Assembly: GCA_011523425.1 (NCBI GenBank)
Contig: WTGU01000146.1
Span: 124,001 to 188,000, forward strand
DNA length: 64,000 nucleotides
Direction of reading: 5' to 3'
Source: Alphaproteobacteria bacterium
GTDB lineage: Bacteria; Pseudomonadota; Alphaproteobacteria; UBA828
This document shows positions 1-64,000 of the stretch, piece by piece. The notes below the pieces were generated by a model, which saw nothing but the letters and a program-made list of their open reading frames with translations, was not told where the DNA came from and searched no databases. The position numbers were made by a program, and so were the translations under genes. Numbering within the stretch: the stretch's first letter is position 1; every line of letters begins with the position of its first letter.

Positions 1-85
1 GGAGCGGGGCTAGCGTCCTGTTGGGGAAGTCGGCGTCCCGTTGGACCCGCGCACGTTCGCTCCAACCCGGTTGTTCCCGAACGCC

Positions 86-174
86 GTCATGCCCGGACTT
101 GTTCCGGGCATCCACGTTCTTTGTTGCCGCCGAATGAACAACTCGTGGATGGCCGGGGCAAGCCCGGCCATGAC
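86..174. repeat. Dispersed palindromic repeat, family A, copy 1
   Basis: The element opens with GTCATGCCCGGACTTGTTCC and closes with an imperfect complement ending in CCCGGCCATGAC, so the ends can pair into a long hairpin. The same pair of ends recurs at 7011-7103 and 25727-25816, while the middle differs between copies. It lies just downstream of the minus-strand DUF1192 gene. I see no coding potential in it. Short intergenic elements of this kind are common in alphaproteobacterial genomes, but I cannot assign a named family. Confidence 0.8.
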
Positions 175-221
175 GTGATGGGGGCACCGCGCGCGAGCGC
201 ACGACTGTCTCGAACAGGGCG

Positions 222-407
222 CTAGCTCTTGAAGAGCGAATCCGCCTTGCTCAGATAGTCCGTCTTCGCCGCAAGCGCGCCCTTCACTCGCGCGAGCTCC
301 TCTTCGAGCTGGCCGGCATAGGCGTGGAGCGCCTCGACCGACATGTCGTCGAGCACCCGCGGAGACCACTCCCGCTCCCGCGGGATGCGAACCTCGTCCT
401 CGTCCAT
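222..407 (-). CDS. DUF1192-type small protein
   Basis: A 61-residue protein. The N-terminal third is acidic and basic with a short PRERE stretch. The C-terminal half is a predicted helix with heptad-like leucines (VEALHAYAGQLEEELARVKG), likely a short coiled coil. This layout matches the small alphaproteobacterial DUF1192 proteins, whose function is not established as far as I know. The ATG at 405-407 is chosen because AGGAGA precedes it at suitable spacing; the open frame continues upstream but without a better site. It is divergent from the quinone oxidoreductase gene, leaving a gap of only 67 bp that must hold both promoters. Confidence 0.75.
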   Translation of the reverse strand: MDEDEVRIPREREWSPRVLDDMSVEALHAYAGQLEEELARVKGALAAKTDYLSKADSLFKS

Positions 408-474
408 CCCGTTTCTCCTGCGCCGGCCGGGCCGGCTTGAGTATAGTCGCGGGCGCAAACCGATTGGAGGCATC

Positions 475-1482
475 ATGACGACGCTGCCGGCAGACATGAC
501 CGTGATCGAGATCGCGGAGCCCGGCGGGCCCGAGGTCCTGCGCCCGGCCAGGCGGCCGCTGCCCGCACCGGGGCTCGGCGAGGTGCTGATCGAGATTGCC
601 GCGTCCGGCGTCAACCGGCCGGACACGATGCAGCGCGAGGGCCTCTATCCGCCGCCGCCCGGCGCGTCGGACATTCCGGGGCTCGAGGTTTCGGGAACCG
701 TGGTGGCGAGCGGGCCCGGCGCGCACCGCTACGCGGCGGGCGACGCCGTCTGCGCGCTCACCCACGGCGGCGGCTACGCGGAATACTGCGTCGCCCCGGA
801 AGGCCAGACGTTGCCCGTGCCGGCGCCGCTCCCGCTGGTGGACGCGGCTGGCCTTCCCGAGACCTGCTTCACGGTGTGGACCAATCTCTTCGAGCGCGCC
901 CGGCTGCGCGCCGGCGAGCGGCTGCTCGTCCACGGCGGCAGCAGCGGCATCGGCACGACCGCGATCCAGATCGCGTCTGCGCTGGGCGTCCGTGTCTTCG
1001 CCACCGCCGGCTCGGCCGAGAAGTGCGCTGCCTGCGAGGCGCTCGGCGCGGAGAAGGCGATCGACTACCGGAGCGAGGACTTCGTCGCCGCGGTGAAGTC
1101 GCTCACCGGCGGAGAGGGCGTCGACGTGGTGCTCGACATGGTCGGCGGCAGCTACCTGCAGCGCAACATCGCGGCGCTCCGCCCGGAAGGCCGGCTGGCG
1201 CAGATCGCCGTGCAGGAGGCGTCGAAATCCCAGATCGACCTTTTCGCGCTGATGCGCAAGCGGCTGACGATCGTGGGCTCCACGCTCAGGCCCCAGAGCA
1301 TAGACAGCAAGGCCCGCATCGGGGCGGCGCTGGAGGAGACGGTCTGGCCGCTGGTGGGGCAGGGGCTGGTCCGCCCCGTCATCGACTGCCGGCTCCCGCT
1401 CGAGCAGGCGGCGGCGGCGCACGCGCGCATGGAGGACGGCGCACACATCGGCAAGATCCTGCTGGAGCGCGGCCACCGTTAG
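475..1482 (+). CDS. NAD(P)H quinone oxidoreductase, PIG3/zeta-crystallin family
   Basis: A 335-residue zinc-independent member of the medium-chain dehydrogenase/reductase superfamily. The N-terminal GroES-like domain contains GEVLIEIAASGVNRPD. The Rossmann domain begins near residue 140 with LLVHGGSSGIGTTAIQIA, the nucleotide-binding loop typical of quinone reductases, and no structural zinc cysteine cluster is present. EGVDVVLDMVGG and the closing HIGKILL are also usual for the PIG3 subgroup. Family members reduce quinones with NADPH in the cytoplasm; the real substrate cannot be read from sequence. GGAGG lies 4 bases before the ATG at 475. Confidence 0.88.
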   Translation: MTTLPADMTVIEIAEPGGPEVLRPARRPLPAPGLGEVLIEIAASGVNRPDTMQREGLYPPPPGASDIPGLEVSGTVVASGPGAHRYAAGDAVCALTHGGGYAEYCVAPEGQTLPVPAPLPLVDAAGLPETCFTVWTNLFERARLRAGERLLVHGGSSGIGTTAIQIASALGVRVFATAGSAEKCAACEALGAEKAIDYRSEDFVAAVKSLTGGEGVDVVLDMVGGSYLQRNIAALRPEGRLAQIAVQEASKSQIDLFALMRKRLTIVGSTLRPQSIDSKARIGAALEETVWPLVGQGLVRPVIDCRLPLEQAAAAHARMEDGAHIGKILLERGHR

Positions 1483-1623
1483 CACCTGCAGCGGGTCTCC
1501 GGCGTTTCCGGCTTTGCGCTCCCCCCGTCAAAGCGATATACCGGCCGGTTCAATCGCACTGGCATGCGCTGCTGCCGCCCGCGGCGGGAACGACCGCGGG
1601 CAGCGGAAGAAGGAACGCATAAG

Positions 1624-2367
1624 ATGGCCGACTTGCTGATGCCCAAGGCCACGGCTGTATGGCTGATCGACAACACGACGCTCACCTTCGATCAGATCGC
1701 GGCGTTTTGCGGCCTTCATCCGCTGGAGGTGCAGGGCATCGCCGACGGCGAGGTCGCGGTCGGCATCCGCGGCCTCGATCCGATCGCCAACGGACAGCTG
1801 AGCCGCGAGGAGGTGGCGCGCTGCGAGCAGGATACCTCGCTGCGCCTCGAGGCCACCGGCCCGGCCGAAGAGCTCCCCCAGCGCACCCGCCGCGCCCGCT
1901 ACACGCCGGTCAGCAAGCGTCAGGACCGGCCCAACGCCATCGCCTGGCTGCTCAAGAACTATGACGAGCTGAGCGACGCGCAGATCGGCAAGCTGCTGGG
2001 CACGACCAAGTCGACCATCAACGCGGTGCGCGACGGAAGCCACTGGAACAGGGCTAACATCACGCCGCACGACCCGATCCTGCTCGGCATCTGCACCGAG
2101 GCGGAGCTCCTCGATGCGGTGCGCAAGGCGCGCGCGCGGGCCGAGCGTGCGGCGGCGCGCAGCGAGCGGGCCGCCCGGGCGGCGGCTACTGCGGCCGCAG
2201 AGGCCGAGCCCTCGCCACCGGCGGACGATCTGCCGGCGGCTTCTGAAGATTCGCCGGCGGTCGCGGCAGATCCGCCGGCGGCTGCGGCCGATCCCGGCCC
2301 GTCGGAGCCCGGCCGGCTGGGTGAGGCCGAGCCCGCGGACCTCCTGCAGCCGGACGCGGCCGACTGA
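1624..2367 (+). CDS. trcR: Cell-cycle transcriptional regulator TrcR (DUF1013)
   Basis: A 247-residue protein. The first 160 residues carry the conserved DUF1013 block: MPKATAVWLIDNTTLTFDQI, FCGLHPLEVQGIADGE and, around residues 99-135, PNAIAWLLKNYDELSDAQIG followed by LLGTTKSTINAVRDG, which reads as a helix-turn-helix. The last 75 residues are an Ala/Pro/Asp-rich tail of low complexity, probably disordered and variable. Homologues in Brucella, Sinorhizobium and relatives are annotated as TrcR and linked to the CtrA cell-cycle network; that is family knowledge, not something this sequence proves. The ATG at 1624 is used because the conserved block begins immediately after it. No obvious operon partner. 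Confidence 0.9.
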   Translation: MADLLMPKATAVWLIDNTTLTFDQIAAFCGLHPLEVQGIADGEVAVGIRGLDPIANGQLSREEVARCEQDTSLRLEATGPAEELPQRTRRARYTPVSKRQDRPNAIAWLLKNYDELSDAQIGKLLGTTKSTINAVRDGSHWNRANITPHDPILLGICTEAELLDAVRKARARAERAAARSERAARAAATAAAEAEPSPPADDLPAASEDSPAVAADPPAAAADPGPSEPGRLGEAEPADLLQPDAAD

Positions 2368-2452
2368 CCACCGCTCGCTAAAGGCGCGGCGGCCGGCCCC
2401 GGCCCATTCGCCGGCAGCGGCCGGCAGCACCATCATCAGGGAAAGAACGGCC

Positions 2453-3571
2453 ATGCTCATCGGCGTTCCCAAGGAGACCAAGGTCCACGAGTACCGCGTC
2501 GGCATTCCGCCCGGCGGGGTGCGCGAGCTGGTGCAGAACGGCCACCGGGTCATGGTCGAGAGGGACGCGGGCACCGAGATCGGGCTCCTCGACGAGCATT
2601 ACGAGCGGGCCGGCGCCGTGCTGGCAGACGACGCGGCGGAGATCTTCGGCAGCGCCGAGATGATCGTGAAGGTGAAGGAGCCGCTCGCGCCGGAGCGCGC
2701 CATGCTGCGGGCGGACCAGGTGTTGTTCACCTATCTCCACCTCGCCGCCGACGCCGCCCAGACCAACGAGCTGATCGAGTCCGGCTGCATCGCCATCGCC
2801 TACGAGACCGTGACCGATGCGCGCGGCGGCCTGCCGCTGCTCGCGCCGATGAGCGAGGTCGCGGGCCGCATGTCGATCCAGGCCGGCGCCCATTGCCTGG
2901 AGAAGGAGCAGGGCGGCCGCGGCGTCCTGCTCGGCGGCGTCCCCGGGGTGCCGCCGGCGGACGTGGTGATCCTCGGCGGCGGCGTGGTGGGCACCCATGC
3001 GGCGCGCATGGCCGTCGGCATGGGGGCGCAGGTCACGATCATCGATCGCTCGCTGCCGCGGCTTCGCCAGCTCGACGAGATCTTCGGCGCCAGTGCCACT
3101 ACCCTCTTCTCGACCGTCCACGGCATCGAGGAGGCGGTGTCGGAGGCCGATCTGGTGATCGGCGCCGTGCTGGTCGTCGGCGCCGCCGCGCCCAAGCTGG
3201 TGCGCCGCGACATGCTGGAGGGCATGCGCCGCAACGCCGTGGTGGTCGACGTTGCGATCGACCAGGGGGGCTGCTTCGAGACCAGCCGGCCGACCACCCA
3301 TGCGGACCCCACCTACAAGGTGGACAACGTCCTGCACTACTGCGTCACCAACATGCCGGGGGCCGTGGCCCGCACCTCGACCTTCGCGCTGAGCAACGCG
3401 ACGCTGCCCTTCGTGCTCGCGCTGGCGGGGCGCGGCTGGCAGCAGGCCCTGCGCGACGATCCCCACCTCATGCAGGGCCTCAACGTCTGTCGCGGCCGCG
3501 TGACCCACGAGGCCGTGGCGCTGGACCTCGGCCACGACTATCTCGCGCCGGAGCGGGCGCTGGCCGCCTGA
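2453..3571 (+). CDS. ald: Alanine dehydrogenase
   Basis: 372 residues, normal for the family. It catalyses NAD-dependent interconversion of L-alanine with pyruvate and ammonia in the cytoplasm. Catalytic Lys75 (IVKVKEP) and His96 (YLHLA) are present. The NAD-binding loop is [17 protein letters not shown] near residues 168-184, and the conserved VDVAIDQGG and [11 protein letters not shown] stretches follow. GGGAAAG precedes the ATG. The mmsA gene starts 36 bp downstream on the same strand, so the two are probably one unit. The pairing suggests carbon and nitrogen recovery from alanine or beta-alanine type amino acids. Confidence 0.95.
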
Positions 3572-3607
3572 CCGGCTTCACGAACCGACGAAGAACGGGG
3601 GACCGCT

Positions 3608-5107
<1,500 letters not shown>

Positions 5108-5194
5108 CGCACGCGTAACCCGGGGCGGTTTCGCTTTGCCGCCCGCCGCCGGGGGGCTAGGCTGCCGGCCTTGGCAGCCACGGGAGGGGCGGCG

Positions 5195-6067
5195 ATGGCG
5201 GTGGTGAAGGCCGGGCTCATCCAGATGAGCCTCAAGGGCGACGTGGAGCGCGACACGCCCGAGCGGATCGGCGAGAAGATGGTCGCGGCCCACCTGCCGC
5301 TGATCGAGCAGGCGGCGCAGTCGGGCGTGCAGGTGCTCGGCCTGCAGGAGCTCTTCAACCTGCCCTATATCGGCGCCGAGCAGGACAACAAGTGGTACCG
5401 CGCCGCCGAGCCGGTGCCCGACGGGCCGACGGTGCAGCGGATGCGGGCCGAGGCAGCCCGCCTCGGCATGGCGCTGGTGGTGCCGGTCTACGAGGAGGCG
5501 CAGGCCGGCGTCTACTACAACACGGCTGCCGTGATCGACGCGGACGGGCGCTATCTCGGCAAGTTCCGCAAGGTCCACATCCCCCACGTGGTCGGCTTCT
5601 GCGAGAAGTACTACTTCAAGCCCGGCGACATCGGCTATCCGGTCTTCGAGACAGCCTTCTGCAAGGTCGGCGTCTACATCTGCTACGACCGGCACTTCCC
5701 GGAAGGCTGGCGCGAGCTCGCCATGAACGGCGCGGAGGTGATCTTCAACCCGTCGGCGACCGTGCGGGGCTTGAGCGACCATCTCTGGACCCTGGAGCAG
5801 CCGGCTGCCGCGGTCGCGAACGTCGTCTATATCGGCGCCAACAACCGCGTCGGCATGGAGCCGCCGTGGAACAACGGCCACTTCTACGGCTCCAGCTATT
5901 TTTGCAATCCGCGCGGCGAGATTCTGAACCAGGGTCCGGACGACGAGGACGCCCTGGTCACCGCCGAGCTCGACCTCGCCATGATCGGCGAGGTGCGGGA
6001 CGCGTGGAACTTCTATCGCGACCGCCGGCCCGACACCTACGGTGCCGTCGCGTCCTGGCAGGTCTGA
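5195..6067 (+). CDS. Nitrilase-superfamily N-carbamoyl-beta-alanine amidohydrolase, copy 1
   Basis: 290 residues of the carbon-nitrogen hydrolase fold. The Glu-Lys-Cys triad is visible: Glu in VLGLQELF, Lys in GKFRKVHIP and Cys in YICYDRHFPEGW. Spacing and flanks resemble beta-ureidopropionase, which releases beta-alanine, CO2 and ammonia in reductive pyrimidine breakdown. The ATG at 5195 follows a strong GGGAGG site; an in-frame TTG at 5171 lacks one. A close paralogue begins 26 bp after its stop. Pyrimidine-pathway partners (dihydropyrimidinase, PreA/PreT) are not in the window, so another N-carbamoyl or amide substrate remains possible. Confidence 0.85.
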   Translation: MAVVKAGLIQMSLKGDVERDTPERIGEKMVAAHLPLIEQAAQSGVQVLGLQELFNLPYIGAEQDNKWYRAAEPVPDGPTVQRMRAEAARLGMALVVPVYEEAQAGVYYNTAAVIDADGRYLGKFRKVHIPHVVGFCEKYYFKPGDIGYPVFETAFCKVGVYICYDRHFPEGWRELAMNGAEVIFNPSATVRGLSDHLWTLEQPAAAVANVVYIGANNRVGMEPPWNNGHFYGSSYFCNPRGEILNQGPDDEDALVTAELDLAMIGEVRDAWNFYRDRRPDTYGAVASWQV

Positions 6068-6093
6068 GCGGGCGGCGGAGAGGAGGCCCCGAG

Positions 6094-6963
6094 ATGCGCA
6101 ACGTGAGGGCGGCGCTCATTCAGATGAACCTGAAGGGCGACCCCGCCACGGACTCCATCGAGGCGATCCGCGACACGATGATCGCTGCCCACGTGCCGCT
6201 GATCGAGGACGCGGCGCGGCAGGGCGTGCAGGTGCTGGGCCTGCAGGAGGTCTTCAGCGCGCCCTACTTCCCCGCCACCATCGATGACAGGTGGTTCGAC
6301 GCGGCGGAAGCGGTGCCGGACGGGCCCACCACCCGGGCGATGTGCGAGGCCGCGGCCAAACACGGCATGGTCATCGTCTCGCCGGTCTACGAGCGCGACC
6401 GCAGCGGCACGCTCTACAACACCGCCGCCGTGATCGACGCGGACGGCAGGTATCTCGGCAAGTTCCGCAAGATCCACATCCCCAAGATCGAGGGCTTCGA
6501 CGAGAAGCACTATTTCGCCGACGGCGATCTCGGCTACCCGGTGTTCGACACGGCGGTCGGCAAGGTGGGCGTCTACATCTGCTACGACCGGCACTTCCCC
6601 GAAGGCTGGCGCGCGCTCGCGCTCGCGGGCGCGGAGCTGGTGTTCAACCCGTCGGCGACCTTCCGCGGCGTGAGCGACCACATCTGGAACCTCGAGCAGG
6701 TGGGCGCGGCCATCGCCAACGGCATCTTCATCGGCACCAACAACCGGGTCGGCACCGAGCCCAGCTTCGGCAACCACGTCTTCTACGGCTCCAGCTACTT
6801 CTGCAACCCACGCGGCGAGATCCTGTCGCAGGGCGGCGACCAGGACGACGAGCTGGTGGTGGCCGAGCTCGACCTCGACCAGATCCGCGAGGTCCGCGAC
6901 ACGTGGCAGTTCTTCCGCGACCGCCGGCCCGAGACCTACCAGCACTGCGCCCGGCAGCCGTGA
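6094..6963 (+). CDS. Nitrilase-superfamily N-carbamoyl-beta-alanine amidohydrolase, copy 2
   Basis: 289 residues, clearly paralogous to the preceding gene over the full length, with the same triad (VLGLQEVF, GKFRKIHIP, YICYDRHFPEGW) and the same C-terminal YGSSYFCNPRGEIL. Differences cluster near the substrate pocket: PYFPATIDDRWF replaces PYIGAEQDNKWY, and KIEGFDEKHYF replaces HVVGFCEKYYF. The two copies may therefore take related but different N-carbamoyl substrates. GAGGAGG precedes the ATG. It is very likely co-transcribed with copy 1. Family C repeats are absent here; the 3' side carries palindromic repeat A2. Confidence 0.85.
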   Translation: MRNVRAALIQMNLKGDPATDSIEAIRDTMIAAHVPLIEDAARQGVQVLGLQEVFSAPYFPATIDDRWFDAAEAVPDGPTTRAMCEAAAKHGMVIVSPVYERDRSGTLYNTAAVIDADGRYLGKFRKIHIPKIEGFDEKHYFADGDLGYPVFDTAVGKVGVYICYDRHFPEGWRALALAGAELVFNPSATFRGVSDHIWNLEQVGAAIANGIFIGTNNRVGTEPSFGNHVFYGSSYFCNPRGEILSQGGDQDDELVVAELDLDQIREVRDTWQFFRDRRPETYQHCARQP

Positions 6964-7010
6964 GGCGGTAGCGGGGCACCCCGAGCGTGTACGCCCCGCC
7001 CAATATTCTC

Positions 7011-7103
7011 GTCATGCCCGGACTTGTTCCGGGCATCTCTCTCCGCCGGACCCGTCGTGCGCCATGCAAACACGTGGATGGCCGGGACAAGCCCGGCCAT
7101 GAC
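7011..7103. repeat. Dispersed palindromic repeat, family A, copy 2
   Basis: The ends are GTCATGCCCGGACTTGTTCC on the left and GGGACAAGCCCGGCCATGAC on the right, complementary to each other. About 40 bases of copy-specific sequence lie between. The element sits in the short gap between the convergent nitrilase and permease genes, so the hairpin could act as a shared transcription end; that function is inference. Confidence 0.8.
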
Positions 7104-7150
7104 GGAAGGGGAGCAAGGCGCCTAAGCGAACACGCCTCTCGATCGCGCGC

Positions 7151-8023
7151 CTATCGCCGGACTCGGCCGCGGGTGATGGTGCCGAAGGTCACCCCCCGCA
7201 GGAGCTGGTTCTGGAGCACGAAGGTCACCACCACCACCGGGATCAGGAAGAGCGTCTCGATCGCGGCCAGCCGGCCCCAGTCCACGCCGATGCCGCTGCC
7301 GAGGCTGCCGCCCATGCCGACCGGCACGGTCCGCGTTCCGGGCCCCGTGAGCAGCAGCGCCATCAGGAACTCGTTCCAGGTGAGGATCAGCCCGAGCGTC
7401 GCGGTGGCAGCCAGCCCCGCCTTCACCTGAGGCAGGCAGATGCGGAAGAAGACCCGCCATTCGGAGCTGCCCTCGGTCCGTGCGGCATCCTCCGCCTCGC
7501 GCGGCAGGTCGTCGAAGAAGCTCTTCATCATCCAGATGGCGAACGGCAGGTTGAAGGCGGTGTAGAGCAGGATGATGCCGAGATAGCTGCCGGAGAGCCC
7601 GGTCATGCGGAAGATCACGAAGAGCGGGATGATGAGGACAATGGGCGGCAGCATCCGCGCGGTGAGAACGGCGAGCAGGTAGCTGTCGTTGCCCCTGAGC
7701 GGCCAGCGCGAGAAGCCGTAGGCCGCCGCCGTGCCGAGGATCAGCGCAAGCCCCACGCTCGCGCCCGAGATCACGATGCTGTTGACGAAGTAGAGGTCGA
7801 AGCCGGTGTCGATCGCGTCCGCGCCCTCGTAGTGTACGCGCGCGAAGATGTTGGCGAAGTTGTCGAGTGTCGGCGTGAAGACGAGCGTCGAGGTGAGGAT
7901 GTCGCGCGGGCTCTTGAACGCCGTCAGCACGATCCAGAGCACCGGCAGGAAGTAGACGAAGCCGACGACGGCGCAGAGCGCCGTGCGCCCCCATCCGGCC
8001 CGGTCGATCGCGCGCCGTCGCAT
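7151..8023 (-). CDS. ABC transporter permease, MalG type (no visible partner genes)
   Basis: 290 residues with about six hydrophobic segments, the first near residues 14-36. The EAA loop that contacts the ATPase (EAEDAARTEGSSEWRVFFRICLP) is near residues 187-209. The C-terminal GVTFGTITRGRV is typical of sugar and polyol MalG-like permeases. Such a protein normally works with a MalF-type permease, a binding protein and an ATPase, none of which is adjacent. Instead it follows an amidase gene by 25 bp on the same strand and ends against convergent genes. It may borrow subunits from one of the two complete systems at 36-40 kb and 47-51 kb, or be a remnant. All segments look intact. Confidence 0.85.
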   Translation of the reverse strand: MRRRAIDRAGWGRTALCAVVGFVYFLPVLWIVLTAFKSPRDILTSTLVFTPTLDNFANIFARVHYEGADAIDTGFDLYFVNSIVISGASVGLALILGTAAAYGFSRWPLRGNDSYLLAVLTARMLPPIVLIIPLFVIFRMTGLSGSYLGIILLYTAFNLPFAIWMMKSFFDDLPREAEDAARTEGSSEWRVFFRICLPQVKAGLAATATLGLILTWNEFLMALLLTGPGTRTVPVGMGGSLGSGIGVDWGRLAAIETLFLIPVVVVTFVLQNQLLRGVTFGTITRGRVRR

Positions 8024-8048
8024 CCCGCCTCGGCTGCGCTCTCAGCCC

Positions 8049-9731
8049 TCAGGCCGGGAGCGCGGCGGGCCAGCGCAAGTGCCAGTCCGTCTCGCGCTGG
8101 TACTGGTGGCCGAGGCGGAAGAGCAGCGCTTCGGCGAAGGGCCGGCCGATGAGCTGGAAGGAGGTCGGCATGCCACAGGCCGTGAAGCCGCAGGTCACGC
8201 TCAGCGCCGGCAGGCCGAGGAAGTTCACCACTCGCGTGTTGCGCGTGAGCGCCACGACCATCTTCAGGTAGGCGGGCCCGTCGCGATAGGCGGTGTCCGC
8301 GAGCGTCGGCGTCGGCATCGGCAGCACCGGCGTCAGCAGCGCATCGCAGTGCGGAAACACCGCATCGGCGAAGACCCGGAGCGCATGCGCGCGGTATTGC
8401 AGGGCGTTGATGTAGTCGGTCGCGGGGATGGAGAAGCCCGCCTGCAGGCGCTTGCCCACCTCGTCGGAATAGTCCTCGTCGCGCGCACGCTTCCAGGGCA
8501 GGTGGTTGGCTGCGCCCTCGGCCTTCATCACCAGGGGATGGATCGCGGAGACCGTCTCCAGCAGCGCCGGCATGGCGACCGGCACCAGCGTCGCGCCGAG
8601 GCCGGCGAAGACCGTATGGCTCGCCTCGATGACGGCGGCCACGCCCGCGTCTAGGTCCTCGTCGAAGTAGCCGGCGGGAATGCCGATGCGCACGCCCTTC
8701 ACGCTCCGCTCCAGCGTCGCCTCGTAGTCGGGCACCGGCAGCGGGCTCGTGGTCGCGTCGTTCTCGTCCAGGCCTGCGATCACGCCAAGCACGCGGGCGC
8801 AGTCCTGCACCGTCCGCGCCAGCGGGCCCACCACGTCGAGCGACCACGACATCGGCATGGCGCCGTAGCGGCTGACGCGCCCCCGCGTCGCGTTGATGCC
8901 GACCACGCCGTTGGCGGTCGCCGGGCAGCGAATCGAGCCGCCGGTGTCGGAGCCGAGCGCGGCATGGACGAGGCGGCCCGCGACCGCCGTTCCGGAGCCC
9001 GACGAGGAGCCGCAGGGGATGCGCTCGAAGTCCCAGACGTTGCGGCAGCGCGGCAGGTGGGCGTTGAAGCCGTGGGGGCCCATGGCGAACTCGACCATGG
9101 CGAGCCCGCCGAGGTCGACGGCGCCGGCCGCATCGAGGCGCTTCAGCGCGGTCGCCGTCGCGGCCGGGCGGAATTCCTGGCGGATCCGGGCGCCGCAGGT
9201 GGAGACGGTGCCGGCCCGGTAGTACATGTCCTTGTGGGCCATCGGCACGCCGGCGAGCGGGCCTGCCGCCGCGCCCCGGCCACGCGCGCGGTCGATCTCG
9301 CCGGCGCGGGCGAGGGCATCCTCGCGGTCGAGGCGGATGAAGGCGTGGAGCTCTGCGTCCAGCCGGTCGATGCGGTCGAGCGCCGCCTCCACCAGTGCGG
9401 TGGCGCTGAGCGCGCCCGCCGCCACCGCATCTGCCGCCTCGCAGAGGCTGAGCGCCGCGATCTCGTCGGCGCTTCCGCCGGCGCCGGTGCGTCCGCCCGC
9501 GCGCGCCCCGTCCGCCGCCGTGGCCCCGTCGTCGTCGCTGGCGGCGAGCGCGTGCAGCCGTTGCTCGAAGGCGGACGGCTCGCGATCGAAGTCGTGAACG
9601 GGACGCGCGGCTTCCACCGCCGCGTGGAGCTGGCCGAGCTCGACCGGCAGCTCGGCCAGTCGCTCGTCTGGCAGCGGAATCCGCTGGCACTCCTCGTTCA
9701 GCCGCCTGATGGTCTCGCTGCTGATCGCCAT
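8049..9731 (-). CDS. Amidase (amidase signature family)
   Basis: 560 residues, long for the family because of about 90 extra N-terminal residues with a Gly/Ala/Asp-rich linker (residues 65-90). The Ser-cisSer-Lys triad is present: Lys167 in MAHKDMY, serines in GSSSGSG (241-247) and the nucleophile Ser266 in GSDTGGSIRCPA. Members hydrolyse many amides; aryl-acyl amidase and the GatA fold are related, but a glutamyl-tRNA amidotransferase role is unlikely without GatB or GatC nearby. The ATG is preceded by GAGGGAGAG. The mug gene ends 11 bp upstream and the lone permease begins 25 bp downstream, suggesting one transcript, mug-amidase-permease. Confidence 0.88.
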   Translation of the reverse strand: MAISSETIRRLNEECQRIPLPDERLAELPVELGQLHAAVEAARPVHDFDREPSAFEQRLHALAASDDDGATAADGARAGGRTGAGGSADEIAALSLCEAADAVAAGALSATALVEAALDRIDRLDAELHAFIRLDREDALARAGEIDRARGRGAAAGPLAGVPMAHKDMYYRAGTVSTCGARIRQEFRPAATATALKRLDAAGAVDLGGLAMVEFAMGPHGFNAHLPRCRNVWDFERIPCGSSSGSGTAVAGRLVHAALGSDTGGSIRCPATANGVVGINATRGRVSRYGAMPMSWSLDVVGPLARTVQDCARVLGVIAGLDENDATTSPLPVPDYEATLERSVKGVRIGIPAGYFDEDLDAGVAAVIEASHTVFAGLGATLVPVAMPALLETVSAIHPLVMKAEGAANHLPWKRARDEDYSDEVGKRLQAGFSIPATDYINALQYRAHALRVFADAVFPHCDALLTPVLPMPTPTLADTAYRDGPAYLKMVVALTRNTRVVNFLGLPALSVTCGFTACGMPTSFQLIGRPFAEALLFRLGHQYQRETDWHLRWPAALPA

Positions 9732-9742
9732 GGCTCTCTCCC

Positions 9743-10273
9743 TCAGGCCCGCTGTGCGGCTTGCGCCACTCTGCGCCAGAAGGTCTCGTCCCACCAGCGC
9801 CGCGCCGCGCCCGAGGTGGACGGCAGCACGTGGATCGCGGTCCCGCCGATGCGCTCCCGCCGCTCCCCGTAGTCCAGTGTCCCGGCACCCAGAAAGGCGC
9901 GTGCCGCGCGCTTGCCGTTGAAGGCGAGGATGGCGGGCTCGTGGCGGGCGATCTTGGCGGCGAGCGCGGCAGAATCGTCGGCCCTGCCCGAGAGAGCGGA
10001 ATCCGCTCCGGATTCCGTCTTGCAAAGATCGGTCAGCCCGAGGCGATAGTCCAGCACCGAGCGGAATTCGGCCGGCGCGAGCAGGCGGGGCGTGAGGCCG
10101 ACGCGGTGGAGCGTCGGCCAGAAGCGGTTGCCGGGGCCGGCGTAGTAGGCGCCGGCCCGCGCCGATGCCGCGCCTGCCGCCGAGCCGCAGAAGACGACGC
10201 GCAGGCCGGGGCCGAGCACGTCGGGCAGGACATCGGGCGGGATCGGGGCGGCCCTCGCCGCGGATTTCGGCAC
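9743..10273 (-). CDS. mug: Mismatch-specific (G/U, G/T) DNA glycosylase
   Basis: 176 residues of the Mug/TDG branch of uracil-DNA glycosylases. Motif 1 is VVFCGSAAG, followed by the conserved AYYAGPGNRFWPTLHRVGL and GLTDLCKTESG. Motif 2 is the VLPSTSGAA loop that inserts into the DNA helix. It excises uracil or thymine opposite guanine. The start is GTG (complement of 10271-10273), with GGGAGA at good spacing. The KTESGADSAL segment is encoded over a perfect 9-bp inverted repeat, CGGAATCCG and CGGATTCCG with 3 bases between, at 9997-10017. Its link to the amidase and permease downstream looks positional rather than functional. Confidence 0.88.
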   Translation of the reverse strand: MPKSAARAAPIPPDVLPDVLGPGLRVVFCGSAAGAASARAGAYYAGPGNRFWPTLHRVGLTPRLLAPAEFRSVLDYRLGLTDLCKTESGADSALSGRADDSAALAAKIARHEPAILAFNGKRAARAFLGAGTLDYGERRERIGGTAIHVLPSTSGAARRWWDETFWRRVAQAAQRA

Positions 10274-10350
10274 TGTTGGCGTCTCCCGCGATCGTTGCGG
10301 CGCTCTATAATGCGCGCTTTGCCGGTCGATGACAGCGATGGAGCGGGACG

Positions 10351-11610
10351 GTGCGGAACTTCAAGGTGGATGGCGATCGCCTGTGGGCGAGCCTCATGGA
10401 GATGGCGAAGATCGGTGCGACGGAGAAGGGCGGCGTCTGCCGCCTCGCGCTCACCGACGTGGACAAGGCGGCGCGCGACCTCTTCGTCCGCTGGTGCGAG
10501 GAGGCGGGCTGCACTGTCAGCGTCGACAGGATGGGTAACATCTTCGCCCGCCGCGCCGGCCGGGACGAATCGCTGCCGCCGGTGATGACCGGCAGCCACA
10601 TCGACAGCCAGCCGACGGGCGGCAAGTTCGACGGCATCTACGGCGTGCTCGCCGGCCTCGAGGTGATCCGCACCCTCAACGACCTCGGCTACGAGACCGA
10701 CGCGCCCATCGAGGTCTCGGCCTGGACCAACGAGGAAGGCTCGCGCTTCGCCCCGGCCATGGTGGCCTCGGGCGTCTTCGGCGGCGTCTTCACCCTGGAA
10801 GAGGGGCTGGCGTGCGCCGACGTCGACGGCAAGACCATCGGCGAGGAGCTGGAGCGCATCGGCTATGCCGGCGAGATGGAGTGCGGCGGGCGCGAGGTCG
10901 GCGCCTTCTTCGAAGCCCATATCGAGCAGGGGCCGATCCTCGAGGCCGAGGAGAAGACCATCGGCATCGTGCAGGGGGTCCAGGGCATAAGCTGGTTCGA
11001 CGCGACCGTCACCGGCATGGAGTCCCATGCCGGCACCACGCCCATGGAGCGCCGCCGCGACGCGCTGGTGGGTGCCGCGCTTCTGGTCGCGGAGATCGAC
11101 GGCATCGCCCTGGAGAACGCCCCCGACGCCCGCTCCACCGTGGGCGTCATGCGGGTGAGCCCCAACTCGCGGAACGTCATCCCCGGCTCGGTCTACTTCT
11201 CGGTCGACCTGCGCCACCCGGACTCAGACACGCTCAAGGCGATGACCGCAGAGGCCAATCGCCGGGCCGACGCGCTTGCGGCTGCACGCGGGCTGGAGAT
11301 CACCCTCGAGGAGATCTGGCACTCGCCGCCGGTGAAGTTCGCCGCCGATTGCGTGGGCGCGGTGCAGAACGCGACGGACTCCCTCGGCTACGCGAGCCGG
11401 CCGATCACCTCCGGCGCGGGGCACGACGCGGTCTACGTCTCCCGCGTGGCGCCGACCGGCATGATCTTCATCCCCTGCGAAGACGGGATCAGCCACAACG
11501 AGATCGAATCCGCCACCCAGGCGGACATCGCCGCCGGCTGCGACGTGCTGCTCAACGCCATGGTGGAGCTCGCCACCCGCGACGAGGGAGAAGCGAGCGA
11601 GGGCGCATGA
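10351..11610 (+). CDS. M20 Zn-dependent hydrolase, hydantoinase/carbamoylase family
   Basis: 419 residues of the M20 dinuclear metallohydrolase fold. Metal ligands can be placed in TGSHIDSQ (His), GGKFDGIYG (Asp), TNEEGSRF (Glu), FFEAHIEQGP (His) and GISHNEIES (His). The lid domain lies in the middle with GMESHAGTTPM and the conserved PNSRNVIPG. Relatives include N-carbamoyl-L-amino-acid hydrolase, allantoate amidohydrolase and the M20-type beta-ureidopropionase; sequence alone does not choose. The start is GTG with GGAG upstream. It is divergent from mug. With two nitrilases, an amidase and a third nitrilase within 10 kb, a role in ureide or carbamoyl amino-acid breakdown fits. Confidence 0.87.
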   Translation: MRNFKVDGDRLWASLMEMAKIGATEKGGVCRLALTDVDKAARDLFVRWCEEAGCTVSVDRMGNIFARRAGRDESLPPVMTGSHIDSQPTGGKFDGIYGVLAGLEVIRTLNDLGYETDAPIEVSAWTNEEGSRFAPAMVASGVFGGVFTLEEGLACADVDGKTIGEELERIGYAGEMECGGREVGAFFEAHIEQGPILEAEEKTIGIVQGVQGISWFDATVTGMESHAGTTPMERRRDALVGAALLVAEIDGIALENAPDARSTVGVMRVSPNSRNVIPGSVYFSVDLRHPDSDTLKAMTAEANRRADALAAARGLEITLEEIWHSPPVKFAADCVGAVQNATDSLGYASRPITSGAGHDAVYVSRVAPTGMIFIPCEDGISHNEIESATQADIAAGCDVLLNAMVELATRDEGEASEGA

Positions 11611-11919
11611 TCCGGACCGCTGATGTAGTGTTACGCTCTTTCCCACCGCAAATCGGAAGAGCTGTGGCATGCGTTGTGCACCGTGCACCGAACACGTTCT
11701 TCTGCGGTCTCTTGTCAATATTCCACACCTATTCCTTCCTTGAAGCTCAAACTTACGACGCTACGCAGTCCCCGAACAAGGGCGGTTTCTCCGGACTCTT
11801 ACGAGAGCGTAACATAATCGCATGCAATGTCGGGACGGTACGCTCGGCCTTAGGAACTCGTGGTGTGATGCGACCAACTCGCTCTTCGGAAAGTCTTCAA
11901 GGTGCAGGGAGATATGGTC
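11611..11919. other. AT-richer spacer with no recognisable gene
   Basis: This stretch is visibly lower in GC than its neighbours and has no start codon with ribosome-binding site leading to a plausible protein. It forms the upstream part of an AT-rich segment running to about 12,560. A weak A/T-rich patch around 11,718-11,745 could hold a promoter for the next gene, but no convincing -35/-10 pair is visible. Confidence 0.5.
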
Positions 11920-12468
11920 ATGCCGACAAGCCTTAGCTCTCTACTGACTGTTATTGCGCTTGTTGTAGCTGCTACTTCCGCATATTTTGCCTGGCAAAAT
12001 AGAGCCGAAAGAGAAATTCAAGAGCTTAGGTCTGATGTCGATAGAAACAGCGCAATAATTGAAGATCTTCAATCCAGAATTCTACCCGAGAACATCGTGG
12101 ATCAAATTATCAAGGGAGTGATTCCTTTCCCTACTGGTGCAGTGATTTCTTTCAATCTAGAAACATGTCCCGGACCAGACTGGAAGGAGTTTAAGTTGGG
12201 GTATGGACGGTTTGTACGGGGAATAGATCGAAGCGAAGACAAAATTGATCCGTCCGGCGAAAGGACACCTGGAAGTCTTCAGTCCGATGAAATGAAGAGT
12301 CACACTCATGACACCACCATTATGATTCAAGACCCCGACGTAGATGGAGTTGACAGTACCGCGACAAGAAGCGGAGATCATCATAACCAAGATCGCCAAA
12401 CAGGATCCGCTGGGGGAGTTGAAACAAGGCCAAAAAATGTAGCCCTTCTCTTTTGTGAAAGACGGTAG
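11920..12468 (+). CDS. Membrane-anchored protein with phage tail-collar-like C-terminus
   Basis: 182 residues. A hydrophobic segment at residues 5-24 is followed by a charged stretch with heptad character (REIQELRSDVDRNSAIIEDLQ), suggesting a membrane anchor and short coiled coil. The C-terminal half resembles phage tail collar or tail fibre tips: PTGAVISFN near the start, a glycine-rich RTPGSLQSDEMKSHTHD, then ETRPKNVALLFCER at the end. The ATG at 11920 has AGGGAG 8 bases upstream. Codon use is AT-rich, unlike all neighbours, pointing to recent acquisition. No integrase, capsid or other tail gene is nearby, so this is not a prophage as seen. Function unknown. Confidence 0.7.
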   Translation: MPTSLSSLLTVIALVVAATSAYFAWQNRAEREIQELRSDVDRNSAIIEDLQSRILPENIVDQIIKGVIPFPTGAVISFNLETCPGPDWKEFKLGYGRFVRGIDRSEDKIDPSGERTPGSLQSDEMKSHTHDTTIMIQDPDVDGVDSTATRSGDHHNQDRQTGSAGGVETRPKNVALLFCERR

Positions 12469-12571
12469 ACGCCATCGTTTGCCCCTGCCGAAATACAACT
12501 CCTTAAAGGGGACGAGATACAAGGTGGGGGATTCGCGGTCCGCGCTACATGAAACAATTAGAGCGCGACCG

Positions 12572-13609
12572 CTATCCCGCGACCTCGCGGCGGACGATGG
12601 CGGCGCCCTCCACCATCGCCTTGAGCTTGCCGAACGCGGTGGCGCGCGTGAGGTACTTCATGCCGCAGTCCGGCGCGGCGATGAGGCGGTCAGCCGGCAC
12701 CACGCCGAGCGCCTGGCGCAGCCGGGCCGCCACCGTCTCCGGCCGCTCGACGGCGGGATCGCTCATGTCGATCACGCCGTAGAGGATCTCCTTCGACGGC
12801 AGATGGGCGAGGATCGCCGGGTCGAGGCCCGGCTGCGCCGCCTCGATGGAGATCTGGTCGACCCTTGCCGCCTCCAGCTCCGGCAGGAAGGAGTAGCCGC
12901 TGGGCTTCTCCGTCTTGATCACGGCCGCGTAGCCGAAGCAAAGGTGCAGCGCGGTCTTGCCGTCCACGCCGTCGAGCGCCCGGTTGATCGCCTTCACCGC
13001 ATAGGCGCGCGCGGCCTCGGGCCGGGCCTGCACGTAGGGCTCGTCGAGCTGCACGATGTCGGCGCCGGCGGCGAAGAGGTCCCTGACCTCCTCGTTCACG
13101 GCCTCGGCGTAGGCCATGGCGAGGCTCTCGTCGTCCGGGTAATGGGCGTTCTCGGCCTGCTGGGTCATGGTGAAGGGGCCGGGCAGGGTGATCTTGATCG
13201 TGCGCTCGGTATTGGCGCGCAGAAAGCGCACGTCGTCCACCTCGATGGGGCGCTCGCGCCGGATCGGCCCTGAGACGAGGGGGACGGCGGCGGGCTTCCC
13301 GGTCCGGTCCATCGCGGTGCCGCTCCGCTCCCTGTCGATGCCGCCGAGCGCGGTGGCGAGCCGGTTGGAGTAGCTCTCGCGCCTGATCTCGCCGTCGCTG
13401 ATGACGTCGAGGCCGGCGCGCTCCTGATCTCTGATCGCGGCCAGCGTCGCCGCCTCCTGCGCCTCCTGCAGATGCTCGGGCGGGACGCGCCAGATCTCCT
13501 GGGCCCGCACCCGGGGCGGCAGCCTGTTCACCAGGTTGTCCCGGTCGACGAGCCAGTCGGGCTGCGGATAGCTGCCGACGACGGCGGTGGTGAGCACGTG
13601 CTCGCTCAT
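12572..13609 (-). CDS. MetE-like cobalamin-independent methionine synthase family protein
   Basis: 345 residues corresponding to the C-terminal catalytic barrel of MetE only, without the N-terminal half. Zinc ligands are in place: His and Cys in ALHLCFGY and the final Cys in APDCGMKYL. The family motif AGADIVQLDEPYVQ is also present. Single-domain relatives transfer methyl groups from donors other than polyglutamyl folate, or are uncharacterised; here the donor is unknown. The chosen ATG is preceded by GGGGCGGAG. The gene is divergent from a nitrilase (102 bp apart) and its 3' end abuts the AT-rich insert. Confidence 0.82.
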   Translation of the reverse strand: MSEHVLTTAVVGSYPQPDWLVDRDNLVNRLPPRVRAQEIWRVPPEHLQEAQEAATLAAIRDQERAGLDVISDGEIRRESYSNRLATALGGIDRERSGTAMDRTGKPAAVPLVSGPIRRERPIEVDDVRFLRANTERTIKITLPGPFTMTQQAENAHYPDDESLAMAYAEAVNEEVRDLFAAGADIVQLDEPYVQARPEAARAYAVKAINRALDGVDGKTALHLCFGYAAVIKTEKPSGYSFLPELEAARVDQISIEAAQPGLDPAILAHLPSKEILYGVIDMSDPAVERPETVAARLRQALGVVPADRLIAAPDCGMKYLTRATAFGKLKAMVEGAAIVRREVAG

Positions 13610-13711
13610 GGGCTCCGCCCCTCTCGCTGCCCGGGCGCCGTAGCTGGCGCCGGCGATTGCCGCTACGCTGAGGCCGCGCAGTGGGCGCGGGATAGCACGG
13701 GGGGAAGTGCG

Positions 13712-14542
13712 ATGAAACTCTGCCTGATCCAGATGAACAGCACGCCCGATCATGCGGAGAACGCGGCCCGCGCGGCAGGCTACATCGACCGGGCGGTGGC
13801 GGCCCAAAAACCCGATCTCGTGGTCGTGCCGGAGTTCTTCAACCATCCCTACGTCTTCCAGCATCGCGACTACGCGCATATCGACGAGGCGGAGGGCGAG
13901 GACGGCATCGCCATCTCAACCATGCGCGAGAAGGCGCGCGAGCACGGCATTCACATCGTCGCCACCATCTTCGAGGCGGATTCGGCGGGGCTCTGCTACG
14001 ACAGCGCCATCGTCATCGACCCGGCGGGTGCCATCCTCGGCCGCTACCGCAAGGCGCACCCGGCGGCGGTGCGCAGCCTGGAGAAGATCTACTTCCGCTA
14101 CGGCTCGCACTTTCCCGTGTTCCGCATCGGCGAATGGCGGGTCGGAATCAACATCTGCTACGACACGTTCTTCCCGGAATCGGCGCGCTGCGCCGCGGTC
14201 AACGGGGCGGAGCTGATCGTGGTGCCCTTCGCCTGCCCGCCCATCGCCTGCTGGCGCGAGACGATGCAGACCCGCGCCTTCGAGAACGGCGTCTACTTCG
14301 CGCCCTGCAACAAGGTGGGGCTGGAGGGGGAGTGGACCTTCGGCGGGCGCAGCATGATCGTCGCGCCGGATTCGGAGGTGCTGGCCGAGGCCGGCGACGC
14401 CGGCGACGAGACGATCACGGCGATGTTGGACCGTGCCGAGGTGTTCGCCGCGCGGCGCGCCTGGCCCATGTTCAGGGACCGCCGGCCCGATCTCTACACC
14501 GCGATCACGACGCCGACGGAGGACATCCCGCGCGTCGACTGA
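13712..14542 (+). CDS. Carbon-nitrogen hydrolase (nitrilase superfamily), third copy
   Basis: 276 residues, with the Glu-Lys-Cys triad in LVVVPEFFNHPY, GRYRKAHPAAV and GINICYDTFFPES. It is distant from the pair at 5.2-7.0 kb: the lysine loop and the C-terminal WRETMQTRAFENGVYFA differ. It therefore belongs to another branch and substrate specificity is open (amide, nitrile or N-carbamoyl compound). GGGGGAAG precedes the ATG. The next gene, coding for an exported protein, starts 16 bp after the stop and is probably on the same transcript. Confidence 0.83.
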   Translation: MKLCLIQMNSTPDHAENAARAAGYIDRAVAAQKPDLVVVPEFFNHPYVFQHRDYAHIDEAEGEDGIAISTMREKAREHGIHIVATIFEADSAGLCYDSAIVIDPAGAILGRYRKAHPAAVRSLEKIYFRYGSHFPVFRIGEWRVGINICYDTFFPESARCAAVNGAELIVVPFACPPIACWRETMQTRAFENGVYFAPCNKVGLEGEWTFGGRSMIVAPDSEVLAEAGDAGDETITAMLDRAEVFAARRAWPMFRDRRPDLYTAITTPTEDIPRVD

Positions 14543-14558
14543 GCGGGAGATGGGACGA

Positions 14559-16100
14559 ATGGGATTGCGGCTGCGACGGCGGGCAGGCGCGGCTCTCGTC
14601 GCACTCGCCGCCGCGCTCGTCCTCGGCCTCGCGCTGCTCCCGGCGGGGATGGCGCATGCCGAGGGGGCGGAGGGCGCGCCCGGCGGGCGGATCATTCCCG
14701 TGGCGCCGGTCGATCCCGACAGCAGGGAAGGCCGGGTCATGCTCCCCATCGCCGACTGGCTGGAGCAGCGGCTCGGCGCCGGCTCCGACGGCCTCCGGCT
14801 CTCGCTCTCCGAGCCGATGTGGGCCGAGGAGAGGGACGGCACCGTCACCGTCCACCTCCCCGGCGCGCGGCTGGCGGCGCCCTCCAACGATCGCGACCAC
14901 CTGGACCTGGGCGATCTCGCGATCGCGGTCACGCCCCGGGGCGGGGCCGCGTACGACTTCGAGTCGGCCCTGCCGCCGGCGGCCGACAGGCGCGCGGAGC
15001 GCTTCACCGTCGGCGAGAGCGCGGTCTCTGGCACCTGGCGATCGGACCTGGAGATCGCGACCCGGCTGGACGCGTCCGCCGCGCAGCTTCGGGCCCTCGA
15101 GCGCACGAGCGCGGGCGGCGCGGCGATCGCCTCGCTCGCGGCGGTCGTCCTTGCCGACGAGCTGGTCGAGCGCGCCGACGGGCTCTGGGACGGCCGCTAC
15201 TCGCTGTCTCTTTCTGGCCTCGAGTCCGAGGACCTCTCGCTCGGGGCGGCCGAGTTCGCCGGCAGCTTCGAGGGCCTCGACCGGGAGGCGGTGCTGCAGA
15301 TGCGCCGCGACCTCGGCATCGGCATGCTCGGCGAGGTCGAGCTCGCGCCGGATGCGCTCGACTTCGCGTTTGCGCCCCTCTTCGACGGTCGCTGGGGGCG
15401 GTCGGACACGACCGTCACGATCCGCGACCTGACGATGACGATCTCCCGCGTGGAGCCGGGCGGCGAGGAACGTGTCGCGCTCGGCGAGCTGGTCTGGCAG
15501 GTGGAATTCGACGACCGCGCGGCGCACGCCGAGCTCGCCACGCGGATCACCGTCGCCGATCTGCTGCTCGGCTGGGAGGGGGTCGCCGGCCTGCCGTCCG
15601 CGTTCATGCCCCAGGGGGCCACCGTCGACCTGGCGCTGGAGAGGCTGCCGCTCCGGCGGCTCGCCGAGACGTTTGCCGACCTCGAGGAGCGGGGCGAAGC
15701 GCCCGAGAGCCGGCGCTATTCGTTGCCGGACGACGTGCTCGCGCACCTCGATGAAGCCGATACGGCCCTCGACCTGCGGGAGATCCACGCGCGTGCGCCG
15801 TCATACGAGTTCTGGGCCGACGGCAGCCTCCGGGTCGAGCCCGCGAGCCTCTTCGGCCTCGTCGGCCGCGTGAATGCGCGCATCGCCGGGCTGAGCGAGC
15901 TCCTGGCCCTGGCCGTGAGGGAGGGAGACGAGGCGGCGGTGGCCTTCCTGGTCGTGCTCCAGGGGCTCGGCCGGCCGGTCCTCGACGAAGGGGGCGGCAT
16001 GGCCGTCCATGCCTACGAGTTCGACCTGCGCCGCGACGGCACCGTCACCGTCAACGGCATCCCCTTCGACGTGCTGTTCCGGGGCGACCTCTCGCCCTGA
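14559..16100 (+). CDS. Exported protein of unknown function
   Basis: 513 residues from the ATG at 14559, which has GGAG 9 bases upstream; an ATG at 14550 would add three residues. The N-terminus is a clear signal peptide: arginine-rich LRLRRRAG, a hydrophobic run to about residue 30, then GMAHAEG with a probable cleavage after AHA. The mature part is acidic with alternating short hydrophobic and charged stretches, as expected for a long beta-rich fold, and no cysteines or catalytic motifs stand out. I do not recognise the family with confidence; DUF2125-like periplasmic proteins are one possibility to test. It follows the nitrilase by 16 bp. Confidence 0.75.
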   Translation: MGLRLRRRAGAALVALAAALVLGLALLPAGMAHAEGAEGAPGGRIIPVAPVDPDSREGRVMLPIADWLEQRLGAGSDGLRLSLSEPMWAEERDGTVTVHLPGARLAAPSNDRDHLDLGDLAIAVTPRGGAAYDFESALPPAADRRAERFTVGESAVSGTWRSDLEIATRLDASAAQLRALERTSAGGAAIASLAAVVLADELVERADGLWDGRYSLSLSGLESEDLSLGAAEFAGSFEGLDREAVLQMRRDLGIGMLGEVELAPDALDFAFAPLFDGRWGRSDTTVTIRDLTMTISRVEPGGEERVALGELVWQVEFDDRAAHAELATRITVADLLLGWEGVAGLPSAFMPQGATVDLALERLPLRRLAETFADLEERGEAPESRRYSLPDDVLAHLDEADTALDLREIHARAPSYEFWADGSLRVEPASLFGLVGRVNARIAGLSELLALAVREGDEAAVAFLVVLQGLGRPVLDEGGGMAVHAYEFDLRRDGTVTVNGIPFDVLFRGDLSP

Positions 16101-16222
16101 CGCGGACCCGTCCGGCCCGCTTTCCGGCCCGCCACGCCCCTTGCCAGGGTGCTGTGAGGGCGGGATAGTTTCGGGGCGTGGCCCAGGGACAAGGGCCAGG
16201 CGCAACAGTCAGGGCAGGGGGC

Positions 16223-17203
16223 ATGAGCGAGGAGTTCGACTGGGAGATCCCGCACTCGGCCCAGCCGAAGCAGGAGCAGGTATCGTTCGATCTCGATCGC
16301 GCGCTGGGCGCGATGGTGAGCCTGCGCGCGACCATCGCGGAGGATGCGTTCACCGCCGGCATTCTGGGCACGGAGAGGACCGGCAACGGGGTGCTGATCG
16401 GGGCGAGCGGCCTGGTGCTGACCATCGGCTACCTGATCGCCGAGGCGGACTCCGTGTGGCTGACGGCGAGCGACGGCAGCGTGCTCGAGGGCCACGCGCT
16501 CGGCTACGACTTCGAATCCGGCTTCGGCCTGGTGCAGGCGCTCGGCCGCTTCGGCGTCCCCCCGCTGGAGATCGGCAGCTCCGCCGCGCTCGAGGTCGGC
16601 GATTACGTGATCGTGGCCGGCGAAGGCGGCCGGCGGCGCTCGCTCAACGCCCGCGTCACCGCCAAGCGCGAGTTCGCCGGCTACTGGGAATACGTGCTCG
16701 ACGAGGCGCTGTTCACCGCCCCGCCGCATCCCAACTGGGGCGGCAGCGCGCTGATCGACCGGCACGGCTGCCTCGTCGGCATCGGCTCGCTGCTGGTGCG
16801 CCAGGCCGGCGCCGGCGGCGAGGATACGCTCGACGGCAACATGATCGTGCCGATCGACCTGCTGAAGCCGATCGTGGACGACATGCAGACGCTCGGCCGC
16901 ACCCAGCGCCCGCCCAGGCCCTGGCTCGGCGCCTACGTCACCGAGGTAGATGATGCGCTCGTCGTCGCGGGCCTGGCGCCGGAGGGTCCCGCCGAGCAGG
17001 CGGAGCTCCAGGTCGGCGACCAGGTGCTGGCGGTTAACCGGCAGCCCGTGGGCAGCTTGGTCGAGCTCTTCCGCAGCGTCTGGGCGGTCGGCGAGGCCGG
17101 CGTCGCCGTGCCGCTCACCGTCATGCGCAACGGCGAGCCCCACGAGGTGCGGGTGCTCACCGCCACCCGCGACGAGTACCTCAAGACCCCCCAGCTTCAC
17201 TAG
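16223..17203 (+). CDS. HtrA-like protein with PDZ domain, catalytic triad lost
   Basis: 326 residues. A chymotrypsin-like HtrA domain (about 25-230) precedes a PDZ domain (about 232-315, with the WLGAYV entry and PEGPAEQAELQVGDQVLAVN loop). The catalytic positions are replaced. Tyr70 stands where TNxHVV carries His (LTIGYLIAEAD), Gly100 where the Asp of SDLAL lies (ESGFGLV), and Trp172 where the Ser of GNSGG lies (PNWGGSAL). Fold landmarks otherwise survive, so this is a preserved non-protease rather than a decayed gene. There is no signal peptide, implying a cytoplasmic place, unlike DegP. The ATG at 16223 follows AGGGG. It stands alone, 122 bp after the exported-protein gene. Confidence 0.85.
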   Translation: MSEEFDWEIPHSAQPKQEQVSFDLDRALGAMVSLRATIAEDAFTAGILGTERTGNGVLIGASGLVLTIGYLIAEADSVWLTASDGSVLEGHALGYDFESGFGLVQALGRFGVPPLEIGSSAALEVGDYVIVAGEGGRRRSLNARVTAKREFAGYWEYVLDEALFTAPPHPNWGGSALIDRHGCLVGIGSLLVRQAGAGGEDTLDGNMIVPIDLLKPIVDDMQTLGRTQRPPRPWLGAYVTEVDDALVVAGLAPEGPAEQAELQVGDQVLAVNRQPVGSLVELFRSVWAVGEAGVAVPLTVMRNGEPHEVRVLTATRDEYLKTPQLH

Positions 17204-17207
17204 CAGC

Positions 17208-17372
17208 GCGTCCGTCTTTGACGGACGTGCGACAGGCCGCGACCGCGGCCCGCCGCTTATGCGGCGCGCCCGCATCGTGCGCTCCGCGCGCGTCCCGCGC
17301 GACGGCGCCGGCTGCAAGCCGGCTGCCGTGAGCGATAAAAGGCCGGAGCGTTTTTGTCTAAGACGGAAACGC
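17208..17372. repeat. Dispersed repeat, family B, copy 1
   Basis: About 165 bp made of consecutive hairpins. It starts with GTCCGTCTTTGACGGAC and contains GCCGCTTATGCGGC, GCGCGTCCCGCGC and GCCGGCTGCAAGCCGGC. It ends near a T5 run with GACGGAAACGC. The same core recurs inverted at 24120-24290 and again at 26228-26372. Its right end contains the stop codon of nagK (17358-17360), so the element has probably supplied the last bases of that gene. The U-run after a GC hairpin could terminate transcription. Confidence 0.78.
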
Positions 17373-18260
17373 GCCCACCCCGAGCCACGCCGCGCCGCGC
17401 AGGCCGCTGTCCGGGCCGAAGCGCGCGCGGACGAGCTTCGTGGCCGGCCGGTCGACGCTCGCGTGCCGACCCCAGGCGGCAGGCACGAGCCGGTAGAGCG
17501 CGGCGATCTCCGAAAGCCCGCCGCCGAGCACGATCGCGTCCGGGTCGACCACGTTGATGACGCCGGCGAGCGCCTGGGCCAGACGCCCGGCGTAGCGGGC
17601 CACCGCCTCGGTGGCGGCCGCCTCGCCGGCCTCGGCCCGCGCGCCGATCGCCTCGGCCGTCGCTTCGCCTGCGCCGATCGCCGCATAGTCGCGTGCGAGC
17701 GCCTGCCCGTTGAGCCAGGTCTCGACGCAGCCCTGGGCGAAGCGCCCGCAGGCACACGGCACGCCGCCCGCGCCGGGCGTCGGCCAGGGATTGTGGCCCC
17801 ACTCGCCGGCGCTGGCGTTGGCACCCACCAGGATCCTGCCGCCCACCACGAGCCCGCCGCCGACGCCGGTGCCGAGGATGACGCCGAACACCACCTCGGC
17901 GCCGGCGGCAGCGCCGTCGCTCGCCTCGGAGAGGGTGAAGCAGTTGGCATCGTTCGCGAGCGCGACCGGGCAGCCGAGCCGCGCCTCCAGGGCCGCGCGC
18001 AGTGGCCGGCCCGCGAGCCAGGGCAGGTTCACGATCATGTCGATCCCGCCGTCGCGCGTGATGACGCCGGGGATGCTGACGCCGATCGCGGGCGCGCGCA
18101 CGCCGGCCGCCGCCAGCCGCTCGACCATGCCGGCGACGGCGTCGATCAGGTCGTCGAAGCCGGTGGGGACTGGCTGGCGGAAGCGCGCCAGCTCGGCGCC
18201 GTCATCGTCGAGACCGATCGCGGCGAGCTTGGTGCCGCCGATGTCGATACCGATGCGCAT
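17358..18260 (-). CDS. nagK: ROK-family sugar kinase, probably N-acetylglucosamine kinase
   Basis: 300 residues. The ATP-binding motif is IGIDIGGTKLAA at the N-terminus, the catalytic Asp is in LANDANCF, and the GTGVGGGLV and GEWGHNPWP stretches are conserved. The zinc site reads CACGRFAQGCVETW, two residues longer than the usual CxCGxxGCxE. The start is set by a perfect AGGAGGAG upstream of the ATG. It lies 26 bp after nagA on the same strand, which supports phosphorylation of N-acetylglucosamine before deacetylation. Glucokinase or fructokinase activity cannot be excluded from sequence. The last codons lie inside repeat B1. Confidence 0.85.
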   Translation of the reverse strand: MRIGIDIGGTKLAAIGLDDDGAELARFRQPVPTGFDDLIDAVAGMVERLAAAGVRAPAIGVSIPGVITRDGGIDMIVNLPWLAGRPLRAALEARLGCPVALANDANCFTLSEASDGAAAGAEVVFGVILGTGVGGGLVVGGRILVGANASAGEWGHNPWPTPGAGGVPCACGRFAQGCVETWLNGQALARDYAAIGAGEATAEAIGARAEAGEAAATEAVARYAGRLAQALAGVINVVDPDAIVLGGGLSEIAALYRLVPAAWGRHASVDRPATKLVRARFGPDSGLRGAAWLGVGAFPS

Positions 18261-18286
18261 CGCTCCTCCTGCCACCGGGCCAGGGG

Positions 18287-19453
18287 CTAGGTGTCCGCCG
18301 GCGCGTCGGCGGGCACGCCGGCGGTCCAGACGGTCCGCACGCGCGGGTCGTCGTCGAGCCAGACGAGATCGGCCCGGAGCCCCGGCGCAAGCCGTCCGCG
18401 CTCGGCGCCGACGCCGAGGAAATCCGCGGGCCAGGCGGCGGCCATGGAGAGCGCGTCCTCCAGCGGGATTCCGGCATGGACGACACAGTTTCGCACCGCC
18501 GCTCCCAGGTCGAGGAGGGAGCCGGCGAGCCGGCCATCCGCCGTGCGCAGGCAGCCGTCCACCACACGCACGAGCTCGTCGCCCAACCGGAATTCATCGA
18601 GGGCGGACGTGCCTACGGGTAACATCGCGTCGCTCACCAGGAAGAGTCTGCCCCTGGGCTTCGCGCGCCAGGCGAGGCGCAGCATGTCCCAGTGCACGTG
18701 GACGCCGTCGGCGACGATGCCGCAGGCGAGCGAATCCGTGCCGAGCGCCGCGCCTGCCGTGCCCGGCTCGCGATGGCCGAGCGGGCCCATGGCGTTGAAG
18801 AGGTGCGTGACGCCGCCGAGCCCCTGCGCGACCGCCCTGCTCATGGTCTCGGCGTCCGCCGCGCTGTGGCCGGCGGCGACGATGACGCCGCGCCCGGCAA
18901 GCGCCGCAATATCCGCCGGCGCGACGCACTCCGGCGCGAGCGTCACCAGGGTGCGGCCCGTGCCGAGCGAGGCGAGCAGGTCGATGTCGCCCTCGGCGGG
19001 CGGCCGCAGCGCCGCCGCAGCGTGAGCGCCGCGCCTGGCCGGGTTGAGGTGGGGCCCCTCGAAGTGGATGCCGAGCACCCCCGGCACCGCCTGCTCCAGC
19101 GCCGCGCGCACCGCCGCCACCGCCTGCGCCATCTCGGCGCGCGCGCCGGAGATGAAGGTCGGCAGGAACGACGTGGTGCCCCGCGCCCGGTGGGCGGCGC
19201 CGATCGCGGCGATCGTGTCGACGCTCGGCGCGTCGTTGAACATCACGCCGCCGCCGCCGTTGACCTGCAAGTCGATGAAGCCAGCGGCGAGCGTGCCGCC
19301 CGCGAGGCGGGTAATGCGGGCGGCAGGCGGGATCGCGTCCTCGGCCACGATGTCGCGGACGGTACCGCCCTCCAGCAGCAGGGCCCGGCCCGCGAGAAAC
19401 CCGTCGGGCCCGTGCAGCCGGGCGCCGGTCAGGGCCTCCACAGGGGGCCTCAC
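18287..19453 (-). CDS. nagA: N-acetylglucosamine-6-phosphate deacetylase
   Basis: About 388 residues of the amidohydrolase fold. Metal and catalytic residues are visible in GIHFEGPHLN (Glu), VAAGHSAAD (His), VTHLFNAMGPL (His) and LVSDAML (Asp). The FIDLQVNGGGG stretch near residue 50 is typical of NagA. It produces glucosamine-6-phosphate and acetate. The start is uncertain: GTG at 19453 is used, and GTG at 19441 is equally possible. An ATG at 19537 overlaps the start codon of the divergent oxidoreductase gene and is unlikely. nagB is not in the window. The short divergent gap to the Gfo/Idh gene suggests shared control. Confidence 0.88.
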   Translation of the reverse strand: MRPPVEALTGARLHGPDGFLAGRALLLEGGTVRDIVAEDAIPPAARITRLAGGTLAAGFIDLQVNGGGGVMFNDAPSVDTIAAIGAAHRARGTTSFLPTFISGARAEMAQAVAAVRAALEQAVPGVLGIHFEGPHLNPARRGAHAAAALRPPAEGDIDLLASLGTGRTLVTLAPECVAPADIAALAGRGVIVAAGHSAADAETMSRAVAQGLGGVTHLFNAMGPLGHREPGTAGAALGTDSLACGIVADGVHVHWDMLRLAWRAKPRGRLFLVSDAMLPVGTSALDEFRLGDELVRVVDGCLRTADGRLAGSLLDLGAAVRNCVVHAGIPLEDALSMAAAWPADFLGVGAERGRLAPGLRADLVWLDDDPRVRTVWTAGVPADAPADT

Positions 19454-19535
19454 GGGCCTCCGCCGGGAATCGGGTTCGCCGGCGGCAGGCGGAATGCTAG
19501 TGTCGGTGCAAAGGTCACGGAACCGGGTGTAAGCC

Positions 19536-20528
19536 ATGCTGCGCGCCGCCTCAATCGGAATGGGCTGGTGGTCCGACGAGCTCGCGGACGCCGCACAGGG
19601 CAAGTCGGATGCGATCCGTATCGTGACCTGCTTCACCCGTTCGGAGGCGAAGCGCGCGGCCTTTGCCGAGAAGTACGGCACGGCCCAGCACGAGTCCTAC
19701 GAGGCGGTGCTCGCCGACGAGACGATCGACGCGGTCATCCTCACCACGCCGCACTCGACCCATGCCGAGCAGGTGATCGCGGCGGCTGCGGCCGGCAAGC
19801 ACGTCTTCTGCGAGAAGCCCTTCACGCTCACCCGTGCGAGCGCGCAGGCCGCGGTGGATGCGTGCGCGGCGGCCGGCGTGGTGCTCGCAATCGGGCAGAA
19901 CCGGCGCTGGCACAGCGCCACCCGCGCTCTCAAGGCGATGCTCGAAGCGGGCGACTTCGGCACGGTCCTCCACGCCGAGGCGAACTTCTCGGTCCCGAGC
20001 GCGCTCGGCTACCCGCCCGATCTCTGGCGCTCCAACCGTGTCGAGAGCCCGGCCGGCTCGGTCACCGGGCTCGGCATCCACATGATCGACGCCCTCGTCT
20101 ATCTGCTCGGGCCCATCGCGCGGGTCGCGGCGCAGGCCTACCGGCGCGCGGTCCCGGTCGATATCGACGACACGACATCGGTGCTGTTCACCTTCGAATC
20201 GGGCGTCTCCGGCTATCTCGGCACCATGTTCGCGTGCCCGCACACGTCCTACATCAACGTCTACGGCACCGGCGGCAATGCACACGCCCAGATCGACAAC
20301 AGCCGGCTCACCGTCCACCCGGCGGACGGGCCCGCGCGCGACGAGCCGATCGAGGCGCTGGACACACTCAGGCTGGAGCTCGACGAGTTCGCCGCCGCCT
20401 GCGCCGGCGAGGCGGCGTACACGGTGACGACCGCTGAAGCCGTGCACGGCATCGCCGTCATGGAGGCGCTGGTCGCGGCCGCGGCCACCGGGCAGTGGGT
20501 GGCGGTCGCCGGCGAGGGCGAGCCATGA
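19536..20528 (+). CDS. Gfo/Idh/MocA-family oxidoreductase
   Basis: 330 residues. An N-terminal Rossmann fold (RAASIGMGWWSDELADAA, with a modified glycine loop) is followed by the EKPFTLT motif of the family near residue 95. The C-terminal domain has GIHMIDALVYLLG, where His and Asp are the usual catalytic positions. Members oxidise or epimerise sugars, inositols and related compounds with NAD(P); the substrate is not readable. Its stop overlaps the start of the hydroxyproline-epimerase gene (ATGA), a sign of translational coupling. It is divergent from nagA. Confidence 0.87.
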   Translation: MLRAASIGMGWWSDELADAAQGKSDAIRIVTCFTRSEAKRAAFAEKYGTAQHESYEAVLADETIDAVILTTPHSTHAEQVIAAAAAGKHVFCEKPFTLTRASAQAAVDACAAAGVVLAIGQNRRWHSATRALKAMLEAGDFGTVLHAEANFSVPSALGYPPDLWRSNRVESPAGSVTGLGIHMIDALVYLLGPIARVAAQAYRRAVPVDIDDTTSVLFTFESGVSGYLGTMFACPHTSYINVYGTGGNAHAQIDNSRLTVHPADGPARDEPIEALDTLRLELDEFAAACAGEAAYTVTTAEAVHGIAVMEALVAAAATGQWVAVAGEGEP

Positions 20529-21529
20529 GCGCACGCCACAGCTTCTTCTGCATCGACGGCCACACCTGCGGCAATCCGGTGCGGGTGGTGGCGGGCGGCG
20601 GGCCTGCGCTCGCCGGCGCCAGCATGAGCGAGCGGCGCCAGCACTTCCTCCGCGACTACGACTGGATCAGGCAGGCGCTCATGTTCGAGCCGCGCGGCCA
20701 CGATCTGATGTCGGGCACGGTGCTCTATCCGCCCATCTCGGCGGACGCCGACCTCGCGCTCCTCTTCATCGAGACCACAGGCTGCCTGCCGATGTGCGGC
20801 CACGGCACCATCGGCACCGTGACCATCGCGCTCGAGCACGGCCTCGTCACCCCGCGGAGCGAGGGTATCGTGGTCCTCGACACGCCGGCGGGCCGGGTCG
20901 ATGCGCGCTACCGGCGGGATGGCGCACGCGTGGACGCCGTGCGCATCACCAACGTGCCGAGCTTCCTGGCCGAGACCGGCGTCACGGTCGAGTGCCCGAG
21001 CCTCGGCCCGCTCACGGTGGACATCGCCTATGGCGGCAACTTCTACGCCATCGTCGATCCGCAGCCGGGCTACGCCGGGATGGAGACGTTCTCGGCGGCC
21101 GAGCTGCTGGCTATGAGCCCCGGCCTGCGCGAGGCCTGCAACCGGGTGGTGGACTGCGTTCATCCTGACGACCCCTCGATCACCGGCGTCAGCCACGTGA
21201 TGTGGACCGGCGCGCCGCGGGACGCGAGCGCGCACGGGCGAAACGCCGTCTTCTACGGCTCCGGCGCGCTCGACCGCTCCCCCTGCGGCACCGGCAGCTC
21301 GGCACGCATGGCGCAGTGGGCGGCCAAGGGCAGGCTGGCTGCCGGCGACGAGTTCGTGCACGAGAGCATCATCGGCAGCCTGTTCCGCTGCCGCGTCGAG
21401 AGCGCCGCCCGTGTGGGCAACCACGACGCCATCGTGCCGAGCATCGAGGGCTGGGCGCGGATCACCGGGCTCAACACCATCTTCGTCGACGCCGAGGATC
21501 CCTTCGCCCACGGCTTCCAGGTCACCTGA
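20525..21529 (+). CDS. 4-hydroxyproline 2-epimerase / proline racemase family
   Basis: 334 residues. The two catalytic cysteines of the family are both present, in PMCGHGTIG (about residue 90) and SPCGTGSSARM (about residue 256). A Cys/Cys pair marks racemase or epimerase activity rather than the dehydratase subgroup with Thr. The opening FCIDGHTCGNPVRVVAGG is also typical. The expected reaction is trans-4-hydroxy-L-proline to cis-4-hydroxy-D-proline. Other genes of that pathway (D-hydroxyproline oxidase, deaminase) are not adjacent. The start overlaps the preceding stop by four bases. Confidence 0.87.
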   Translation: MSARHSFFCIDGHTCGNPVRVVAGGGPALAGASMSERRQHFLRDYDWIRQALMFEPRGHDLMSGTVLYPPISADADLALLFIETTGCLPMCGHGTIGTVTIALEHGLVTPRSEGIVVLDTPAGRVDARYRRDGARVDAVRITNVPSFLAETGVTVECPSLGPLTVDIAYGGNFYAIVDPQPGYAGMETFSAAELLAMSPGLREACNRVVDCVHPDDPSITGVSHVMWTGAPRDASAHGRNAVFYGSGALDRSPCGTGSSARMAQWAAKGRLAAGDEFVHESIIGSLFRCRVESAARVGNHDAIVPSIEGWARITGLNTIFVDAEDPFAHGFQVT

Positions 21530-21674
21530 CGGAGCCGCGGTTCCCGACCCGAACCGGCTGTCGTCGCTCACCTTTTCGTGATTACGCAGGTCGGGTCATC
21601 CTGCTATCGTAATCGCTTCAACGCCGATGAGCGGTTCCGCCGGAGCGCGCGGGCGCTGGGGGAGGTGAGGAGCA

Positions 21675-22475
21675 ATGAGGAGGTCCGCCATGCCGGCTCG
21701 TGACGGCACCGCCGCCGAGGCAGTGCCACCCTTCAGCCCCGGCATCAGGTGGACCGGGCGTATCGCCGCCTCGGCCTGTGCCGTCCTCATCGCCGCCACG
21801 TTCGTCCTCGGGGTCGCCCATGGCGAGACGGCGCCCGACATGTCGCTCAGCCCGCAGGCCGACGATCCGGCTCTCACGTCCGCTCACGATTCCGTGACCT
21901 ACGGCGTGACCTTCACCGGCACCTGGACCACCGACGTCACCCCGGCAGGCATGCCCGACGGTGCGCACTTCTCGCCGCTGATCGGCGGCGTCCACAACGC
22001 TGCCGTCACTTTCCTCGAGGCCGGCGGCACGGCCACGCCTGGCGTCGAATCCATGGCGGAGCGCGGGCGCACGGCCACCCTGGCGAAGGAGATCGAGGCG
22101 GCCGGGGCGAACACGCTCGGCGTGCTGCGCAAGGAGGACGGCAGCGGCGCGACGGGCTCGTCGACGTTCGATGCCGTCACCGTCACCGCCGACCATCCGC
22201 GCATCACCCTGCTCTCGATGATCGCGCCCAGCCCCGACTGGTTCGTGGGCGTCTCCGGTCTCTCCCTCCTGGACGCGTCGGGCGCGTGGGTGGAGACGCT
22301 CACGCTGGAGCTCTTTCCCTGGGACGCCGGCACCGAGGAGGGAGACGAGCTCTCGTTCGACAACGCCGCCACCTCGCCGCAAGGCACCATCACGAGCCTG
22401 CGCGGCGCGGCCCCGTTCTCGGATGCGCCTATTGCGACGCTGACCTTCACCCGGTCCGCCGGGTCCGGCGGCTAG
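21675..22475 (+). CDS. Exported spondin-domain protein
   Basis: 266 residues. After a short charged leader comes a hydrophobic signal segment (TGRIAASACAVLIAATFVLGVAHGE). The mature protein matches the spondin N domain. YGVTFTGTWTTDVTP, HFSPLIGGVHN, a TPGVESMAERG block and ITLLSMIAPSPDWFVGVSGL are in the family order. In animals this domain belongs to extracellular F-spondin; bacterial copies are exported proteins of unknown role. There are two good starts: ATG 21675 with GGAGGT 8 bases upstream, and ATG 21690 with AGGAGGT 5 bases upstream. A small exported protein gene follows 63 bp downstream. Confidence 0.87.
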   Translation: MRRSAMPARDGTAAEAVPPFSPGIRWTGRIAASACAVLIAATFVLGVAHGETAPDMSLSPQADDPALTSAHDSVTYGVTFTGTWTTDVTPAGMPDGAHFSPLIGGVHNAAVTFLEAGGTATPGVESMAERGRTATLAKEIEAAGANTLGVLRKEDGSGATGSSTFDAVTVTADHPRITLLSMIAPSPDWFVGVSGLSLLDASGAWVETLTLELFPWDAGTEEGDELSFDNAATSPQGTITSLRGAAPFSDAPIATLTFTRSAGSGG

Positions 22476-22538
22476 CGGCGCCCGCGCCGAAGGCACCGCG
22501 ATGGCGACCCCCGACACCCGCCGCGGCCGAGGGGCGCC

Positions 22539-22955
22539 GTGAGCAGCCTCCTGCCGCGGCTTACCGTCCTGCTGCTTGCGATCATGCTGGCAGGCGCTGT
22601 TCTCGGGCCGGGCCAGCGCGCGGCCGCCGACGACTACGACGAGGCCACGCTCGAGGCGTTCGTGACCGTCACGATCGAGGTGAGCCGGCGGATCGAGGCG
22701 TGGCGTCCGCGCATCGAACGCGAGACCGACGAGGACAGGCGCGAGGCTCTCGTCGAGGAAGCCGATGCCGATATCGGCCGCGCCATCGAGGAGGCGGCAG
22801 GGATCGGCGAGGACGAGTATTACGCGATCTTCAGAGCCGCGCGCGAAGACGAGGCGCTGCGCGCGCGTATCGAACGGCTGCTTTCGGCGCGCAGGCAACG
22901 CCGCCGTGCTCGGCGGGCCTGCGCGACCGCTCACCGAGGGATGGCAGGACGATGA
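22539..22955 (+). CDS. Small exported helical protein, DUF4168-like
   Basis: 138 residues from a GTG start. A signal peptide spans residues 1 to about 30 (LTVLLLAIMLAGAVLG, ending near QRAAAD). The mature part is helical and highly charged, with YDEATLEAFVTVTIEV followed by RRIEAWRPRIE. That resembles DUF4168 (a variable helical periplasmic family) but I only call it similar. The tail is arginine-rich. The stop overlaps the start of the enolase-superfamily gene (ATGA), so both are translated from one message. No function is known. Confidence 0.65.
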   Translation: MSSLLPRLTVLLLAIMLAGAVLGPGQRAAADDYDEATLEAFVTVTIEVSRRIEAWRPRIERETDEDRREALVEEADADIGRAIEEAAGIGEDEYYAIFRAAREDEALRARIERLLSARRQRRRARRACATAHRGMAGR

Positions 22956-24118
22956 AGATCAGGAGCGTCACCGCGCGCTGGGCGCACGTGCCGATCCCGG
23001 CGGCGCAGCAGCACAGGAGCGACCTCGGCGTCGCCAACTACTTCGACGCCACCATCGTTCGGGTGGAGACCGAATGCGGGCTGGTGGGCTGGGGGGAGGC
23101 CAAGGCCTCGGTCGGCAGCATGGGCAACAATGCCGCGCTGACAGCCCTCATCAACCGCGATCTCGGCCCGGCGCTGATCGGCGAGGATCCGCGCGACCCC
23201 CGGCGGCTGTGGGAGATCGGCTACAGCGGCAACCGCGCCCACTTCGCGCTCGAGCGCGGCCGCGGCTTCCCGGTGCTGGACCGCCGCGGCATCAGGATCA
23301 GCGCCATCGGCGCCATCGACATGGCCTGCTGGGACATCCTGGGGCGCTCGCTCGACGTCCCGGTGTGGCGGCTGCTCGGTGGCAAGTGCCGGGACGCCAT
23401 GCCGGCCTACGCCTCCGGCGGCTGGGCGCCGGCCGAGGCCATCGGCGTGGAGCTCGAGGGCTATGTCGCGCGCGGCGGCTTTCGCGCCGTGAAGATGCGC
23501 GTCGGCGCCGGCGACGGCGACCTGCTCACCTCCGTGCGCCGGGTGCGGGCGGCCCGCGCCCATCTCGGCTGCGATACCGCCATCATGGTCGATGCCCACG
23601 GCACCTATTCGGTGAAGGAGGCGCTCCGCTTCGTGCGGCTGGTGGAGGAATGCGGCCTCGCCTGGTTCGAGGAGCCGGTGAACGCCGACGACAAGGCCGG
23701 CATGGGCACGGTCCGGGCGGCGTGCGACATCCCCGTCGCCGCAGGCGAGAGCGAGTTCACCCGCTTCGACTTCCGCGACCTGCTGGCCCATCAGGCGGTG
23801 GACTACTTCCAGCCCGATCTCGCCATCGCCGGCGGCATCACCGAGGCCATGCGGATCGCGACGCTGGCCGAGTGCCACGGGGTCTTCCTCGCGCCCCACC
23901 TCTGGGGCGGTGCGCTCAACTTCGCGGCCGGGCTCCAGGTCATGGCCGTCTCGCCGGCGGCGGTGATCGCCGAGTACTCCCTCGGCGCCAACCCGCTGCT
24001 GCACGATCTCGTCGAGGAGTCCTTCGAGGTGAAGGACGGCATGATCGCCATTCCCGACCGCCCCGGCCTCGGCGTCACCATCGACGAGGCGTTTCTCGAG
24101 GCGCACACGGCGGAGTAG
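22952..24118 (+). CDS. Enolase-superfamily (mandelate racemase/muconate lactonizing) enzyme
   Basis: 388 residues. The C-terminal barrel shows the base motif AVKMRVG (Lys-x-Arg), metal ligands Asp in IMVDAHG, Glu in WFEEPV and Glu in AAGESEF, and a His in FLAPHLWGG. This His plus Lys arrangement is typical of the mandelate-racemase subgroup, which acts on sugar acids and related carboxylates. KxR in place of KxK separates it from muconate lactonizing enzymes. The substrate is unknown. It overlaps the small exported-protein gene by four bases, an unexpected pairing. Repeat B2 begins right after the stop. Confidence 0.86.
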   Translation: MKIRSVTARWAHVPIPAAQQHRSDLGVANYFDATIVRVETECGLVGWGEAKASVGSMGNNAALTALINRDLGPALIGEDPRDPRRLWEIGYSGNRAHFALERGRGFPVLDRRGIRISAIGAIDMACWDILGRSLDVPVWRLLGGKCRDAMPAYASGGWAPAEAIGVELEGYVARGGFRAVKMRVGAGDGDLLTSVRRVRAARAHLGCDTAIMVDAHGTYSVKEALRFVRLVEECGLAWFEEPVNADDKAGMGTVRAACDIPVAAGESEFTRFDFRDLLAHQAVDYFQPDLAIAGGITEAMRIATLAECHGVFLAPHLWGGALNFAAGLQVMAVSPAAVIAEYSLGANPLLHDLVEESFEVKDGMIAIPDRPGLGVTIDEAFLEAHTAE

Positions 24119-24119
24119 G

Positions 24120-24290
24120 GCGTTTCCGTTTCGCACGGAAACGCTCAAGCCTTTTTGTCGCTCACGGCAGTCGGCTCGCAGCCGACGCCGTCGCGCGTCC
24201 ACGCGCGCGGAGCGCACGATGCGGGCGCGCCGCATAAGCGGCGGGCCGCGGTCGCGGCCTGTCGTGTATCCGTCAGAGACGGATGCGCTC
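24120..24290. repeat. Dispersed repeat, family B, copy 2 (inverted orientation)
   Basis: Same element as at 17208-17372 but on the other strand. Terminal hairpins are visible: CGTTTCCG with CGGAAACG at the left end, and ATCCGTC with GACGGAT at the right end. The GCCGCATAAGCGGC core is shared. It lies between the enolase-superfamily gene and the carboxymuconolactone-decarboxylase-like gene, in the same direction as neither, and has no coding potential. Confidence 0.78.
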
Positions 24291-24407
24291 TATCTGGTCG
24301 GTCCGCGCACCCCAGCCGCCGTTCTGGGATTTGCCGGCCGGGCCGCTATGATGCGCGGCCGGCCGCGCCGGGCGCGGCCCCCACCGTCAGCTAGGAGAGT
24401 AGCCGCC

Positions 24408-24797
24408 ATGCCCAACGAGATGTACGAGAAGGGCCTCCAGATCCGGCGCGAGGTGCTCGGCGCCGAGTATGTCGACCGCGCCATCGGCAGCGCCGACGAC
24501 TTCAACCGGGAGTTCCAGGAGATCCTCACCGAGTACTGCTGGGGCGCGGTATGGGGCCGGCCAGGGCTGAGCCGCAAGCAGCGCAGCCTCAACAACATCT
24601 GCATGCTGTCGGCGCTGGGCCGCAACCACGAGCTGGAGCTGCATCTCAAGGGCGCGCTCACCAACGGCGTGACCGTGGACGAGATCAAGGAGACGCTGAT
24701 CCAGGTCGCCGTCTATTGCGGCGCACCGGCGGCGGTCGAGGGGTTCCGCATCGCCCGCCGCGTCGTCGACGAGCACCGCCAAGCGAAGGCCGGCTGA
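24408..24797 (+). CDS. Carboxymuconolactone decarboxylase family protein
   Basis: 129 residues, the usual size. The family block is RKQRSLNNICMLSALGRNHEL followed by LHLKGALTNGVTVDEIKE and IQVAVYCGAPAAVEGFR. The CxxxxxxxH redox pair of the AhpD branch is absent, and the pattern is closer to 4-carboxymuconolactone decarboxylase (PcaC). AGGAGA lies before the ATG. The stop overlaps the next start (TGATG), so it is coupled to a beta-hydroxyacid dehydrogenase, which is not a usual partner in protocatechuate breakdown. The other protocatechuate genes are absent here, so the exact reaction is unproven. Confidence 0.85.
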   Translation: MPNEMYEKGLQIRREVLGAEYVDRAIGSADDFNREFQEILTEYCWGAVWGRPGLSRKQRSLNNICMLSALGRNHELELHLKGALTNGVTVDEIKETLIQVAVYCGAPAAVEGFRIARRVVDEHRQAKAG

Positions 24798-25657
24798 TGC
24801 CCGCCCTCGGCTTCATCGGCCTCGGCAACATGGGCGGCCCCATGGTGCACAACCTGGCCGCCGCCGGCCACGAGGTGGTGTGCTTCGATGCTGCCGGCAC
24901 GGCGGCGCTGGCCCCGCCCGGGGCGCCCTGCGCCGGGTCCGCGCGGGAGGTCGCTGCGCGGGCCCGCATCGTCTTCCTCTGCCTCCCCGACGGGCCGGTC
25001 GTGCTGCAGGTGGCGCGCGAGCTGGCGGCGTGCTCGGAGAGGGCCGTCGAGATCGTGGTGGACAGCACCACGGCCGGCATCGCCGATGCGCGCGCGGCCC
25101 ACGACCTGCTGGCCGGCGCCGGCATCCGCTACGCCGATGCGCCGGTGAGCGGCGGCACGAAGGGCGCGCAGGCCGGCACGCTCGCCATGATGGTGGCGGC
25201 ACCCGACGATCTCTTCGCCGAGGTCGAGCCCTTCGTGCGTCCGATGGCGGCGAACGCCCGCCATGTCGGCACCGAGCCCGGCCACGGCATGGCGATGAAG
25301 CTCCTGAACAACTTCCTCTCCGCCACGGCGATGGCGGCGACCAGCGAGGCGGTGGCCTTCGGCGTCTCGCAGGGCCTCGACATGACGACGATCCTGGAGA
25401 CGGTCAATCTGTCTACCGGCCGCAACACCGCGACCGAGGACAAGTTCCCCAACCGCATCGCGACCGGCAGCTTCGATTCCGGCTTCGCCACCAGGCTCAT
25501 GGCCAAGGACATCCGCCTCTACGAGGAGAGCGTGGCCGACGCGGGCGCGCCCGGCACCCTCGCCGGCATGCTGCGCACCATCTGGGACGGGATGGAGGCC
25601 GCGCGTCCCGATTCGGACTTCACCGAGATCTACGAGCACGTGCGCGACGGCGGTTAG
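24797..25657 (+). CDS. NAD(P)-dependent beta-hydroxyacid dehydrogenase
   Basis: 286 residues of the 3-hydroxyisobutyrate dehydrogenase family. The dinucleotide loop is GFIGLGNMGGPM, the substrate motif is DAPVSGGTKGAQAGTL, and the catalytic Lys lies in GMAMKLLNNFLSA. The last part (FATRLMAKDIRLYEE) is the conserved C-terminal helix. Tartronate-semialdehyde reductase, 3-hydroxyisobutyrate and related enzymes share these features. Since hydroxypyruvate isomerase is 1.4 kb downstream, tartronate semialdehyde is one candidate substrate; that is inference. Translationally coupled to the preceding gene. Confidence 0.86.
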   Translation: MPALGFIGLGNMGGPMVHNLAAAGHEVVCFDAAGTAALAPPGAPCAGSAREVAARARIVFLCLPDGPVVLQVARELAACSERAVEIVVDSTTAGIADARAAHDLLAGAGIRYADAPVSGGTKGAQAGTLAMMVAAPDDLFAEVEPFVRPMAANARHVGTEPGHGMAMKLLNNFLSATAMAATSEAVAFGVSQGLDMTTILETVNLSTGRNTATEDKFPNRIATGSFDSGFATRLMAKDIRLYEESVADAGAPGTLAGMLRTIWDGMEAARPDSDFTEIYEHVRDGG

Positions 25658-25726
25658 TGTCCTGTTTCCGAAGTTCGCACGATGTCGGGTTGGCGGCGCA
25701 GCCTTCCCGACCCGGAAAAACTTCTC

Positions 25727-25816
25727 GTCATGCCCGGACTCGTTCCGGGCATCCACGTTCTTTGTTGCTGCCGAACGGACAAACCCGTGGATGGCCGGGA
25801 CAAGCCCGGCCATGAC
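25727..25816. repeat. Dispersed palindromic repeat, family A, copy 3
   Basis: The left end, GTCATGCCCGGACTCGTTCC, and right end, GGGACAAGCCCGGCCATGAC, are complementary with few mismatches. The middle shares ATCCACGTTCTTTGTTGC with copy 1, so copies 1 and 3 are closer to each other than to copy 2. It lies in a spacer between the dehydrogenase and a small unknown gene. Confidence 0.8.
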
Positions 25817-25907
25817 GTGCAGGGGGCACCTTGTCGATGCGGCCAAACTTCCCGATCGGGACACTCGGGCATTTCCGTGTAAAGCGGAACGCGCTAGCCT
25901 CGGGCCC

Positions 25908-26201
25908 ATGGATGACGGGGCGCCCACCCACTACGTGGTCGTCGAGGGACTGGCCGGCGAGGACTCCACCTGGCGCGTCGTCCGGGCCGAGCAGCACGCC
26001 AGGGGCCGCCGGCTCTATGCCTTCGTCGGAACCTGCCAGACGCGCCGTGCGGCGCTCTCGCTTGCGCGTGCCCTCAACGAGAAGCGCGCAGTCGACGAGG
26101 TGACGCTCCGCGCATTAGTGCTGAAAGGGGAGGCCCTGCCTCCCGGCCGCGCCGACATCCGGCCCGCGCCCGACCCATACCGGCTCAGACCCTCCTGCTG
26201 A
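25908..26201 (+). CDS. Small protein of unknown function
   Basis: 97 residues from the ATG at 25908. The sequence THYVVVEGLAGEDSTWRVVR, YAFVGTCQTRRAAL and a basic tail suggest a compact alpha/beta protein. I do not recognise a family, and there is no signal peptide or membrane segment. The ribosome-binding site is weak. It sits between repeats A3 and B3, and could be an orphan gene or a chance frame; codon bias resembles real genes of the window. Confidence 0.5.
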   Translation: MDDGAPTHYVVVEGLAGEDSTWRVVRAEQHARGRRLYAFVGTCQTRRAALSLARALNEKRAVDEVTLRALVLKGEALPPGRADIRPAPDPYRLRPSC

Positions 26202-26227
26202 CGCCTCGAGAGCGGAGAGTATTCCCA

Positions 26228-26372
26228 GCTAGAGCGAGGCCGTCCGCGACGGGCTCGCGACAGGCCGCGACTGCGGCCCGCCGCTTATGCGGCGCGCCTG
26301 CATCGTGCGCTCCGCGCGCGTCCCGCGCGACGGCGCCGGCTGCAGGCCGGCTGCCGTGAGCGAAAAAGGCTC
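26228..26372. repeat. Dispersed repeat, family B, copy 3
   Basis: Same orientation as copy 1. It shares GCCGCTTATGCGGC, GCGCGTCCCGCGC and GCCGGCTGCAGGCCGGC, and ends in GTGAGCGAAAAAGGC. The right end touches the stop codon of the minus-strand isochorismatase gene (26371), just as copy 1 touches nagK. Two of three copies thus end inside a gene terminus. Confidence 0.78.
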
Positions 26373-27006
26373 AGGAATTGCGCTTCCTGACCTCGTCGAG
26401 ATAGTCGAGCACCTGCCCCGACGACACGATGTCGGCGTAGCGGCGGCCCACATCGCGCAGGTTGTCCCGGTGCGGCCCCTCGCCCGCGTCGCCGACGCAG
26501 TCCTCCGGCACCATGGTGCGGTAGCCGTTGGAGAAGGAATCGATCACCGACGCGCGGATGCAGCCGCTGGTCATGCAGCCCATGACGATGGTCGTGTCCA
26601 CCCGGTGCTTGGTGAGGAAGGCGGCGACCGGCGTCTGGAAGAAGATCGAGGGCGCCGACTTGCGCAGGATGTAGTCGTAGTCGGGGTCGGAGGTGCGGGG
26701 CTCCATCTCGGTGCAGGGCTCGCCCTCGAAGAACTCCTCGCGCACCGGCCCGATCTTCCAGTGCAGCATGTCGCCCTTCGAGTGATAGGCGGTGTAGCAG
26801 TTGGCGACCGGCACCCCTGCGGCGCGGGCGGCGGCCAGCACCCGGGCGCTGTTGTCGACCGCGCGATGCACCAGCTCGCAGCCGCCGAGGGGGAAGCGCG
26901 GCTGGGTGAAGCCGGTCTGCAGATCGACCACCAGGATGCCCGGCCGCTCGCCGAAGCCGATCTCCATCGCGCCGTAGCCGATGTCCCGGTAGGTGTCGTC
27001 GGTCAT
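26371..27006 (-). CDS. Isochorismatase-family amidohydrolase (N-carbamoylsarcosine amidase-like)
   Basis: 211 residues. The Asp-Lys-Cys triad is seen in GILVVDLQTGF, YILRKSAPSIF and MTSGCIRASV. The cis-peptide before the cysteine (IVMGCMTSGC) is normal. The family covers nicotinamidase, N-carbamoylsarcosine amidase, peroxyureidoacrylate hydrolase and others. The length and the EPRTSDPDYDYILRK context favour the N-carbamoylsarcosine or ureide side, but not decisively. The hydroxypyruvate isomerase gene lies upstream on the same strand, 37 bp away, so the two are probably co-transcribed. Confidence 0.84.
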   Translation of the reverse strand: MTDDTYRDIGYGAMEIGFGERPGILVVDLQTGFTQPRFPLGGCELVHRAVDNSARVLAAARAAGVPVANCYTAYHSKGDMLHWKIGPVREEFFEGEPCTEMEPRTSDPDYDYILRKSAPSIFFQTPVAAFLTKHRVDTTIVMGCMTSGCIRASVIDSFSNGYRTMVPEDCVGDAGEGPHRDNLRDVGRRYADIVSSGQVLDYLDEVRKRNS

Positions 27007-27043
27007 CGCGTCCTCCTCCGCCGTTCCGCGCCTGCGTGCCCGC

Positions 27044-27841
27044 TCAGGCGATCAGCCCGGTGCCGATGCCGTAGGGAGCCAGCCAGCCCAGCCCATCGAG
27101 GGTGCCGCCCCTGGGCCGGTATTCGCAGCCGACCCAGCCGTCATAGCCCGCGGCGTCGAGCATGTCGAAGAGGTAGGGGTAGTTGATCTCGCCCACGTCA
27201 GGCTCGTGGCGGCCGGGGACGCCGGCGATCTGGATATGGGCGATGATCTCGCGGTGCTGCGCGAAACCCGCGGCCAGGCTGCCCTCCATGATCTGGCGGT
27301 GATAGAGGTCGTACTGGAGGAAGAGATTGGGGCTGCCGACGGTCTCGATCACGCGCTGTGCATGGCCGGCGGTGGACAGCAGATAGCCCGGATTGTCGGT
27401 CGTGTTGAGCGGCTCGATGAGGGCGCGGATGCCCTCGCGCCCGAACGCATCGGCCGCGTGGGCGAGGTTCGCCACGTAGGCGTCCTCGCAGGCGCGCGCG
27501 TCGGCGCCGTCCGGCACGATGGCGGCCAGCACGTGGAGCCGGCGGCAGCCGAGCGCATCGGCGTAGCGGAGCGCGGTGTCGACCGAGCGGCGGAAGTCGT
27601 CCTCCCTCCCCGGCAGCGCCGTCAGGCCGCGCTCGCCGGCGTCCCAGTCCCCCGGCGACAGGTTGAAGAGCGCCTGGCTCAGCCCGTTGTCGTCCAGCCG
27701 GGCCGCGATCTCCGCCGGTGGATGGTCGTAGGGGAAGAGATACTCGACCGCCTGGAAGCCCGCACGCCGCGCCGCCTCGAAGCGGTCGAGGAATTCCAGC
27801 TCCTGGAACAGGAAGCTGAGATTGGCGGCGAATTTCGGCAT
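27044..27841 (-). CDS. hyi: Hydroxypyruvate isomerase
   Basis: 265 residues, a TIM barrel of the xylose-isomerase-like superfamily. FAANLSFLFQELEFLDRFEAARRAGF at the start is distinctive, with ALFNLSPGDWDAGERGL and IEPLNTTDNPGYLLST following. Metal-binding Glu and Asp are in LIEPLN and LQYDLYH. It interconverts hydroxypyruvate and tartronate semialdehyde in glyoxylate metabolism. Glyoxylate carboligase is not in the window; the beta-hydroxyacid dehydrogenase at 24.8 kb might supply the tartronate-semialdehyde reductase step (inference). Confidence 0.88.
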   Translation of the reverse strand: MPKFAANLSFLFQELEFLDRFEAARRAGFQAVEYLFPYDHPPAEIAARLDDNGLSQALFNLSPGDWDAGERGLTALPGREDDFRRSVDTALRYADALGCRRLHVLAAIVPDGADARACEDAYVANLAHAADAFGREGIRALIEPLNTTDNPGYLLSTAGHAQRVIETVGSPNLFLQYDLYHRQIMEGSLAAGFAQHREIIAHIQIAGVPGRHEPDVGEINYPYLFDMLDAAGYDGWVGCEYRPRGGTLDGLGWLAPYGIGTGLIA

Positions 27842-27892
27842 GGTCCTCCCGGCGCCCGGCCGGCCCGCTCCCCGTCCCGCCGCCGGGACGCG

Positions 27893-28102
27893 CTAGAAGC
27901 AGCCCAGCGCGCCGCCCGCGCGCTCGATCCACATGACGAGATAGGCGTCGGTGAGGCTCCGGTAGGCCTCGGCCGCCAGCGCGTAGCAGGTATCCCCGTG
28001 CCAGGCGATCAGGCCCGTGCCGAGCGCCGCCGCCCCGATCAGGAGCCTGCGTCGCGGACCGCCCCGCGACGTGCGCCGCTCAATCGCCCGTGCCGATGAC
28101 AT
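27893..28102 (-). CDS. Small protein with one hydrophobic segment
   Basis: 69 residues. The N-terminus is very basic (RRTSRGGPRRRLL), then a hydrophobic run of about 16 residues and a short helical tail (AEAYRSLTDAYLVMWIER). It could be a small membrane protein. Codon use matches the window and the frame is intact, but I cannot name a family. It lies 51 bp upstream of hyi on the same strand. Confidence in its being a gene is moderate. Confidence 0.45.
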   Translation of the reverse strand: MSSARAIERRTSRGGPRRRLLIGAAALGTGLIAWHGDTCYALAAEAYRSLTDAYLVMWIERAGGALGCF

Positions 28103-28252
28103 GGCGGCATTATGCGCCGCCCAGGCGGTTTTTCCTATCCTTCCGGGGTGGAGGGGAGGGGCGCCGGCCGGGGCGGAAAACGGCTCCGCCCTCGCGCGCG
28201 TTTCGGGTAGAGTGGCCGCCGCAGCGCGAACCACCGGCAGGGGGTGGGGCCC

Positions 28253-28750
28253 ATGGCCGACTACACGACGGAGCTCGGATCGCTCGGCGATTTCCGCAAG
28301 GGCGGCGTGCACATCATCAACGACGATCCGCGCAACTATGTCTTCTCCAACGTGTTCGAGGTCGCCGGCACGTCGGCGCCGTTCGAGCGCGTCTGCGTGG
28401 CCAAGAACCTGGAGTACGCGATCGAGATCATGCGCGTGGAAGGCGCCTCGCCCTGGTTCATGGCGGCCCACGACGAGTTCGCGCTCTGCCTCGATGGCCG
28501 GATCGAGGTCGAGCTGATGAAGCACGCAGCCGACGCGCCCGAGGGCGATGGCGCGCATGCGCTGGAGGGAGACCCCGACGGCCCGCGCATGGGACGCGTG
28601 CATGCCGGGCGCGGGCATCTCACCCTGCTGCCGGCCAACGCCGCCTATCGCATCTCGGCCGAGGCGCCGAGCGTTGTCCTCTTCCAGACGATGGACGGCC
28701 CGCTCACCGTGGAGCGCTGGGCCGAAATCTGCCAGACCGGCGAGGAGTGA
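28253..28750 (+). CDS. Hydroquinone 1,2-dioxygenase, small subunit
   Basis: 165 residues, close to the roughly 18 kDa small subunit of two-component hydroquinone dioxygenases (HapC, PnpC, HqdA). The stretch HIINDDPRNYVFSNVFEVA and the cupin-like core from about residue 50 match that subunit as I know it. It has no metal ligands of its own in the known enzymes. The ATG at 28253 follows a G-rich site; an in-frame GTG at 28244 is possible. The large subunit starts 5 bp after the stop, so expression is coupled. Confidence 0.85.
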   Translation: MADYTTELGSLGDFRKGGVHIINDDPRNYVFSNVFEVAGTSAPFERVCVAKNLEYAIEIMRVEGASPWFMAAHDEFALCLDGRIEVELMKHAADAPEGDGAHALEGDPDGPRMGRVHAGRGHLTLLPANAAYRISAEAPSVVLFQTMDGPLTVERWAEICQTGEE

Positions 28751-28755
28751 GAGCG

Positions 28756-29748
28756 ATGTCCGCACAGACCGCACAGGCAGCCTACGCGGCCTCCGATCCC
28801 GACAACTACACGGGCTACCGCAGTTTCCAGATCGGCGGTTTCGGCTTCCGCCGCGACGAGTATTTCGCCTACGTCACCTGGCCCGAAGGCTCGCATCTCA
28901 TGCCGGTGGACGCCTTTCTGCGGGCGCTGGTGCGCGAGGTGGCGTGGAACTTCTTCTACGGCACGCTGAACTTCGACGACGTGTTCGGCACCACCAACCT
29001 CTACGGCCGGGTCGAGCTCTATATCGGGCGCTACAACGACGCCTACCGCGACAACGGCCGCGACTATCGGGAGACGATCGATTCCGACGACCTAAGGGCG
29101 ACCTTCCAGGCGATGCTCGACGACTGGACCAACACCGGCTACGACCCGTTCACGGCGCCGCAGGAGACGGCGCAGCCCTTCGGCCGCAAGAGCGGGCGCA
29201 ATCCCGAGGCCCTCGGCCGCGTGCGGGTGACGGCGAAGCGCATGGTGGGCCTGCCGGGCGACGCCCCGCTCCGCACCGACGAGAGCGGCTACCCGGTCAA
29301 CCGCATGTTCGCCGACGTCGACCAGGACGAGCCGGAGGTCGAGATCGAGCCCGGCTTCGAGGACGAGGTGCAGTCGTTCAATCTCTTCGCCTACCTCTCG
29401 CGCTCGGACGTGACCTGGAACCCGTCCGTCTGCTCCGTCCTCAAGGACAGCCTCTTCTGCCCCACCTCCGAGGAGTTCATCCTGCCGGTGGAGCACGGCA
29501 ACGACCGCGTCGAGTGGTTCATCCAGCTCTCGGACGAGATCGTCTGGAACGTCAAGGACAAGGAATCGGGCGACCCGCGCGCGGTGGTGACCATGCGGGC
29601 CGGCGATGTCGCCTGCATGCCGGCTGACATTCGCCACCAGGGCTTCTCGCCCAAGCGCTCGATGCTGCTGGTGTGGGAGAACGCCTCGCCGGCGATCCCG
29701 GAGATGATCGCGAAGGGCGAGGCGCCGGTCGTCCCGGTGCGCTTCTAG
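28756..29748 (+). CDS. Hydroquinone 1,2-dioxygenase, large (iron) subunit
   Basis: 330 residues, the right size for HapD/PnpD/HqdB. The Fe(II) ligands can be placed: His247, Asn249 and Glu253 in VEHGNDRVEWF, then His294 in DIRHQGF. This reproduces the His-x-Asn-x3-Glu plus distant His set described for PnpD, with the same 47-residue spacing. The enzyme cleaves hydroquinone to 4-hydroxymuconic semialdehyde. In known pathways a dehydrogenase and maleylacetate reductase follow; here the next gene is a CatI-like CoA-transferase subunit, one step further on. HapE- and HapF-type genes are not in the window. Confidence 0.88.
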   Translation: MSAQTAQAAYAASDPDNYTGYRSFQIGGFGFRRDEYFAYVTWPEGSHLMPVDAFLRALVREVAWNFFYGTLNFDDVFGTTNLYGRVELYIGRYNDAYRDNGRDYRETIDSDDLRATFQAMLDDWTNTGYDPFTAPQETAQPFGRKSGRNPEALGRVRVTAKRMVGLPGDAPLRTDESGYPVNRMFADVDQDEPEVEIEPGFEDEVQSFNLFAYLSRSDVTWNPSVCSVLKDSLFCPTSEEFILPVEHGNDRVEWFIQLSDEIVWNVKDKESGDPRAVVTMRAGDVACMPADIRHQGFSPKRSMLLVWENASPAIPEMIAKGEAPVVPVRF

Positions 29749-29808
29749 CCGCCGGGCGCCCGCTTCCTCCCCCGCAGCGCAACGCCCGCGTCACCGCGCG
29801 CCCGGCGC

Positions 29809-30681
29809 ATGGCCGAGATCGTCCCGCTCGCCGACGCGGTGTCCTCGCTCATCGAAGACGGCGACACCGTCGCCATGGAGGGGTTCACCCACCTGATCCC
29901 CCATGCCGCGGGCCACGCGGTGATAAGGGCGGGCTTTCGCAACCTCACCGCGGTGCGCATGACGCCGGACCTGATCTACGACCAGCTCATCGGCATGGGC
30001 TGCGTCGGGCGCCTGGTCTTCTCCTGGGGCGGTAATCCGGGAGTGGGCTCGCTGCACCGCTTCCGCGATGCGGTGGAGAACGGCTGGCCCAGGCCCATGG
30101 AGATCGAGGAGCGCAGCCATGCCGACCTCGCCAACGCCTATGTCGCGGGCGCGAGCGGGCTCCCCTTCGGCGTGATCCGGGGCTATGCCGGCTCCGACCT
30201 GCCGGCGCACAACCCGCTCATCAAGTTCATCGAGTGCCCCTTCACCGGCGAGCGGCTCGCGGCCTCGCCCGCCGTCCGCCCCGACGTCGCGGTGCTCCAC
30301 GCCCAGCAGGCGGATGCCAAGGGCAACGTGATGCTGTGGGGCATCTCCGGCGTGCAGAAGGAGGTGGCGCTTGCGTCGAGGCGGGTGATCGTCACGGTGG
30401 AGGAGATCGTGGACGAGTTCGCGCCGCCGGCGAACGCCGTCATCCTGCCGCACTGGGTGGTGAGCGCGGTCTGCGAGGAGCCTGGCGGCGCCCGGCCTTC
30501 CTACGCGCTCGGCTACTACCGCCGCGACAACACGTTCTACGAGGCGTGGGACGTGATCGCGCGATCGCGGGAGGCGTTCACCGCCTGGATGGAACGCCAC
30601 GTGCTCGGCACCGAGGATTTCGCCGGCTACGAGCGGAGCGTCGCGGCAGCCGCGGTTGCCGAGGGCGGCGCGCAGGCGTAG
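29809..30681 (+). CDS. catI: 3-oxoadipate CoA-transferase subunit A (CatI type), no subunit B
   Basis: 290 residues. DGDTVAMEGFTHLIPHAAGHAVIRAG, VRMTPDLIYDQLIGMGC and FSWGGNPGVGSLHRFRDAVE are near-exact hallmarks of CatI/PcaI of the glutaconate CoA-transferase type. The complex moves CoA from succinyl-CoA to 3-oxoadipate. In this family the catalytic Glu that carries CoA lies on subunit B, so subunit A alone should be inactive. No subunit B gene follows: a tRNA begins 30 bp later. It starts 60 bp after the dioxygenase. Either B is elsewhere, or the operon was truncated. Confidence 0.88.
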   Translation: MAEIVPLADAVSSLIEDGDTVAMEGFTHLIPHAAGHAVIRAGFRNLTAVRMTPDLIYDQLIGMGCVGRLVFSWGGNPGVGSLHRFRDAVENGWPRPMEIEERSHADLANAYVAGASGLPFGVIRGYAGSDLPAHNPLIKFIECPFTGERLAASPAVRPDVAVLHAQQADAKGNVMLWGISGVQKEVALASRRVIVTVEEIVDEFAPPANAVILPHWVVSAVCEEPGGARPSYALGYYRRDNTFYEAWDVIARSREAFTAWMERHVLGTEDFAGYERSVAAAAVAEGGAQA

Positions 30682-30711
30682 ATAGGGGCCGCGCGACGCG
30701 CGCCAGGCCGC

Positions 30712-30801
30712 GGAGGGGTGCCGGAGTGGTCGAACGGGGCGGTCTCGAAAACCGTTGTACGCGCGAGCGTACCGTGGGTTCGAATCCCACCCCCTCCGCC
30801 A
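30712..30801 (+). tRNA. tRNA-Ser (anticodon CGA)
   Basis: 90 bases. The acceptor stem GGAGGGG pairs with CCCCTCC. The anticodon arm has stem GCGGT and ACCGT around loop CTCGAAA, giving anticodon CGA, which reads UCG. A long variable arm (ACGCGCGAGCGT) marks a class II tRNA, as expected for serine. The T arm is GTGGG-TTCGAAT-CCCAC. Discriminator G and an encoded CCA follow. Confidence 0.95.
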
Positions 30802-31028
30802 TCGTCTCTCACTGACATAGTGATATAAATCGGTTCATTCGGATGCCAAGAATCGTGTGTCCCTCGATTCTCCAGCCTTGGCGTGTCGTGTAGCGACCGT
30901 CCGTTCTCCAGGCCGCCGCCGCCCGCTTCGTGTCGACTCCTCTCGAGGACAGGGGGATCGCGCTGGCAGGCGGTACGATACCGAATGAGTGAATTGACCC
31001 CCTTCGGACCCGCAGCCTAGACTCCGGT

Positions 31029-31964
31029 ATGAGAATTCTCGTGCCCCTCGTTGCCTGCGCCGTTCTCGCGGGCTGCTATGTCGAAGATCCCGAACCCGAA
31101 GAACGTATCGACTTCGAGCGTGTCGCCCAGTTCTCGACCGAGTACCTGCGGGTGCATCTCACCCTTGAGGACGGCCGCCAACTCTCCGTGAACACGCTGG
31201 ACGACGTGGACTCGGTCGAGGAATTCGTCACCCCGATCCCGGGCCACCAAGGCCGAGCCTGGCGCTTTCAGCAGGACAAGAACCACGGCACGTCCCTCGT
31301 CTACGCCGCGGTAAGCTATGACGCTGACGACCCGGCCGACTATCTGATGGCAGGATATTGGGCCTACTATCCCGACCAGCACCCTCCGGACCTGGACCCC
31401 TTCGACACAGTGGAGTACTCCATCGTCGATGGCCCGGAATTCGACATCGAGGACCCGCCCGAGATGCCCGTTGCCGGGACCGCTTCCTACGCCGGGCTGG
31501 CCGGCGGAATCTACGCCTACGCTCCCGGTGAGACGCGCGAGGAGCGCCACTTCGTATTCGACGGGTTCGAGGGACTGGTGACGCTCGACGCCGACTTCGG
31601 AGCCGGGACGGTGGGCGGCTGCATCGGTTGCGCGGGCGACCTTGCCATCCGCACGGCGATCGCACCCGCCTCCCGCGGAGACGTCCAGCACGACATCTCC
31701 GACTACGAGATTCACCTTGAGGAACAGCCCTTCGGCACCGGGCACTTCTTCGACGGCACCACGGCGGTACACCACCCTGCCCGCGACGTTGTCTTCACGG
31801 AGGGCGAATGGGGCGGCCGCTTCTCCAACCGGCCGGACGATGCCGGCGATCCGCGCATCGTGACCGGGTTCAGCGACGCCTACTTCGGGGAGGCCGACGA
31901 CAGCGTCGGCTACTTCTTCGGGTCCTTCGTCGGGATGAGCGAGGTATTCCTCTCCCAGGACTGA
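31029..31964 (+). CDS. Lipoprotein with TbpB-like beta-barrel domain
   Basis: 311 residues. The lipobox is LAGC at residues 13-16, directly after the signal segment. The acidic N-terminal part is followed by a C-terminal barrel of the transferrin-binding-protein-like type: RHFVFDGFEGLVTLDADFGA, then FTEGEWGGRFSN and VGYFFGSFVG. That ending is typical of Slam-dependent surface lipoproteins, which bind transferrin, haemoglobin or other host or environmental ligands. No Slam or TonB receptor gene is adjacent, and no ligand is predictable. The gene begins 227 bp after tRNA-Ser with its own spacer. Confidence 0.8.
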   Translation: MRILVPLVACAVLAGCYVEDPEPEERIDFERVAQFSTEYLRVHLTLEDGRQLSVNTLDDVDSVEEFVTPIPGHQGRAWRFQQDKNHGTSLVYAAVSYDADDPADYLMAGYWAYYPDQHPPDLDPFDTVEYSIVDGPEFDIEDPPEMPVAGTASYAGLAGGIYAYAPGETREERHFVFDGFEGLVTLDADFGAGTVGGCIGCAGDLAIRTAIAPASRGDVQHDISDYEIHLEEQPFGTGHFFDGTTAVHHPARDVVFTEGEWGGRFSNRPDDAGDPRIVTGFSDAYFGEADDSVGYFFGSFVGMSEVFLSQD

Positions 31965-32473
31965 GTCCTCCGCTCCCCCGTCCATGAGGCGCAGCACCCG
32001 CGTCCGTCCCGTTTCCGGGAGTCGGGCGGCCAGCACCCGCGGCAGGTGTCAATCGCGCGTGCGCCAGATATGGATTGCCGCCGCCGGCCAGATCGCGAGA
32101 AAGCGCGGCCGTGGCTGCAACCCTTCGAGAACGCCGGGCACCGAAATCTTCATGACTCGCGACGGGCTCGTTCGTTCCGACGAGCCGGCGAGGCCGTCGA
32201 CCGCGACGCACGCCCGGCACCTCTTCCCTGTCTGGAATACTCGAGCTGTGAACCCCGTCATCCGGGCTTATGCCGAAGCAGCTCCCGTTTCGAGGCCGGA
32301 CTCGTGGTAGCCTGATCCGCCGAGCGCCGAGCCCGAGAACGGCCGTGTCGCTACGCTGGCCGGCATCGCTCCACCCCGCCGGTTGCCCGGTGTGGCGGAG
32401 AGGCCGGCGATGCAATGGCGTTCGACCGGAGCGTCGACGGCACGACGGGTGCGAAGAGATCGGGAGGCAAGAG
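31965..32473. other. 509-bp spacer with no supported gene
   Basis: The spacer separates the TbpB-like lipoprotein from the aminotransferase. Open frames exist on both strands but lack ribosome-binding sites, and their Arg/Ser/Pro-rich translations look like noise. No repeat of family A or B and no clear terminator hairpin was seen. Its right end holds the GGGAGG site for the aminotransferase. Confidence 0.5.
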
Positions 32474-33850
32474 GTGGCCAGCACCGGCCTGGAGAACAAG
32501 ACGACGGGGTACTGGCAGACACTCGACCGCGAGCATCACGTTCACCCCTTCACCAATCACGCCGAGCTGGCGGCCAGGGGCGTCCGGGTCATCACCCGGG
32601 CAGAGGGCGCTTACCTGTGGGATTCCGACGGCAACAAGCTGCTCGACGGGCTGGCGGGCCTGTGGTCGGTCAATGTCGGATACGGGCGGAAGGAGCTCGC
32701 AGACGCAGCCTATCGCCAGCTTCTGGAATTGCCCTACTACAACACCTTCTTCCAGTCGACGAACCCGCCGGCAGCGGAACTGGCCGCGAAGCTGGCGGAG
32801 CTCACGCCGGGGACCCTGAATCACGTCTTCTTCGCGAACTCCGGATCGGAGGCCAACGATTCGGTCGTCAAGATCGTCCGCTACTACTGGAACCTGTGCG
32901 GCCGGCCCGACAAGAAGATCATCATCGGCCGGCGCTATGGCTACCACGGCGTCACGCTGGCGGCGGCGAGTCTTTCGGGGCTGGCCTTCATGCATCCCCA
33001 GGCTGACCTGCCGCTGCCGGGCTTCGAGCACATCGAGGCGCCCTACTGGTTCGACCACGAGGGCGACATGGACCCGGACGCGCTCGGTCTGCACGCCGCC
33101 AAGTCGCTGGAGGACAAGATTCTCGCGCTTGGCCCCGACCGGGTCGCGGCCTTCATCGGCGAGCCGATCCAGGGGGCCGGCGGCGTGATCGTGCCGCCCG
33201 CGAGCTACTGGCCGGAGGTCCAGCGCGTCTGTGCCGAATACGATGTTCTGTTGATTTCGGACGAGGTGATCTGCGGTTTCGGGCGAACCGGTGCGTGGTT
33301 CGGCTGCGAGACGCTGGGCTTCACGCCGGACCTGATGACCATCGCCAAGGGCGTGAGCTCAAGCTATGTGCCGCTCTCGGCCGTCCTGCTCGGCGAGCGG
33401 GTTGCCGCCGTGCTGACCGAGGCGGACGACGAGTTCGCGCACGGCTTCACCTATTCCGGACATCCCGTCGCCTGTGCGGTGGCGCTGGAAAACATCCGCG
33501 TCCTGCAGGACGAGGACATCGTCGACACCGTGCGGCAGACGACCGGTCCCTACCTGCAGACCCGCCTGCGGGAGCTGGCGGACCATCCGCTGGTGGGCGA
33601 GGTGCGCGGCATCGGGATGATCGGGGCGATCGAACTCGCCGCGGACAAGACCTCGCGCACGCGCCTCGACCCCGACCTGAATGCGGGGGTCAAGTGCCGG
33701 GATCATTGCCTCGAGCAGGGCGTCATAATTCGGGCGGTGCGCGACATCATGGTCTTGGCGCCGCCGCTGATCGTCACCGAGGCGCAGATAGACCGGATCG
33801 TCGAGACCGCCCGGAACGCCCTCGACGGGGTGGCCCGGGAGCTGCGATAG
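32474..33850 (+). CDS. Class III (omega) aminotransferase
   Basis: 458 residues from a GTG with GGGAGG 6 bases upstream. PLP enzyme features: FFANSGSEANDSVVKI binds phosphate, LLISDEVICGFGRTG holds the Asp that contacts the pyridine nitrogen, and the Schiff-base Lys is in MTIAKGVSS. PFTNHAELAARG near the start and the GVKCRDHCLEQGVIIR region resemble omega-amino acid:pyruvate aminotransferases. A beta-alanine:pyruvate reaction would feed mmsA and ald at 2.4-5.1 kb, but taurine, putrescine or other amines fit as well. Isolated by a long upstream spacer. Confidence 0.88.
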   Translation: MASTGLENKTTGYWQTLDREHHVHPFTNHAELAARGVRVITRAEGAYLWDSDGNKLLDGLAGLWSVNVGYGRKELADAAYRQLLELPYYNTFFQSTNPPAAELAAKLAELTPGTLNHVFFANSGSEANDSVVKIVRYYWNLCGRPDKKIIIGRRYGYHGVTLAAASLSGLAFMHPQADLPLPGFEHIEAPYWFDHEGDMDPDALGLHAAKSLEDKILALGPDRVAAFIGEPIQGAGGVIVPPASYWPEVQRVCAEYDVLLISDEVICGFGRTGAWFGCETLGFTPDLMTIAKGVSSSYVPLSAVLLGERVAAVLTEADDEFAHGFTYSGHPVACAVALENIRVLQDEDIVDTVRQTTGPYLQTRLRELADHPLVGEVRGIGMIGAIELAADKTSRTRLDPDLNAGVKCRDHCLEQGVIIRAVRDIMVLAPPLIVTEAQIDRIVETARNALDGVARELR

Positions 33851-33913
33851 GCGGCGTGACGCGCGAGCGACCGGGAGCGTCCGGCGCCGGCGGCGATCGA
33901 GGGAGGACGAGAC

Positions 33914-34312
33914 ATGGCCCATGAAGGCGGGTGCTATTGCGGCGCTTTGCGCTACCGGGCGAATGCCGAGCCGCTCCGCATCTTTCACTGCCACTGCACC
34001 ATATGCCGCCGGGTCCACGCCGCGCCCGTGGTGACGTGGATCACCTTCCTCACCGCGGCGTGGTCCTGGACGAAGGGCTCGCCGGCAGAGCTGAAGTCCA
34101 CGCCCGAGGCGACGCGGTATTTCTGCCGGGAGTGCGGAACCCACCTCGCCTTCATCATCGATGGCGCCGCGGAACTCGACGTGACGGTGGGCAGCCTCCG
34201 CGATCCCGCGGCAGCCGAACCGGGATATCACATCTTCGCGGACACGAGGCTGCCGTGGCTCCGGCTGGCCGGCGACTTGCCGGCGTACGACGACTGGGGC
34301 CCCGACGTCTGA
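33914..34312 (+). CDS. GFA-family protein (CENP-V/GFA zinc domain)
   Basis: 132 residues. Zinc-binding cysteines are arranged as GGCYCGALRY, FHCHCTICRR and YFCRECGTHL, the classic GFA pattern. The family is named after glutathione-dependent formaldehyde-activating enzyme, although most members have no proven activity. GGGAGGACGAG lies ahead of the ATG. It starts 63 bp after the aminotransferase and may share its transcript. Confidence 0.86.
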   Translation: MAHEGGCYCGALRYRANAEPLRIFHCHCTICRRVHAAPVVTWITFLTAAWSWTKGSPAELKSTPEATRYFCRECGTHLAFIIDGAAELDVTVGSLRDPAAAEPGYHIFADTRLPWLRLAGDLPAYDDWGPDV

Positions 34313-34438
34313 GACCGAGCAGGGGCGTCCGGGCATCGTGTTCGGGTCATGCGTCCCGCGGACGAACCCCGATTCCCCTCGCGCTTGTCAAGGAACCCAC
34401 GCCGTGGAAGGTTTGGTTGCCGCGACGGGAGCAGCCGG

Positions 34439-35119
34439 GTGGCCGATGCATTGCGGAGTGTCGATCTGGTCATATTCGACTGCGACGGAGTCATCGCCGA
34501 CAGCGAGGTCATCAGCGCAAATCTCCTGGTCCGGCAGCTCCTGGCCCACGACATTCGCATCGATGCCGAGTACGTCTTTCGCCACTTCGTCGGCAAGAGC
34601 TTCCCCGTCGTGGCCGACATCATCGGCGAGCGCTTCGGGATTGCGCTGCCCCCTACGTTCGTGAGCGACTACCGTGCGGCGCTTAGACAGGCCTTCGCGG
34701 ACAGCCTGCAAACCACGCCCGGGTTTCTCGACGTGCTGGGGCAGTTGACCTGCCGCGCTTGCGTCGCGACCAGCTCAAGCGCGCCCCGTGTGGCCCATAC
34801 ACTGGAAGCCATTGGGCTCACCGACCATTTCGGGGCCGATGTCTTCACGGCCTCTCAGGTTGCGAACGGAAAGCCGGCGCCGGACCTCTTCCTCTTTGCC
34901 GCCCGCGAGATGGCGACGCCGCCGGAGCGTTGCCTGGTGATCGAGGACAGTGTGGCAGGGATCGAAGCGGGACTGGGAGCCGGCATGAATGTCTGGCGCT
35001 ACGTGGGCGCATCGCACATCGCCGATGCCGCGCGGGCGCGCGCCGAGACACCTGCGGGCGTGACGGTATTTGACGACTGGGACCGGTTCTACGTATTGGC
35101 GCCCGAGCTGAGGATGTGA
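34439..35119 (+). CDS. HAD-superfamily phosphatase (subfamily IA)
   Basis: 226 residues from GTG 34439, which has GGGAG upstream and places the catalytic motif near the N-terminus. Motif I is VIFDCDGVIADSE (Asp14, Asp16), motif II is CVATSSSAPR, the Lys is in NGKPAPDLF and motif III is VIEDSVAGIEAG. It resembles sugar and polyol phosphate phosphatases. It starts the polyol operon, 10 bp before the SorC regulator, so removal of phosphate from sorbitol- or mannitol-type phosphates is a plausible job. An upstream in-frame start at 34349 has no good ribosome-binding site. Confidence 0.85.
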   Translation: MADALRSVDLVIFDCDGVIADSEVISANLLVRQLLAHDIRIDAEYVFRHFVGKSFPVVADIIGERFGIALPPTFVSDYRAALRQAFADSLQTTPGFLDVLGQLTCRACVATSSSAPRVAHTLEAIGLTDHFGADVFTASQVANGKPAPDLFLFAAREMATPPERCLVIEDSVAGIEAGLGAGMNVWRYVGASHIADAARARAETPAGVTVFDDWDRFYVLAPELRM

Positions 35120-35129
35120 CAGGGCGATC

Positions 35130-36083
35130 ATGGCCAGAAGCAACGGCGGCAGCCGTCTCGACGACGCGGCCCGGGCCGGCTGGCTCTACTACGTCGCGGG
35201 CAACACCCAGGACGAGATCGCGCACAAGCTGGGCGTGTCGCGGCAGTCGGCGCAGAGGCTGGTGTCGCTCGCGGTCAGCGAGAAGCTGATCAAGTTCCGG
35301 CTGGATCACCCTATCGCGCGCTGCATGGAGCTTTCGAGCCAGCTATGCGAGCGCTTCGGCCTGCAATCCTGCGAGATCGTGCCGACGGATCCGGGCGCGC
35401 CCGAGTCGATTACCGGTGTCGCCATCGCCGGCGCTGCCGAGATGCAGAGGCATCTCGATACGAAGACGCCCAGGGTCATCGCCGTGGGGACGGGGCGCGT
35501 CCTGCGCGCCTGCGTCGAGCAGATGCCGTCGATGGACTGCCCGCAGCATCATCTCGTGTCGCTGGTCGGCAACACGATGCCCGACGGCTCCGCCACCGCC
35601 TACAACGTCGTGGTGCGCATGGCCGAGCGTGTGGGCGGACGGCACAACCCGATGCCGCTCCCCGTGCTGGTGCGCAAGCCGGCCGAGCTCCCCATCCTGC
35701 ACAGCCAGGAGCCGGTGGCGAAGACGCTCGGGCTCTGCGCCGACGCCGATGCGACCTTCGTCGGGATCGGCCATATCGACGGCTCGGCCCCGCTCACGGT
35801 GGACGGGTTCATCACCCACGAGGAAAGCCGGGCGCTCATCCGCGTAGGCGCGGCCGGCGAGATCGTCGGCTGGGTCTTCGATGCCGGAGGCAGGCTGATC
35901 GAAGGCCTGACCAACGATCGGGTTTCGAGCGCGCCGCTTGTGCCCGCGAACCCGCGCCCGGTGATCGGGCTGGCTGTCGGCGAACTCAAGGTCGCAGCGA
36001 TTCTCGGGGCAATGCGCGGCCGGCTCATCAATGCGCTGGTGACCGACGAAGCGACGGCCGAGGCCGTTCTGGCGCAGGCCTGA
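35130..36083 (+). CDS. SorC-family sugar-responsive transcriptional regulator
   Basis: 317 residues. A helix-turn-helix near residues 25-47 (TQDEIAHKLGVSRQSAQRLV) is followed by the SorC effector domain, with VIAVGTGRVLRACVEQM and LVSLVGNTMPDGSATAYNVV. The latter holds the sugar-phosphate-binding loop. The end PVIGLAVGELKVAAILGAMRGRLINALVTD is conserved. It likely responds to a phosphorylated polyol or sugar and controls the transporter genes that start 141 bp downstream. Whether it represses or activates is unknown. Confidence 0.88.
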   Translation: MARSNGGSRLDDAARAGWLYYVAGNTQDEIAHKLGVSRQSAQRLVSLAVSEKLIKFRLDHPIARCMELSSQLCERFGLQSCEIVPTDPGAPESITGVAIAGAAEMQRHLDTKTPRVIAVGTGRVLRACVEQMPSMDCPQHHLVSLVGNTMPDGSATAYNVVVRMAERVGGRHNPMPLPVLVRKPAELPILHSQEPVAKTLGLCADADATFVGIGHIDGSAPLTVDGFITHEESRALIRVGAAGEIVGWVFDAGGRLIEGLTNDRVSSAPLVPANPRPVIGLAVGELKVAAILGAMRGRLINALVTDEATAEAVLAQA

Positions 36084-36147
36084 ACACCTTAACGTCTTGG
36101 ATTGAAACAGCTATCTCTGCTCACCGCCGCGCGGGGAGCATTTGGCG

Positions 36148-36200
36148 TTGACTCTAGGAATCTTCTGACTGAGTATTTGCCCGTATTAATAGCAATTGCT
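36148..36200 (+). promoter_or_regulatory. Candidate promoter and operator of the polyol transport genes
   Basis: The gap between the regulator and the binding-protein gene has a TTGACT at 36148-36153 and an A/T-rich stretch after it. A perfect 10-bp palindrome, AGCAATTGCT, lies at 36191-36200, with an adjacent TATTAATA. The palindrome is 25 bp before the ATG, well placed for a SorC-type operator. No clear -10 hexamer sits at the ideal spacing, so the promoter call is tentative. Confidence 0.4.
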
Positions 36201-36224
36201 CAAAGCGAGCATGGAGAGAATGCG

Positions 36225-37538
36225 ATGAAGATCAAGCTTAGTGCCCTGATGGGCGCCGTTGCCGCCACGTGCCTCTTGGCGACCGCGGCGGCGGCCGAGA
36301 CGCTGACGATCGCCACGGTCAACAATGGCGACATGATCCGCATGCAGGGTCTGACCGACGACTTTACCAGCAAGAACCCGGGCATCGAACTGGAGTGGGT
36401 GACGCTGGAGGAGAACATCCTGCGCCAGCGTGTCACCACCGACATCGCCACCAAGGGCGGCCAGTACGACATCATGACCATCGGCACCTACGAGGTTCCG
36501 ATCTGGGGCAAGCAGGGCTGGCTGGTCGGCCTGAACGACCTGCCGGAGAGCTATGACATCGACGACCTGCTGCCAGCGATCCGCGGCGGCCTCACCGTGG
36601 ATGGCGAGCTCTATGCGTCGCCCTTCTACGGCGAGAGCTCGATGGTGATGTACCGCACCGACCTCATGGAGAAGGCCGGGCTCGAGATGCCGGATGCTCC
36701 CACCTGGGACTTCATCGCCCAGGCCGCCCGCGCCATGACCGACAAGGACAACGAGATCTACGGCGTCTGCCTGCGCGGCAAGGCCGGCTGGGGCGAGAAC
36801 GCGGCCTTCATCACGGCCACCTCCAACAGCTTCGGCGCGCGCTGGTTCGACGAGAACTGGAACCCGCAGTTCGACAGCCAGGCGTGGTCGGACACGCTGA
36901 CCTTCTACCTCGGTCTTATGGCCGACGCGGGCCCTCCCGGCGCCTCCTCCAACGGGTTCAACGAGAACCTCGCGCTGTTCCAGACCGGCAAGTGCGGCAT
37001 GTGGATCGACGCCACCGTCGCCGCTTCGTTCGTGACCAATCCGAAGGACTCGACCGTGCACGACAAGGTCGGCTTCGCGCTGGCCCCCGACAACGGGCTC
37101 GGCAAGCGCAGCAACTGGCTCTGGGCCTGGTCGCTGGCGATCCCGGCTGGCTCCGAGAAGGTCGAGGCCGCGAAGAAGTTCATCGCCTGGGCGACGTCGA
37201 AGGACTATCTGGAGCTGGTCGCCTCGAAGGAGGGCTGGGCGAACGTGCCGCCGGGCACCCGCACCTCGCTCTACGAGAACGCGGAATACGCCAAGGTTCC
37301 GTTCGCCAAGATGACGCTGGACAGCATCAATTCGGCGGATCCGACGAACCCGGCGGTCGATCCGGTGCCGTACGTCGGCGTGCAGTTCGTTGCGATCCCG
37401 GAGTTCCAGGGCATCGCCACCGCCGTCGGCCAGCAGTTCTCGGCCGCGCTTGCCGGGACGGTGACCGCCGAGGAGGCGCTGGCTAACGCGCAGGCCCTCA
37501 CGGTCCGGGAAATGACCAAGGCGGGTTACATCCACTAG
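36225..37538 (+). CDS. smoE: Polyol (sorbitol/mannitol) ABC transporter substrate-binding protein
   Basis: 437 residues with a signal peptide (LSALMGAVAATCLLATAAAAE, cleavage near residue 24). The mature protein is a family 1 solute-binding protein: LTIATVNNGDMIRMQGLTDDF, the hinge-like GGQYDIMTIGTYEVPIWGKQGWL, and a long C-terminal lobe. The LEWVTLEENILRQRVTTDIA stretch is typical of the sorbitol/mannitol (SmoE) group. GGAGA precedes the ATG. It is followed by a strong hairpin at 37556-37583, then both permease genes. The operon ends with a mannitol dehydrogenase and fructokinase, which supports polyols as substrates. Confidence 0.9.
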   Translation: MKIKLSALMGAVAATCLLATAAAAETLTIATVNNGDMIRMQGLTDDFTSKNPGIELEWVTLEENILRQRVTTDIATKGGQYDIMTIGTYEVPIWGKQGWLVGLNDLPESYDIDDLLPAIRGGLTVDGELYASPFYGESSMVMYRTDLMEKAGLEMPDAPTWDFIAQAARAMTDKDNEIYGVCLRGKAGWGENAAFITATSNSFGARWFDENWNPQFDSQAWSDTLTFYLGLMADAGPPGASSNGFNENLALFQTGKCGMWIDATVAASFVTNPKDSTVHDKVGFALAPDNGLGKRSNWLWAWSLAIPAGSEKVEAAKKFIAWATSKDYLELVASKEGWANVPPGTRTSLYENAEYAKVPFAKMTLDSINSADPTNPAVDPVPYVGVQFVAIPEFQGIATAVGQQFSAALAGTVTAEEALANAQALTVREMTKAGYIH

Positions 37539-37555
37539 GCTGAGCCTCTTGTTTC

Positions 37556-37583
37556 GGTGGGGGCCGGCGGGCCGGCCCCCACC
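37556..37583 (+). promoter_or_regulatory. Strong hairpin between binding-protein and permease genes
   Basis: Arms GGTGGGGGCCGG and CCGGCCCCCACC form a perfect 12-bp stem with a 4-base loop (CGGG); C37555 and G37584 can extend it. No T-run follows, so it is not a classic terminator. Such a structure after a binding-protein gene commonly blocks 3' exonucleases and raises that protein's level over the permeases; that role is inferred here. Confidence 0.7.
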
Positions 37584-37612
37584 GGACCCGACGCAATCGG
37601 GAGGCCCGATCC

Positions 37613-38485
37613 ATGCCGACGCAACACTCCCGAGTGCATGCGCGGCTGATGATCTCTCCCGCGGTCCTGCTGCTGCTGGGCTGGATGCTCATTCCGCTCG
37701 GGCTCACGGTCTATTTCTCGCTCCTGCGCTACAACCTGCTCATGCCGGGCATGGAACAATGGACCGGCCTGACCAACTACCGCTTCTTCCTCACCGACCC
37801 GGCCTTCTTCGACGCACTCCGGAACACCCTGGTGCTCGTCGGCGGCGTCCTCGCGATCACCGTCATCGGCGGCGTGCTGCTGGCGCTGCTGCTCGATCAG
37901 CCCTTCTGGGGCCGGGGGATCGTCCGCGTCCTGGTGATCGCGCCCTTCTTCATCATGCCGACCGTGTCTGCCCTGGTGTGGAAGAACATGTTCATGAACC
38001 CGGTCTCGGGCCTGTTCGCGCACGCCGCCAAGGGGCTCGGGCTCGAGCCGTTCGACTTCCTGGCGCACGCGCCGCTCTTCTCGATCATCCTGATGGTGAG
38101 CTGGCAGTGGCTGCCGTTCGCCACCCTGATCCTGCTGACCGCCCTGCAGTCTCTCGACAGCGAGCAGCTCGAAGCCTCGGAGATGGACGGCGCGAACTAC
38201 TGGAACCGCTTCCTCTTCATCGTGCTGCCGCACCTCGCGCGCGCGATCACCGTGGTGATCCTGATCCAGACGATCTTCCTGCTGTCGATCTTCGCCGAGA
38301 TCCTGGTGACAACGAACGGCGGCCCCGGCACGGCTTCCACCAACCTGACCTTCCTGATCTACGCCCAGTCGCTCCTGCACTTCGACGTGGGCGGCGGAGC
38401 CGCCGGCGGGATCATCGCCATCATCCTGGCCAACATCGTCGCGATCTTCCTGATGCGGATGATCGGCAAGAACCTGGATGCCTGA
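37613..38485 (+). CDS. smoF: Polyol ABC transporter permease, MalF type
   Basis: 290 residues with six hydrophobic segments, the first at about 13-33. The EAA loop, LEASEMDGANYWNRFLFIVLP, is near residues 185-205. TTNGGPGTASTNLTFLIY follows, as is normal for MalF-like sugar permeases. A short N-terminus (no large P2 domain) is typical of the sorbitol/mannitol group. A GGGAGG site lies ahead of the ATG. It pairs with the MalG-type permease 18 bp downstream. Confidence 0.9.
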   Translation: MPTQHSRVHARLMISPAVLLLLGWMLIPLGLTVYFSLLRYNLLMPGMEQWTGLTNYRFFLTDPAFFDALRNTLVLVGGVLAITVIGGVLLALLLDQPFWGRGIVRVLVIAPFFIMPTVSALVWKNMFMNPVSGLFAHAAKGLGLEPFDFLAHAPLFSIILMVSWQWLPFATLILLTALQSLDSEQLEASEMDGANYWNRFLFIVLPHLARAITVVILIQTIFLLSIFAEILVTTNGGPGTASTNLTFLIYAQSLLHFDVGGGAAGGIIAIILANIVAIFLMRMIGKNLDA

Positions 38486-38503
38486 GGGGAGGGGGATCGC
38501 GAC

Positions 38504-39334
38504 ATGGCACGCAACGTCACACCCGCCCGCAAGGCCACCGTGACGGCCGTCGCCTGGATCATCGGGCTGGCGATCTTCTTCCCGATCCTCTGGACGATCC
38601 TGACCAGCTTCAAGACAGAAGCCGAGGCGATCGCCTCGCCTCCCAGCTTCGTCCTGTTCGACTGGACGCTGGAGAACTTCGCCATCGTTCAGGAGCGCTC
38701 GGACTATTTCCGGCACTTCCTGAACTCGGTGATCATCTCGCTCGGCTCCACAGCGCTAGGGCTGATCATCGCGATCCCGGCGGCCTGGTCGATGGCCTTC
38801 GTCCCCACGAAGCGCACCAAGCACGTCCTGATGTGGATGCTGTCCACCAAGATGCTGCCGCCGGTGGGCGTTCTGGTCCCGATCTACCTGATCTTCCGGG
38901 ACGTCGGATTGCTCGACACGCAAGCCGGGCTGGTGATCGTGCTCACCCTCATCAACCTGCCGATCATCGTCTGGATGCTCTACACCTACTTCAGGGAGAT
39001 TCCCGTCGACATCCTGGAAGCCGCGCGGATGGACGGCGCCACGCTGCGTTCGGAAATCATCCACGTCCTGATGCCGATGGCGGTGCCCGGCATCGCCTCG
39101 ACCCTGCTTCTGAACATCATCCTCGCCTGGAACGAGGCGTTCTGGACCCTGAACCTGACCGCCGCCAAGGCGGCGCCGCTGACGGCCTTCATCGCCGCCT
39201 ACTCGAGCCCCGAAGGCCTGTTCTACGCCAAGTTGAGCGCCGCCAGCACGCTCGCCATCGCACCCATCCTGATCATGGGCTGGTTCAGCCAGAGGCAGCT
39301 CGTGCGCGGGCTCACCTTCGGCGCGGTGAAATAG
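38504..39334 (+). CDS. smoG: Polyol ABC transporter permease, MalG type
   Basis: 276 residues with six hydrophobic segments. The EAA loop ([21 protein letters not shown]) lies at about residues 172-192, and [21 protein letters not shown] marks the polyol group. It ends with [13 protein letters not shown], the standard MalG ending. GGGGAGGGGG precedes the ATG. It completes the membrane channel together with the upstream permease. Confidence 0.9.
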
Positions 39335-39344
39335 GAGACCCGGC

Positions 39345-40349
39345 ATGGGCCAGATACGACTGGACGCAGTTTCCAAGAGCTTCGGCGACGTGGAGGTGAT
39401 CCGGCCGCTGGACCTGGAGATTTCCGACGGTGAATTCGTGGTCTTCGTCGGCCCGTCGGGCTGCGGCAAGTCCACCCTTCTGCGGCTGATCGCAGGCCTC
39501 GAGGACGTCACCTCCGGCCGTATCGAGATCGACGGGGTGGACGCTACCGCCGTGCCCCCGGCCAAGCGCCGCCTGGCCATGGTGTTCCAGTCCTACGCGC
39601 TCTACCCGCACATGTCGGTGCGCAAGAACATCGCCTTTCCGCTGCGCATGGCGGGGCTCGGCAAGGACGAGCAAATGAGGAAGGTCGAGGAGGCGGCCAG
39701 GGTCCTCAACCTGACCGAGTATCTCGACCGCCGCCCCCGTCAGCTTTCCGGCGGGCAGCGCCAGCGGGTCGCCATCGGCCGGGCCATCGTCCGTGACCCG
39801 ACCGCATTTCTGTTCGACGAGCCGCTCTCGAACCTCGACGCGGCGCTCCGCGTGAACATGCGGCTCGAGATCTCCGAGCTGCACCAGAGCCTCGAGACCA
39901 CCATGGTCTACGTCACCCACGATCAGGTCGAGGCCATGACCATGGCCGAGAAGATCGTCGTGCTGCAAGAGGGCGTGATCGAGCAGGTGGGGAGCCCCAT
40001 GGAGCTCTACAGCGCGCCGCGCAACAGGTTCGTGGCGGGCTTCATCGGCTCGCCCACGATGAACTTCGTCAACGGCGAGGAAGCGGCCCGGCGCGGCGCG
40101 CACAGCATCGGCATCCGCCCGGAGCACCTGACGATCTCGACCACCGACGGAGCCTGGCAGGGCACGGTCGGCGTCGCCGAGCATCTGGGCTCGGACACCT
40201 TCCTCTACGTGCATCTTTCGGATGGCTCGGGAACGCTTACCGTCCGCGCCGGGGGCGAGTACGGCGCGGGCCACGGCGATACCGTCTACCTGACCCCCGA
40301 TCCGGCCAAGCTCCATCGATTCGACGCCGCAGGCCTGCGGATCGAATGA
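39345..40349 (+). CDS. smoK: Polyol ABC transporter ATP-binding protein (MalK/UgpC type)
   Basis: 334 residues. Walker A is GPSGCGKST, the signature is [16 protein letters not shown], Walker B is [12 protein letters not shown] and the switch His is in [10 protein letters not shown]. The last 100 residues form the TOBE-type regulatory domain ([12 protein letters not shown]). It energises the permeases above. It starts 10 bp after smoG. Because it is a MalK-type subunit, it could also serve the solitary MalG permease at 7.2 kb; this is speculation. Confidence 0.92.
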
Positions 40350-40467
40350 CCGGCAGGGACGGAAAAACGGCGCCGTTCACGCTGCAGGGCCTGAGCGGAA
40401 CGGCTTCACTCATCTCCTCGTACGCGGCGTGCCGCGTCACCCACAACCAGCGGCGCGGACAACAAGA

Positions 40468-41955
40468 ATGAACAGTGTGGTCAAACCTGTGAAACTCTCC
40501 CTCGCCACTCTCGACCGTCTGCCCGGCAGCGTCGCCGGCCCTCGCTACGAGCGGTCATCGCTGAGCCCCGGCATCCTTCATATCGGTGTCGGCAACTTCC
40601 ATCGCTCCCACCAGATGATCTACCTGGACAGGCTCTTCGAGCAGGGCCGCGATCTCGACTGGGCAGTCGTCGGTGCCGGGATGAAGTCCTATGACGCCGA
40701 GCAACGGCGCCGGCTTGAAGCACAGGACTGGCTCACGACGGTGGTCGACCTCAGCGCCGACGGGTCCTCGGCGCGCATCACGGGCTCGATGGTCGATTAC
40801 TGCGAAGTGCGGGCAGGGGCGATCATCGCCCGCCTGACCGACCCGGCGATCCGCATCGTCTCGCTGACGATCACCGAGGGCGGATACTTTATCGATGCGA
40901 CGACCGGTGGTTTCGATGCGGAGCATCCGGAAATCCGCCATGACGTGGAGCATCCCGGCGATCCGCAGACCGTGTTCGGCGTGCTGCTCGCAGCTCTCGA
41001 ACGGCGCCGGGCGCGAAAGATTGCGCCGTTCACCGTGCTCTCCTGTGACAACGTTCCGCACAACGGGGATGTGACCCGCCGGACCGTGCTCGGCCTCGCA
41101 GGCCTGGTCTCAGGCGACCTGCACGACTGGATTGCCGCGAACGTCGCCTTTCCGAACGCGATGGTCGATTGCATCACGCCCGCCACGTCGGAGCGCGAGC
41201 GCGAGCTGGTGGCGGAGCGCTTCGGGCTGGACGATGCCGCCCCTGTCGTCTGCGAGCCCTTCAGGCAGTGGGTGATCGAGGACAACTTCCCCGAGGGCCG
41301 CCCGGCGCTGGAGCATGTCGGCGTGCAATTCGTCGACGACGTCACGCCATACGAGACCATGAAGCTCCGCATCCTCAACGCGAGCCACATGGCAATCGCC
41401 TATCCGTCGGCCCTGCTCGGCTACGAGGCCGTTCACGACGCCATGGACGATAAGGACATCGCGCACTGGATGATGCAGTTGATGCGCCGCGAGGTCATTC
41501 CGGTGCTCACGCCGATTTCCGGCCTCGACTTCGACGACTACCTGACGACCTGTGCCCGGCGCTTCTCGAACCCTGCGCTCGGCGACACCATCGCGCGGCT
41601 TTGCCAGGACGCCTCGAATCGGCTGCCGAAGTTCGTCCTGCCCACGGTCTCGGACGCCCTGGAGCGGGGGGCGCCGATCGAAGGGCTCGCGCTCGAGATC
41701 GCGTTCTGGAGCCGCCTATGCGCCACGGCCGCCGACTGCGGGATCGCCTTGCAAGACCAGAGGAGCGACCAGCTGACCTCTGCAGCCCGCGCCGCGCGGA
41801 GCGACCCCACGGCGTTCCTCGGTCTCTCCGAAGTCTTCGGCGACCTCGGCCAAAGCAAGCGGTTGGAGGAAGCCTTCGCGCGGCAGCTCGAAGAAGTAAC
41901 ATCCAGGGGCCTGCGGGAGGCCCTGCACCGGTTCTTCGACGGCGTGGAGGCGTGA
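40468..41955 (+). CDS. mtlK: Mannitol 2-dehydrogenase (polyol-specific long-chain dehydrogenase)
   Basis: 495 residues. HIGVGNFHRSHQ is the nucleotide-binding start of the family. The catalytic set Lys299, Asn304 and His307 in MKLRILNASHMAIAY has the same spacing as Lys295, Asn300 and His303 of the Pseudomonas enzyme. CDNVPHNGDV is also conserved. It oxidises D-mannitol to fructose (some members also take arabinitol or sorbitol) with NAD. Fructokinase follows by 4 bp, completing the route to fructose-6-phosphate. The upstream gap of 118 bp to smoK has no obvious promoter. Confidence 0.92.
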   Translation: MNSVVKPVKLSLATLDRLPGSVAGPRYERSSLSPGILHIGVGNFHRSHQMIYLDRLFEQGRDLDWAVVGAGMKSYDAEQRRRLEAQDWLTTVVDLSADGSSARITGSMVDYCEVRAGAIIARLTDPAIRIVSLTITEGGYFIDATTGGFDAEHPEIRHDVEHPGDPQTVFGVLLAALERRRARKIAPFTVLSCDNVPHNGDVTRRTVLGLAGLVSGDLHDWIAANVAFPNAMVDCITPATSERERELVAERFGLDDAAPVVCEPFRQWVIEDNFPEGRPALEHVGVQFVDDVTPYETMKLRILNASHMAIAYPSALLGYEAVHDAMDDKDIAHWMMQLMRREVIPVLTPISGLDFDDYLTTCARRFSNPALGDTIARLCQDASNRLPKFVLPTVSDALERGAPIEGLALEIAFWSRLCATAADCGIALQDQRSDQLTSAARAARSDPTAFLGLSEVFGDLGQSKRLEEAFARQLEEVTSRGLREALHRFFDGVEA

Positions 41956-41959
41956 TCCG

Positions 41960-42886
41960 ATGTTGCTCTGCTGCGGTGAAGCCCTGATCGACATGATCCC
42001 GACGCCGACCGCGTCAGGGCAGGAGGGCTATGTGCCGCACGTCGGCGGCGCAGTCTTCAACACCGCGATCGCTCTTGGGCGGCTGGGCGTGCAGACAGGC
42101 ATGCTGACCGGGCTTTCCAGCGATCTGTTCGGCCAGCAATTGACCGCGTCCCTTCATGCGAACCATGTCGACACGTCGCTCGTCGTCACGTCCGACCGTC
42201 CCACCACGCTCGCCTTCGTCCAGCTTACGGATGGCCATGCCTCTTACCTGTTCTACGACGAGAACTCGGCCGGACGGATGCTCGACCGGGCCGACATGCC
42301 GCCGCTGCCCGGCGAGGTCAGCACGCTCTACTTCGGTGGCATCAGCCTGGTCTTCGAGCCCGGCGCCGAGGCCTACGCTGCGCTTCTCAAGCGCGAAGCT
42401 GCGGCCCGCGTCGTCATGCTCGATCCCAACATCCGCCCCGGCTTCATCCGGGACATCAGGCGCTATCGCGACCGTCTGGATCGGATGATCGCGCTGTCGG
42501 ACATCGTGAAAGTCTCTGACGAGGACTTGAACTGGATCTACCCCGGCCCGCAATCGCTGTTCGAGAAGCTGGAATTCGTCCGCCAGGCCGGGCCGCCCGT
42601 CGTGATCCTGACGCGGAGCGGCGCCGGCGCTACCGCCTTCCTGAAGGACGGCACCGAGGTCTCGGTCCCGGTCGACCGCGTCGATGTCGTCGACACGATC
42701 GGCGCGGGCGATACGTTCAATGCGGGCGTGCTGGCCAAGCTCGCGGAACTCGGACTGCTCATCAAGGGGTCGCTCGCTGCCATCGATCCGGATCGGATGC
42801 GCGACGCCTTGCGCTTCGGCGCCCGGGTTGCCGCGATCACCGTGTCCCGCGCCGGGGCGAACCCGCCGTGGCGGCATGAACTCTGA
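41960..42886 (+). CDS. Fructokinase (PfkB-family carbohydrate kinase)
   Basis: 308 residues. The start LLCCGEALIDMIP and the glycine motif HVGGAVFNTAIALGRLG are typical of fructokinases. VVDTIGAGDTFNAG carries the catalytic Asp and anion hole, and the ending GAVRVA-like region (ARVAAITVSRAGANPP) fits. It phosphorylates fructose produced by the mannitol dehydrogenase 4 bp upstream. In related operons this gene is called mtlZ or frk. zwf follows after 74 bp. Confidence 0.9.
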   Translation: MLLCCGEALIDMIPTPTASGQEGYVPHVGGAVFNTAIALGRLGVQTGMLTGLSSDLFGQQLTASLHANHVDTSLVVTSDRPTTLAFVQLTDGHASYLFYDENSAGRMLDRADMPPLPGEVSTLYFGGISLVFEPGAEAYAALLKREAAARVVMLDPNIRPGFIRDIRRYRDRLDRMIALSDIVKVSDEDLNWIYPGPQSLFEKLEFVRQAGPPVVILTRSGAGATAFLKDGTEVSVPVDRVDVVDTIGAGDTFNAGVLAKLAELGLLIKGSLAAIDPDRMRDALRFGARVAAITVSRAGANPPWRHEL

Positions 42887-42960
42887 CCGCATGCCCACTT
42901 GATCGGTCGGGGCAGCGGACTACGTCTATCGATGCCGTCCTCAACTGAGGTGGACTGAGC

Positions 42961-44424
42961 ATGGTTGCGCGGGTCATTCCGGTGGATCCCTTCGATCTCG
43001 TGGTCTTCGGCGGCACGGGCGATCTCGCGCGGCGCAAGCTGCTGCCCGGGCTCTATCGCCGCATGCTCGCGGGCCAGGCGTTGCCGGAATCGCGGATCGT
43101 CGCCGTCGGCCGCAGGGAGCTCGACGCCGACGGCTATCGCCGCATGGCCGAGGCGGCGCTGAAGGAGCATGCGGGCACGGACGCGCCGGATCCCGACCGG
43201 ATGGCAGCCTTCCTCGCCATGCTCGACTACGTGCGCGTCGAAGCGGAGGGCGAGGGCGGCTGGGCGTCGCTCGCCGCAAGCCTCGAGGGCTCTGCGCGCA
43301 TGCGGGCCTTCTATCTCTCGGTGGTGCCGCACCTCTTCGGCCCGATCGCCGAACGGGTGGCGCGGAGCGGTTGCCGGACACCCGACACGCGGCTGGTCGT
43401 CGAGAAGCCGTTCGGCCGCGATCTCGAGAGCGCGCAGGCGCTGAACCGCCGGCTCGCGACGCTGTTCGAGGAGCGCCAGATCTACCGGATCGACCACTAT
43501 CTCGGGAAGGAGACCGTGCAGAACCTGATGGCGCTGCGCTTCGCCAACGCGCTGTTCGAGCCCATCTGGAACGCCCGCCATGTCGACCATGTGCAGATCA
43601 CCGTCGCCGAGCGGGTCGGCGTCGGCGGTCGGGACGCCTACTACGAGCGCAACGGCGCGCTTCGCGACATGATGCAGAACCATCTCCTGCAGCTTCTCTG
43701 CCTCATCGCCATGGAGCCACCGGCGCACTTCGAGCCGGACGCGGTGCGCGACGAGAAGCTCAAGGTGCTGCGCAGCCTGAAGCCGCTGGAGGAGCTGGGC
43801 TGCGTGGTACTGGGCCAGTATCGCGGCATCGATGGCGAGGCGGGTTATCCGGAGGATGCGGAGAACCCCGCATCGCGCACCGAGAGCTTCGCGGCGATCA
43901 AGGCGGAGATCGCCAACTGGCGCTGGAACGGGGCGCCGTTCTACCTACGCACCGGCAAGCGGCTGCGGGCGCGGATGTCGGAGATCGCCATCGTCTTCAA
44001 GGACGCGCCGCATTCGATCTTCCCCGAGAGCGCGGGAGGCACGCATCCCAACGTGCTGGCGATCAGGTTGCAGCCGGACGAGGGGATCACGCTCAGACTG
44101 ACCATCAAGGAGCCGGGCCCCGGCGGCATGCGGCTCTGCGAGGCGCCGCTCGACATGACCTTCGCCGAGACCCTGGGCGCAGAAGGGCTGAGCATGCCGG
44201 ATGCCTACGAGCGGCTGGTGATGGACGTGATTCGCGGCGACCAGACGCTGTTCATGCGCGGCGACGAGGTCGAGGCGGCCTGGCGCTGGATCGATCCGAT
44301 CATCGCTGCGACGGAGGCCGCGCCCGAGCGGCCGCAGGCTTACGACAGCTATTCGTCAGGCCCCGAAGATGCGCTGATGCTGATGCATCGCGACGGCCGA
44401 CGCTGGCGCGCGGTCGCGGCGTGA
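42961..44424 (+). CDS. zwf: Glucose-6-phosphate 1-dehydrogenase
   Basis: 487 residues. The NADP motif is LVVFGGTGDLARRKLLPGLY, the active-site stretch is YRIDHYLGKETVQNL with the essential His and Lys, and FYLRTGKRL is conserved. It commits glucose-6-phosphate to the Entner-Doudoroff or pentose-phosphate route. Its stop overlaps the pgl start. The three genes zwf-pgl-edd are contiguous, a common alphaproteobacterial order. Confidence 0.95.
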   Translation: MVARVIPVDPFDLVVFGGTGDLARRKLLPGLYRRMLAGQALPESRIVAVGRRELDADGYRRMAEAALKEHAGTDAPDPDRMAAFLAMLDYVRVEAEGEGGWASLAASLEGSARMRAFYLSVVPHLFGPIAERVARSGCRTPDTRLVVEKPFGRDLESAQALNRRLATLFEERQIYRIDHYLGKETVQNLMALRFANALFEPIWNARHVDHVQITVAERVGVGGRDAYYERNGALRDMMQNHLLQLLCLIAMEPPAHFEPDAVRDEKLKVLRSLKPLEELGCVVLGQYRGIDGEAGYPEDAENPASRTESFAAIKAEIANWRWNGAPFYLRTGKRLRARMSEIAIVFKDAPHSIFPESAGGTHPNVLAIRLQPDEGITLRLTIKEPGPGGMRLCEAPLDMTFAETLGAEGLSMPDAYERLVMDVIRGDQTLFMRGDEVEAAWRWIDPIIAATEAAPERPQAYDSYSSGPEDALMLMHRDGRRWRAVAA

Positions 44425-45074
44425 CGCAGATCGTCGAGGCCGCGGACGGGCGCGCGCTGGCCCGTCTTCTCGCCGGCGAGGTCACAGCGGTGCTGGACGC
44501 GGCGATTCGAGACACCGGCCGCGCCGCGCTGGCCGTACCGGGCGGCACCACGCCCGCCGCGTTCCTCACCGCGCTCGGCGGCCATGCGCTCGACTGGGCG
44601 TCCGTCGCGGTGACGCTCACCGACGAGCGCTGCGTCCCCGCCGACCATCCGCGCTCGAACCGGCGCCTGCTGGGCGAGACGCTGTTCGCCGGCCCGGCCC
44701 GCGCCGCGCGCTTCGTGGCGCTCGACGACGTGCGCGCACTCGCGGCGCTCCTGCCGCTCGACGCCTGCGTGCTGGGGATGGGAGAGGACCTGCACATCGC
44801 CTCGCTCTTCCCCGGCGCCGACCGGCTCGACGAGGCGCTTTCGGCGGACTGCGGCACGCCGGCGCTGCGGCTCCGCGCCCCTGGTGCGCCGGAGAAGCGC
44901 GTCACCCTCACCGCGCCGGCGCTGACCGGGGCGGGCCGGTGCTTCGTGCTGATCCACGGCGCGGCAAAGCGCGCGGCGCTCGACGGGGCACGGAATACGG
45001 CCGGCCCTGCCGAGGCGCCGGTCCGCCTGGTCCTCGACGGGCCGCGCCCCGCCACGGTCTACTGGGCGCCGTAA
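44421..45074 (+). CDS. pgl: 6-phosphogluconolactonase
   Basis: 217 residues from a GTG that overlaps the zwf stop (GTGA). The family blocks are LAVPGGTTPAAFLTAL, the substrate loop VTLTDERCVPADHPRSNRRLL and VLGMGEDLHIASLFPG (the usual GxDGHTAS is here GEDLHIAS, a slight divergence). HGAAKRAAL near the end is also usual. It hydrolyses the lactone made by Zwf. Confidence 0.92.
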   Translation: MTQIVEAADGRALARLLAGEVTAVLDAAIRDTGRAALAVPGGTTPAAFLTALGGHALDWASVAVTLTDERCVPADHPRSNRRLLGETLFAGPARAARFVALDDVRALAALLPLDACVLGMGEDLHIASLFPGADRLDEALSADCGTPALRLRAPGAPEKRVTLTAPALTGAGRCFVLIHGAAKRAALDGARNTAGPAEAPVRLVLDGPRPATVYWAP

Positions 45075-45095
45075 GGCAACGATCGGGAGAGCCCG

Positions 45096-46910
45096 ATGCC
45101 ACTCAACGATACCGTGCACCAGGTGACCGAGCGGATCCGCGCGCGCAGCCGGACCGCCCGCACCGCCTATCTCGAACGCATGGGCCGGGCGGCGGACGCA
45201 GGGCCCGCGCGCGCCCATCTCTCCTGCGGCAACCTCGCGCACGCCTTCGCCGCCAGCCCGGCAGCCGACAAGGCGCGCCAGAGCGAAGGCAGCGCCGGCA
45301 ACATCGGCATCGTTACCGCCTACAACGACATGCTCTCGGCCCACCAGCCGTTCGAGGGCTATCCCGCGCTGATCCGCGAGGCGGCCCGGCAGGCGGGCGG
45401 CACCGCCCAGGTCGCGGGCGGCGTGCCGGCGATGTGCGACGGCGTCACCCAGGGCCGGCCGGGCATGGAGCTCTCGCTCTTCAGCCGCGACGTGATCGCG
45501 CTGGCGGCGGGCGTGGCGCTCTCACACAACTGCTTCGACGCCGCGATCTTCCTCGGCGTCTGCGACAAGATCGTCCCCGGCCTCGTGATCGCAGCGGCCA
45601 CCTTCGGCCATATCCCGGCGATCTTCGTCCCGGCGGGGCCGATGACCTCGGGCCTGCCCAACGACGAGAAGGCCGCCGTGCGCCAGCGCTTCGCCCGCGG
45701 CGAAATCGGCCGGGACGAGCTCATGGCCGCCGAGATGGCGTCCTACCACGGTCCGGGCACCTGCACCTTCTACGGCACGGCGAACTCGAACCAGATGCTG
45801 ATGGAGTTCATGGGCCTGCACCTGCCGGGCGCGAGCTTCGTCAATCCCGGCACGCCGCTGCGCGAGGCGCTGACCCGTGCGGCGGCGCGGCGGGCGCTGG
45901 AGATCACCGCCGACGGCAACGCCTACACGCCCACGAGCGCGGTGCTCGACGAGCGCGCCTTCGTCAACGGCATGGTCGGCCTGCACGCCACCGGCGGCTC
46001 GACCAATCTGACCCTGCACCTGGTCGCGATGGCGCGTGCCGCCGGCGTGCTGATCGACTGGACAGACATGGCGGAACTCTCGGCCGTCACGCCGCTGATG
46101 GCCCGCGTCTATCCCAACGGGCTGGCGGACGTGAACCACTTCCACGCCGCCGGCGGGTTAGGCTTCATGATCGGCGAGCTGCTGGAAGCCGGGCTCCTGC
46201 ACGGCGACGTCCGCACCGTCGCCGGCGACGGGCTGGCCCGCTACACCCGGGAGCCGGTGCTGGGCGCCGACGGGCTCGCCTGGCGCGAGGGCGCCCGCAC
46301 GAGCCTGAACGACAAGATCCTCCGCCCCGCGGCCGATCCTTTCCAACGCACCGGCGGGCTCGTCGTGCTGAGCGGCAATCTCGGCCAGACGGTCATCAAG
46401 ACGTCGGCGGTTAGACCTGAGCACCATGTCGTCGAGGCCCCGGCCCGCGTGTTCCACGATCAGGAGGAGGTCAGGGCTGCGTTCCGCGACGGCGCGCTCG
46501 AAAGCGATCTCGTCTGCGTGCTGCGCTTCCAGGGCCCACAGGCCAACGGCATGCCCGAGCTGCACGCGCTGACGCCGATACTCGGCAGTTTGCAGGATCG
46601 CGGCTTCCGCGTGGCGCTGGTCACAGACGGGCGTATGTCAGGCGCGTCGGGCAAGGTGCCAGCGGCCATCCACGTCACGCCCGAGGCCGCAGCGGGCGGG
46701 CCGATCGCGCGGGTGCGCGGCGGCGATGTGCTCCGGCTCGACGCCGCGGCAGGTCGGCTCGACGTGCTTGTCGATGCGGCCGAGTTCGCCGCCCGCGCGC
46801 CGGCAGAGGCCGATCTCTCCGCCAACGCCAGCGGCATCGGGCGCGAGCTCTTCACCGCTTTCCGCAACAACGTCGGCCCGGCAGGGTCTGGCGCCGCAGT
46901 CGTCGTGTAG
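45096..46910 (+). CDS. edd: 6-phosphogluconate dehydratase
   Basis: 604 residues of the IlvD/Edd family. [23 protein letters not shown] at the start, [12 protein letters not shown] with one Fe-S cysteine, [16 protein letters not shown] with another and [27 protein letters not shown] with the third are all in place. [14 protein letters not shown] distinguishes Edd. It forms 2-keto-3-deoxy-6-phosphogluconate. The aldolase gene eda is not next to it in this window. It starts 21 bp after pgl. Confidence 0.95.
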
Positions 46911-46984
46911 TGTTTTCGGCGTGCAATCTTGGTGGAGTGGACGCCCGGCTCGCGACAGGCGGTGCCGGCGGCATGGAGGACATT

Positions 46985-47008
46985 CGTGATGGCGTATCCA
47001 GCATCACG
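46985..47008. promoter_or_regulatory. Candidate operator before the second sugar ABC operon
   Basis: Inverted repeat CGTGATG and CATCACG with a 10-base spacer, about 210 bp before the binding-protein ATG, inside the 309-bp gap after edd. The arms are perfect over 7 bp. It may bind a dimeric regulator of the sugar genes; none is encoded beside it. The rest of the gap holds no gene and no family A or B repeat. Confidence 0.4.
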
Positions 47009-47219
47009 GAGAGGAATCCTGCGACCCTTTCCGGTCAATCGCCACTAGCGCGGCCACAGCGAACTATGGGATTAAGCCCTGCAACTGCACGCCGCCGTCG
47101 CGACATCCGACGACATCCCTGGGTCACAGAATGCGGACCGGCTCCCAACGGAATGCGCGGGAAAGCCGGACCAACCGAGTGTGAGAAGCGCATTCAAACC
47201 AACCGATGGGAGACCTGAC

Positions 47220-48485
47220 ATGAGACTCAAATCTTTCCTTGCGGCAGGCGTCGCCGGCGCTGCCATGACCCTCGCGGTCGGGCTGGCACCCTCCGCCCAG
47301 GCCGCCGAAGAAGTCGAGGTCCTGCACTGGTGGACCTCGGGCGGCGAGGCGGCCGCCCTCAACGTCCTCAAGCAGGACCTCGAAGGCCAGGGCGTCACCT
47401 GGCAGGACATGCCGGTCGCCGGGGGCGGCGGGACCGAGGCGATGACCGTGCTGCGCGCGCGTGTCACCGCCGGCAATCCGCCGACCGCGGTGCAGATGCT
47501 GGGCTTCGACATTCAGGACTGGGCCGCCGAGGGCGCGCTTGCGGACCTCAACGCCGTCGCGGCGGCAGAGGGCTGGGACGGCGTCGTGCCGGCGGCGCTC
47601 CAGCGTTTCGCCAAGTACGACGATAAGTGGATCTCGGCACCGGTCAACGTGCACTCGACCAACTGGGTGTGGGCGAACAAGGGGATCCTGGACGAGCTCG
47701 GCATCGCCTCGCCCACGACCTGGGACGAGCTGGTCGCGGCCCTCGACGCGATCCAGGGTGCGGGCTACGTCGCGCTCGCCCACGGCGGCCAGGCCTGGCA
47801 GGAGGCCACGATCTTCGACGGCGTCCTGATGTCGACGGGCGGGTCGGAGTTCTACCAGAAGGCCATGATCGAGCTTGACCCCGACGCGCTCGGCTCCGAT
47901 ACCATGAAGATGGCGTTCGATCGCATGGCGACGCTGCGCTCCTACGTGGACGAGAACTTCTCGGGCCGCGACTGGAACCTCGCCACCGCCATGGTCATCG
48001 AGGGCCAGGCCGGCATGCAGATGATGGGCGACTGGGCCAAGGGCGAGTTCCTGAATGCCGGCAAGACGCCGGGCGTGGACTTCGTCTGCTTCCGCCATCC
48101 CGGCACGCAGGGGACGGTGACCTTCAACGCCGACCAGTTCGCCATGTTCGCGGTCGGCGACGAGCGCCGCTCCGCGCAGGAGAAGCTGGCGTCGGCGATC
48201 ATGTCGACCTCCTTCCAGTCGGCCTTCAACGTGGTCAAGGGCTCGGTGCCCGCGCGCACGGATGTCTCCGACGAGGCCTTCGACGACTGCGGCAAGAAGG
48301 GCATGAAGGACCTGGCCGAGGCCAATGCCAACGGCACGCTCTACGGCTCGATGGCTCACGGCCACGCGAGCCCGGCGTCGGTGAAGAACGCCATCTATGA
48401 CGTCGTCACCGCCCACTTCAACGGCGAGTTCGATTCCGCGACCGCCGTCGAGGAGCTGGTGAACGCCGTCGAAGCGGCGATGTAG
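47220..48485 (+). CDS. Hexose ABC transporter substrate-binding protein
   Basis: 421 residues with a signal peptide ([25 protein letters not shown], cleavage near residue 27). The mature start [25 protein letters not shown] and the [17 protein letters not shown] region are typical of glucose/mannose-binding proteins of the GtsA/CUT1 group. [16 protein letters not shown] and [13 protein letters not shown] continue that pattern. GGGAG lies 7 bases before the ATG. It follows zwf-pgl-edd and is followed by its own permeases and ATPase, so glucose is the simplest substrate guess. Confidence 0.9.
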
Positions 48486-48561
48486 TCGACATGGACGATT
48501 GGTCCCGGCCCACTCGTCGGGGCCAATCCGTCCTCATCGCGCAAGAGCGGGGGATACGGCC

Positions 48562-49470
48562 GTGTCCTTCGCGGTAGAGCGCGGCCGTTACCTTCGAGGC
48601 TGGGCGCAACAGGCTCTGCCGCGGCTGGTGCTGGCGCCCAGCTTCGCGGCGATCGTTCTCTTCGTCTACGGCTTTATCGTCTTCACCGTTTACCTCTCGT
48701 TCACCGACTCCCGCATCCTTCCCAAGTTCAACATCATCGGCTTCGAGAACTACGAGAAGCTGTTCGGGCTGCGCCACTGGTCGACGGCGGTCGAGAACCT
48801 GGTGATCTTCGGTGGCCTCTACATCGCCATCTGCACCGTGATCGGCCTGACCCTGGCCATCCTTCTCGACCAGAAGATCCGCAGCGAGGGCGTGCTGAGG
48901 CCGCTCTATCTCTACCCGATGGCGCTCAGCTTCATCGTCACCGGCACGGCATGGAAGTGGTTCCTCGACCCCGGCATCGGTCTCGAGCAGACCCTGCAGA
49001 GCTGGGGCTGGGCCAGTTTCGAGTTCGACTGGATCAAAAGCCGCCAGATGGCGATCTACACCATCGTGATCGCCGCGGTCTGGCAGACCTCGGGCTTCGT
49101 CATGGCCATCTTCCTGGCGGGCCTGCGCGGCATCGACAACGAGATCATCAAGGCGGCGCAGATCGACGGCGCCTCGAACCTCAAGCTCTACGCGCGGATC
49201 ATCATTCCGCAGCTCAGGCCCGCGTTCCTGTCCGCCTTCGTCGTCCTCGCCCACATGGCGATCAAGTCCTACGACCTGGTGGTGGCGCTTACCGGCGGCG
49301 GGCCTGGACGGGCGACCGAGATGCCGGCGACCTTCATGTATTCCTACACCTTCACCCGCAACCAGATGGGCATCGGCGCGGGCTCCGCGGTCATCATGCT
49401 GATGATGGTCGCGGCCGTCATCGTGCCCTACCTCTATGCCGAGCTGCGGGAGCCGCGTCGTGGCCGCTAG
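48562..49470 (+). CDS. Hexose ABC transporter permease, MalF type
   Basis: 302 residues from a GTG. There are six hydrophobic segments, and the EAA loop ([21 protein letters not shown]) is near residues 197-217. TGGGPGRATEMPATFMYSYTF is characteristic of glucose-type permeases. The end overlaps the next permease start by 11 bases, indicating coupled translation. Confidence 0.9.
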   Translation: MSFAVERGRYLRGWAQQALPRLVLAPSFAAIVLFVYGFIVFTVYLSFTDSRILPKFNIIGFENYEKLFGLRHWSTAVENLVIFGGLYIAICTVIGLTLAILLDQKIRSEGVLRPLYLYPMALSFIVTGTAWKWFLDPGIGLEQTLQSWGWASFEFDWIKSRQMAIYTIVIAAVWQTSGFVMAIFLAGLRGIDNEIIKAAQIDGASNLKLYARIIIPQLRPAFLSAFVVLAHMAIKSYDLVVALTGGGPGRATEMPATFMYSYTFTRNQMGIGAGSAVIMLMMVAAVIVPYLYAELREPRRGR

Positions 49471-50341
49471 CGCCGTGGAGACCGCAGTCCGCACGGGCCG
49501 GCTCACGCGGGCGCTGATCTATGCCGCGCTGCTGGTCTTCGCCGTCTACTACCTGCTGCCGCTCTTCGTGATGATGGTGAACTCGTTCAAGGAGCTGGAC
49601 GAGATCCGCGGCGGCAACATGCTGGCGCTGCCCGAGCTCGTCACCATCGCGCCCTGGATCAAGGCCTGGAACCAGGCGCAGATCGGCGTTCAGCCGACCG
49701 GCCTTGCACCCTACTTCCTGAACTCGATCAAGATGGTGGTGCCTGCGGTGGTGATCTCGACCCTGCTGGGGGCGCTCAACGGCTACGTGCTGACCAAGTG
49801 GCGCTTCCGCGGCGATACCCTCCTCTTCGCGCTGATGCTGTTCGCCTGCTTCATCCCCTTCCAGATCGTGCTCATCCCCATGGCCCGCGTGCTGGGCTTC
49901 CTCGGCATCGCCGGCACGACCTGGGGCCTGGTGCTGGTGCACGTGGTCTACGGCCTGGGCTTCACCACCCTCTTCTTCCGCAACTACTACGCCGCCTTCC
50001 CGACCGAACTGGTGAAGGCGGCGCAGATCGACGGGGCCAACTTCCTGCAGATCTTCTATCGCATCCTTCTGCCGAGCTCGGGCCCCATCATCGTGGTCAC
50101 GGTGATCTGGCAGTTCACCAGTATCTGGAACGACTTCCTGTTCGGCGCGTCGTTCTCGGATTTCGACTCCCAGCCGATGACGGTGGCGCTCAACAATCTG
50201 GTCAGCTCGTCGACCGGCGTGAAGGAGTACAACGTGCACTTCGCCGGCGCGATCCTGGCGGCGATCCCGACGCTGCTGGTCTATGTCGTCGCCGGCCGCT
50301 ATTTCGTGCGCGGCCTCATGGCCGGCGCCGTCAAGGGGTAG
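49460..50341 (+). CDS. Hexose ABC transporter permease, MalG type
   Basis: 293 residues from a GTG with GGGAG 7 bases upstream. There are six hydrophobic segments, and the EAA loop ([21 protein letters not shown]) is near residues 186-206. [25 protein letters not shown] is typical of the glucose group. It ends [14 protein letters not shown]. It overlaps the previous gene and precedes the ATPase by 4 bp. Confidence 0.9.
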
Positions 50342-50345
50342 GCGC

Positions 50346-51461
50346 ATGTCGTTCCTGGTGGTCAACGGTCTCGAGAAGCGCTTCGGCTCGGTCGAGGTGC
50401 TCAAGGGCATCGACATCAGCGTGCCGCGCGGCGGCTTCCTCGTGCTGGTGGGGCCCTCGGGCTGCGGCAAGTCGACGCTGCTCAACACCATCGCGGGCCT
50501 TGAGACCGTTACCGCCGGCGAGATCCTGATCGACGGCGTCCGGGTGAACGAGCTTCACCCCTCCAAGCGCGATATCGCCATGGTGTTCCAGTCCTACGCG
50601 CTCTACCCCAACATGAACGTGGCGAAGAACATGTCCTTCGGCATGGAGATGCGGGGCGTGCCCAAGGCCGAGCGCCAGCAGGTGGTGGCGAGGGTGGCCA
50701 GCATGCTGCAGATCGAGGACCTGCTGGAGCGCAAGCCGAGCCAGCTTTCCGGCGGCCAGCGCCAGCGCGTCGCCATGGGGCGCGCGTTGGTGCGCGACCC
50801 CAAGATCTTCCTGTTCGACGAGCCGCTCTCCAACCTGGACGCCAAGCTCCGGGTCGAGATGCGCACCGAGATTCAGAAGCTGCACCAGCGGCTGGGAACG
50901 ACCATCGTCTACGTGACCCATGACCAGATCGAAGCGATGACGCTCGCCACCGTGATCGCGGTGCTGAAGGACGGCGTGCTGCAGCAGGTCGGCACGCCGG
51001 CCGAGATCTACAACACGCCCGCCAACATCTTCGTGGCGGACTTCATGGGCTCGCCCTCGATGAACCTGGTGCCGGCGCGGCTCGACCGGGCGAACGGAGT
51101 GCTGGTCGTCAGTCTGAAGCGCGCCGATGGCTCGACGACGGTGCTGCCTCTCCACCGGCCCTCCGCCGCTGCCGAGGCCTTCGTCGGCCGCGACGTCATC
51201 CTGGGGCTCAGGCCCGAGAGTATCGACGACGCCCCCGCCGCCGCCCCCGACGATGGCGCCCAGCGCCATCCGCTCGAAGCCCATGTGGAGGTCACGCAGC
51301 CCACCGGCGCCGACACGCTGGCGATGATCCGGCTGGGCGGCAGGGAGGCCGTCGCCCGGCTGCGGGCCGAGACCGGCGCCCGCGCAGGCGAGCGCTGCAC
51401 CTTTATGGTCGACATGTCCAAGGCGGTCCTCTTCGATCCCGAGACAGAGCAGCGTCTCTGA
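50346..51461 (+). CDS. Hexose ABC transporter ATP-binding protein
   Basis: 371 residues. Walker [10 protein letters not shown], signature [16 protein letters not shown], Walker [13 protein letters not shown] and switch His in [10 protein letters not shown] are all intact. The C-terminal TOBE domain ([12 protein letters not shown]) is longer than that of the polyol ATPase. It starts 4 bp after the permease gene and its stop is 4 bp before the GMC oxidoreductase start, so the oxidoreductase belongs to the same operon. Confidence 0.92.
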
Positions 51462-51465
51462 GCCG

Positions 51466-52968
51466 GTGGCGGGCGGCCCCGACGTGGTGATCATCGGGTC
51501 CGGCGTGGGCGGCGGCTGCATCGCCCACGTTCTGGCTCCCACCGGCGCCCGCATCGTCATCCTCGAGCGCGGATCGCGGCTCCCGCGCGAAGACCGCAAC
51601 TGGGACCCAGAGGCCGTCTACGCCGATGCCGCCTACAAGTCCGACGAGCGCTGGGTCGACGGCAACGGCCGCTCGTTTCGGCCGGGGCAATTCTACTACG
51701 TGGGCGGTCATACGAAGGTGTTCGGCGCCACCATGTTCCGCTTCCGACGCGAGGATTTCGTGGCCATGGAGCACGCTGGCGGACTCTCGCCGGCCTGGCC
51801 CGTCGACTACGACACGCTGGAGCCCTACTACGCCCGAGCCGAGCGTCTCTTCGGCGTGCACGGCGAAGCCGGGGCCGACCCGACGGAGCCGCCGCGCTCC
51901 GGCCCCTACCCGCATCCGCCGCTCCGCCACAACCCGGCGATCGCCGCGCTCGCCGATCGGCTGCGTGCACAGGGCCTGCACCCGTTCCCGCTCCCGTCGT
52001 CGGTGCAGGACCACGCGGGTGGCGCCTGCGTGCGCTGCAACACCTGTGATGGTTTTCCCTGCCGCCTCGGCGCCAAGGGCGATGCCGAGACCCGGCTCAT
52101 CGACCCGGTGCTGGATCACGAGAAAGTGGAGTTGCGAACGGAGGCGCAGGTCGTCCGCCTGCGCGCGGACGCGAATGGACGGCGCATCGAGGCCGCCGAG
52201 CTGGCCGACGGGGCGGAAGTCCGGGGCGGGCTCTTCGTGCTGGCGGCGGGCGCCGTGAACAGCGCGGCGATCCTGCTTCGCTCGGTCCACGCCAGGCACG
52301 CACGCGGCCTCGCCAACGCCTCCGGCATGGTCGGGCGCCACTACATGAACCACAACTGCACGGCGGTGATGGCGATACGGCCGCTCCGCGCCAACAGGGA
52401 GACCTTCCAGAAGACGCTGGCGGTCAACGACTTTTACCTCGGCGACGGCGCGGGCGGGCCGCCGCTCGGCAACCTGCAGCTTCTCGGCAAGATCATGGAG
52501 CCGATGCTGCGCAACGAGATCCGCCGCGTGCCGCGCTGGGTGCGAGCCTGGCTGGCTGCCCACAGCGTCGACTGGTACGCCATGTCGGAGGACCTGCCGC
52601 ATCCGGACAGTCGGGTGAGGGTGCGCAGCGACGGCACCATCGTCCTCGACTGGCGGCGGACGAACCTCGCCGCGCACAGGATGCTGGTGGCGAAGGCGCG
52701 CCGGATGCTGCGTGAGGCGGGCTTTCCCATCGTGCTGAGCAAGGCGTTCTCCAAGGAGACGCCGTCGCACCAGTGCGGCACCGTGCGCTTCGGCCACGAC
52801 CCGGCCGACGCACCGCTCGACTCCTTCTGCAAGGCCTTCGATCTCGACAATCTCTACGTCGTCGACGCCTCGTTCTTTCCCTCGTCCGCCGCCGTCAATC
52901 CCGCGCTCACCGTCGCCGCCCAGGCGCTGCGAGCCGGCGAGCACATGGCGTCAACGGCACTACACTAG
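51466..52968 (+). CDS. GMC-family FAD oxidoreductase in the hexose operon
   Basis: 500 residues from a GTG. FAD binding is seen in VVIIGSGVGGGCIAHVLA, the second FAD block is YYVGGHTKVFGATMFRFR and the C-terminal HQCGTVRFGHDP plus NLYVVDASFFPSSAAVNPALTVAA holds the catalytic His and Asn region. A cysteine cluster, CVRCNTCDGFPC at about 186-197, is a feature of one GMC branch that includes sugar and glucoside dehydrogenases. There is no Tat or Sec signal. It starts 4 bp after the ATPase. Oxidation of the imported sugar is likely; the position oxidised is unknown. Confidence 0.87.
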   Translation: MAGGPDVVIIGSGVGGGCIAHVLAPTGARIVILERGSRLPREDRNWDPEAVYADAAYKSDERWVDGNGRSFRPGQFYYVGGHTKVFGATMFRFRREDFVAMEHAGGLSPAWPVDYDTLEPYYARAERLFGVHGEAGADPTEPPRSGPYPHPPLRHNPAIAALADRLRAQGLHPFPLPSSVQDHAGGACVRCNTCDGFPCRLGAKGDAETRLIDPVLDHEKVELRTEAQVVRLRADANGRRIEAAELADGAEVRGGLFVLAAGAVNSAAILLRSVHARHARGLANASGMVGRHYMNHNCTAVMAIRPLRANRETFQKTLAVNDFYLGDGAGGPPLGNLQLLGKIMEPMLRNEIRRVPRWVRAWLAAHSVDWYAMSEDLPHPDSRVRVRSDGTIVLDWRRTNLAAHRMLVAKARRMLREAGFPIVLSKAFSKETPSHQCGTVRFGHDPADAPLDSFCKAFDLDNLYVVDASFFPSSAAVNPALTVAAQALRAGEHMASTALH

Positions 52969-53149
52969 CCGTCATCTCTCAATGGGTCGTCCATCCGGGG
53001 CTGCATCTCGGAAACCGATGGGTGACGAATCCTGTCGACGATCCGAGAAGAGGGCCCCGGACGAACGGCCTTCGATCTTTACGGGAGAGACGGGCAGCGC
53101 GTCGGTTGCGCGGCTATGCCCTGGACCCGAAATGCCCGAGAATGGCGCC

Positions 53150-54574
53150 ATGACGCAGAGCGAAAGCGCATTGACGCCGCTCGCCGACCTCCCCGGTCCC
53201 CGTGGACTGCCGCTGCTGGGCAACCTCCACCGGATCCGTTTCGACCGGCTCCACCTGATCCTGGAAGACTGGGCCGAGCAGCACGGCGCGATATTCCGGA
53301 TTCGCATCGGGCCACACCGCATCGCGGTGATCTCGGACCGCGCGGCCATCCAGCGCATCCTGGTGCAGCGTCCCGAGGGGTTCCGCCGCACCGTCATGCT
53401 CGAGTCGGTGGCCGCCGAAATGCGCCTCAAGGGCGTCTTCGCGGCCGAGGGCGAGGACTGGCGCCGGCAGCGCAGGATCGTCACCGCCGCCCTGAACCGC
53501 GCGAAGCTCAAGGACTTCTTTCCCACGCTGGCGGTGACGGTGGGACGCCTGCACCGGCGCTGGGAGCGGGCGGCGGACGCCTCGGAACCCGTGGACCTCT
53601 GCCGCGACCTGATGCGCTTTACCGTCGACGTCACCATGCAGCTCGCGTTCGGGGTCGATGCCAACACCCTGGAGACGCCGGGCCCGGTGATACAGCGGCA
53701 TCTCGACAAGGTCTTCCCGGTGCTGCACCGGCGCGTGAACTCTGCCTTCCCCTGGTGGCGCTACATCCGCCTGCCGTCGGATCGCGCGCTCGACCGGGCG
53801 CTGGTGGCGCTGGAGCGGGAGGTGGGAGACATGGTCCACGCCACGCGGGAGCGCATGGCAGCCGAGCCCGAACGGCGCGATGCGCCGACCAACTTCCTGG
53901 AGGCCATCCTGGCGGCGGTGGAGACCGAGGAGTCCGGGTTCAGCGACGCCGAGATCTTCGCCAACGCCGGCACGCTGCTGCTGGCGGGCGAGGACACGAC
54001 GGCGAACAGCATGGCCTGGGCCGTCCACTACTTCACGACGTATCCGGAGCACTTCGAGCGGGTCCGGCGCGAGGTCGATGCGGTGGTCGCGCCCGAGCCG
54101 GCCATCGCAAGTCTGGATCAAGCCAACGCGCTTCCGTTCCTCGACGCCTTCTGCAACGAGGTGATGCGTCTGAAGCCTGTCGCGCCGCTTCACGTGGTCG
54201 AGCCCGTGGCCGATGTCACGATCCTCGGCTGCGCGATACCCAGGGGGACGCCGATCATGCTGCTGGTGAGGCGCATGGCGACCCGGGACGAGAACTTCGG
54301 AGAGGGGTCACGGTTCGACCCCGACCGCTGGCTCGTTCCGCCCGAGTCGAGAACCTGTCCGCACGACCGCCGCGCCTTCGTTCCCTTCGGCGCCGGTCCG
54401 CGCCTCTGCCCCGGTCGCAGCCTCGCCCTGCTTCAGATCAGGACGGTCCTCGCGATGCTGTGCCGGAACTTCCAGGTGGAGCCCGTGCGTGACGGCGGGG
54501 ACGTGGACGAGCTTCTGGCGTTCACGATGATGCCGTCCAATCTGTCCGTGCGTCTGAGCCGACTACGCAGGTGA
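53150..54574 (+). CDS. Cytochrome P450
   Basis: 474 residues. PLADLPGPRGLPLLGNL is the proline-rich hinge without a membrane anchor. The I-helix oxygen-binding motif is LLLAGEDTTANS, the ExxR is EVMR and the haem ligand is Cys420 in FGAGPRLCPG. It is a soluble class that needs separate redox partners; none is adjacent. Start: ATG 53150 gives the usual N-terminus, though ATG 53132 is possible and neither has a strong ribosome-binding site. It begins 181 bp after the GMC gene, so operon membership is uncertain. Confidence 0.88.
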   Translation: MTQSESALTPLADLPGPRGLPLLGNLHRIRFDRLHLILEDWAEQHGAIFRIRIGPHRIAVISDRAAIQRILVQRPEGFRRTVMLESVAAEMRLKGVFAAEGEDWRRQRRIVTAALNRAKLKDFFPTLAVTVGRLHRRWERAADASEPVDLCRDLMRFTVDVTMQLAFGVDANTLETPGPVIQRHLDKVFPVLHRRVNSAFPWWRYIRLPSDRALDRALVALEREVGDMVHATRERMAAEPERRDAPTNFLEAILAAVETEESGFSDAEIFANAGTLLLAGEDTTANSMAWAVHYFTTYPEHFERVRREVDAVVAPEPAIASLDQANALPFLDAFCNEVMRLKPVAPLHVVEPVADVTILGCAIPRGTPIMLLVRRMATRDENFGEGSRFDPDRWLVPPESRTCPHDRRAFVPFGAGPRLCPGRSLALLQIRTVLAMLCRNFQVEPVRDGGDVDELLAFTMMPSNLSVRLSRLRR

Positions 54575-55052
54575 GCGACGGAGGCTTGCCGTCGGCCGAA
54601 AGGTGCTCGTCCGCACTCCGCACGACGCCTCCACCCCATTCGCCACCCGTTCGGCGACTCACGCAAATCCCGTCTGCGTCACGCATGCTGCGGCGGCACT
54701 GGCACGAGGCGCCGTCGTGAACCCGCGCCACATTGACACGCCATGCGCCGTCCAGCGAGGATGACCCAGGATCGCGATGGCGGTACAGGGATCGCCGAAT
54801 ACGGGGAGATACGATAGCCTCCGGCAGGTGCAGATTTCGTGCGCGGAATCGGTATGGATTTCGCTGTTTGCGCTTAGTGTTTCGGGGGTCGTGAGATGGG
54901 GTTTCTCACTCTGAATCTCCCTGCTGCTTGTTTGGCTTGAGAGCGGCATTTCGATCATCGCGAAGTCTTGGAATAGACGCGTGGTTGCCGATTGTTTGCA
55001 CGTGGAAACCGTTTGGTTTCAAACCGGGATTGTGGCGCGAAGTGTAGACTCC
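54575..55052. other. 478-bp spacer ahead of fixL with nested palindromes
   Basis: No gene is supported. Toward the right end GAAACC and GGTTTC pair around GTTT at 55005-55020, overlapping a second palindrome, GGTTTCAAACC, at 55015-55025. The fixL ATG is at 55053, so these may be a control site for the fixLJ genes. GC content falls slightly in the middle of the spacer. No terminator for the P450 gene was seen. Confidence 0.45.
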
Positions 55053-56195
55053 ATGCTGTCAAAAGCGTTTTCCGAAACATCGGGTCTTCTTGGCGAAGAT
55101 AGACTTCGCCAGGTGATCGATACTGCGCTCGATGGCATGGTCGTGATCGATTCATCGGGTACGGTGTTGCTGTATAACGCCGCGTGCGAACGACTGTTCG
55201 GATATTCGGCACAAGAAGTTCTCGGCAAGAATGTCAAACTTCTCATGCCCCACCCCGATCGCCGGAATCACGACACCTACATAGAGAATTATCTGCGGTC
55301 AGGTGAGGCAAAGATCATCGGAATCGGCCGTGACGTGAGCGGCCGGCGCAAGGACGGTTCGACGGTTCCGATCCGCTTGTCGGTGGGCGAGCTGCGCGAT
55401 AGCGACGACGCGCCCCTCTTCATCGGGACACTTCACGACCTTACCGAGGTGCAGCGAGCCCGCGAGAAAATCGAGGAGCTGCAGTCGGAGCTGTTGCTGG
55501 TATCGCGCGCAAGCGCCGTTGGAGAAATGGGATCCACCCTGGCGCACGAGCTGACCCAGCCTCTTTCGGCAGCCATGGGATTTGTCGAAGCCAGCGCCGC
55601 ACTGATCGATCAAGGCGACGGCGGGGAGCGCGCCCGGATTCGCGCGCTCATGGACCAAGCCGTCGCCCAGACACGGCGAGCGGGCGACGTGCTCAGACGG
55701 CTGCTCGAGTTTGCGAGCAGGGGGGATACGGAGCGATCCGTGTTGGACATCAATACCGTGGTGAGGGAGATTTGCGAGCTGACGATGCTGGGAACCGCGA
55801 GCGAGAGCATCGACTTGAAGATGAGCCTTGCCGACGATCTTCCCTCCGTGCTTATCGATCACGTTCAGATCCAGCAAGTGATCCATAATCTGGTGCGCAA
55901 TAGTATCGATGCGTTGGACGACAGCGACGGCGGAACTGTGTTCGTCACGACCGTGGCCAGAGGAGATATGGTTGAGGTGAGCGTCGGAGATGACGGACCC
56001 GGGTTCCCTGCGGCGATCCGGGAGACTCTGTTCGAACCGTTCGTTTCGACCAAGCTCGACGGTATCGGAATCGGTCTGAGTATCTGCCGCTCGATCATCG
56101 ATGCGCATGGCGGCAGGATCGTTGTAGACGACAAGCCGAAAGGCGGCGCACGAATTAGCTTTACGGTCCCGGTCTTCGAAGAGTCGAAATACTGA
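55053..56195 (+). CDS. fixL: FixL-type haem PAS oxygen-sensor histidine kinase
   Basis: 380 residues with one PAS domain (about 15-130) and a kinase domain (about 160-375); no membrane segments, so it is a cytoplasmic form. In the PAS domain His73 (RNHDTY) is the expected proximal haem ligand and Arg93 (IGIGRDVSG) the ligand-sensing arginine, with the same 20-residue spacing as His200 and Arg220 of the known FixL. The kinase has the H-box STLAHELTQPL, N-box NLVRNSIDALD and G-boxes DDGPGFP and GIGIGLSI. fixJ starts 1 bp after the stop. The start is ATG 55053, with a weak ribosome-binding site. Confidence 0.92.
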   Translation: MLSKAFSETSGLLGEDRLRQVIDTALDGMVVIDSSGTVLLYNAACERLFGYSAQEVLGKNVKLLMPHPDRRNHDTYIENYLRSGEAKIIGIGRDVSGRRKDGSTVPIRLSVGELRDSDDAPLFIGTLHDLTEVQRAREKIEELQSELLLVSRASAVGEMGSTLAHELTQPLSAAMGFVEASAALIDQGDGGERARIRALMDQAVAQTRRAGDVLRRLLEFASRGDTERSVLDINTVVREICELTMLGTASESIDLKMSLADDLPSVLIDHVQIQQVIHNLVRNSIDALDDSDGGTVFVTTVARGDMVEVSVGDDGPGFPAAIRETLFEPFVSTKLDGIGIGLSICRSIIDAHGGRIVVDDKPKGGARISFTVPVFEESKY

Positions 56196-56196
56196 C

Positions 56197-56844
56197 GTGT
56201 CTGGCGAGCTTATTATTGTCGTCGATGATGATGACGCCGTTCGTGCGTCGCTTGAGGCACTGCTCGAAACGGCAGGTTATCGGACCAGCGGGTTCGAGTC
56301 GGGAACCGCGTTCCTCGACTCCCTGGATACCGTTCTTGGTTCATGCGTCCTGTTGGACGTCAAGATGCCGGACCTGGACGGGTTGGAGGTCCAGCGGCGC
56401 GTGAGAGATCGCGGTGTGATACTGCCGATCATCATCGTCACCGGTCACGGCGACATAACCATGGCGGTGCAGGCGATGCGTGCCGGCGCGATCGATTTCA
56501 TCGAGAAGCCGGTGAGCCGGGACCGCCTGCTGGAGAGCGTTGCGCGGGCCGTCGAACTTGGCGGGGACGCTCAGCGCGACCGGCTCGAGAAGGTCGAAAT
56601 CGGTGACCGAATCGGTGAGTTGACCCTGCGCGAACGGCAGGTGTTCGAACAGCTCGTGATGGGCCGCTCCAACAAGATTGCCGCGTACGAGTTGGGAATC
56701 AGCGGCCGCACCGTCGAGGTATATCGCCGGAACGTCATGAAGAAGATGGGGGCCGACAGCCTGTCCCACCTGGTGAGGATGGCGCTCGTTGCCGGCGTCG
56801 ACCCGCTTGGCGACACGTCCCCTTCGGCACGCGGCGCGACGTAG
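56197..56844 (+). CDS. fixJ: FixJ-type two-component response regulator
   Basis: 215 residues from a GTG. The receiver domain has acidic Asp10 and Asp11, phosphoacceptor Asp54 (VLLDVKMPD) and Lys104 (FIEKPVS). The linker leads to a LuxR-type helix-turn-helix, LTLRERQVFEQLVMGRSNKIAAYELGISGRTVEVYRRNVMKK. As in rhizobia it should be phosphorylated by FixL when oxygen falls, and activate a fixK or fnr gene. It is 1 bp from fixL; the Fnr-like gene lies 318 bp downstream. Confidence 0.92.
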   Translation: MSGELIIVVDDDDAVRASLEALLETAGYRTSGFESGTAFLDSLDTVLGSCVLLDVKMPDLDGLEVQRRVRDRGVILPIIIVTGHGDITMAVQAMRAGAIDFIEKPVSRDRLLESVARAVELGGDAQRDRLEKVEIGDRIGELTLRERQVFEQLVMGRSNKIAAYELGISGRTVEVYRRNVMKKMGADSLSHLVRMALVAGVDPLGDTSPSARGAT

Positions 56845-57076
56845 AGTTTCCGGTAGTCTCCCTTCCCGCACCGGGTGCCGTTGACGCGCGCCCGCATGGG
56901 GGCTTGCGGTCCGCGAGCCCGATCCACGCGGGCAGGAGTGGCTCCGTCCAGACCGCCGGCCATGGTTTCGGCGGTGAGGCGTCGATCGTCCTGTTCGAAG
57001 AGGTCCCCCCCCCGGAGCCGGCGGACGACCCACGGTGGCATACCCGCCGATTGGACGTGTGCGGCGTTAGGCAGTT

Positions 57077-57084
57077 GTACGTAA
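57077..57084 (+). promoter_or_regulatory. Possible FixJ binding site upstream of the Fnr-like gene
   Basis: GTACGTAA at this place is one base from the GTAMGTAG core described for FixJ in Sinorhizobium, and is flanked by A/T-richer sequence (TTGTACGTAAGC). It lies 79 bp before the ATG of the Fnr-like gene, within the 318-bp spacer after fixJ. The distance is right for activation. The rest of the spacer shows a run of nine C and no gene. Confidence 0.35.
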
Positions 57085-57162
57085 GCACAAGTCCTGAGGT
57101 GCATCTCGTTCGCCCGGCACCTAAGACTATGACAACGGCTCTGCGAGGATCGGGAGGGGTGG

Positions 57163-58005
57163 ATGACGGTTGCACCCTCTCAAGATCGATCGGGTCCAGG
57201 CCACGCGCGCAGTCCGGGGGCGTGCCTTGCTCGCAGGGACCACTGCTGCGACGGACCACGGGCGCCTTGGTGTGAGGGTTGCCGTGTAAGGTCGCTGTCG
57301 CCATGCGCGACGCAATCGGAAGCCAATGGTCCCACGGCTCCTTCGTTTTGGGTTTCGGAGAGCATCGTTGCCGCCGGCGACGACATCGTCGAACAAAGCG
57401 AGCCCTGCGGCGACTTCCACGTCATCATCGACGGGTGGGCCGTTCAGTACGAGCTGCTCGAAGACGGCAGCCGGCAGATACTCGATTTCCTGCCGGCAGG
57501 TTCGATTGTCGGACTTCAACCGGACGGAGATGCACCGCCGGCCTATTTCGTCCAGGCGTTGACCACCGTCCGGGTGTGCAGTTTTTCGATGGCAGGCTTC
57601 CTCCGCGCCGCGCGGTCGAATTCGGCGCTTGCGCTGTGGCTGGCCGCTGCCGCCAGCCGGTCCCATTGCCGGTCGCTGCATCGTCTGACGCTGCTCGGTC
57701 GCATGACCGCCAAAAAGCGCGTTGCTGCGCTGCTTCTCGAACTCTATCGGCAGGGTCGGCCGTGGTCGGCCTCACAGCGGGAAGACGAGATTTCATTGCC
57801 GATGACGCAGGAGCACATCGGCGACGCCCTCGGACTCACCAGCATTCATGTCAATCGCATGCTGCGCGAGCTTCGTGAGGAGGGTCTTCTGGTACTGAAA
57901 CATGGGGTATTGAGAATTCTCGATCGCGAGCGCCTGGCTGAGACCGCCGGCTGGGACGATCACCAACCGGCGAGCCGGCCAACCTCACACCGCGTCGGCG
58001 GCTGA
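57163..58005 (+). CDS. Crp/Fnr-family regulator with candidate Fe-S cysteines (FnrN/FixK type)
   Basis: 280 residues. The N-terminal cluster Cys37-x2-Cys40-x7-Cys48 (WCEGCRVRSLSPC) has the spacing of rhizobial FnrN/FixK, and Cys139 (VRVCSF) falls where E. coli Fnr has Cys122. All four [4Fe-4S] ligands may thus be present. The cyclic-nucleotide-like beta-roll spans about 60-160 and the C-terminal winged helix is MTQEHIGDALGLTSIHVNRMLREL. The recognition helix lacks the Glu and Ser of classical Fnr (ExxSR), so site preference may differ. The ATG at 57163 has GGGAGG upstream. A direct oxygen sensor under FixLJ control is the likely role. Confidence 0.85.
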   Translation: MTVAPSQDRSGPGHARSPGACLARRDHCCDGPRAPWCEGCRVRSLSPCATQSEANGPTAPSFWVSESIVAAGDDIVEQSEPCGDFHVIIDGWAVQYELLEDGSRQILDFLPAGSIVGLQPDGDAPPAYFVQALTTVRVCSFSMAGFLRAARSNSALALWLAAAASRSHCRSLHRLTLLGRMTAKKRVAALLLELYRQGRPWSASQREDEISLPMTQEHIGDALGLTSIHVNRMLRELREEGLLVLKHGVLRILDRERLAETAGWDDHQPASRPTSHRVGG

Positions 58006-58331
58006 GTCGCCGCAAGCGCTTCAACGATCCTATTTCGTCGACAACGTGCGTGACATCGCCGGGCGCACCGTCAACCCGCCCGACCGTCCGGTCGTCCTCC
58101 GTGTCGGGGAGGAGAACCAGGTCCACCCGTTCGACCGCATCCGAGCGATGCGTACGGTGGGCGTTCGCGCGCTACGCTGAGTCAAAGCACGCGAGCAGAC
58201 GAAAAGACTAATCCAGATCAATTCTCCCTAAGAGGCGGCGTGTCACTTCCCGTTTCCGTCTGATCCGCCTGTCCGGATTTCGACGAGGTCTTGCCGGACA
58301 GCGCCGGTCACCCGGATGAAAGGAGGCTCGC
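58006..58331. other. 326-bp spacer and leader of the first duplicated gene
   Basis: The left part has a 50-codon open frame (reading YFVDNVRDIAGRTVN) with no usable start, ending near 58,180; it might be a gene remnant. The right part, from about 58,196, is the first copy of a leader repeated at 58,799, carrying the Fnr-like box. Confidence 0.5.
58208..58221 (+). promoter_or_regulatory. Fnr/FixK-like box, copy 1
   Basis: CTAATCCAGATCAA matches the anaerobox TTGAT-N4-ATCAA at 8 of 10 fixed positions, with one perfect half-site. It is 110 bp before the ATG of the small membrane protein and 203 bp after the Fnr-like gene. The same 16 bases occur at the head of the second leader copy, which supports a selected function. 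Confidence 0.5.
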
Positions 58332-58814
58332 ATGAGCGAAACCATCTCGCTTACACGCCTTCGCTACCCACCGAGGAACCTCTTGGGTCGGACCGGCGAG
58401 TATGAGATGTGGGCGCTGGCGCGCCGGTTTGCGACGGTTCTGCTCGCCCTGATCTGGTTGCCGGCCGGGTTCTGCGTCCTCTCCGCGGCGACCGGCGACC
58501 TGCGCTGGCCAGGGACTGCCGATACGTGGATTTCTCTTGCCGTGTTGGCAGCAGGGGGGCTGCCGCTCGCCGCGGCCTGCCATGGGCTGGCGCTGAACCG
58601 GTATTCCGGCGCCGCGTGGGCGGCCGGCACCCTGCTTGGGGCTCCCCTGCTGCCGCTCTCGCTCGCGGCCGGGTGGCACGAGGCGGCTGAAGTCGCGGTT
58701 TGCGCGGCAGTGGCGAGCGTGCCGGTGTGGATTGCAGCGCTCTGGCTGGGGCGCCGGACACGGACCGGTCCCCGGCGGCGAGCGTCCGGTGGCGCCTACA
58801 GACGAACGGACTAA
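58332..58814 (+). CDS. Small membrane protein, first of a tandem related pair
   Basis: 160 residues. The N-terminal 30 residues are soluble (TISLTRLRYPPRNLLGRTGEY). Four hydrophobic segments follow, beginning with FATVLLALIWLPAGFCVLSAA, then LAVLAAGGLPLAAACHGLAL, GTLLGAPLLPLSLAAG and VAVCAAVASVPVWIAALWLG. The C-terminus is arginine-rich. AAAGGAGGC precedes the ATG. I do not recognise a family. The first 48 residues recur in the next gene, and the leaders of the two genes are duplicated, so an oxygen-linked role under the Fnr-like regulator is a reasonable guess. Confidence 0.7.
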   Translation: MSETISLTRLRYPPRNLLGRTGEYEMWALARRFATVLLALIWLPAGFCVLSAATGDLRWPGTADTWISLAVLAAGGLPLAAACHGLALNRYSGAAWAAGTLLGAPLLPLSLAAGWHEAAEVAVCAAVASVPVWIAALWLGRRTRTGPRRRASGGAYRRTD

Positions 58815-58824
58815 TCCAGATCAA
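58811..58824 (+). promoter_or_regulatory. Fnr/FixK-like box, copy 2
   Basis: CTAATCCAGATCAA is identical to copy 1. It begins one base before the stop codon of the first membrane-protein gene, which is TAA within the box. The second gene starts about 140 bp downstream (ATG 58966 by homology). Flanking bases (AAGAGGCG, TTCCCG) are also shared. Confidence 0.5.
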
Positions 58825-58909
58825 TTGTCCCGAAGAGGCGACGTGGCAATTCCCGTCTCCGGCACATTCACCTGTCCGGATCGAGCTGGTCGACGAGACG
58901 GGGATATCG

Positions 58910-59596
58910 ATGAGCTACAGAGACGAGGTCCACAGCGAAGGCCAACCGGACGGGAGGAGTCGCGCATGGGCGGCACGGTCTCGCTTGCACGCGTTCGCTG
59001 CCCGCCGAGGAATCTTCCGGGGGTGGACCGGCGAGAATGGTCTACGGGTGCCGGCGCGCCGCCTCGTGATGGTCCTGTTCGCCGTGATCTGGTTGCCGGC
59101 CGGGGTCTACGTCTCTCTTGCATACGTAGACGTCCGGTATGTGCCGCCGGTGTTCTTCGACGAGCTGGAGGAATCCGGCCGTGAAGCGACGGCACACGCC
59201 GAGAAAACGCTCGATGGGCGCGTGCCGGACGGCAGTGTGAAATTCGAGTGGCGACACGCGCCGGGCGACATCGATGACGTCATCGCTCTCGACGCACGCT
59301 GCCCTGACCTCACTGTCGTCAGCCAGTCGGCTCTGGCCGTGCCCTACGTCGGCGTGCGCCAGACGTCGGGCACGTACGTCACGACCGTATGGAGTGTAGG
59401 CCACGATGAGCACGGTGCTATCCTTTGCCCGGATTCGTCGCGTCATGCGGCGCGCCGAGGCGTTCGTGCGGAAGCGGCAGGAACGACGGTTAGCAACGTC
59501 GATCTCGGCGATGTCCTTCTGTCGCAAGTCCTGGATACCGAGAGCGATCTCCTCGCGGTGAGCGCCCGTGGACACACGCACGCGCAGGAGAATTGA
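58910..59596 (+). CDS. Frame-shifted relative of the preceding membrane protein, with a different C-terminus
   Basis: From ATG 58910 an open frame of 228 residues exists. However, the true N-terminus by homology begins at ATG 58966 in another frame: GGTVSLARVRCPPRNLPG parallels ETISLTRLRYPPRNLLG of the first gene. The match then continues in this frame with GENGLRVPARRLVMVLFAVIWLPAG. One extra base in the G5 run at 59019-59023 separates them. It is a sequencing error, a broken gene, or a natural frameshift. After the single membrane segment the last 165 residues (PPVFFDELEESGRE onwards) are unrelated to the first gene and look extracytoplasmic. GGGAGGAG precedes ATG 58966. Function unknown. 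Confidence 0.6.
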   Translation: MSYRDEVHSEGQPDGRSRAWAARSRLHAFAARRGIFRGWTGENGLRVPARRLVMVLFAVIWLPAGVYVSLAYVDVRYVPPVFFDELEESGREATAHAEKTLDGRVPDGSVKFEWRHAPGDIDDVIALDARCPDLTVVSQSALAVPYVGVRQTSGTYVTTVWSVGHDEHGAILCPDSSRHAARRGVRAEAAGTTVSNVDLGDVLLSQVLDTESDLLAVSARGHTHAQEN

Positions 59597-59678
59597 TCAT
59601 GGGTGCCGTTCGGCTGGAGGGTTTGACGCCGATCGGCACCGTAGCCAATTGAGTTAGGTGGGATTCTGGAGGTTCACC

Positions 59679-62078
59679 ATGACGACCCGTGCAAAGCACT
59701 CTTATTCATTGTCCGTGATGGCCCTGCTGGCGCTTTTCGCTGCGCTCGGCCTGAGCGCCTGCGATGACGGCGATCAGTCCGGGCCGGCGCCGCAGACAGA
59801 AGCGACGTCAGCGTTCAACTGGACGCACGAGGCGGTGCGGGTGCAGGGCGCCCACGACCGGGTGCGGGACCGACACGGCGCGGACGTGCTGCCGGGGGAT
59901 GGCGTGCGGGTCGGGATCATCGACAGCGGGATCGATCTCGGGCACTGGGCGTTCGACCCGGACCGGGTCACGGAGGTGAGCCTCGACCGCGACGACGCGA
60001 CGGAGAGCGGGTTCGTCATCAGCCACGGCACGGCGGTGGCGAGCGTGATTGCGGCGCAGGAGGGCACCCGGCCTCGCGAGTTCGAGGACATCGGCGTGAG
60101 GGGCGTGGCGCCGGGTGTGGAGCTGACGGTGTTCGCGATCGCCGACCGGGGGCCGGAGGGGCCCACGCAAGACGAGGAGCTGGGGTGGTTCGGCCGGGCG
60201 CTGGCGCCGGAGACGGGCCTGGACATCCTGAACATCAGCTTCGGGACCAGCTACGACCTGATCTCGGACTACCCGGACGAGGCGGCCGTGCGGGGCCGCT
60301 ACGGCCGCCTGATCGACCTGATGGCGCAAGGCGGCAAGGAGGAGCCGTCCCTGATCGTCTTCGCGGCAGGCAACGAGAACGGTCCGTGCGATGCGGCGCT
60401 GGTCGCGGAGTTCGGCGATCCTTCGCGATGTGTCGCGGACCCCGACATCTCGGCGTTCTACGGGTCCCCCACCGGCCTGTTCTTCGCGGACTCGCCGGGG
60501 GTGGATGCGGCGTTGCAGGTGCACGCCGAGGACCTGCGGAGCCACGTGGTCTCGGTGGTCGCGACGCGCCCCGACCGTGCGCTGGCGTCGTTCTCGAACC
60601 GCTGCGGCATTGCCGCGCCGTGGTGCATCGCCGCGCCCGGCGTCGACGTTCCGGTGGCGTACTTCGGCCCCGAGGACCCCGCCGATCCCTACGCGACCGC
60701 TTTGGCCAGTCCCAGCCGGGGTCAGGAACGTCTTCCCGGCACCTCGTTCGCGGCGCCGCTGGTGGCCGGCGGTCTGGCGGTGATGAAGCACCGGTTCCGG
60801 GATCAGTTGTGGAATGAAGCGCTGCTCGAGCGCCTCTACCAGACCGCCGACAAGGAAGGCCCTGCGGCACCGGACGCGGTATTGGATCTGGGTGAGTGCC
60901 CGGCGCATCTGGACACGGACGGGGACTTGTCGTCGTGCGAGCTCTCGTCCACCCACGGTCAGGGGATCATGGACCTCGACGCGGCGACGATGCCCGTGGG
61001 CGAGGTGAGAGCGGTGCTGGGAAGCAGGCTCGTGCCGCACGGCATGTCCTTTGCGGGAAGCGGCTTCGGGTCGAGCGCGGCGGTCGGAGACGCGCTCGCG
61101 CTCGGTCTGGTGGATCGGGAGGTCGCACTCTTCGACACCCTGGACGCACCCTTCTGGATGGGCCTTGGCTCGCTGGTGCAGCCCGCCAGCCACGCGCGCC
61201 TCGGCTGGCGGCTGGACGCATTTCTCGCGCCCGACATGGAGACGATCGAGCAAGACGCCTGGCGCGCTGCCCATGCACCGGGCGGCGCTGCCGCCCTGCT
61301 GGAGAGACCGCTCGGGTTCACGGGTCTCAGGCTCGGCTTGAACAGCGCCAGCGGCACACAGGAGTGGACCGGCGGCCACGCGTCGCTGACGGGGACCGAC
61401 ATCGGGCGGACGTCGCTCAGCATCGGCCGGGATCCGCTGCAGGTCTCGTTCTTCACCACCGCTCACACGCCCGACGGGCGCAGGGACGCGCTGCCTTACA
61501 CCGGCGCCGTCGCCGGCTGGCAATCCGGCCCTGTCGGCCTGCGGCTAGGGGTTGTCGATGAGCCCGGGAGCGCATTGCGGCTGCACTCGCGCGGTGCCTT
61601 CGGCGGCCTCTCCTCCTCGCTCGTCTACGCCGGTTTCGGCGGGGCCACCCGGGTGGGAGCGTGGACGGTCTCGGCGGACGCCGAGACAGGCATCGCCAGC
61701 GTGGATGCTGCGCCGGGGCTCATCGCCGGAGTCTCGCCGCTCGCGACCAGCGCGTTCGGCGTCTCGGCAGAGCGGGTGTTCGAGGCGGGCGAGAGGCGCC
61801 TGCGCTTCTCGGTCTCGCAACCGCTTCGCGTCGAGGGCGGCCACGCCCGTCTCGACCTGCCCACGGGGCGCACACGCGATGGCGGGGTCACGCGGGAGGT
61901 CGTTGAGGTGCCTCTCTCGCCCTCCGGCCGCCAGGTGGACGTGTCGGCCGACTGGCGCCAGGAACTGCGCGGCGGCACCGAGCTCCGGCTCCGGTCCACT
62001 GCGTCGTTCCACCCCGGGCACAGCGCCGGCGAGGAACCGGAACTCAGTCTCCTGGCAGGCGTGCTCCGGCGCTTCTAG
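59679..62078 (+). CDS. Lipoprotein subtilase (S8) with autotransporter-like C-terminal domain
   Basis: 799 residues. A signal with lipobox LGLSAC makes Cys28 the lipid site. The S8 catalytic triad is in VGIIDSGIDLG (Asp), VISHGTAVASV (His) and LPGTSFAAPLVAGG (Ser), with the oxyanion Asn in FAAGNENG. The C-terminal half from about residue 450 is beta-rich and Gly/Ser-rich (GFTGLRLGLNSASG, AVAGWQSGPVGLRLG) and ends in LLAGVLRRF, with a terminal Phe, as outer-membrane barrels do. This combination resembles SphB1-type autotransporters of Bordetella. The ATG at 59679 has GGAGG 6 bases upstream; one at 59658 is weaker. Substrates are unknown. Confidence 0.85.
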   Translation: MTTRAKHSYSLSVMALLALFAALGLSACDDGDQSGPAPQTEATSAFNWTHEAVRVQGAHDRVRDRHGADVLPGDGVRVGIIDSGIDLGHWAFDPDRVTEVSLDRDDATESGFVISHGTAVASVIAAQEGTRPREFEDIGVRGVAPGVELTVFAIADRGPEGPTQDEELGWFGRALAPETGLDILNISFGTSYDLISDYPDEAAVRGRYGRLIDLMAQGGKEEPSLIVFAAGNENGPCDAALVAEFGDPSRCVADPDISAFYGSPTGLFFADSPGVDAALQVHAEDLRSHVVSVVATRPDRALASFSNRCGIAAPWCIAAPGVDVPVAYFGPEDPADPYATALASPSRGQERLPGTSFAAPLVAGGLAVMKHRFRDQLWNEALLERLYQTADKEGPAAPDAVLDLGECPAHLDTDGDLSSCELSSTHGQGIMDLDAATMPVGEVRAVLGSRLVPHGMSFAGSGFGSSAAVGDALALGLVDREVALFDTLDAPFWMGLGSLVQPASHARLGWRLDAFLAPDMETIEQDAWRAAHAPGGAAALLERPLGFTGLRLGLNSASGTQEWTGGHASLTGTDIGRTSLSIGRDPLQVSFFTTAHTPDGRRDALPYTGAVAGWQSGPVGLRLGVVDEPGSALRLHSRGAFGGLSSSLVYAGFGGATRVGAWTVSADAETGIASVDAAPGLIAGVSPLATSAFGVSAERVFEAGERRLRFSVSQPLRVEGGHARLDLPTGRTRDGGVTREVVEVPLSPSGRQVDVSADWRQELRGGTELRLRSTASFHPGHSAGEEPELSLLAGVLRRF

Positions 62079-62140
62079 AGCGTATTCGTCGCCATCGCCC
62101 GACCGCGCGCGCAGGCTCCGTCGCCGGTGGCCGTGGGCCG

Positions 62141-62674
62141 TCACCGCCGGGTGCGACGCCACAGCCAGCGGACCGTGCCGACGCCCAGCGCCGCCGCCGT
62201 GGCGGCTATCAGGACCGTCTTGACCAGGGTGAACACCGCCGCCAGCCATGCCGCCGGCGTGGGCGCCCCGGCATGGCTCAGCGCCAGGCCCGCGACGGTC
62301 ATGTTCTCCAGCATGTCGGCCGCGGCCATCGCCAGCGGCAACAGATAGAGCGGCAGGCCGCCCCGAAACAGGCGGAACAGCAGGATCGCCAGAAGCAGGC
62401 CGTAGGCGACGGGAAAGACCATGTCGATGGTGAGCCCGGTCGCCGCGTAGACGAGCCTGCCGCCCCCGTCGAGCCGGTCGAGCTCCTCGAACAGAGACGC
62501 GGCCTCGCCGGGTGTGTACCAGCCCCGGCTGTCCAGGAGTTCGAGGCCGCCCAGCCGCTGCTGCCGCCAGACCAGACCCGCCACGCAGGCGATAACGCCG
62601 GCCAGCGTGGCAGCCGCCACGCGCCAGGTCGCGTATCGTTCCAGCAGCGCGCGAATGAAAGTCGTCATCGCCAT
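62141..62674 (-). CDS. Small integral membrane protein, unknown function
   Basis: 177 residues with four hydrophobic segments: WRVAAATLAGVIACVAGLVW, VFPVAYGLLLAILLFRLF, LYLLPLAMAAADMLENMTVAG and WLAAVFTLVKTVLIAATAAAL. Between the first two lies a 45-residue soluble loop with RGWYTPGEAASLFEELDRLD. I cannot name the family. The start is ATG 62674; an in-frame ATG at 62668 is an alternative. It converges with the subtilase gene, 62 bp apart, and diverges from the transporter gene. Confidence 0.65.
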   Translation of the reverse strand: MAMTTFIRALLERYATWRVAAATLAGVIACVAGLVWRQQRLGGLELLDSRGWYTPGEAASLFEELDRLDGGGRLVYAATGLTIDMVFPVAYGLLLAILLFRLFRGGLPLYLLPLAMAAADMLENMTVAGLALSHAGAPTPAAWLAAVFTLVKTVLIAATAAALGVGTVRWLWRRTRR

Positions 62675-62936
62675 ACCCCGGTCACAGTGGCTCCGCCGGC
62701 GGCCATTCTTGCCACACTTTGGCGATGGCGGTTTCACCAGTGCCGCGATCTTGTTACCGTTGACTGCGCTTTCGGCTGCGCCGAGGGCATACGACGTCGC
62801 TCATCGGCCAGCCCACGCGCGTGGGCTCGATGCCAGGCACGGGAGGGCGGAGAGACGCGCTCTTCGCTGCCCCGGCCGACCCGGAACCGCGCAGGATTCG
62901 GCTGCTTGCGGAAGCCGACCGAGAGGGGTGAGAGCG

Positions 62937-64000
62937 GTGCAGGAAAACTTGCCGAAGAACGTCGCGAACCGCGGGCTCTGGAAGGGGTTGCACCCCGGCA
63001 TGGGCATCGCCTCCAAGGGTATGATTGCGGCGTTCGTCCTGTTCACGGCCCTCTTCGTGGACATCGCCGACGGCGTCTATTCGGCGATCCGCGGATGGAT
63101 CGAGCACGCGCTCAACTGGTACTACATGAGCGCGCTCGTCGTGATGCTCTTCGCCTGCTTCTACCTGATGTTCAGCCGCTTCGGGCGCATCAAGCTGGGC
63201 GACGACGACAGCAAGCCCGAGTTCAGCACCTTCTCCTGGTTCGCGATGCTGTTCTCGGCTGGCGTCGGCATCGGGCTGCTGTTCTTCAGCATCGCCGAGC
63301 CGATGTTCTACTTCGACAACACGATGCCTTGGGGCTACCCCAACAATCCGTTCGCGGATCTCGCCGGCGTCCACGAGATGAACGAGGCCCGCGCGGTTCT
63401 CGCCATGCGGGTCACCTACTTCCACTGGGGCTTCCACGGCTGGGCCGTCTACGTGATGGTGGGCCTCTGCCTCGCCTATTTCGGGTTCCGCAAGAAGCTG
63501 CCGCTCACGCTGCGCTCGGCGCTCTACCCGATCATCGGCGACAGGATCTACGGCCCCGCCGGCCATGCGGTCGACCTGCTGGCCGTGTTCGGGACGGTGT
63601 TCGGCGTCGCGACCTCGCTGGGCCTCGGCGTGAGCCAGATGGCGACCGGCCTCAACCATCTGTTCGGGATCGACCCCGGCGTGATCACGCAGGTCATCCT
63701 GATCGTGATCATCTCGATCGTCGCGACGCTCTCGGCGGTGTCTGGGGTCGGCAAGGGCATCCGCATCATCTCGGAATGGAACATCTGGCTCAGCATCGTG
63801 CTGGTCGCCTTCTTCCTGTTCGGCGGCCCGACGAAGTGGCTGCTCGGGCTCTTCGTCACCTCCGTGGGCGACTACCTCTGGCATTTCATCCCCATGGGCT
63901 TCCAGATCTTCAATACCGAAGGCGCGGCGGCCTGGCAGGGCGGATGGACGATCTTCTACTGGGGCTGGTGGATCTCCTGGGCTCCCTTCGTCGGCATGTT
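62937..64000 (+). CDS. BCCT-family transporter (choline/betaine/carnitine type), cut by window edge
   Basis: At least 354 residues; the stop lies beyond 64,000. The start is GTG 62937, with GAGAGG upstream. At least six hydrophobic segments are seen, including FSWFAMLFSAGVGIGLLFF, which is the conserved glycine-rich helix. The last visible residues, WGWWISWAPFVGM, are the BCCT signature (GWWISWAPFVG). Substrates are quaternary ammonium compounds such as choline, betaine or carnitine, or ectoine; which one cannot be read here. It is divergent from the small membrane-protein gene, with 262 bp between the starts. Confidence 0.93.
   Translation, partial: MQENLPKNVANRGLWKGLHPGMGIASKGMIAAFVLFTALFVDIADGVYSAIRGWIEHALNWYYMSALVVMLFACFYLMFSRFGRIKLGDDDSKPEFSTFSWFAMLFSAGVGIGLLFFSIAEPMFYFDNTMPWGYPNNPFADLAGVHEMNEARAVLAMRVTYFHWGFHGWAVYVMVGLCLAYFGFRKKLPLTLRSALYPIIGDRIYGPAGHAVDLLAVFGTVFGVATSLGLGVSQMATGLNHLFGIDPGVITQVILIVIISIVATLSAVSGVGKGIRIISEWNIWLSIVLVAFFLFGGPTKWLLGLFVTSVGDYLWHFIPMGFQIFNTEGAAAWQGGWTIFYWGWWISWAPFVGM

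Follow-up and report, generated by a model that had tools for sequence, protein, structure and literature searches.

The 64-kb window analysed here, the whole stretch of DNA taken from a 3.62-Mb genome, carries a second and divergent FixLJ pair, which by sequence is nearest to those of gammaproteobacterial metagenome-assembled genomes (MAGs). This pair probably controls the adjacent gene for an Fnr-like regulator through its own FixJ promoter, and the DNA downstream of the regulator probably is inert debris. The original prediction described an oxygen-signalling block followed by a dedicated output module, which consisted of two related genes for membrane proteins with Fnr-type boxes in their duplicated leaders. 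The oxygen-signalling set of fixL, fixJ and the Fnr-like gene and the tandem duplication stand, but the dedicated output module does not. The identity of FixLJ as a second pair is a new point beyond that prediction, and the functional unit would sit upstream of the leaders that had drawn attention.

All features of the window described below are on the forward strand. fixL (55053..56195) encodes a single-PAS haem-type sensor kinase of 380 aa with PAS and HATPase_c domains, and fixJ (56197..56844) starts with GTG and encodes a response regulator of 215 aa with Response_reg and GerE domains. Alignment to PDB 1dp6 places H73 and R93 of FixL at the haem His and the distal Arg of the Bradyrhizobium FixL PAS domain, as was originally proposed, and both residues are invariant in a 61% identical FixL orthologue of a congener (G003:C107). 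These conserved residues suggest that the window FixL binds haem. Its kinase core consists of a HATPase_c domain (88 bits) and a HisKA match of 26.3 bits (cut-off 26.9) with the phospho-acceptor His motif LAHELTQPL. FixJ scores 245 bits against the NCBIfam FixJ model PRK09390 (cut-off 255) and contains both the receiver and the LuxR-type helix-turn-helix. The same genome possesses a second, canonical fixLJ-fixK set at G000:C155, and the window FixL falls in a clade apart from the C155 FixL. FixJ is 67-70% identical to its orthologues from gammaproteobacteria, and FixLJ of the window type is found in one of the seven congeneric genomes searched. The pair probably came to be shared through horizontal transfer.

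The gap between fixJ and the fnr-like gene contains a putative FixJ-binding element, GGCAGTTGTACGTAAGCACAAG (57067..57090), that is conserved behind fixJ: an equivalent element, CGTAYTTGTACGTAGGTAA, is found ~85-115 bp past fixJ in 7 gammaproteobacterial fixLJ loci. The element of the window is the top-ranking match genome-wide, and the alignment of the promoter region around it extends to the fnr-like ATG. It resembles, with a partial match, GTAMGTAG, a FixJ SELEX class as quoted in PMC4999443, and it is unlike the FixJ palindrome that this genome has at its canonical fixK promoter, upstream of the C155 fixK, and that is kept across the genus. Its conservation and position make it a candidate site for binding of FixJ.

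The Fnr-like regulator (57163..58005) is a protein of 280 aa, and its open reading frame, like that of fixJ, was found beside fixL with the expected domains. The cysteines C37-x2-C40-x7-C48 and the central C139 are the set that marks Fnr/FnrN proteins, and their spacing agrees with that described for FnrN (PMC7713065), so that the protein may hold a [4Fe-4S] cluster, although the Cys-bearing N-terminus is less certain because of the poor coding bias of the first ~60 codons. In Fnr, Glu209 and Ser212 of the recognition helix, with R213, read TTGAT (PMC4505428). Compared with LTVETISR, the helix of the window protein (LTSIHVNRML) lacks the equivalents of Glu and Ser and keeps the Arg alone. Given I-H-V-N-R instead of E-T-x-S-R, the Fnr-like protein is predicted to recognize a target other than TTGAT-N4-ATCAA. 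It also departs from FixK, which has an E-T-V-S-R helix and no N-terminal cysteines; its top NCBIfam match is FnrL, at 70 bits (cut-off 300). The gene adjoins fixLJ downstream of the putative FixJ-like element, which would match the placement of fixK if FixJ binds there.

Based on these features, we propose that the gap between fixJ and fnr most likely holds a FixJ-dependent promoter (element 57067-57090) that the second FixLJ switches on and from which the Fnr-like gene at 57163 would be expressed, in a FixLJ to Crp/Fnr cascade on the FixLJ-FixK pattern. The proposal builds on gene identities, residues, duplication, gene decay and element conservation that can be read from the DNA itself, and we infer its direction, from FixL to FixJ to the Fnr-like protein. 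With its FnrN-type cysteines, the Fnr-like protein may add a second, Fe-S-based check of O2. An extended version, which we offer only tentatively, is that two O2 sensors operate in series: an Fnr-type regulator with an Fe-S cluster, whose I-H-V-N-R helix confers a new DNA specificity, would have captured the FixJ-responsive promoter of a horizontally acquired FixL/FixJ, and the circuit would be insulated from the canonical FixLJ-FixK.

The genes that were thought to follow the regulator directly are separated from it by ~330 bp, in which what is left of an IS630-type transposase gene (DDE_3; 58016..58177) lies ahead of the leader repeat. The remnant is 46-49% identical to open frames of 375-377 aa in three other genomes (G002, G006 and G007) that encode transposases with HTH and DDE_3 domains. 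The first gene, mem1 (58332..58814), encodes a small hydrophobic protein of 160 aa of a family confined to the genus, for which no match was found on plasmids. Relatives of mem1 are found in all seven congeneric genomes, always in other contexts and in no case beside fixLJ or fnr. Neither mem1 nor the second ORF gave a Pfam or NCBIfam match over the cut-off. The second ORF is not a related membrane-protein gene but a chimeric pseudogene, in which a partial 5' copy of mem1 (58965..59113), frameshifted near 59020, is fused to a decayed Usp (PF00582) remnant (59102..59652); of the two, just mem1 is intact. The remnant misses the N-terminal strands and has two internal deletions of ~22-26 aa each, and its nucleotide-binding C-terminal segment, ELIMGAVRLEGLTPIGTVAN (~59587-59649), is out of frame, so that the ORF does not qualify as a Usp. 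The frameshifts of the second ORF were read from a draft assembly, and sequence errors may account for part of them.

The tandem repeat of the leaders is real and longer than the ~55 bp first noticed. Copy A (58196..58278) and copy B (58799..58881) are alike over 83 bp, ungapped and with 84% identity, and past a 32-bp insertion the repeat resumes in the 5' coding region (58385-58478 versus 59020-59113, 79%) and thus continues to ~59113. Copy A holds box A, CTAATCCAGATCAA, at 58208-58221. Copy B encloses the final codons and the stop of mem1, and its box B (58811-58824) overlaps the stop codon TAA (58812-58814). As predicted, the identical bases CTAATCCAGATCAATT match TTGAT-N4-ATCAA at 8/10 and occur at 58208 and 58811; by genome-wide pattern search these are the exactly two copies in the 3.62-Mb genome. 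The reverse complement including the spacer, TTGATCTGGATTAG, matches TTGATCTGGATCAA at 12/14. One half-site is CTAAT, without the G, so TTGAY and RTCAA are not both present.

Identity of the boxes was rejected as a mark of selection: at 84% identity between the leaders, an identical run of at least 18 bp is expected with P ~0.41. Besides these two, ~36 sites in the genome have no more than two mismatches to TTGATCTGGATCAA, and the 31 inspected in sequence are mostly intragenic. For both reasons the two copies count as one site, which is merely moderately unusual for a 300-bp gap. An apparent excess across the window (14 sites with at most two mismatches versus 5.2 expected) was likewise set aside, as the sites are scattered over 64 kb and two of them are the duplicate. 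The leaders were also considered as FixJ sites and rejected: a half of leader A, TAGGGAGAATT, looks like the fixK palindrome of the genus, yet a matrix scan of the window places it only 53rd. Since the segment that carries them was duplicated, with mem1 and its broken copy, the matching boxes are mainly a by-product; they were probably copied with it rather than kept as a paired output signal, and we infer that they are inert. The tandem partial duplication of the leader and the 5' end of mem1 would have run into a usp gene, leaving the chimeric pseudogene, and the downstream stretch as a whole (IS630-type fragment, intact mem1 and partial duplication) would be debris.

A use for box A is nevertheless conceivable, if improbable: the boxes may be read by the canonical C155 FixK, which would make mem1, through box A, a weak FixK target. 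The C155 FixK carries the Glu/Ser/Arg triad in its E-T-V-S-R helix, a perfect-type box lies ahead of a NosR-like gene in the same genome, and the box with its spacer, when the window is scored with an Fnr/FixK matrix, comes second, which makes a half-degenerate functional site possible. Against this are the G-less half-site, the many similar and mostly intragenic sites elsewhere, and the absence of an Fnr box from the 300 bp preceding each of the 11 mem1 relatives examined and from within 300 bp of two related usp genes (the Usp gene of the orthologous locus in G003 and the genome's own C76 usp). Slightly less probable still is decay of the entire block, in which the Fnr-like gene became non-functional after the IS630-type and duplication events and FixLJ is being lost. 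The debris, the poor coding bias of both the fnr-like gene and mem1 and the rarity of window-type FixLJ among congeners are in its favor, but the FixL, FixJ and Fnr-like ORFs are full length with their domains and the FixJ-like element is conserved. The output module itself, in which the Fnr-like protein would bind both boxes and drive two related membrane proteins at low O2, is very unlikely: the boxes are real, identical and close to the full consensus, the regulator lies ~200 bp upstream and a UspA gene is among the Fnr targets in Sphingopyxis (PMC7713065), but the second gene is a pseudogene, the second box sits on a stop codon, the Fnr-like helix is without Glu and Ser, no sigma-70-like promoter was found after the boxes, and in the relatives available both the gene pair and the box are absent, an outcome that the original prediction had itself named as counting against it.

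A plausible but false regulatory module, made of boxes that duplication rendered identical and of which the second lies over a stop codon and before a pseudogene, is thereby removed. The FixLJ to Fnr-like cascade that replaces it is testable. FixLJ seems to retain its own FixJ promoter, which now precedes the gene of another regulator. Such a cascade, once confirmed, would exemplify an O2-sensing pair rewired to a new output on moving between proteobacteria, and a natural Fnr variant that combines Fe-S-type cysteines with an altered recognition helix.

The window shares with the FixLJ-FixK cascades of Bradyrhizobium, Caulobacter and its own C155 locus a haem-PAS FixL, FixJ, an adjacent gene of the Crp/Fnr family and a FixJ-type element upstream of it, but its FixLJ is divergent, with the closest counterparts in gammaproteobacterial MAGs, and its regulator combines cysteines of the FnrN type with a helix that reads I-H-V-N-R where FixK has E-T-V-S-R. 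With the Fe-S Fnr group of FnrN, FnrL and AadR, the regulator shares the C-x2-C-x7-C motif and the central Cys, but not the Glu and Ser of the helix. The second ORF has no Pfam match of its own; its C-terminal half aligns with tandem-Usp proteins of the universal stress protein family (PF00582), from which it differs by the deletions and the frameshift. A related locus in the genus is the FixLJ stress cluster of G003:C107, which consists of usp, a cation antiporter gene, fixL, fixJ, hsp20 with a FixJ-like palindrome ahead of it, and genes for OTCase, APH/AAA and a DksA-like protein. Like the window, this cluster has the orthologous FixL and a nearby Usp gene; unlike the window, where the Usp gene is decayed, it is without an fnr-like gene, mem1 and the duplicated leader.

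In contig C148 (124001-188000) of the 3.62-Mb draft genome, ORFs with family assignments encode FixL (55053-56195), FixJ (56197-56844) and a Crp/Fnr-family (Fnr-like) protein (57163-58005), and GC content is 0.59-0.66 across the 54.5-58.5 kb block, vs 0.68-0.73 in the flanks. These genes had been recognized in the original prediction together with H73 and R93 of FixL, which indeed fall on the haem His and Arg in alignments with FixL PAS domains of known structure. This FixL falls in a clade separate from the canonical FixL of the same genome, whose fixL-fixJ-fixK genes (contig C155, locus L089, 8202-11181) are common to most of the genus. Its nearest relatives are found in gammaproteobacterial MAGs (66-70%), while a single congener, G003 (recorded as a Rhodospirillales MAG), possesses an orthologue (61%). 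Horizontal transfer of this FixLJ is likely, although not proven, as the branching order inside its clade is not firm. None of the orthologous fixLJ loci contains this Fnr-like gene, the small membrane-protein gene mem1 or the repeated leader discussed below. In G003, fixLJ is part of a stress cluster (contig C107, locus L088, 3343-13112) that also includes usp, hsp20, a dksA-like gene and genes for a cation antiporter, ornithine carbamoyltransferase (OTCase) and an APH/AAA protein; hsp20 is preceded by a palindrome of the canonical-fixK (FixJ) type.

Variants of CGTAYTTGTACGTAGGTAA are found about 85-115 bp 3' of fixJ in seven gammaproteobacterial fixLJ loci, where the next genes are unrelated. 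The window has GGCAGTTGTACGTAAGCAC at the aligned position, within 57067-57090, and similarity in this region extends through a ribosome-binding-site-like stretch to the ATG of the next gene. No other site in the genome matches as well as this putative FixJ element, which has one mismatch (three others have two), and the 64 kb contain TTGTACGTA a single time. The GTACGTA core of the element is similar to GTAMGTAG, a FixJ SELEX class quoted in PMC4999443. As a control, footprinting upstream of canonical fixK yielded a palindrome of the FixJ type in seven genomes; the source genome is one of them, and there GTACGGGGAATCCCGTACGCAA lies in the fixJ-fixK gap and is conserved across the genus.

The two genes behind the Fnr-like gene had been proposed as its dedicated output module. 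The first, mem1, is an ORF for a hydrophobic protein of 160 aa (58332-58814). The second, a long ORF (58700-59596), is by sequence comparison a pseudogene. Relatives carry homologous Usp proteins of ~278 aa; against these, the ORF lacks the strands of the N-terminal half-domain and has lost two internal segments of about 22-26 aa each, and the C-terminal nucleotide-binding part of the Usp remnant (ELIMGAVRLEGLTPIGTVAN) is encoded in a different frame. The N-terminal part of the ORF is a partial mem1 copy whose frame shifts by +1 near 59020. At 58016-58177, behind the Fnr-like gene and ahead of the repeat, the sequence shares 46-49% identity with a portion of open frames (375-377 aa) from three congeners; these frames encode HTH + DDE_3 transposases, which we take to be of the IS630 type. 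The repeat, chimeric Usp/mem1 pseudogene and transposase remnant together mark 58010-59650 as a rearranged, partly decayed zone in which one small gene is intact. Directly behind the pseudogene lies an autotransporter-like gene (59658-62078; ORF and family assignment) for a subtilase (PF00082), whose long C-terminal part resembles an autotransporter barrel.

The tandem repeat itself is real, and CTAATCCAGATCAATT has exactly two copies genome-wide, both at this locus. The leaders, previously aligned over about 55 bp, match over 83 bp (58196-58278 vs 58799-58881, 84% identity), and the repeat resumes past a 32-bp insertion (58385-58478 vs 59020-59113, 79%). The longest identical run, 18 bp including the Fnr-type box, is expected at the overall identity of the repeat (P about 0.41). 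Because copy B starts within mem1, whose last codons and stop TAA (58812-58814) are shared with the repeat and box B, the two boxes are products of one event, not two independent sites. Read as TTGATCTGGATTAG, the box matches TTGATCTGGATCAA at 12/14 positions; about 36 further matches of this type occur across the genome, the majority of those examined in sequence being intragenic. Perfect TTGAY-N4-RTCAA is found at six places, one of them 5' of a gene recognized by reading its sequence as NosR-like. Given its rank as second-best site in the window by matrix, the box may possibly be a weak FixK site; the evidence is slight, as the box is not conserved. The repeated leader has no other occurrence in the genus.

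Relatives of mem1 are present in 7/7 congeneric genomes and nearly absent beyond the genus. In one context, conserved across the genus (G001-G006, loci L043-L048), the gene is flanked by genes for a c-type cytochrome and an MFS transporter, next to a copper-ATPase-like gene that is accompanied by a MerR-type regulator. In the other, further copies, several within one genome, occupy island-like contexts with AlkB-, SSB- and DprA-like genes (L040, L042 and L049-L052; G007 and G001). None of these relatives adjoins fixLJ, the Fnr-like gene or Usp, and none of the 11 examined has the box (≤2 mismatches) within 300 bp upstream. The original observation is borne out in part; the proposed output module is not supported, and the genes right behind the Fnr-like gene are not evident targets of its product.

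We propose that loss of O2 most likely activates FixL and that FixJ~P would then, most likely through binding at 57067-57090, raise the level of the Fnr-like protein. The latter may itself require low O2 via a predicted cluster, its cysteines being C37-x2-C40-x7-C48, the FnrN spacing as in PMC7713065, plus C139, and would then act on a putative regulon. In a Pfam search of the genome, only this protein and the FixK of contig C155 score above the HTH_Crp_2 cut-off. The recognition helix of the Fnr-like protein, LTSIHVNR, retains only the Arg of the Glu, Ser and Arg residues that read TTGAT in Fnr (E209, S212 and R213; PMC4505428), whereas the helix of canonical FixK is E-T-V-S-R; relatives in three further genomes (G009, G012 and G025) have a similar helix but lack the N-terminal cysteines. 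Overall, the locus is a modest variation on the FixLJ-FixK cascade, adjoining gene debris.
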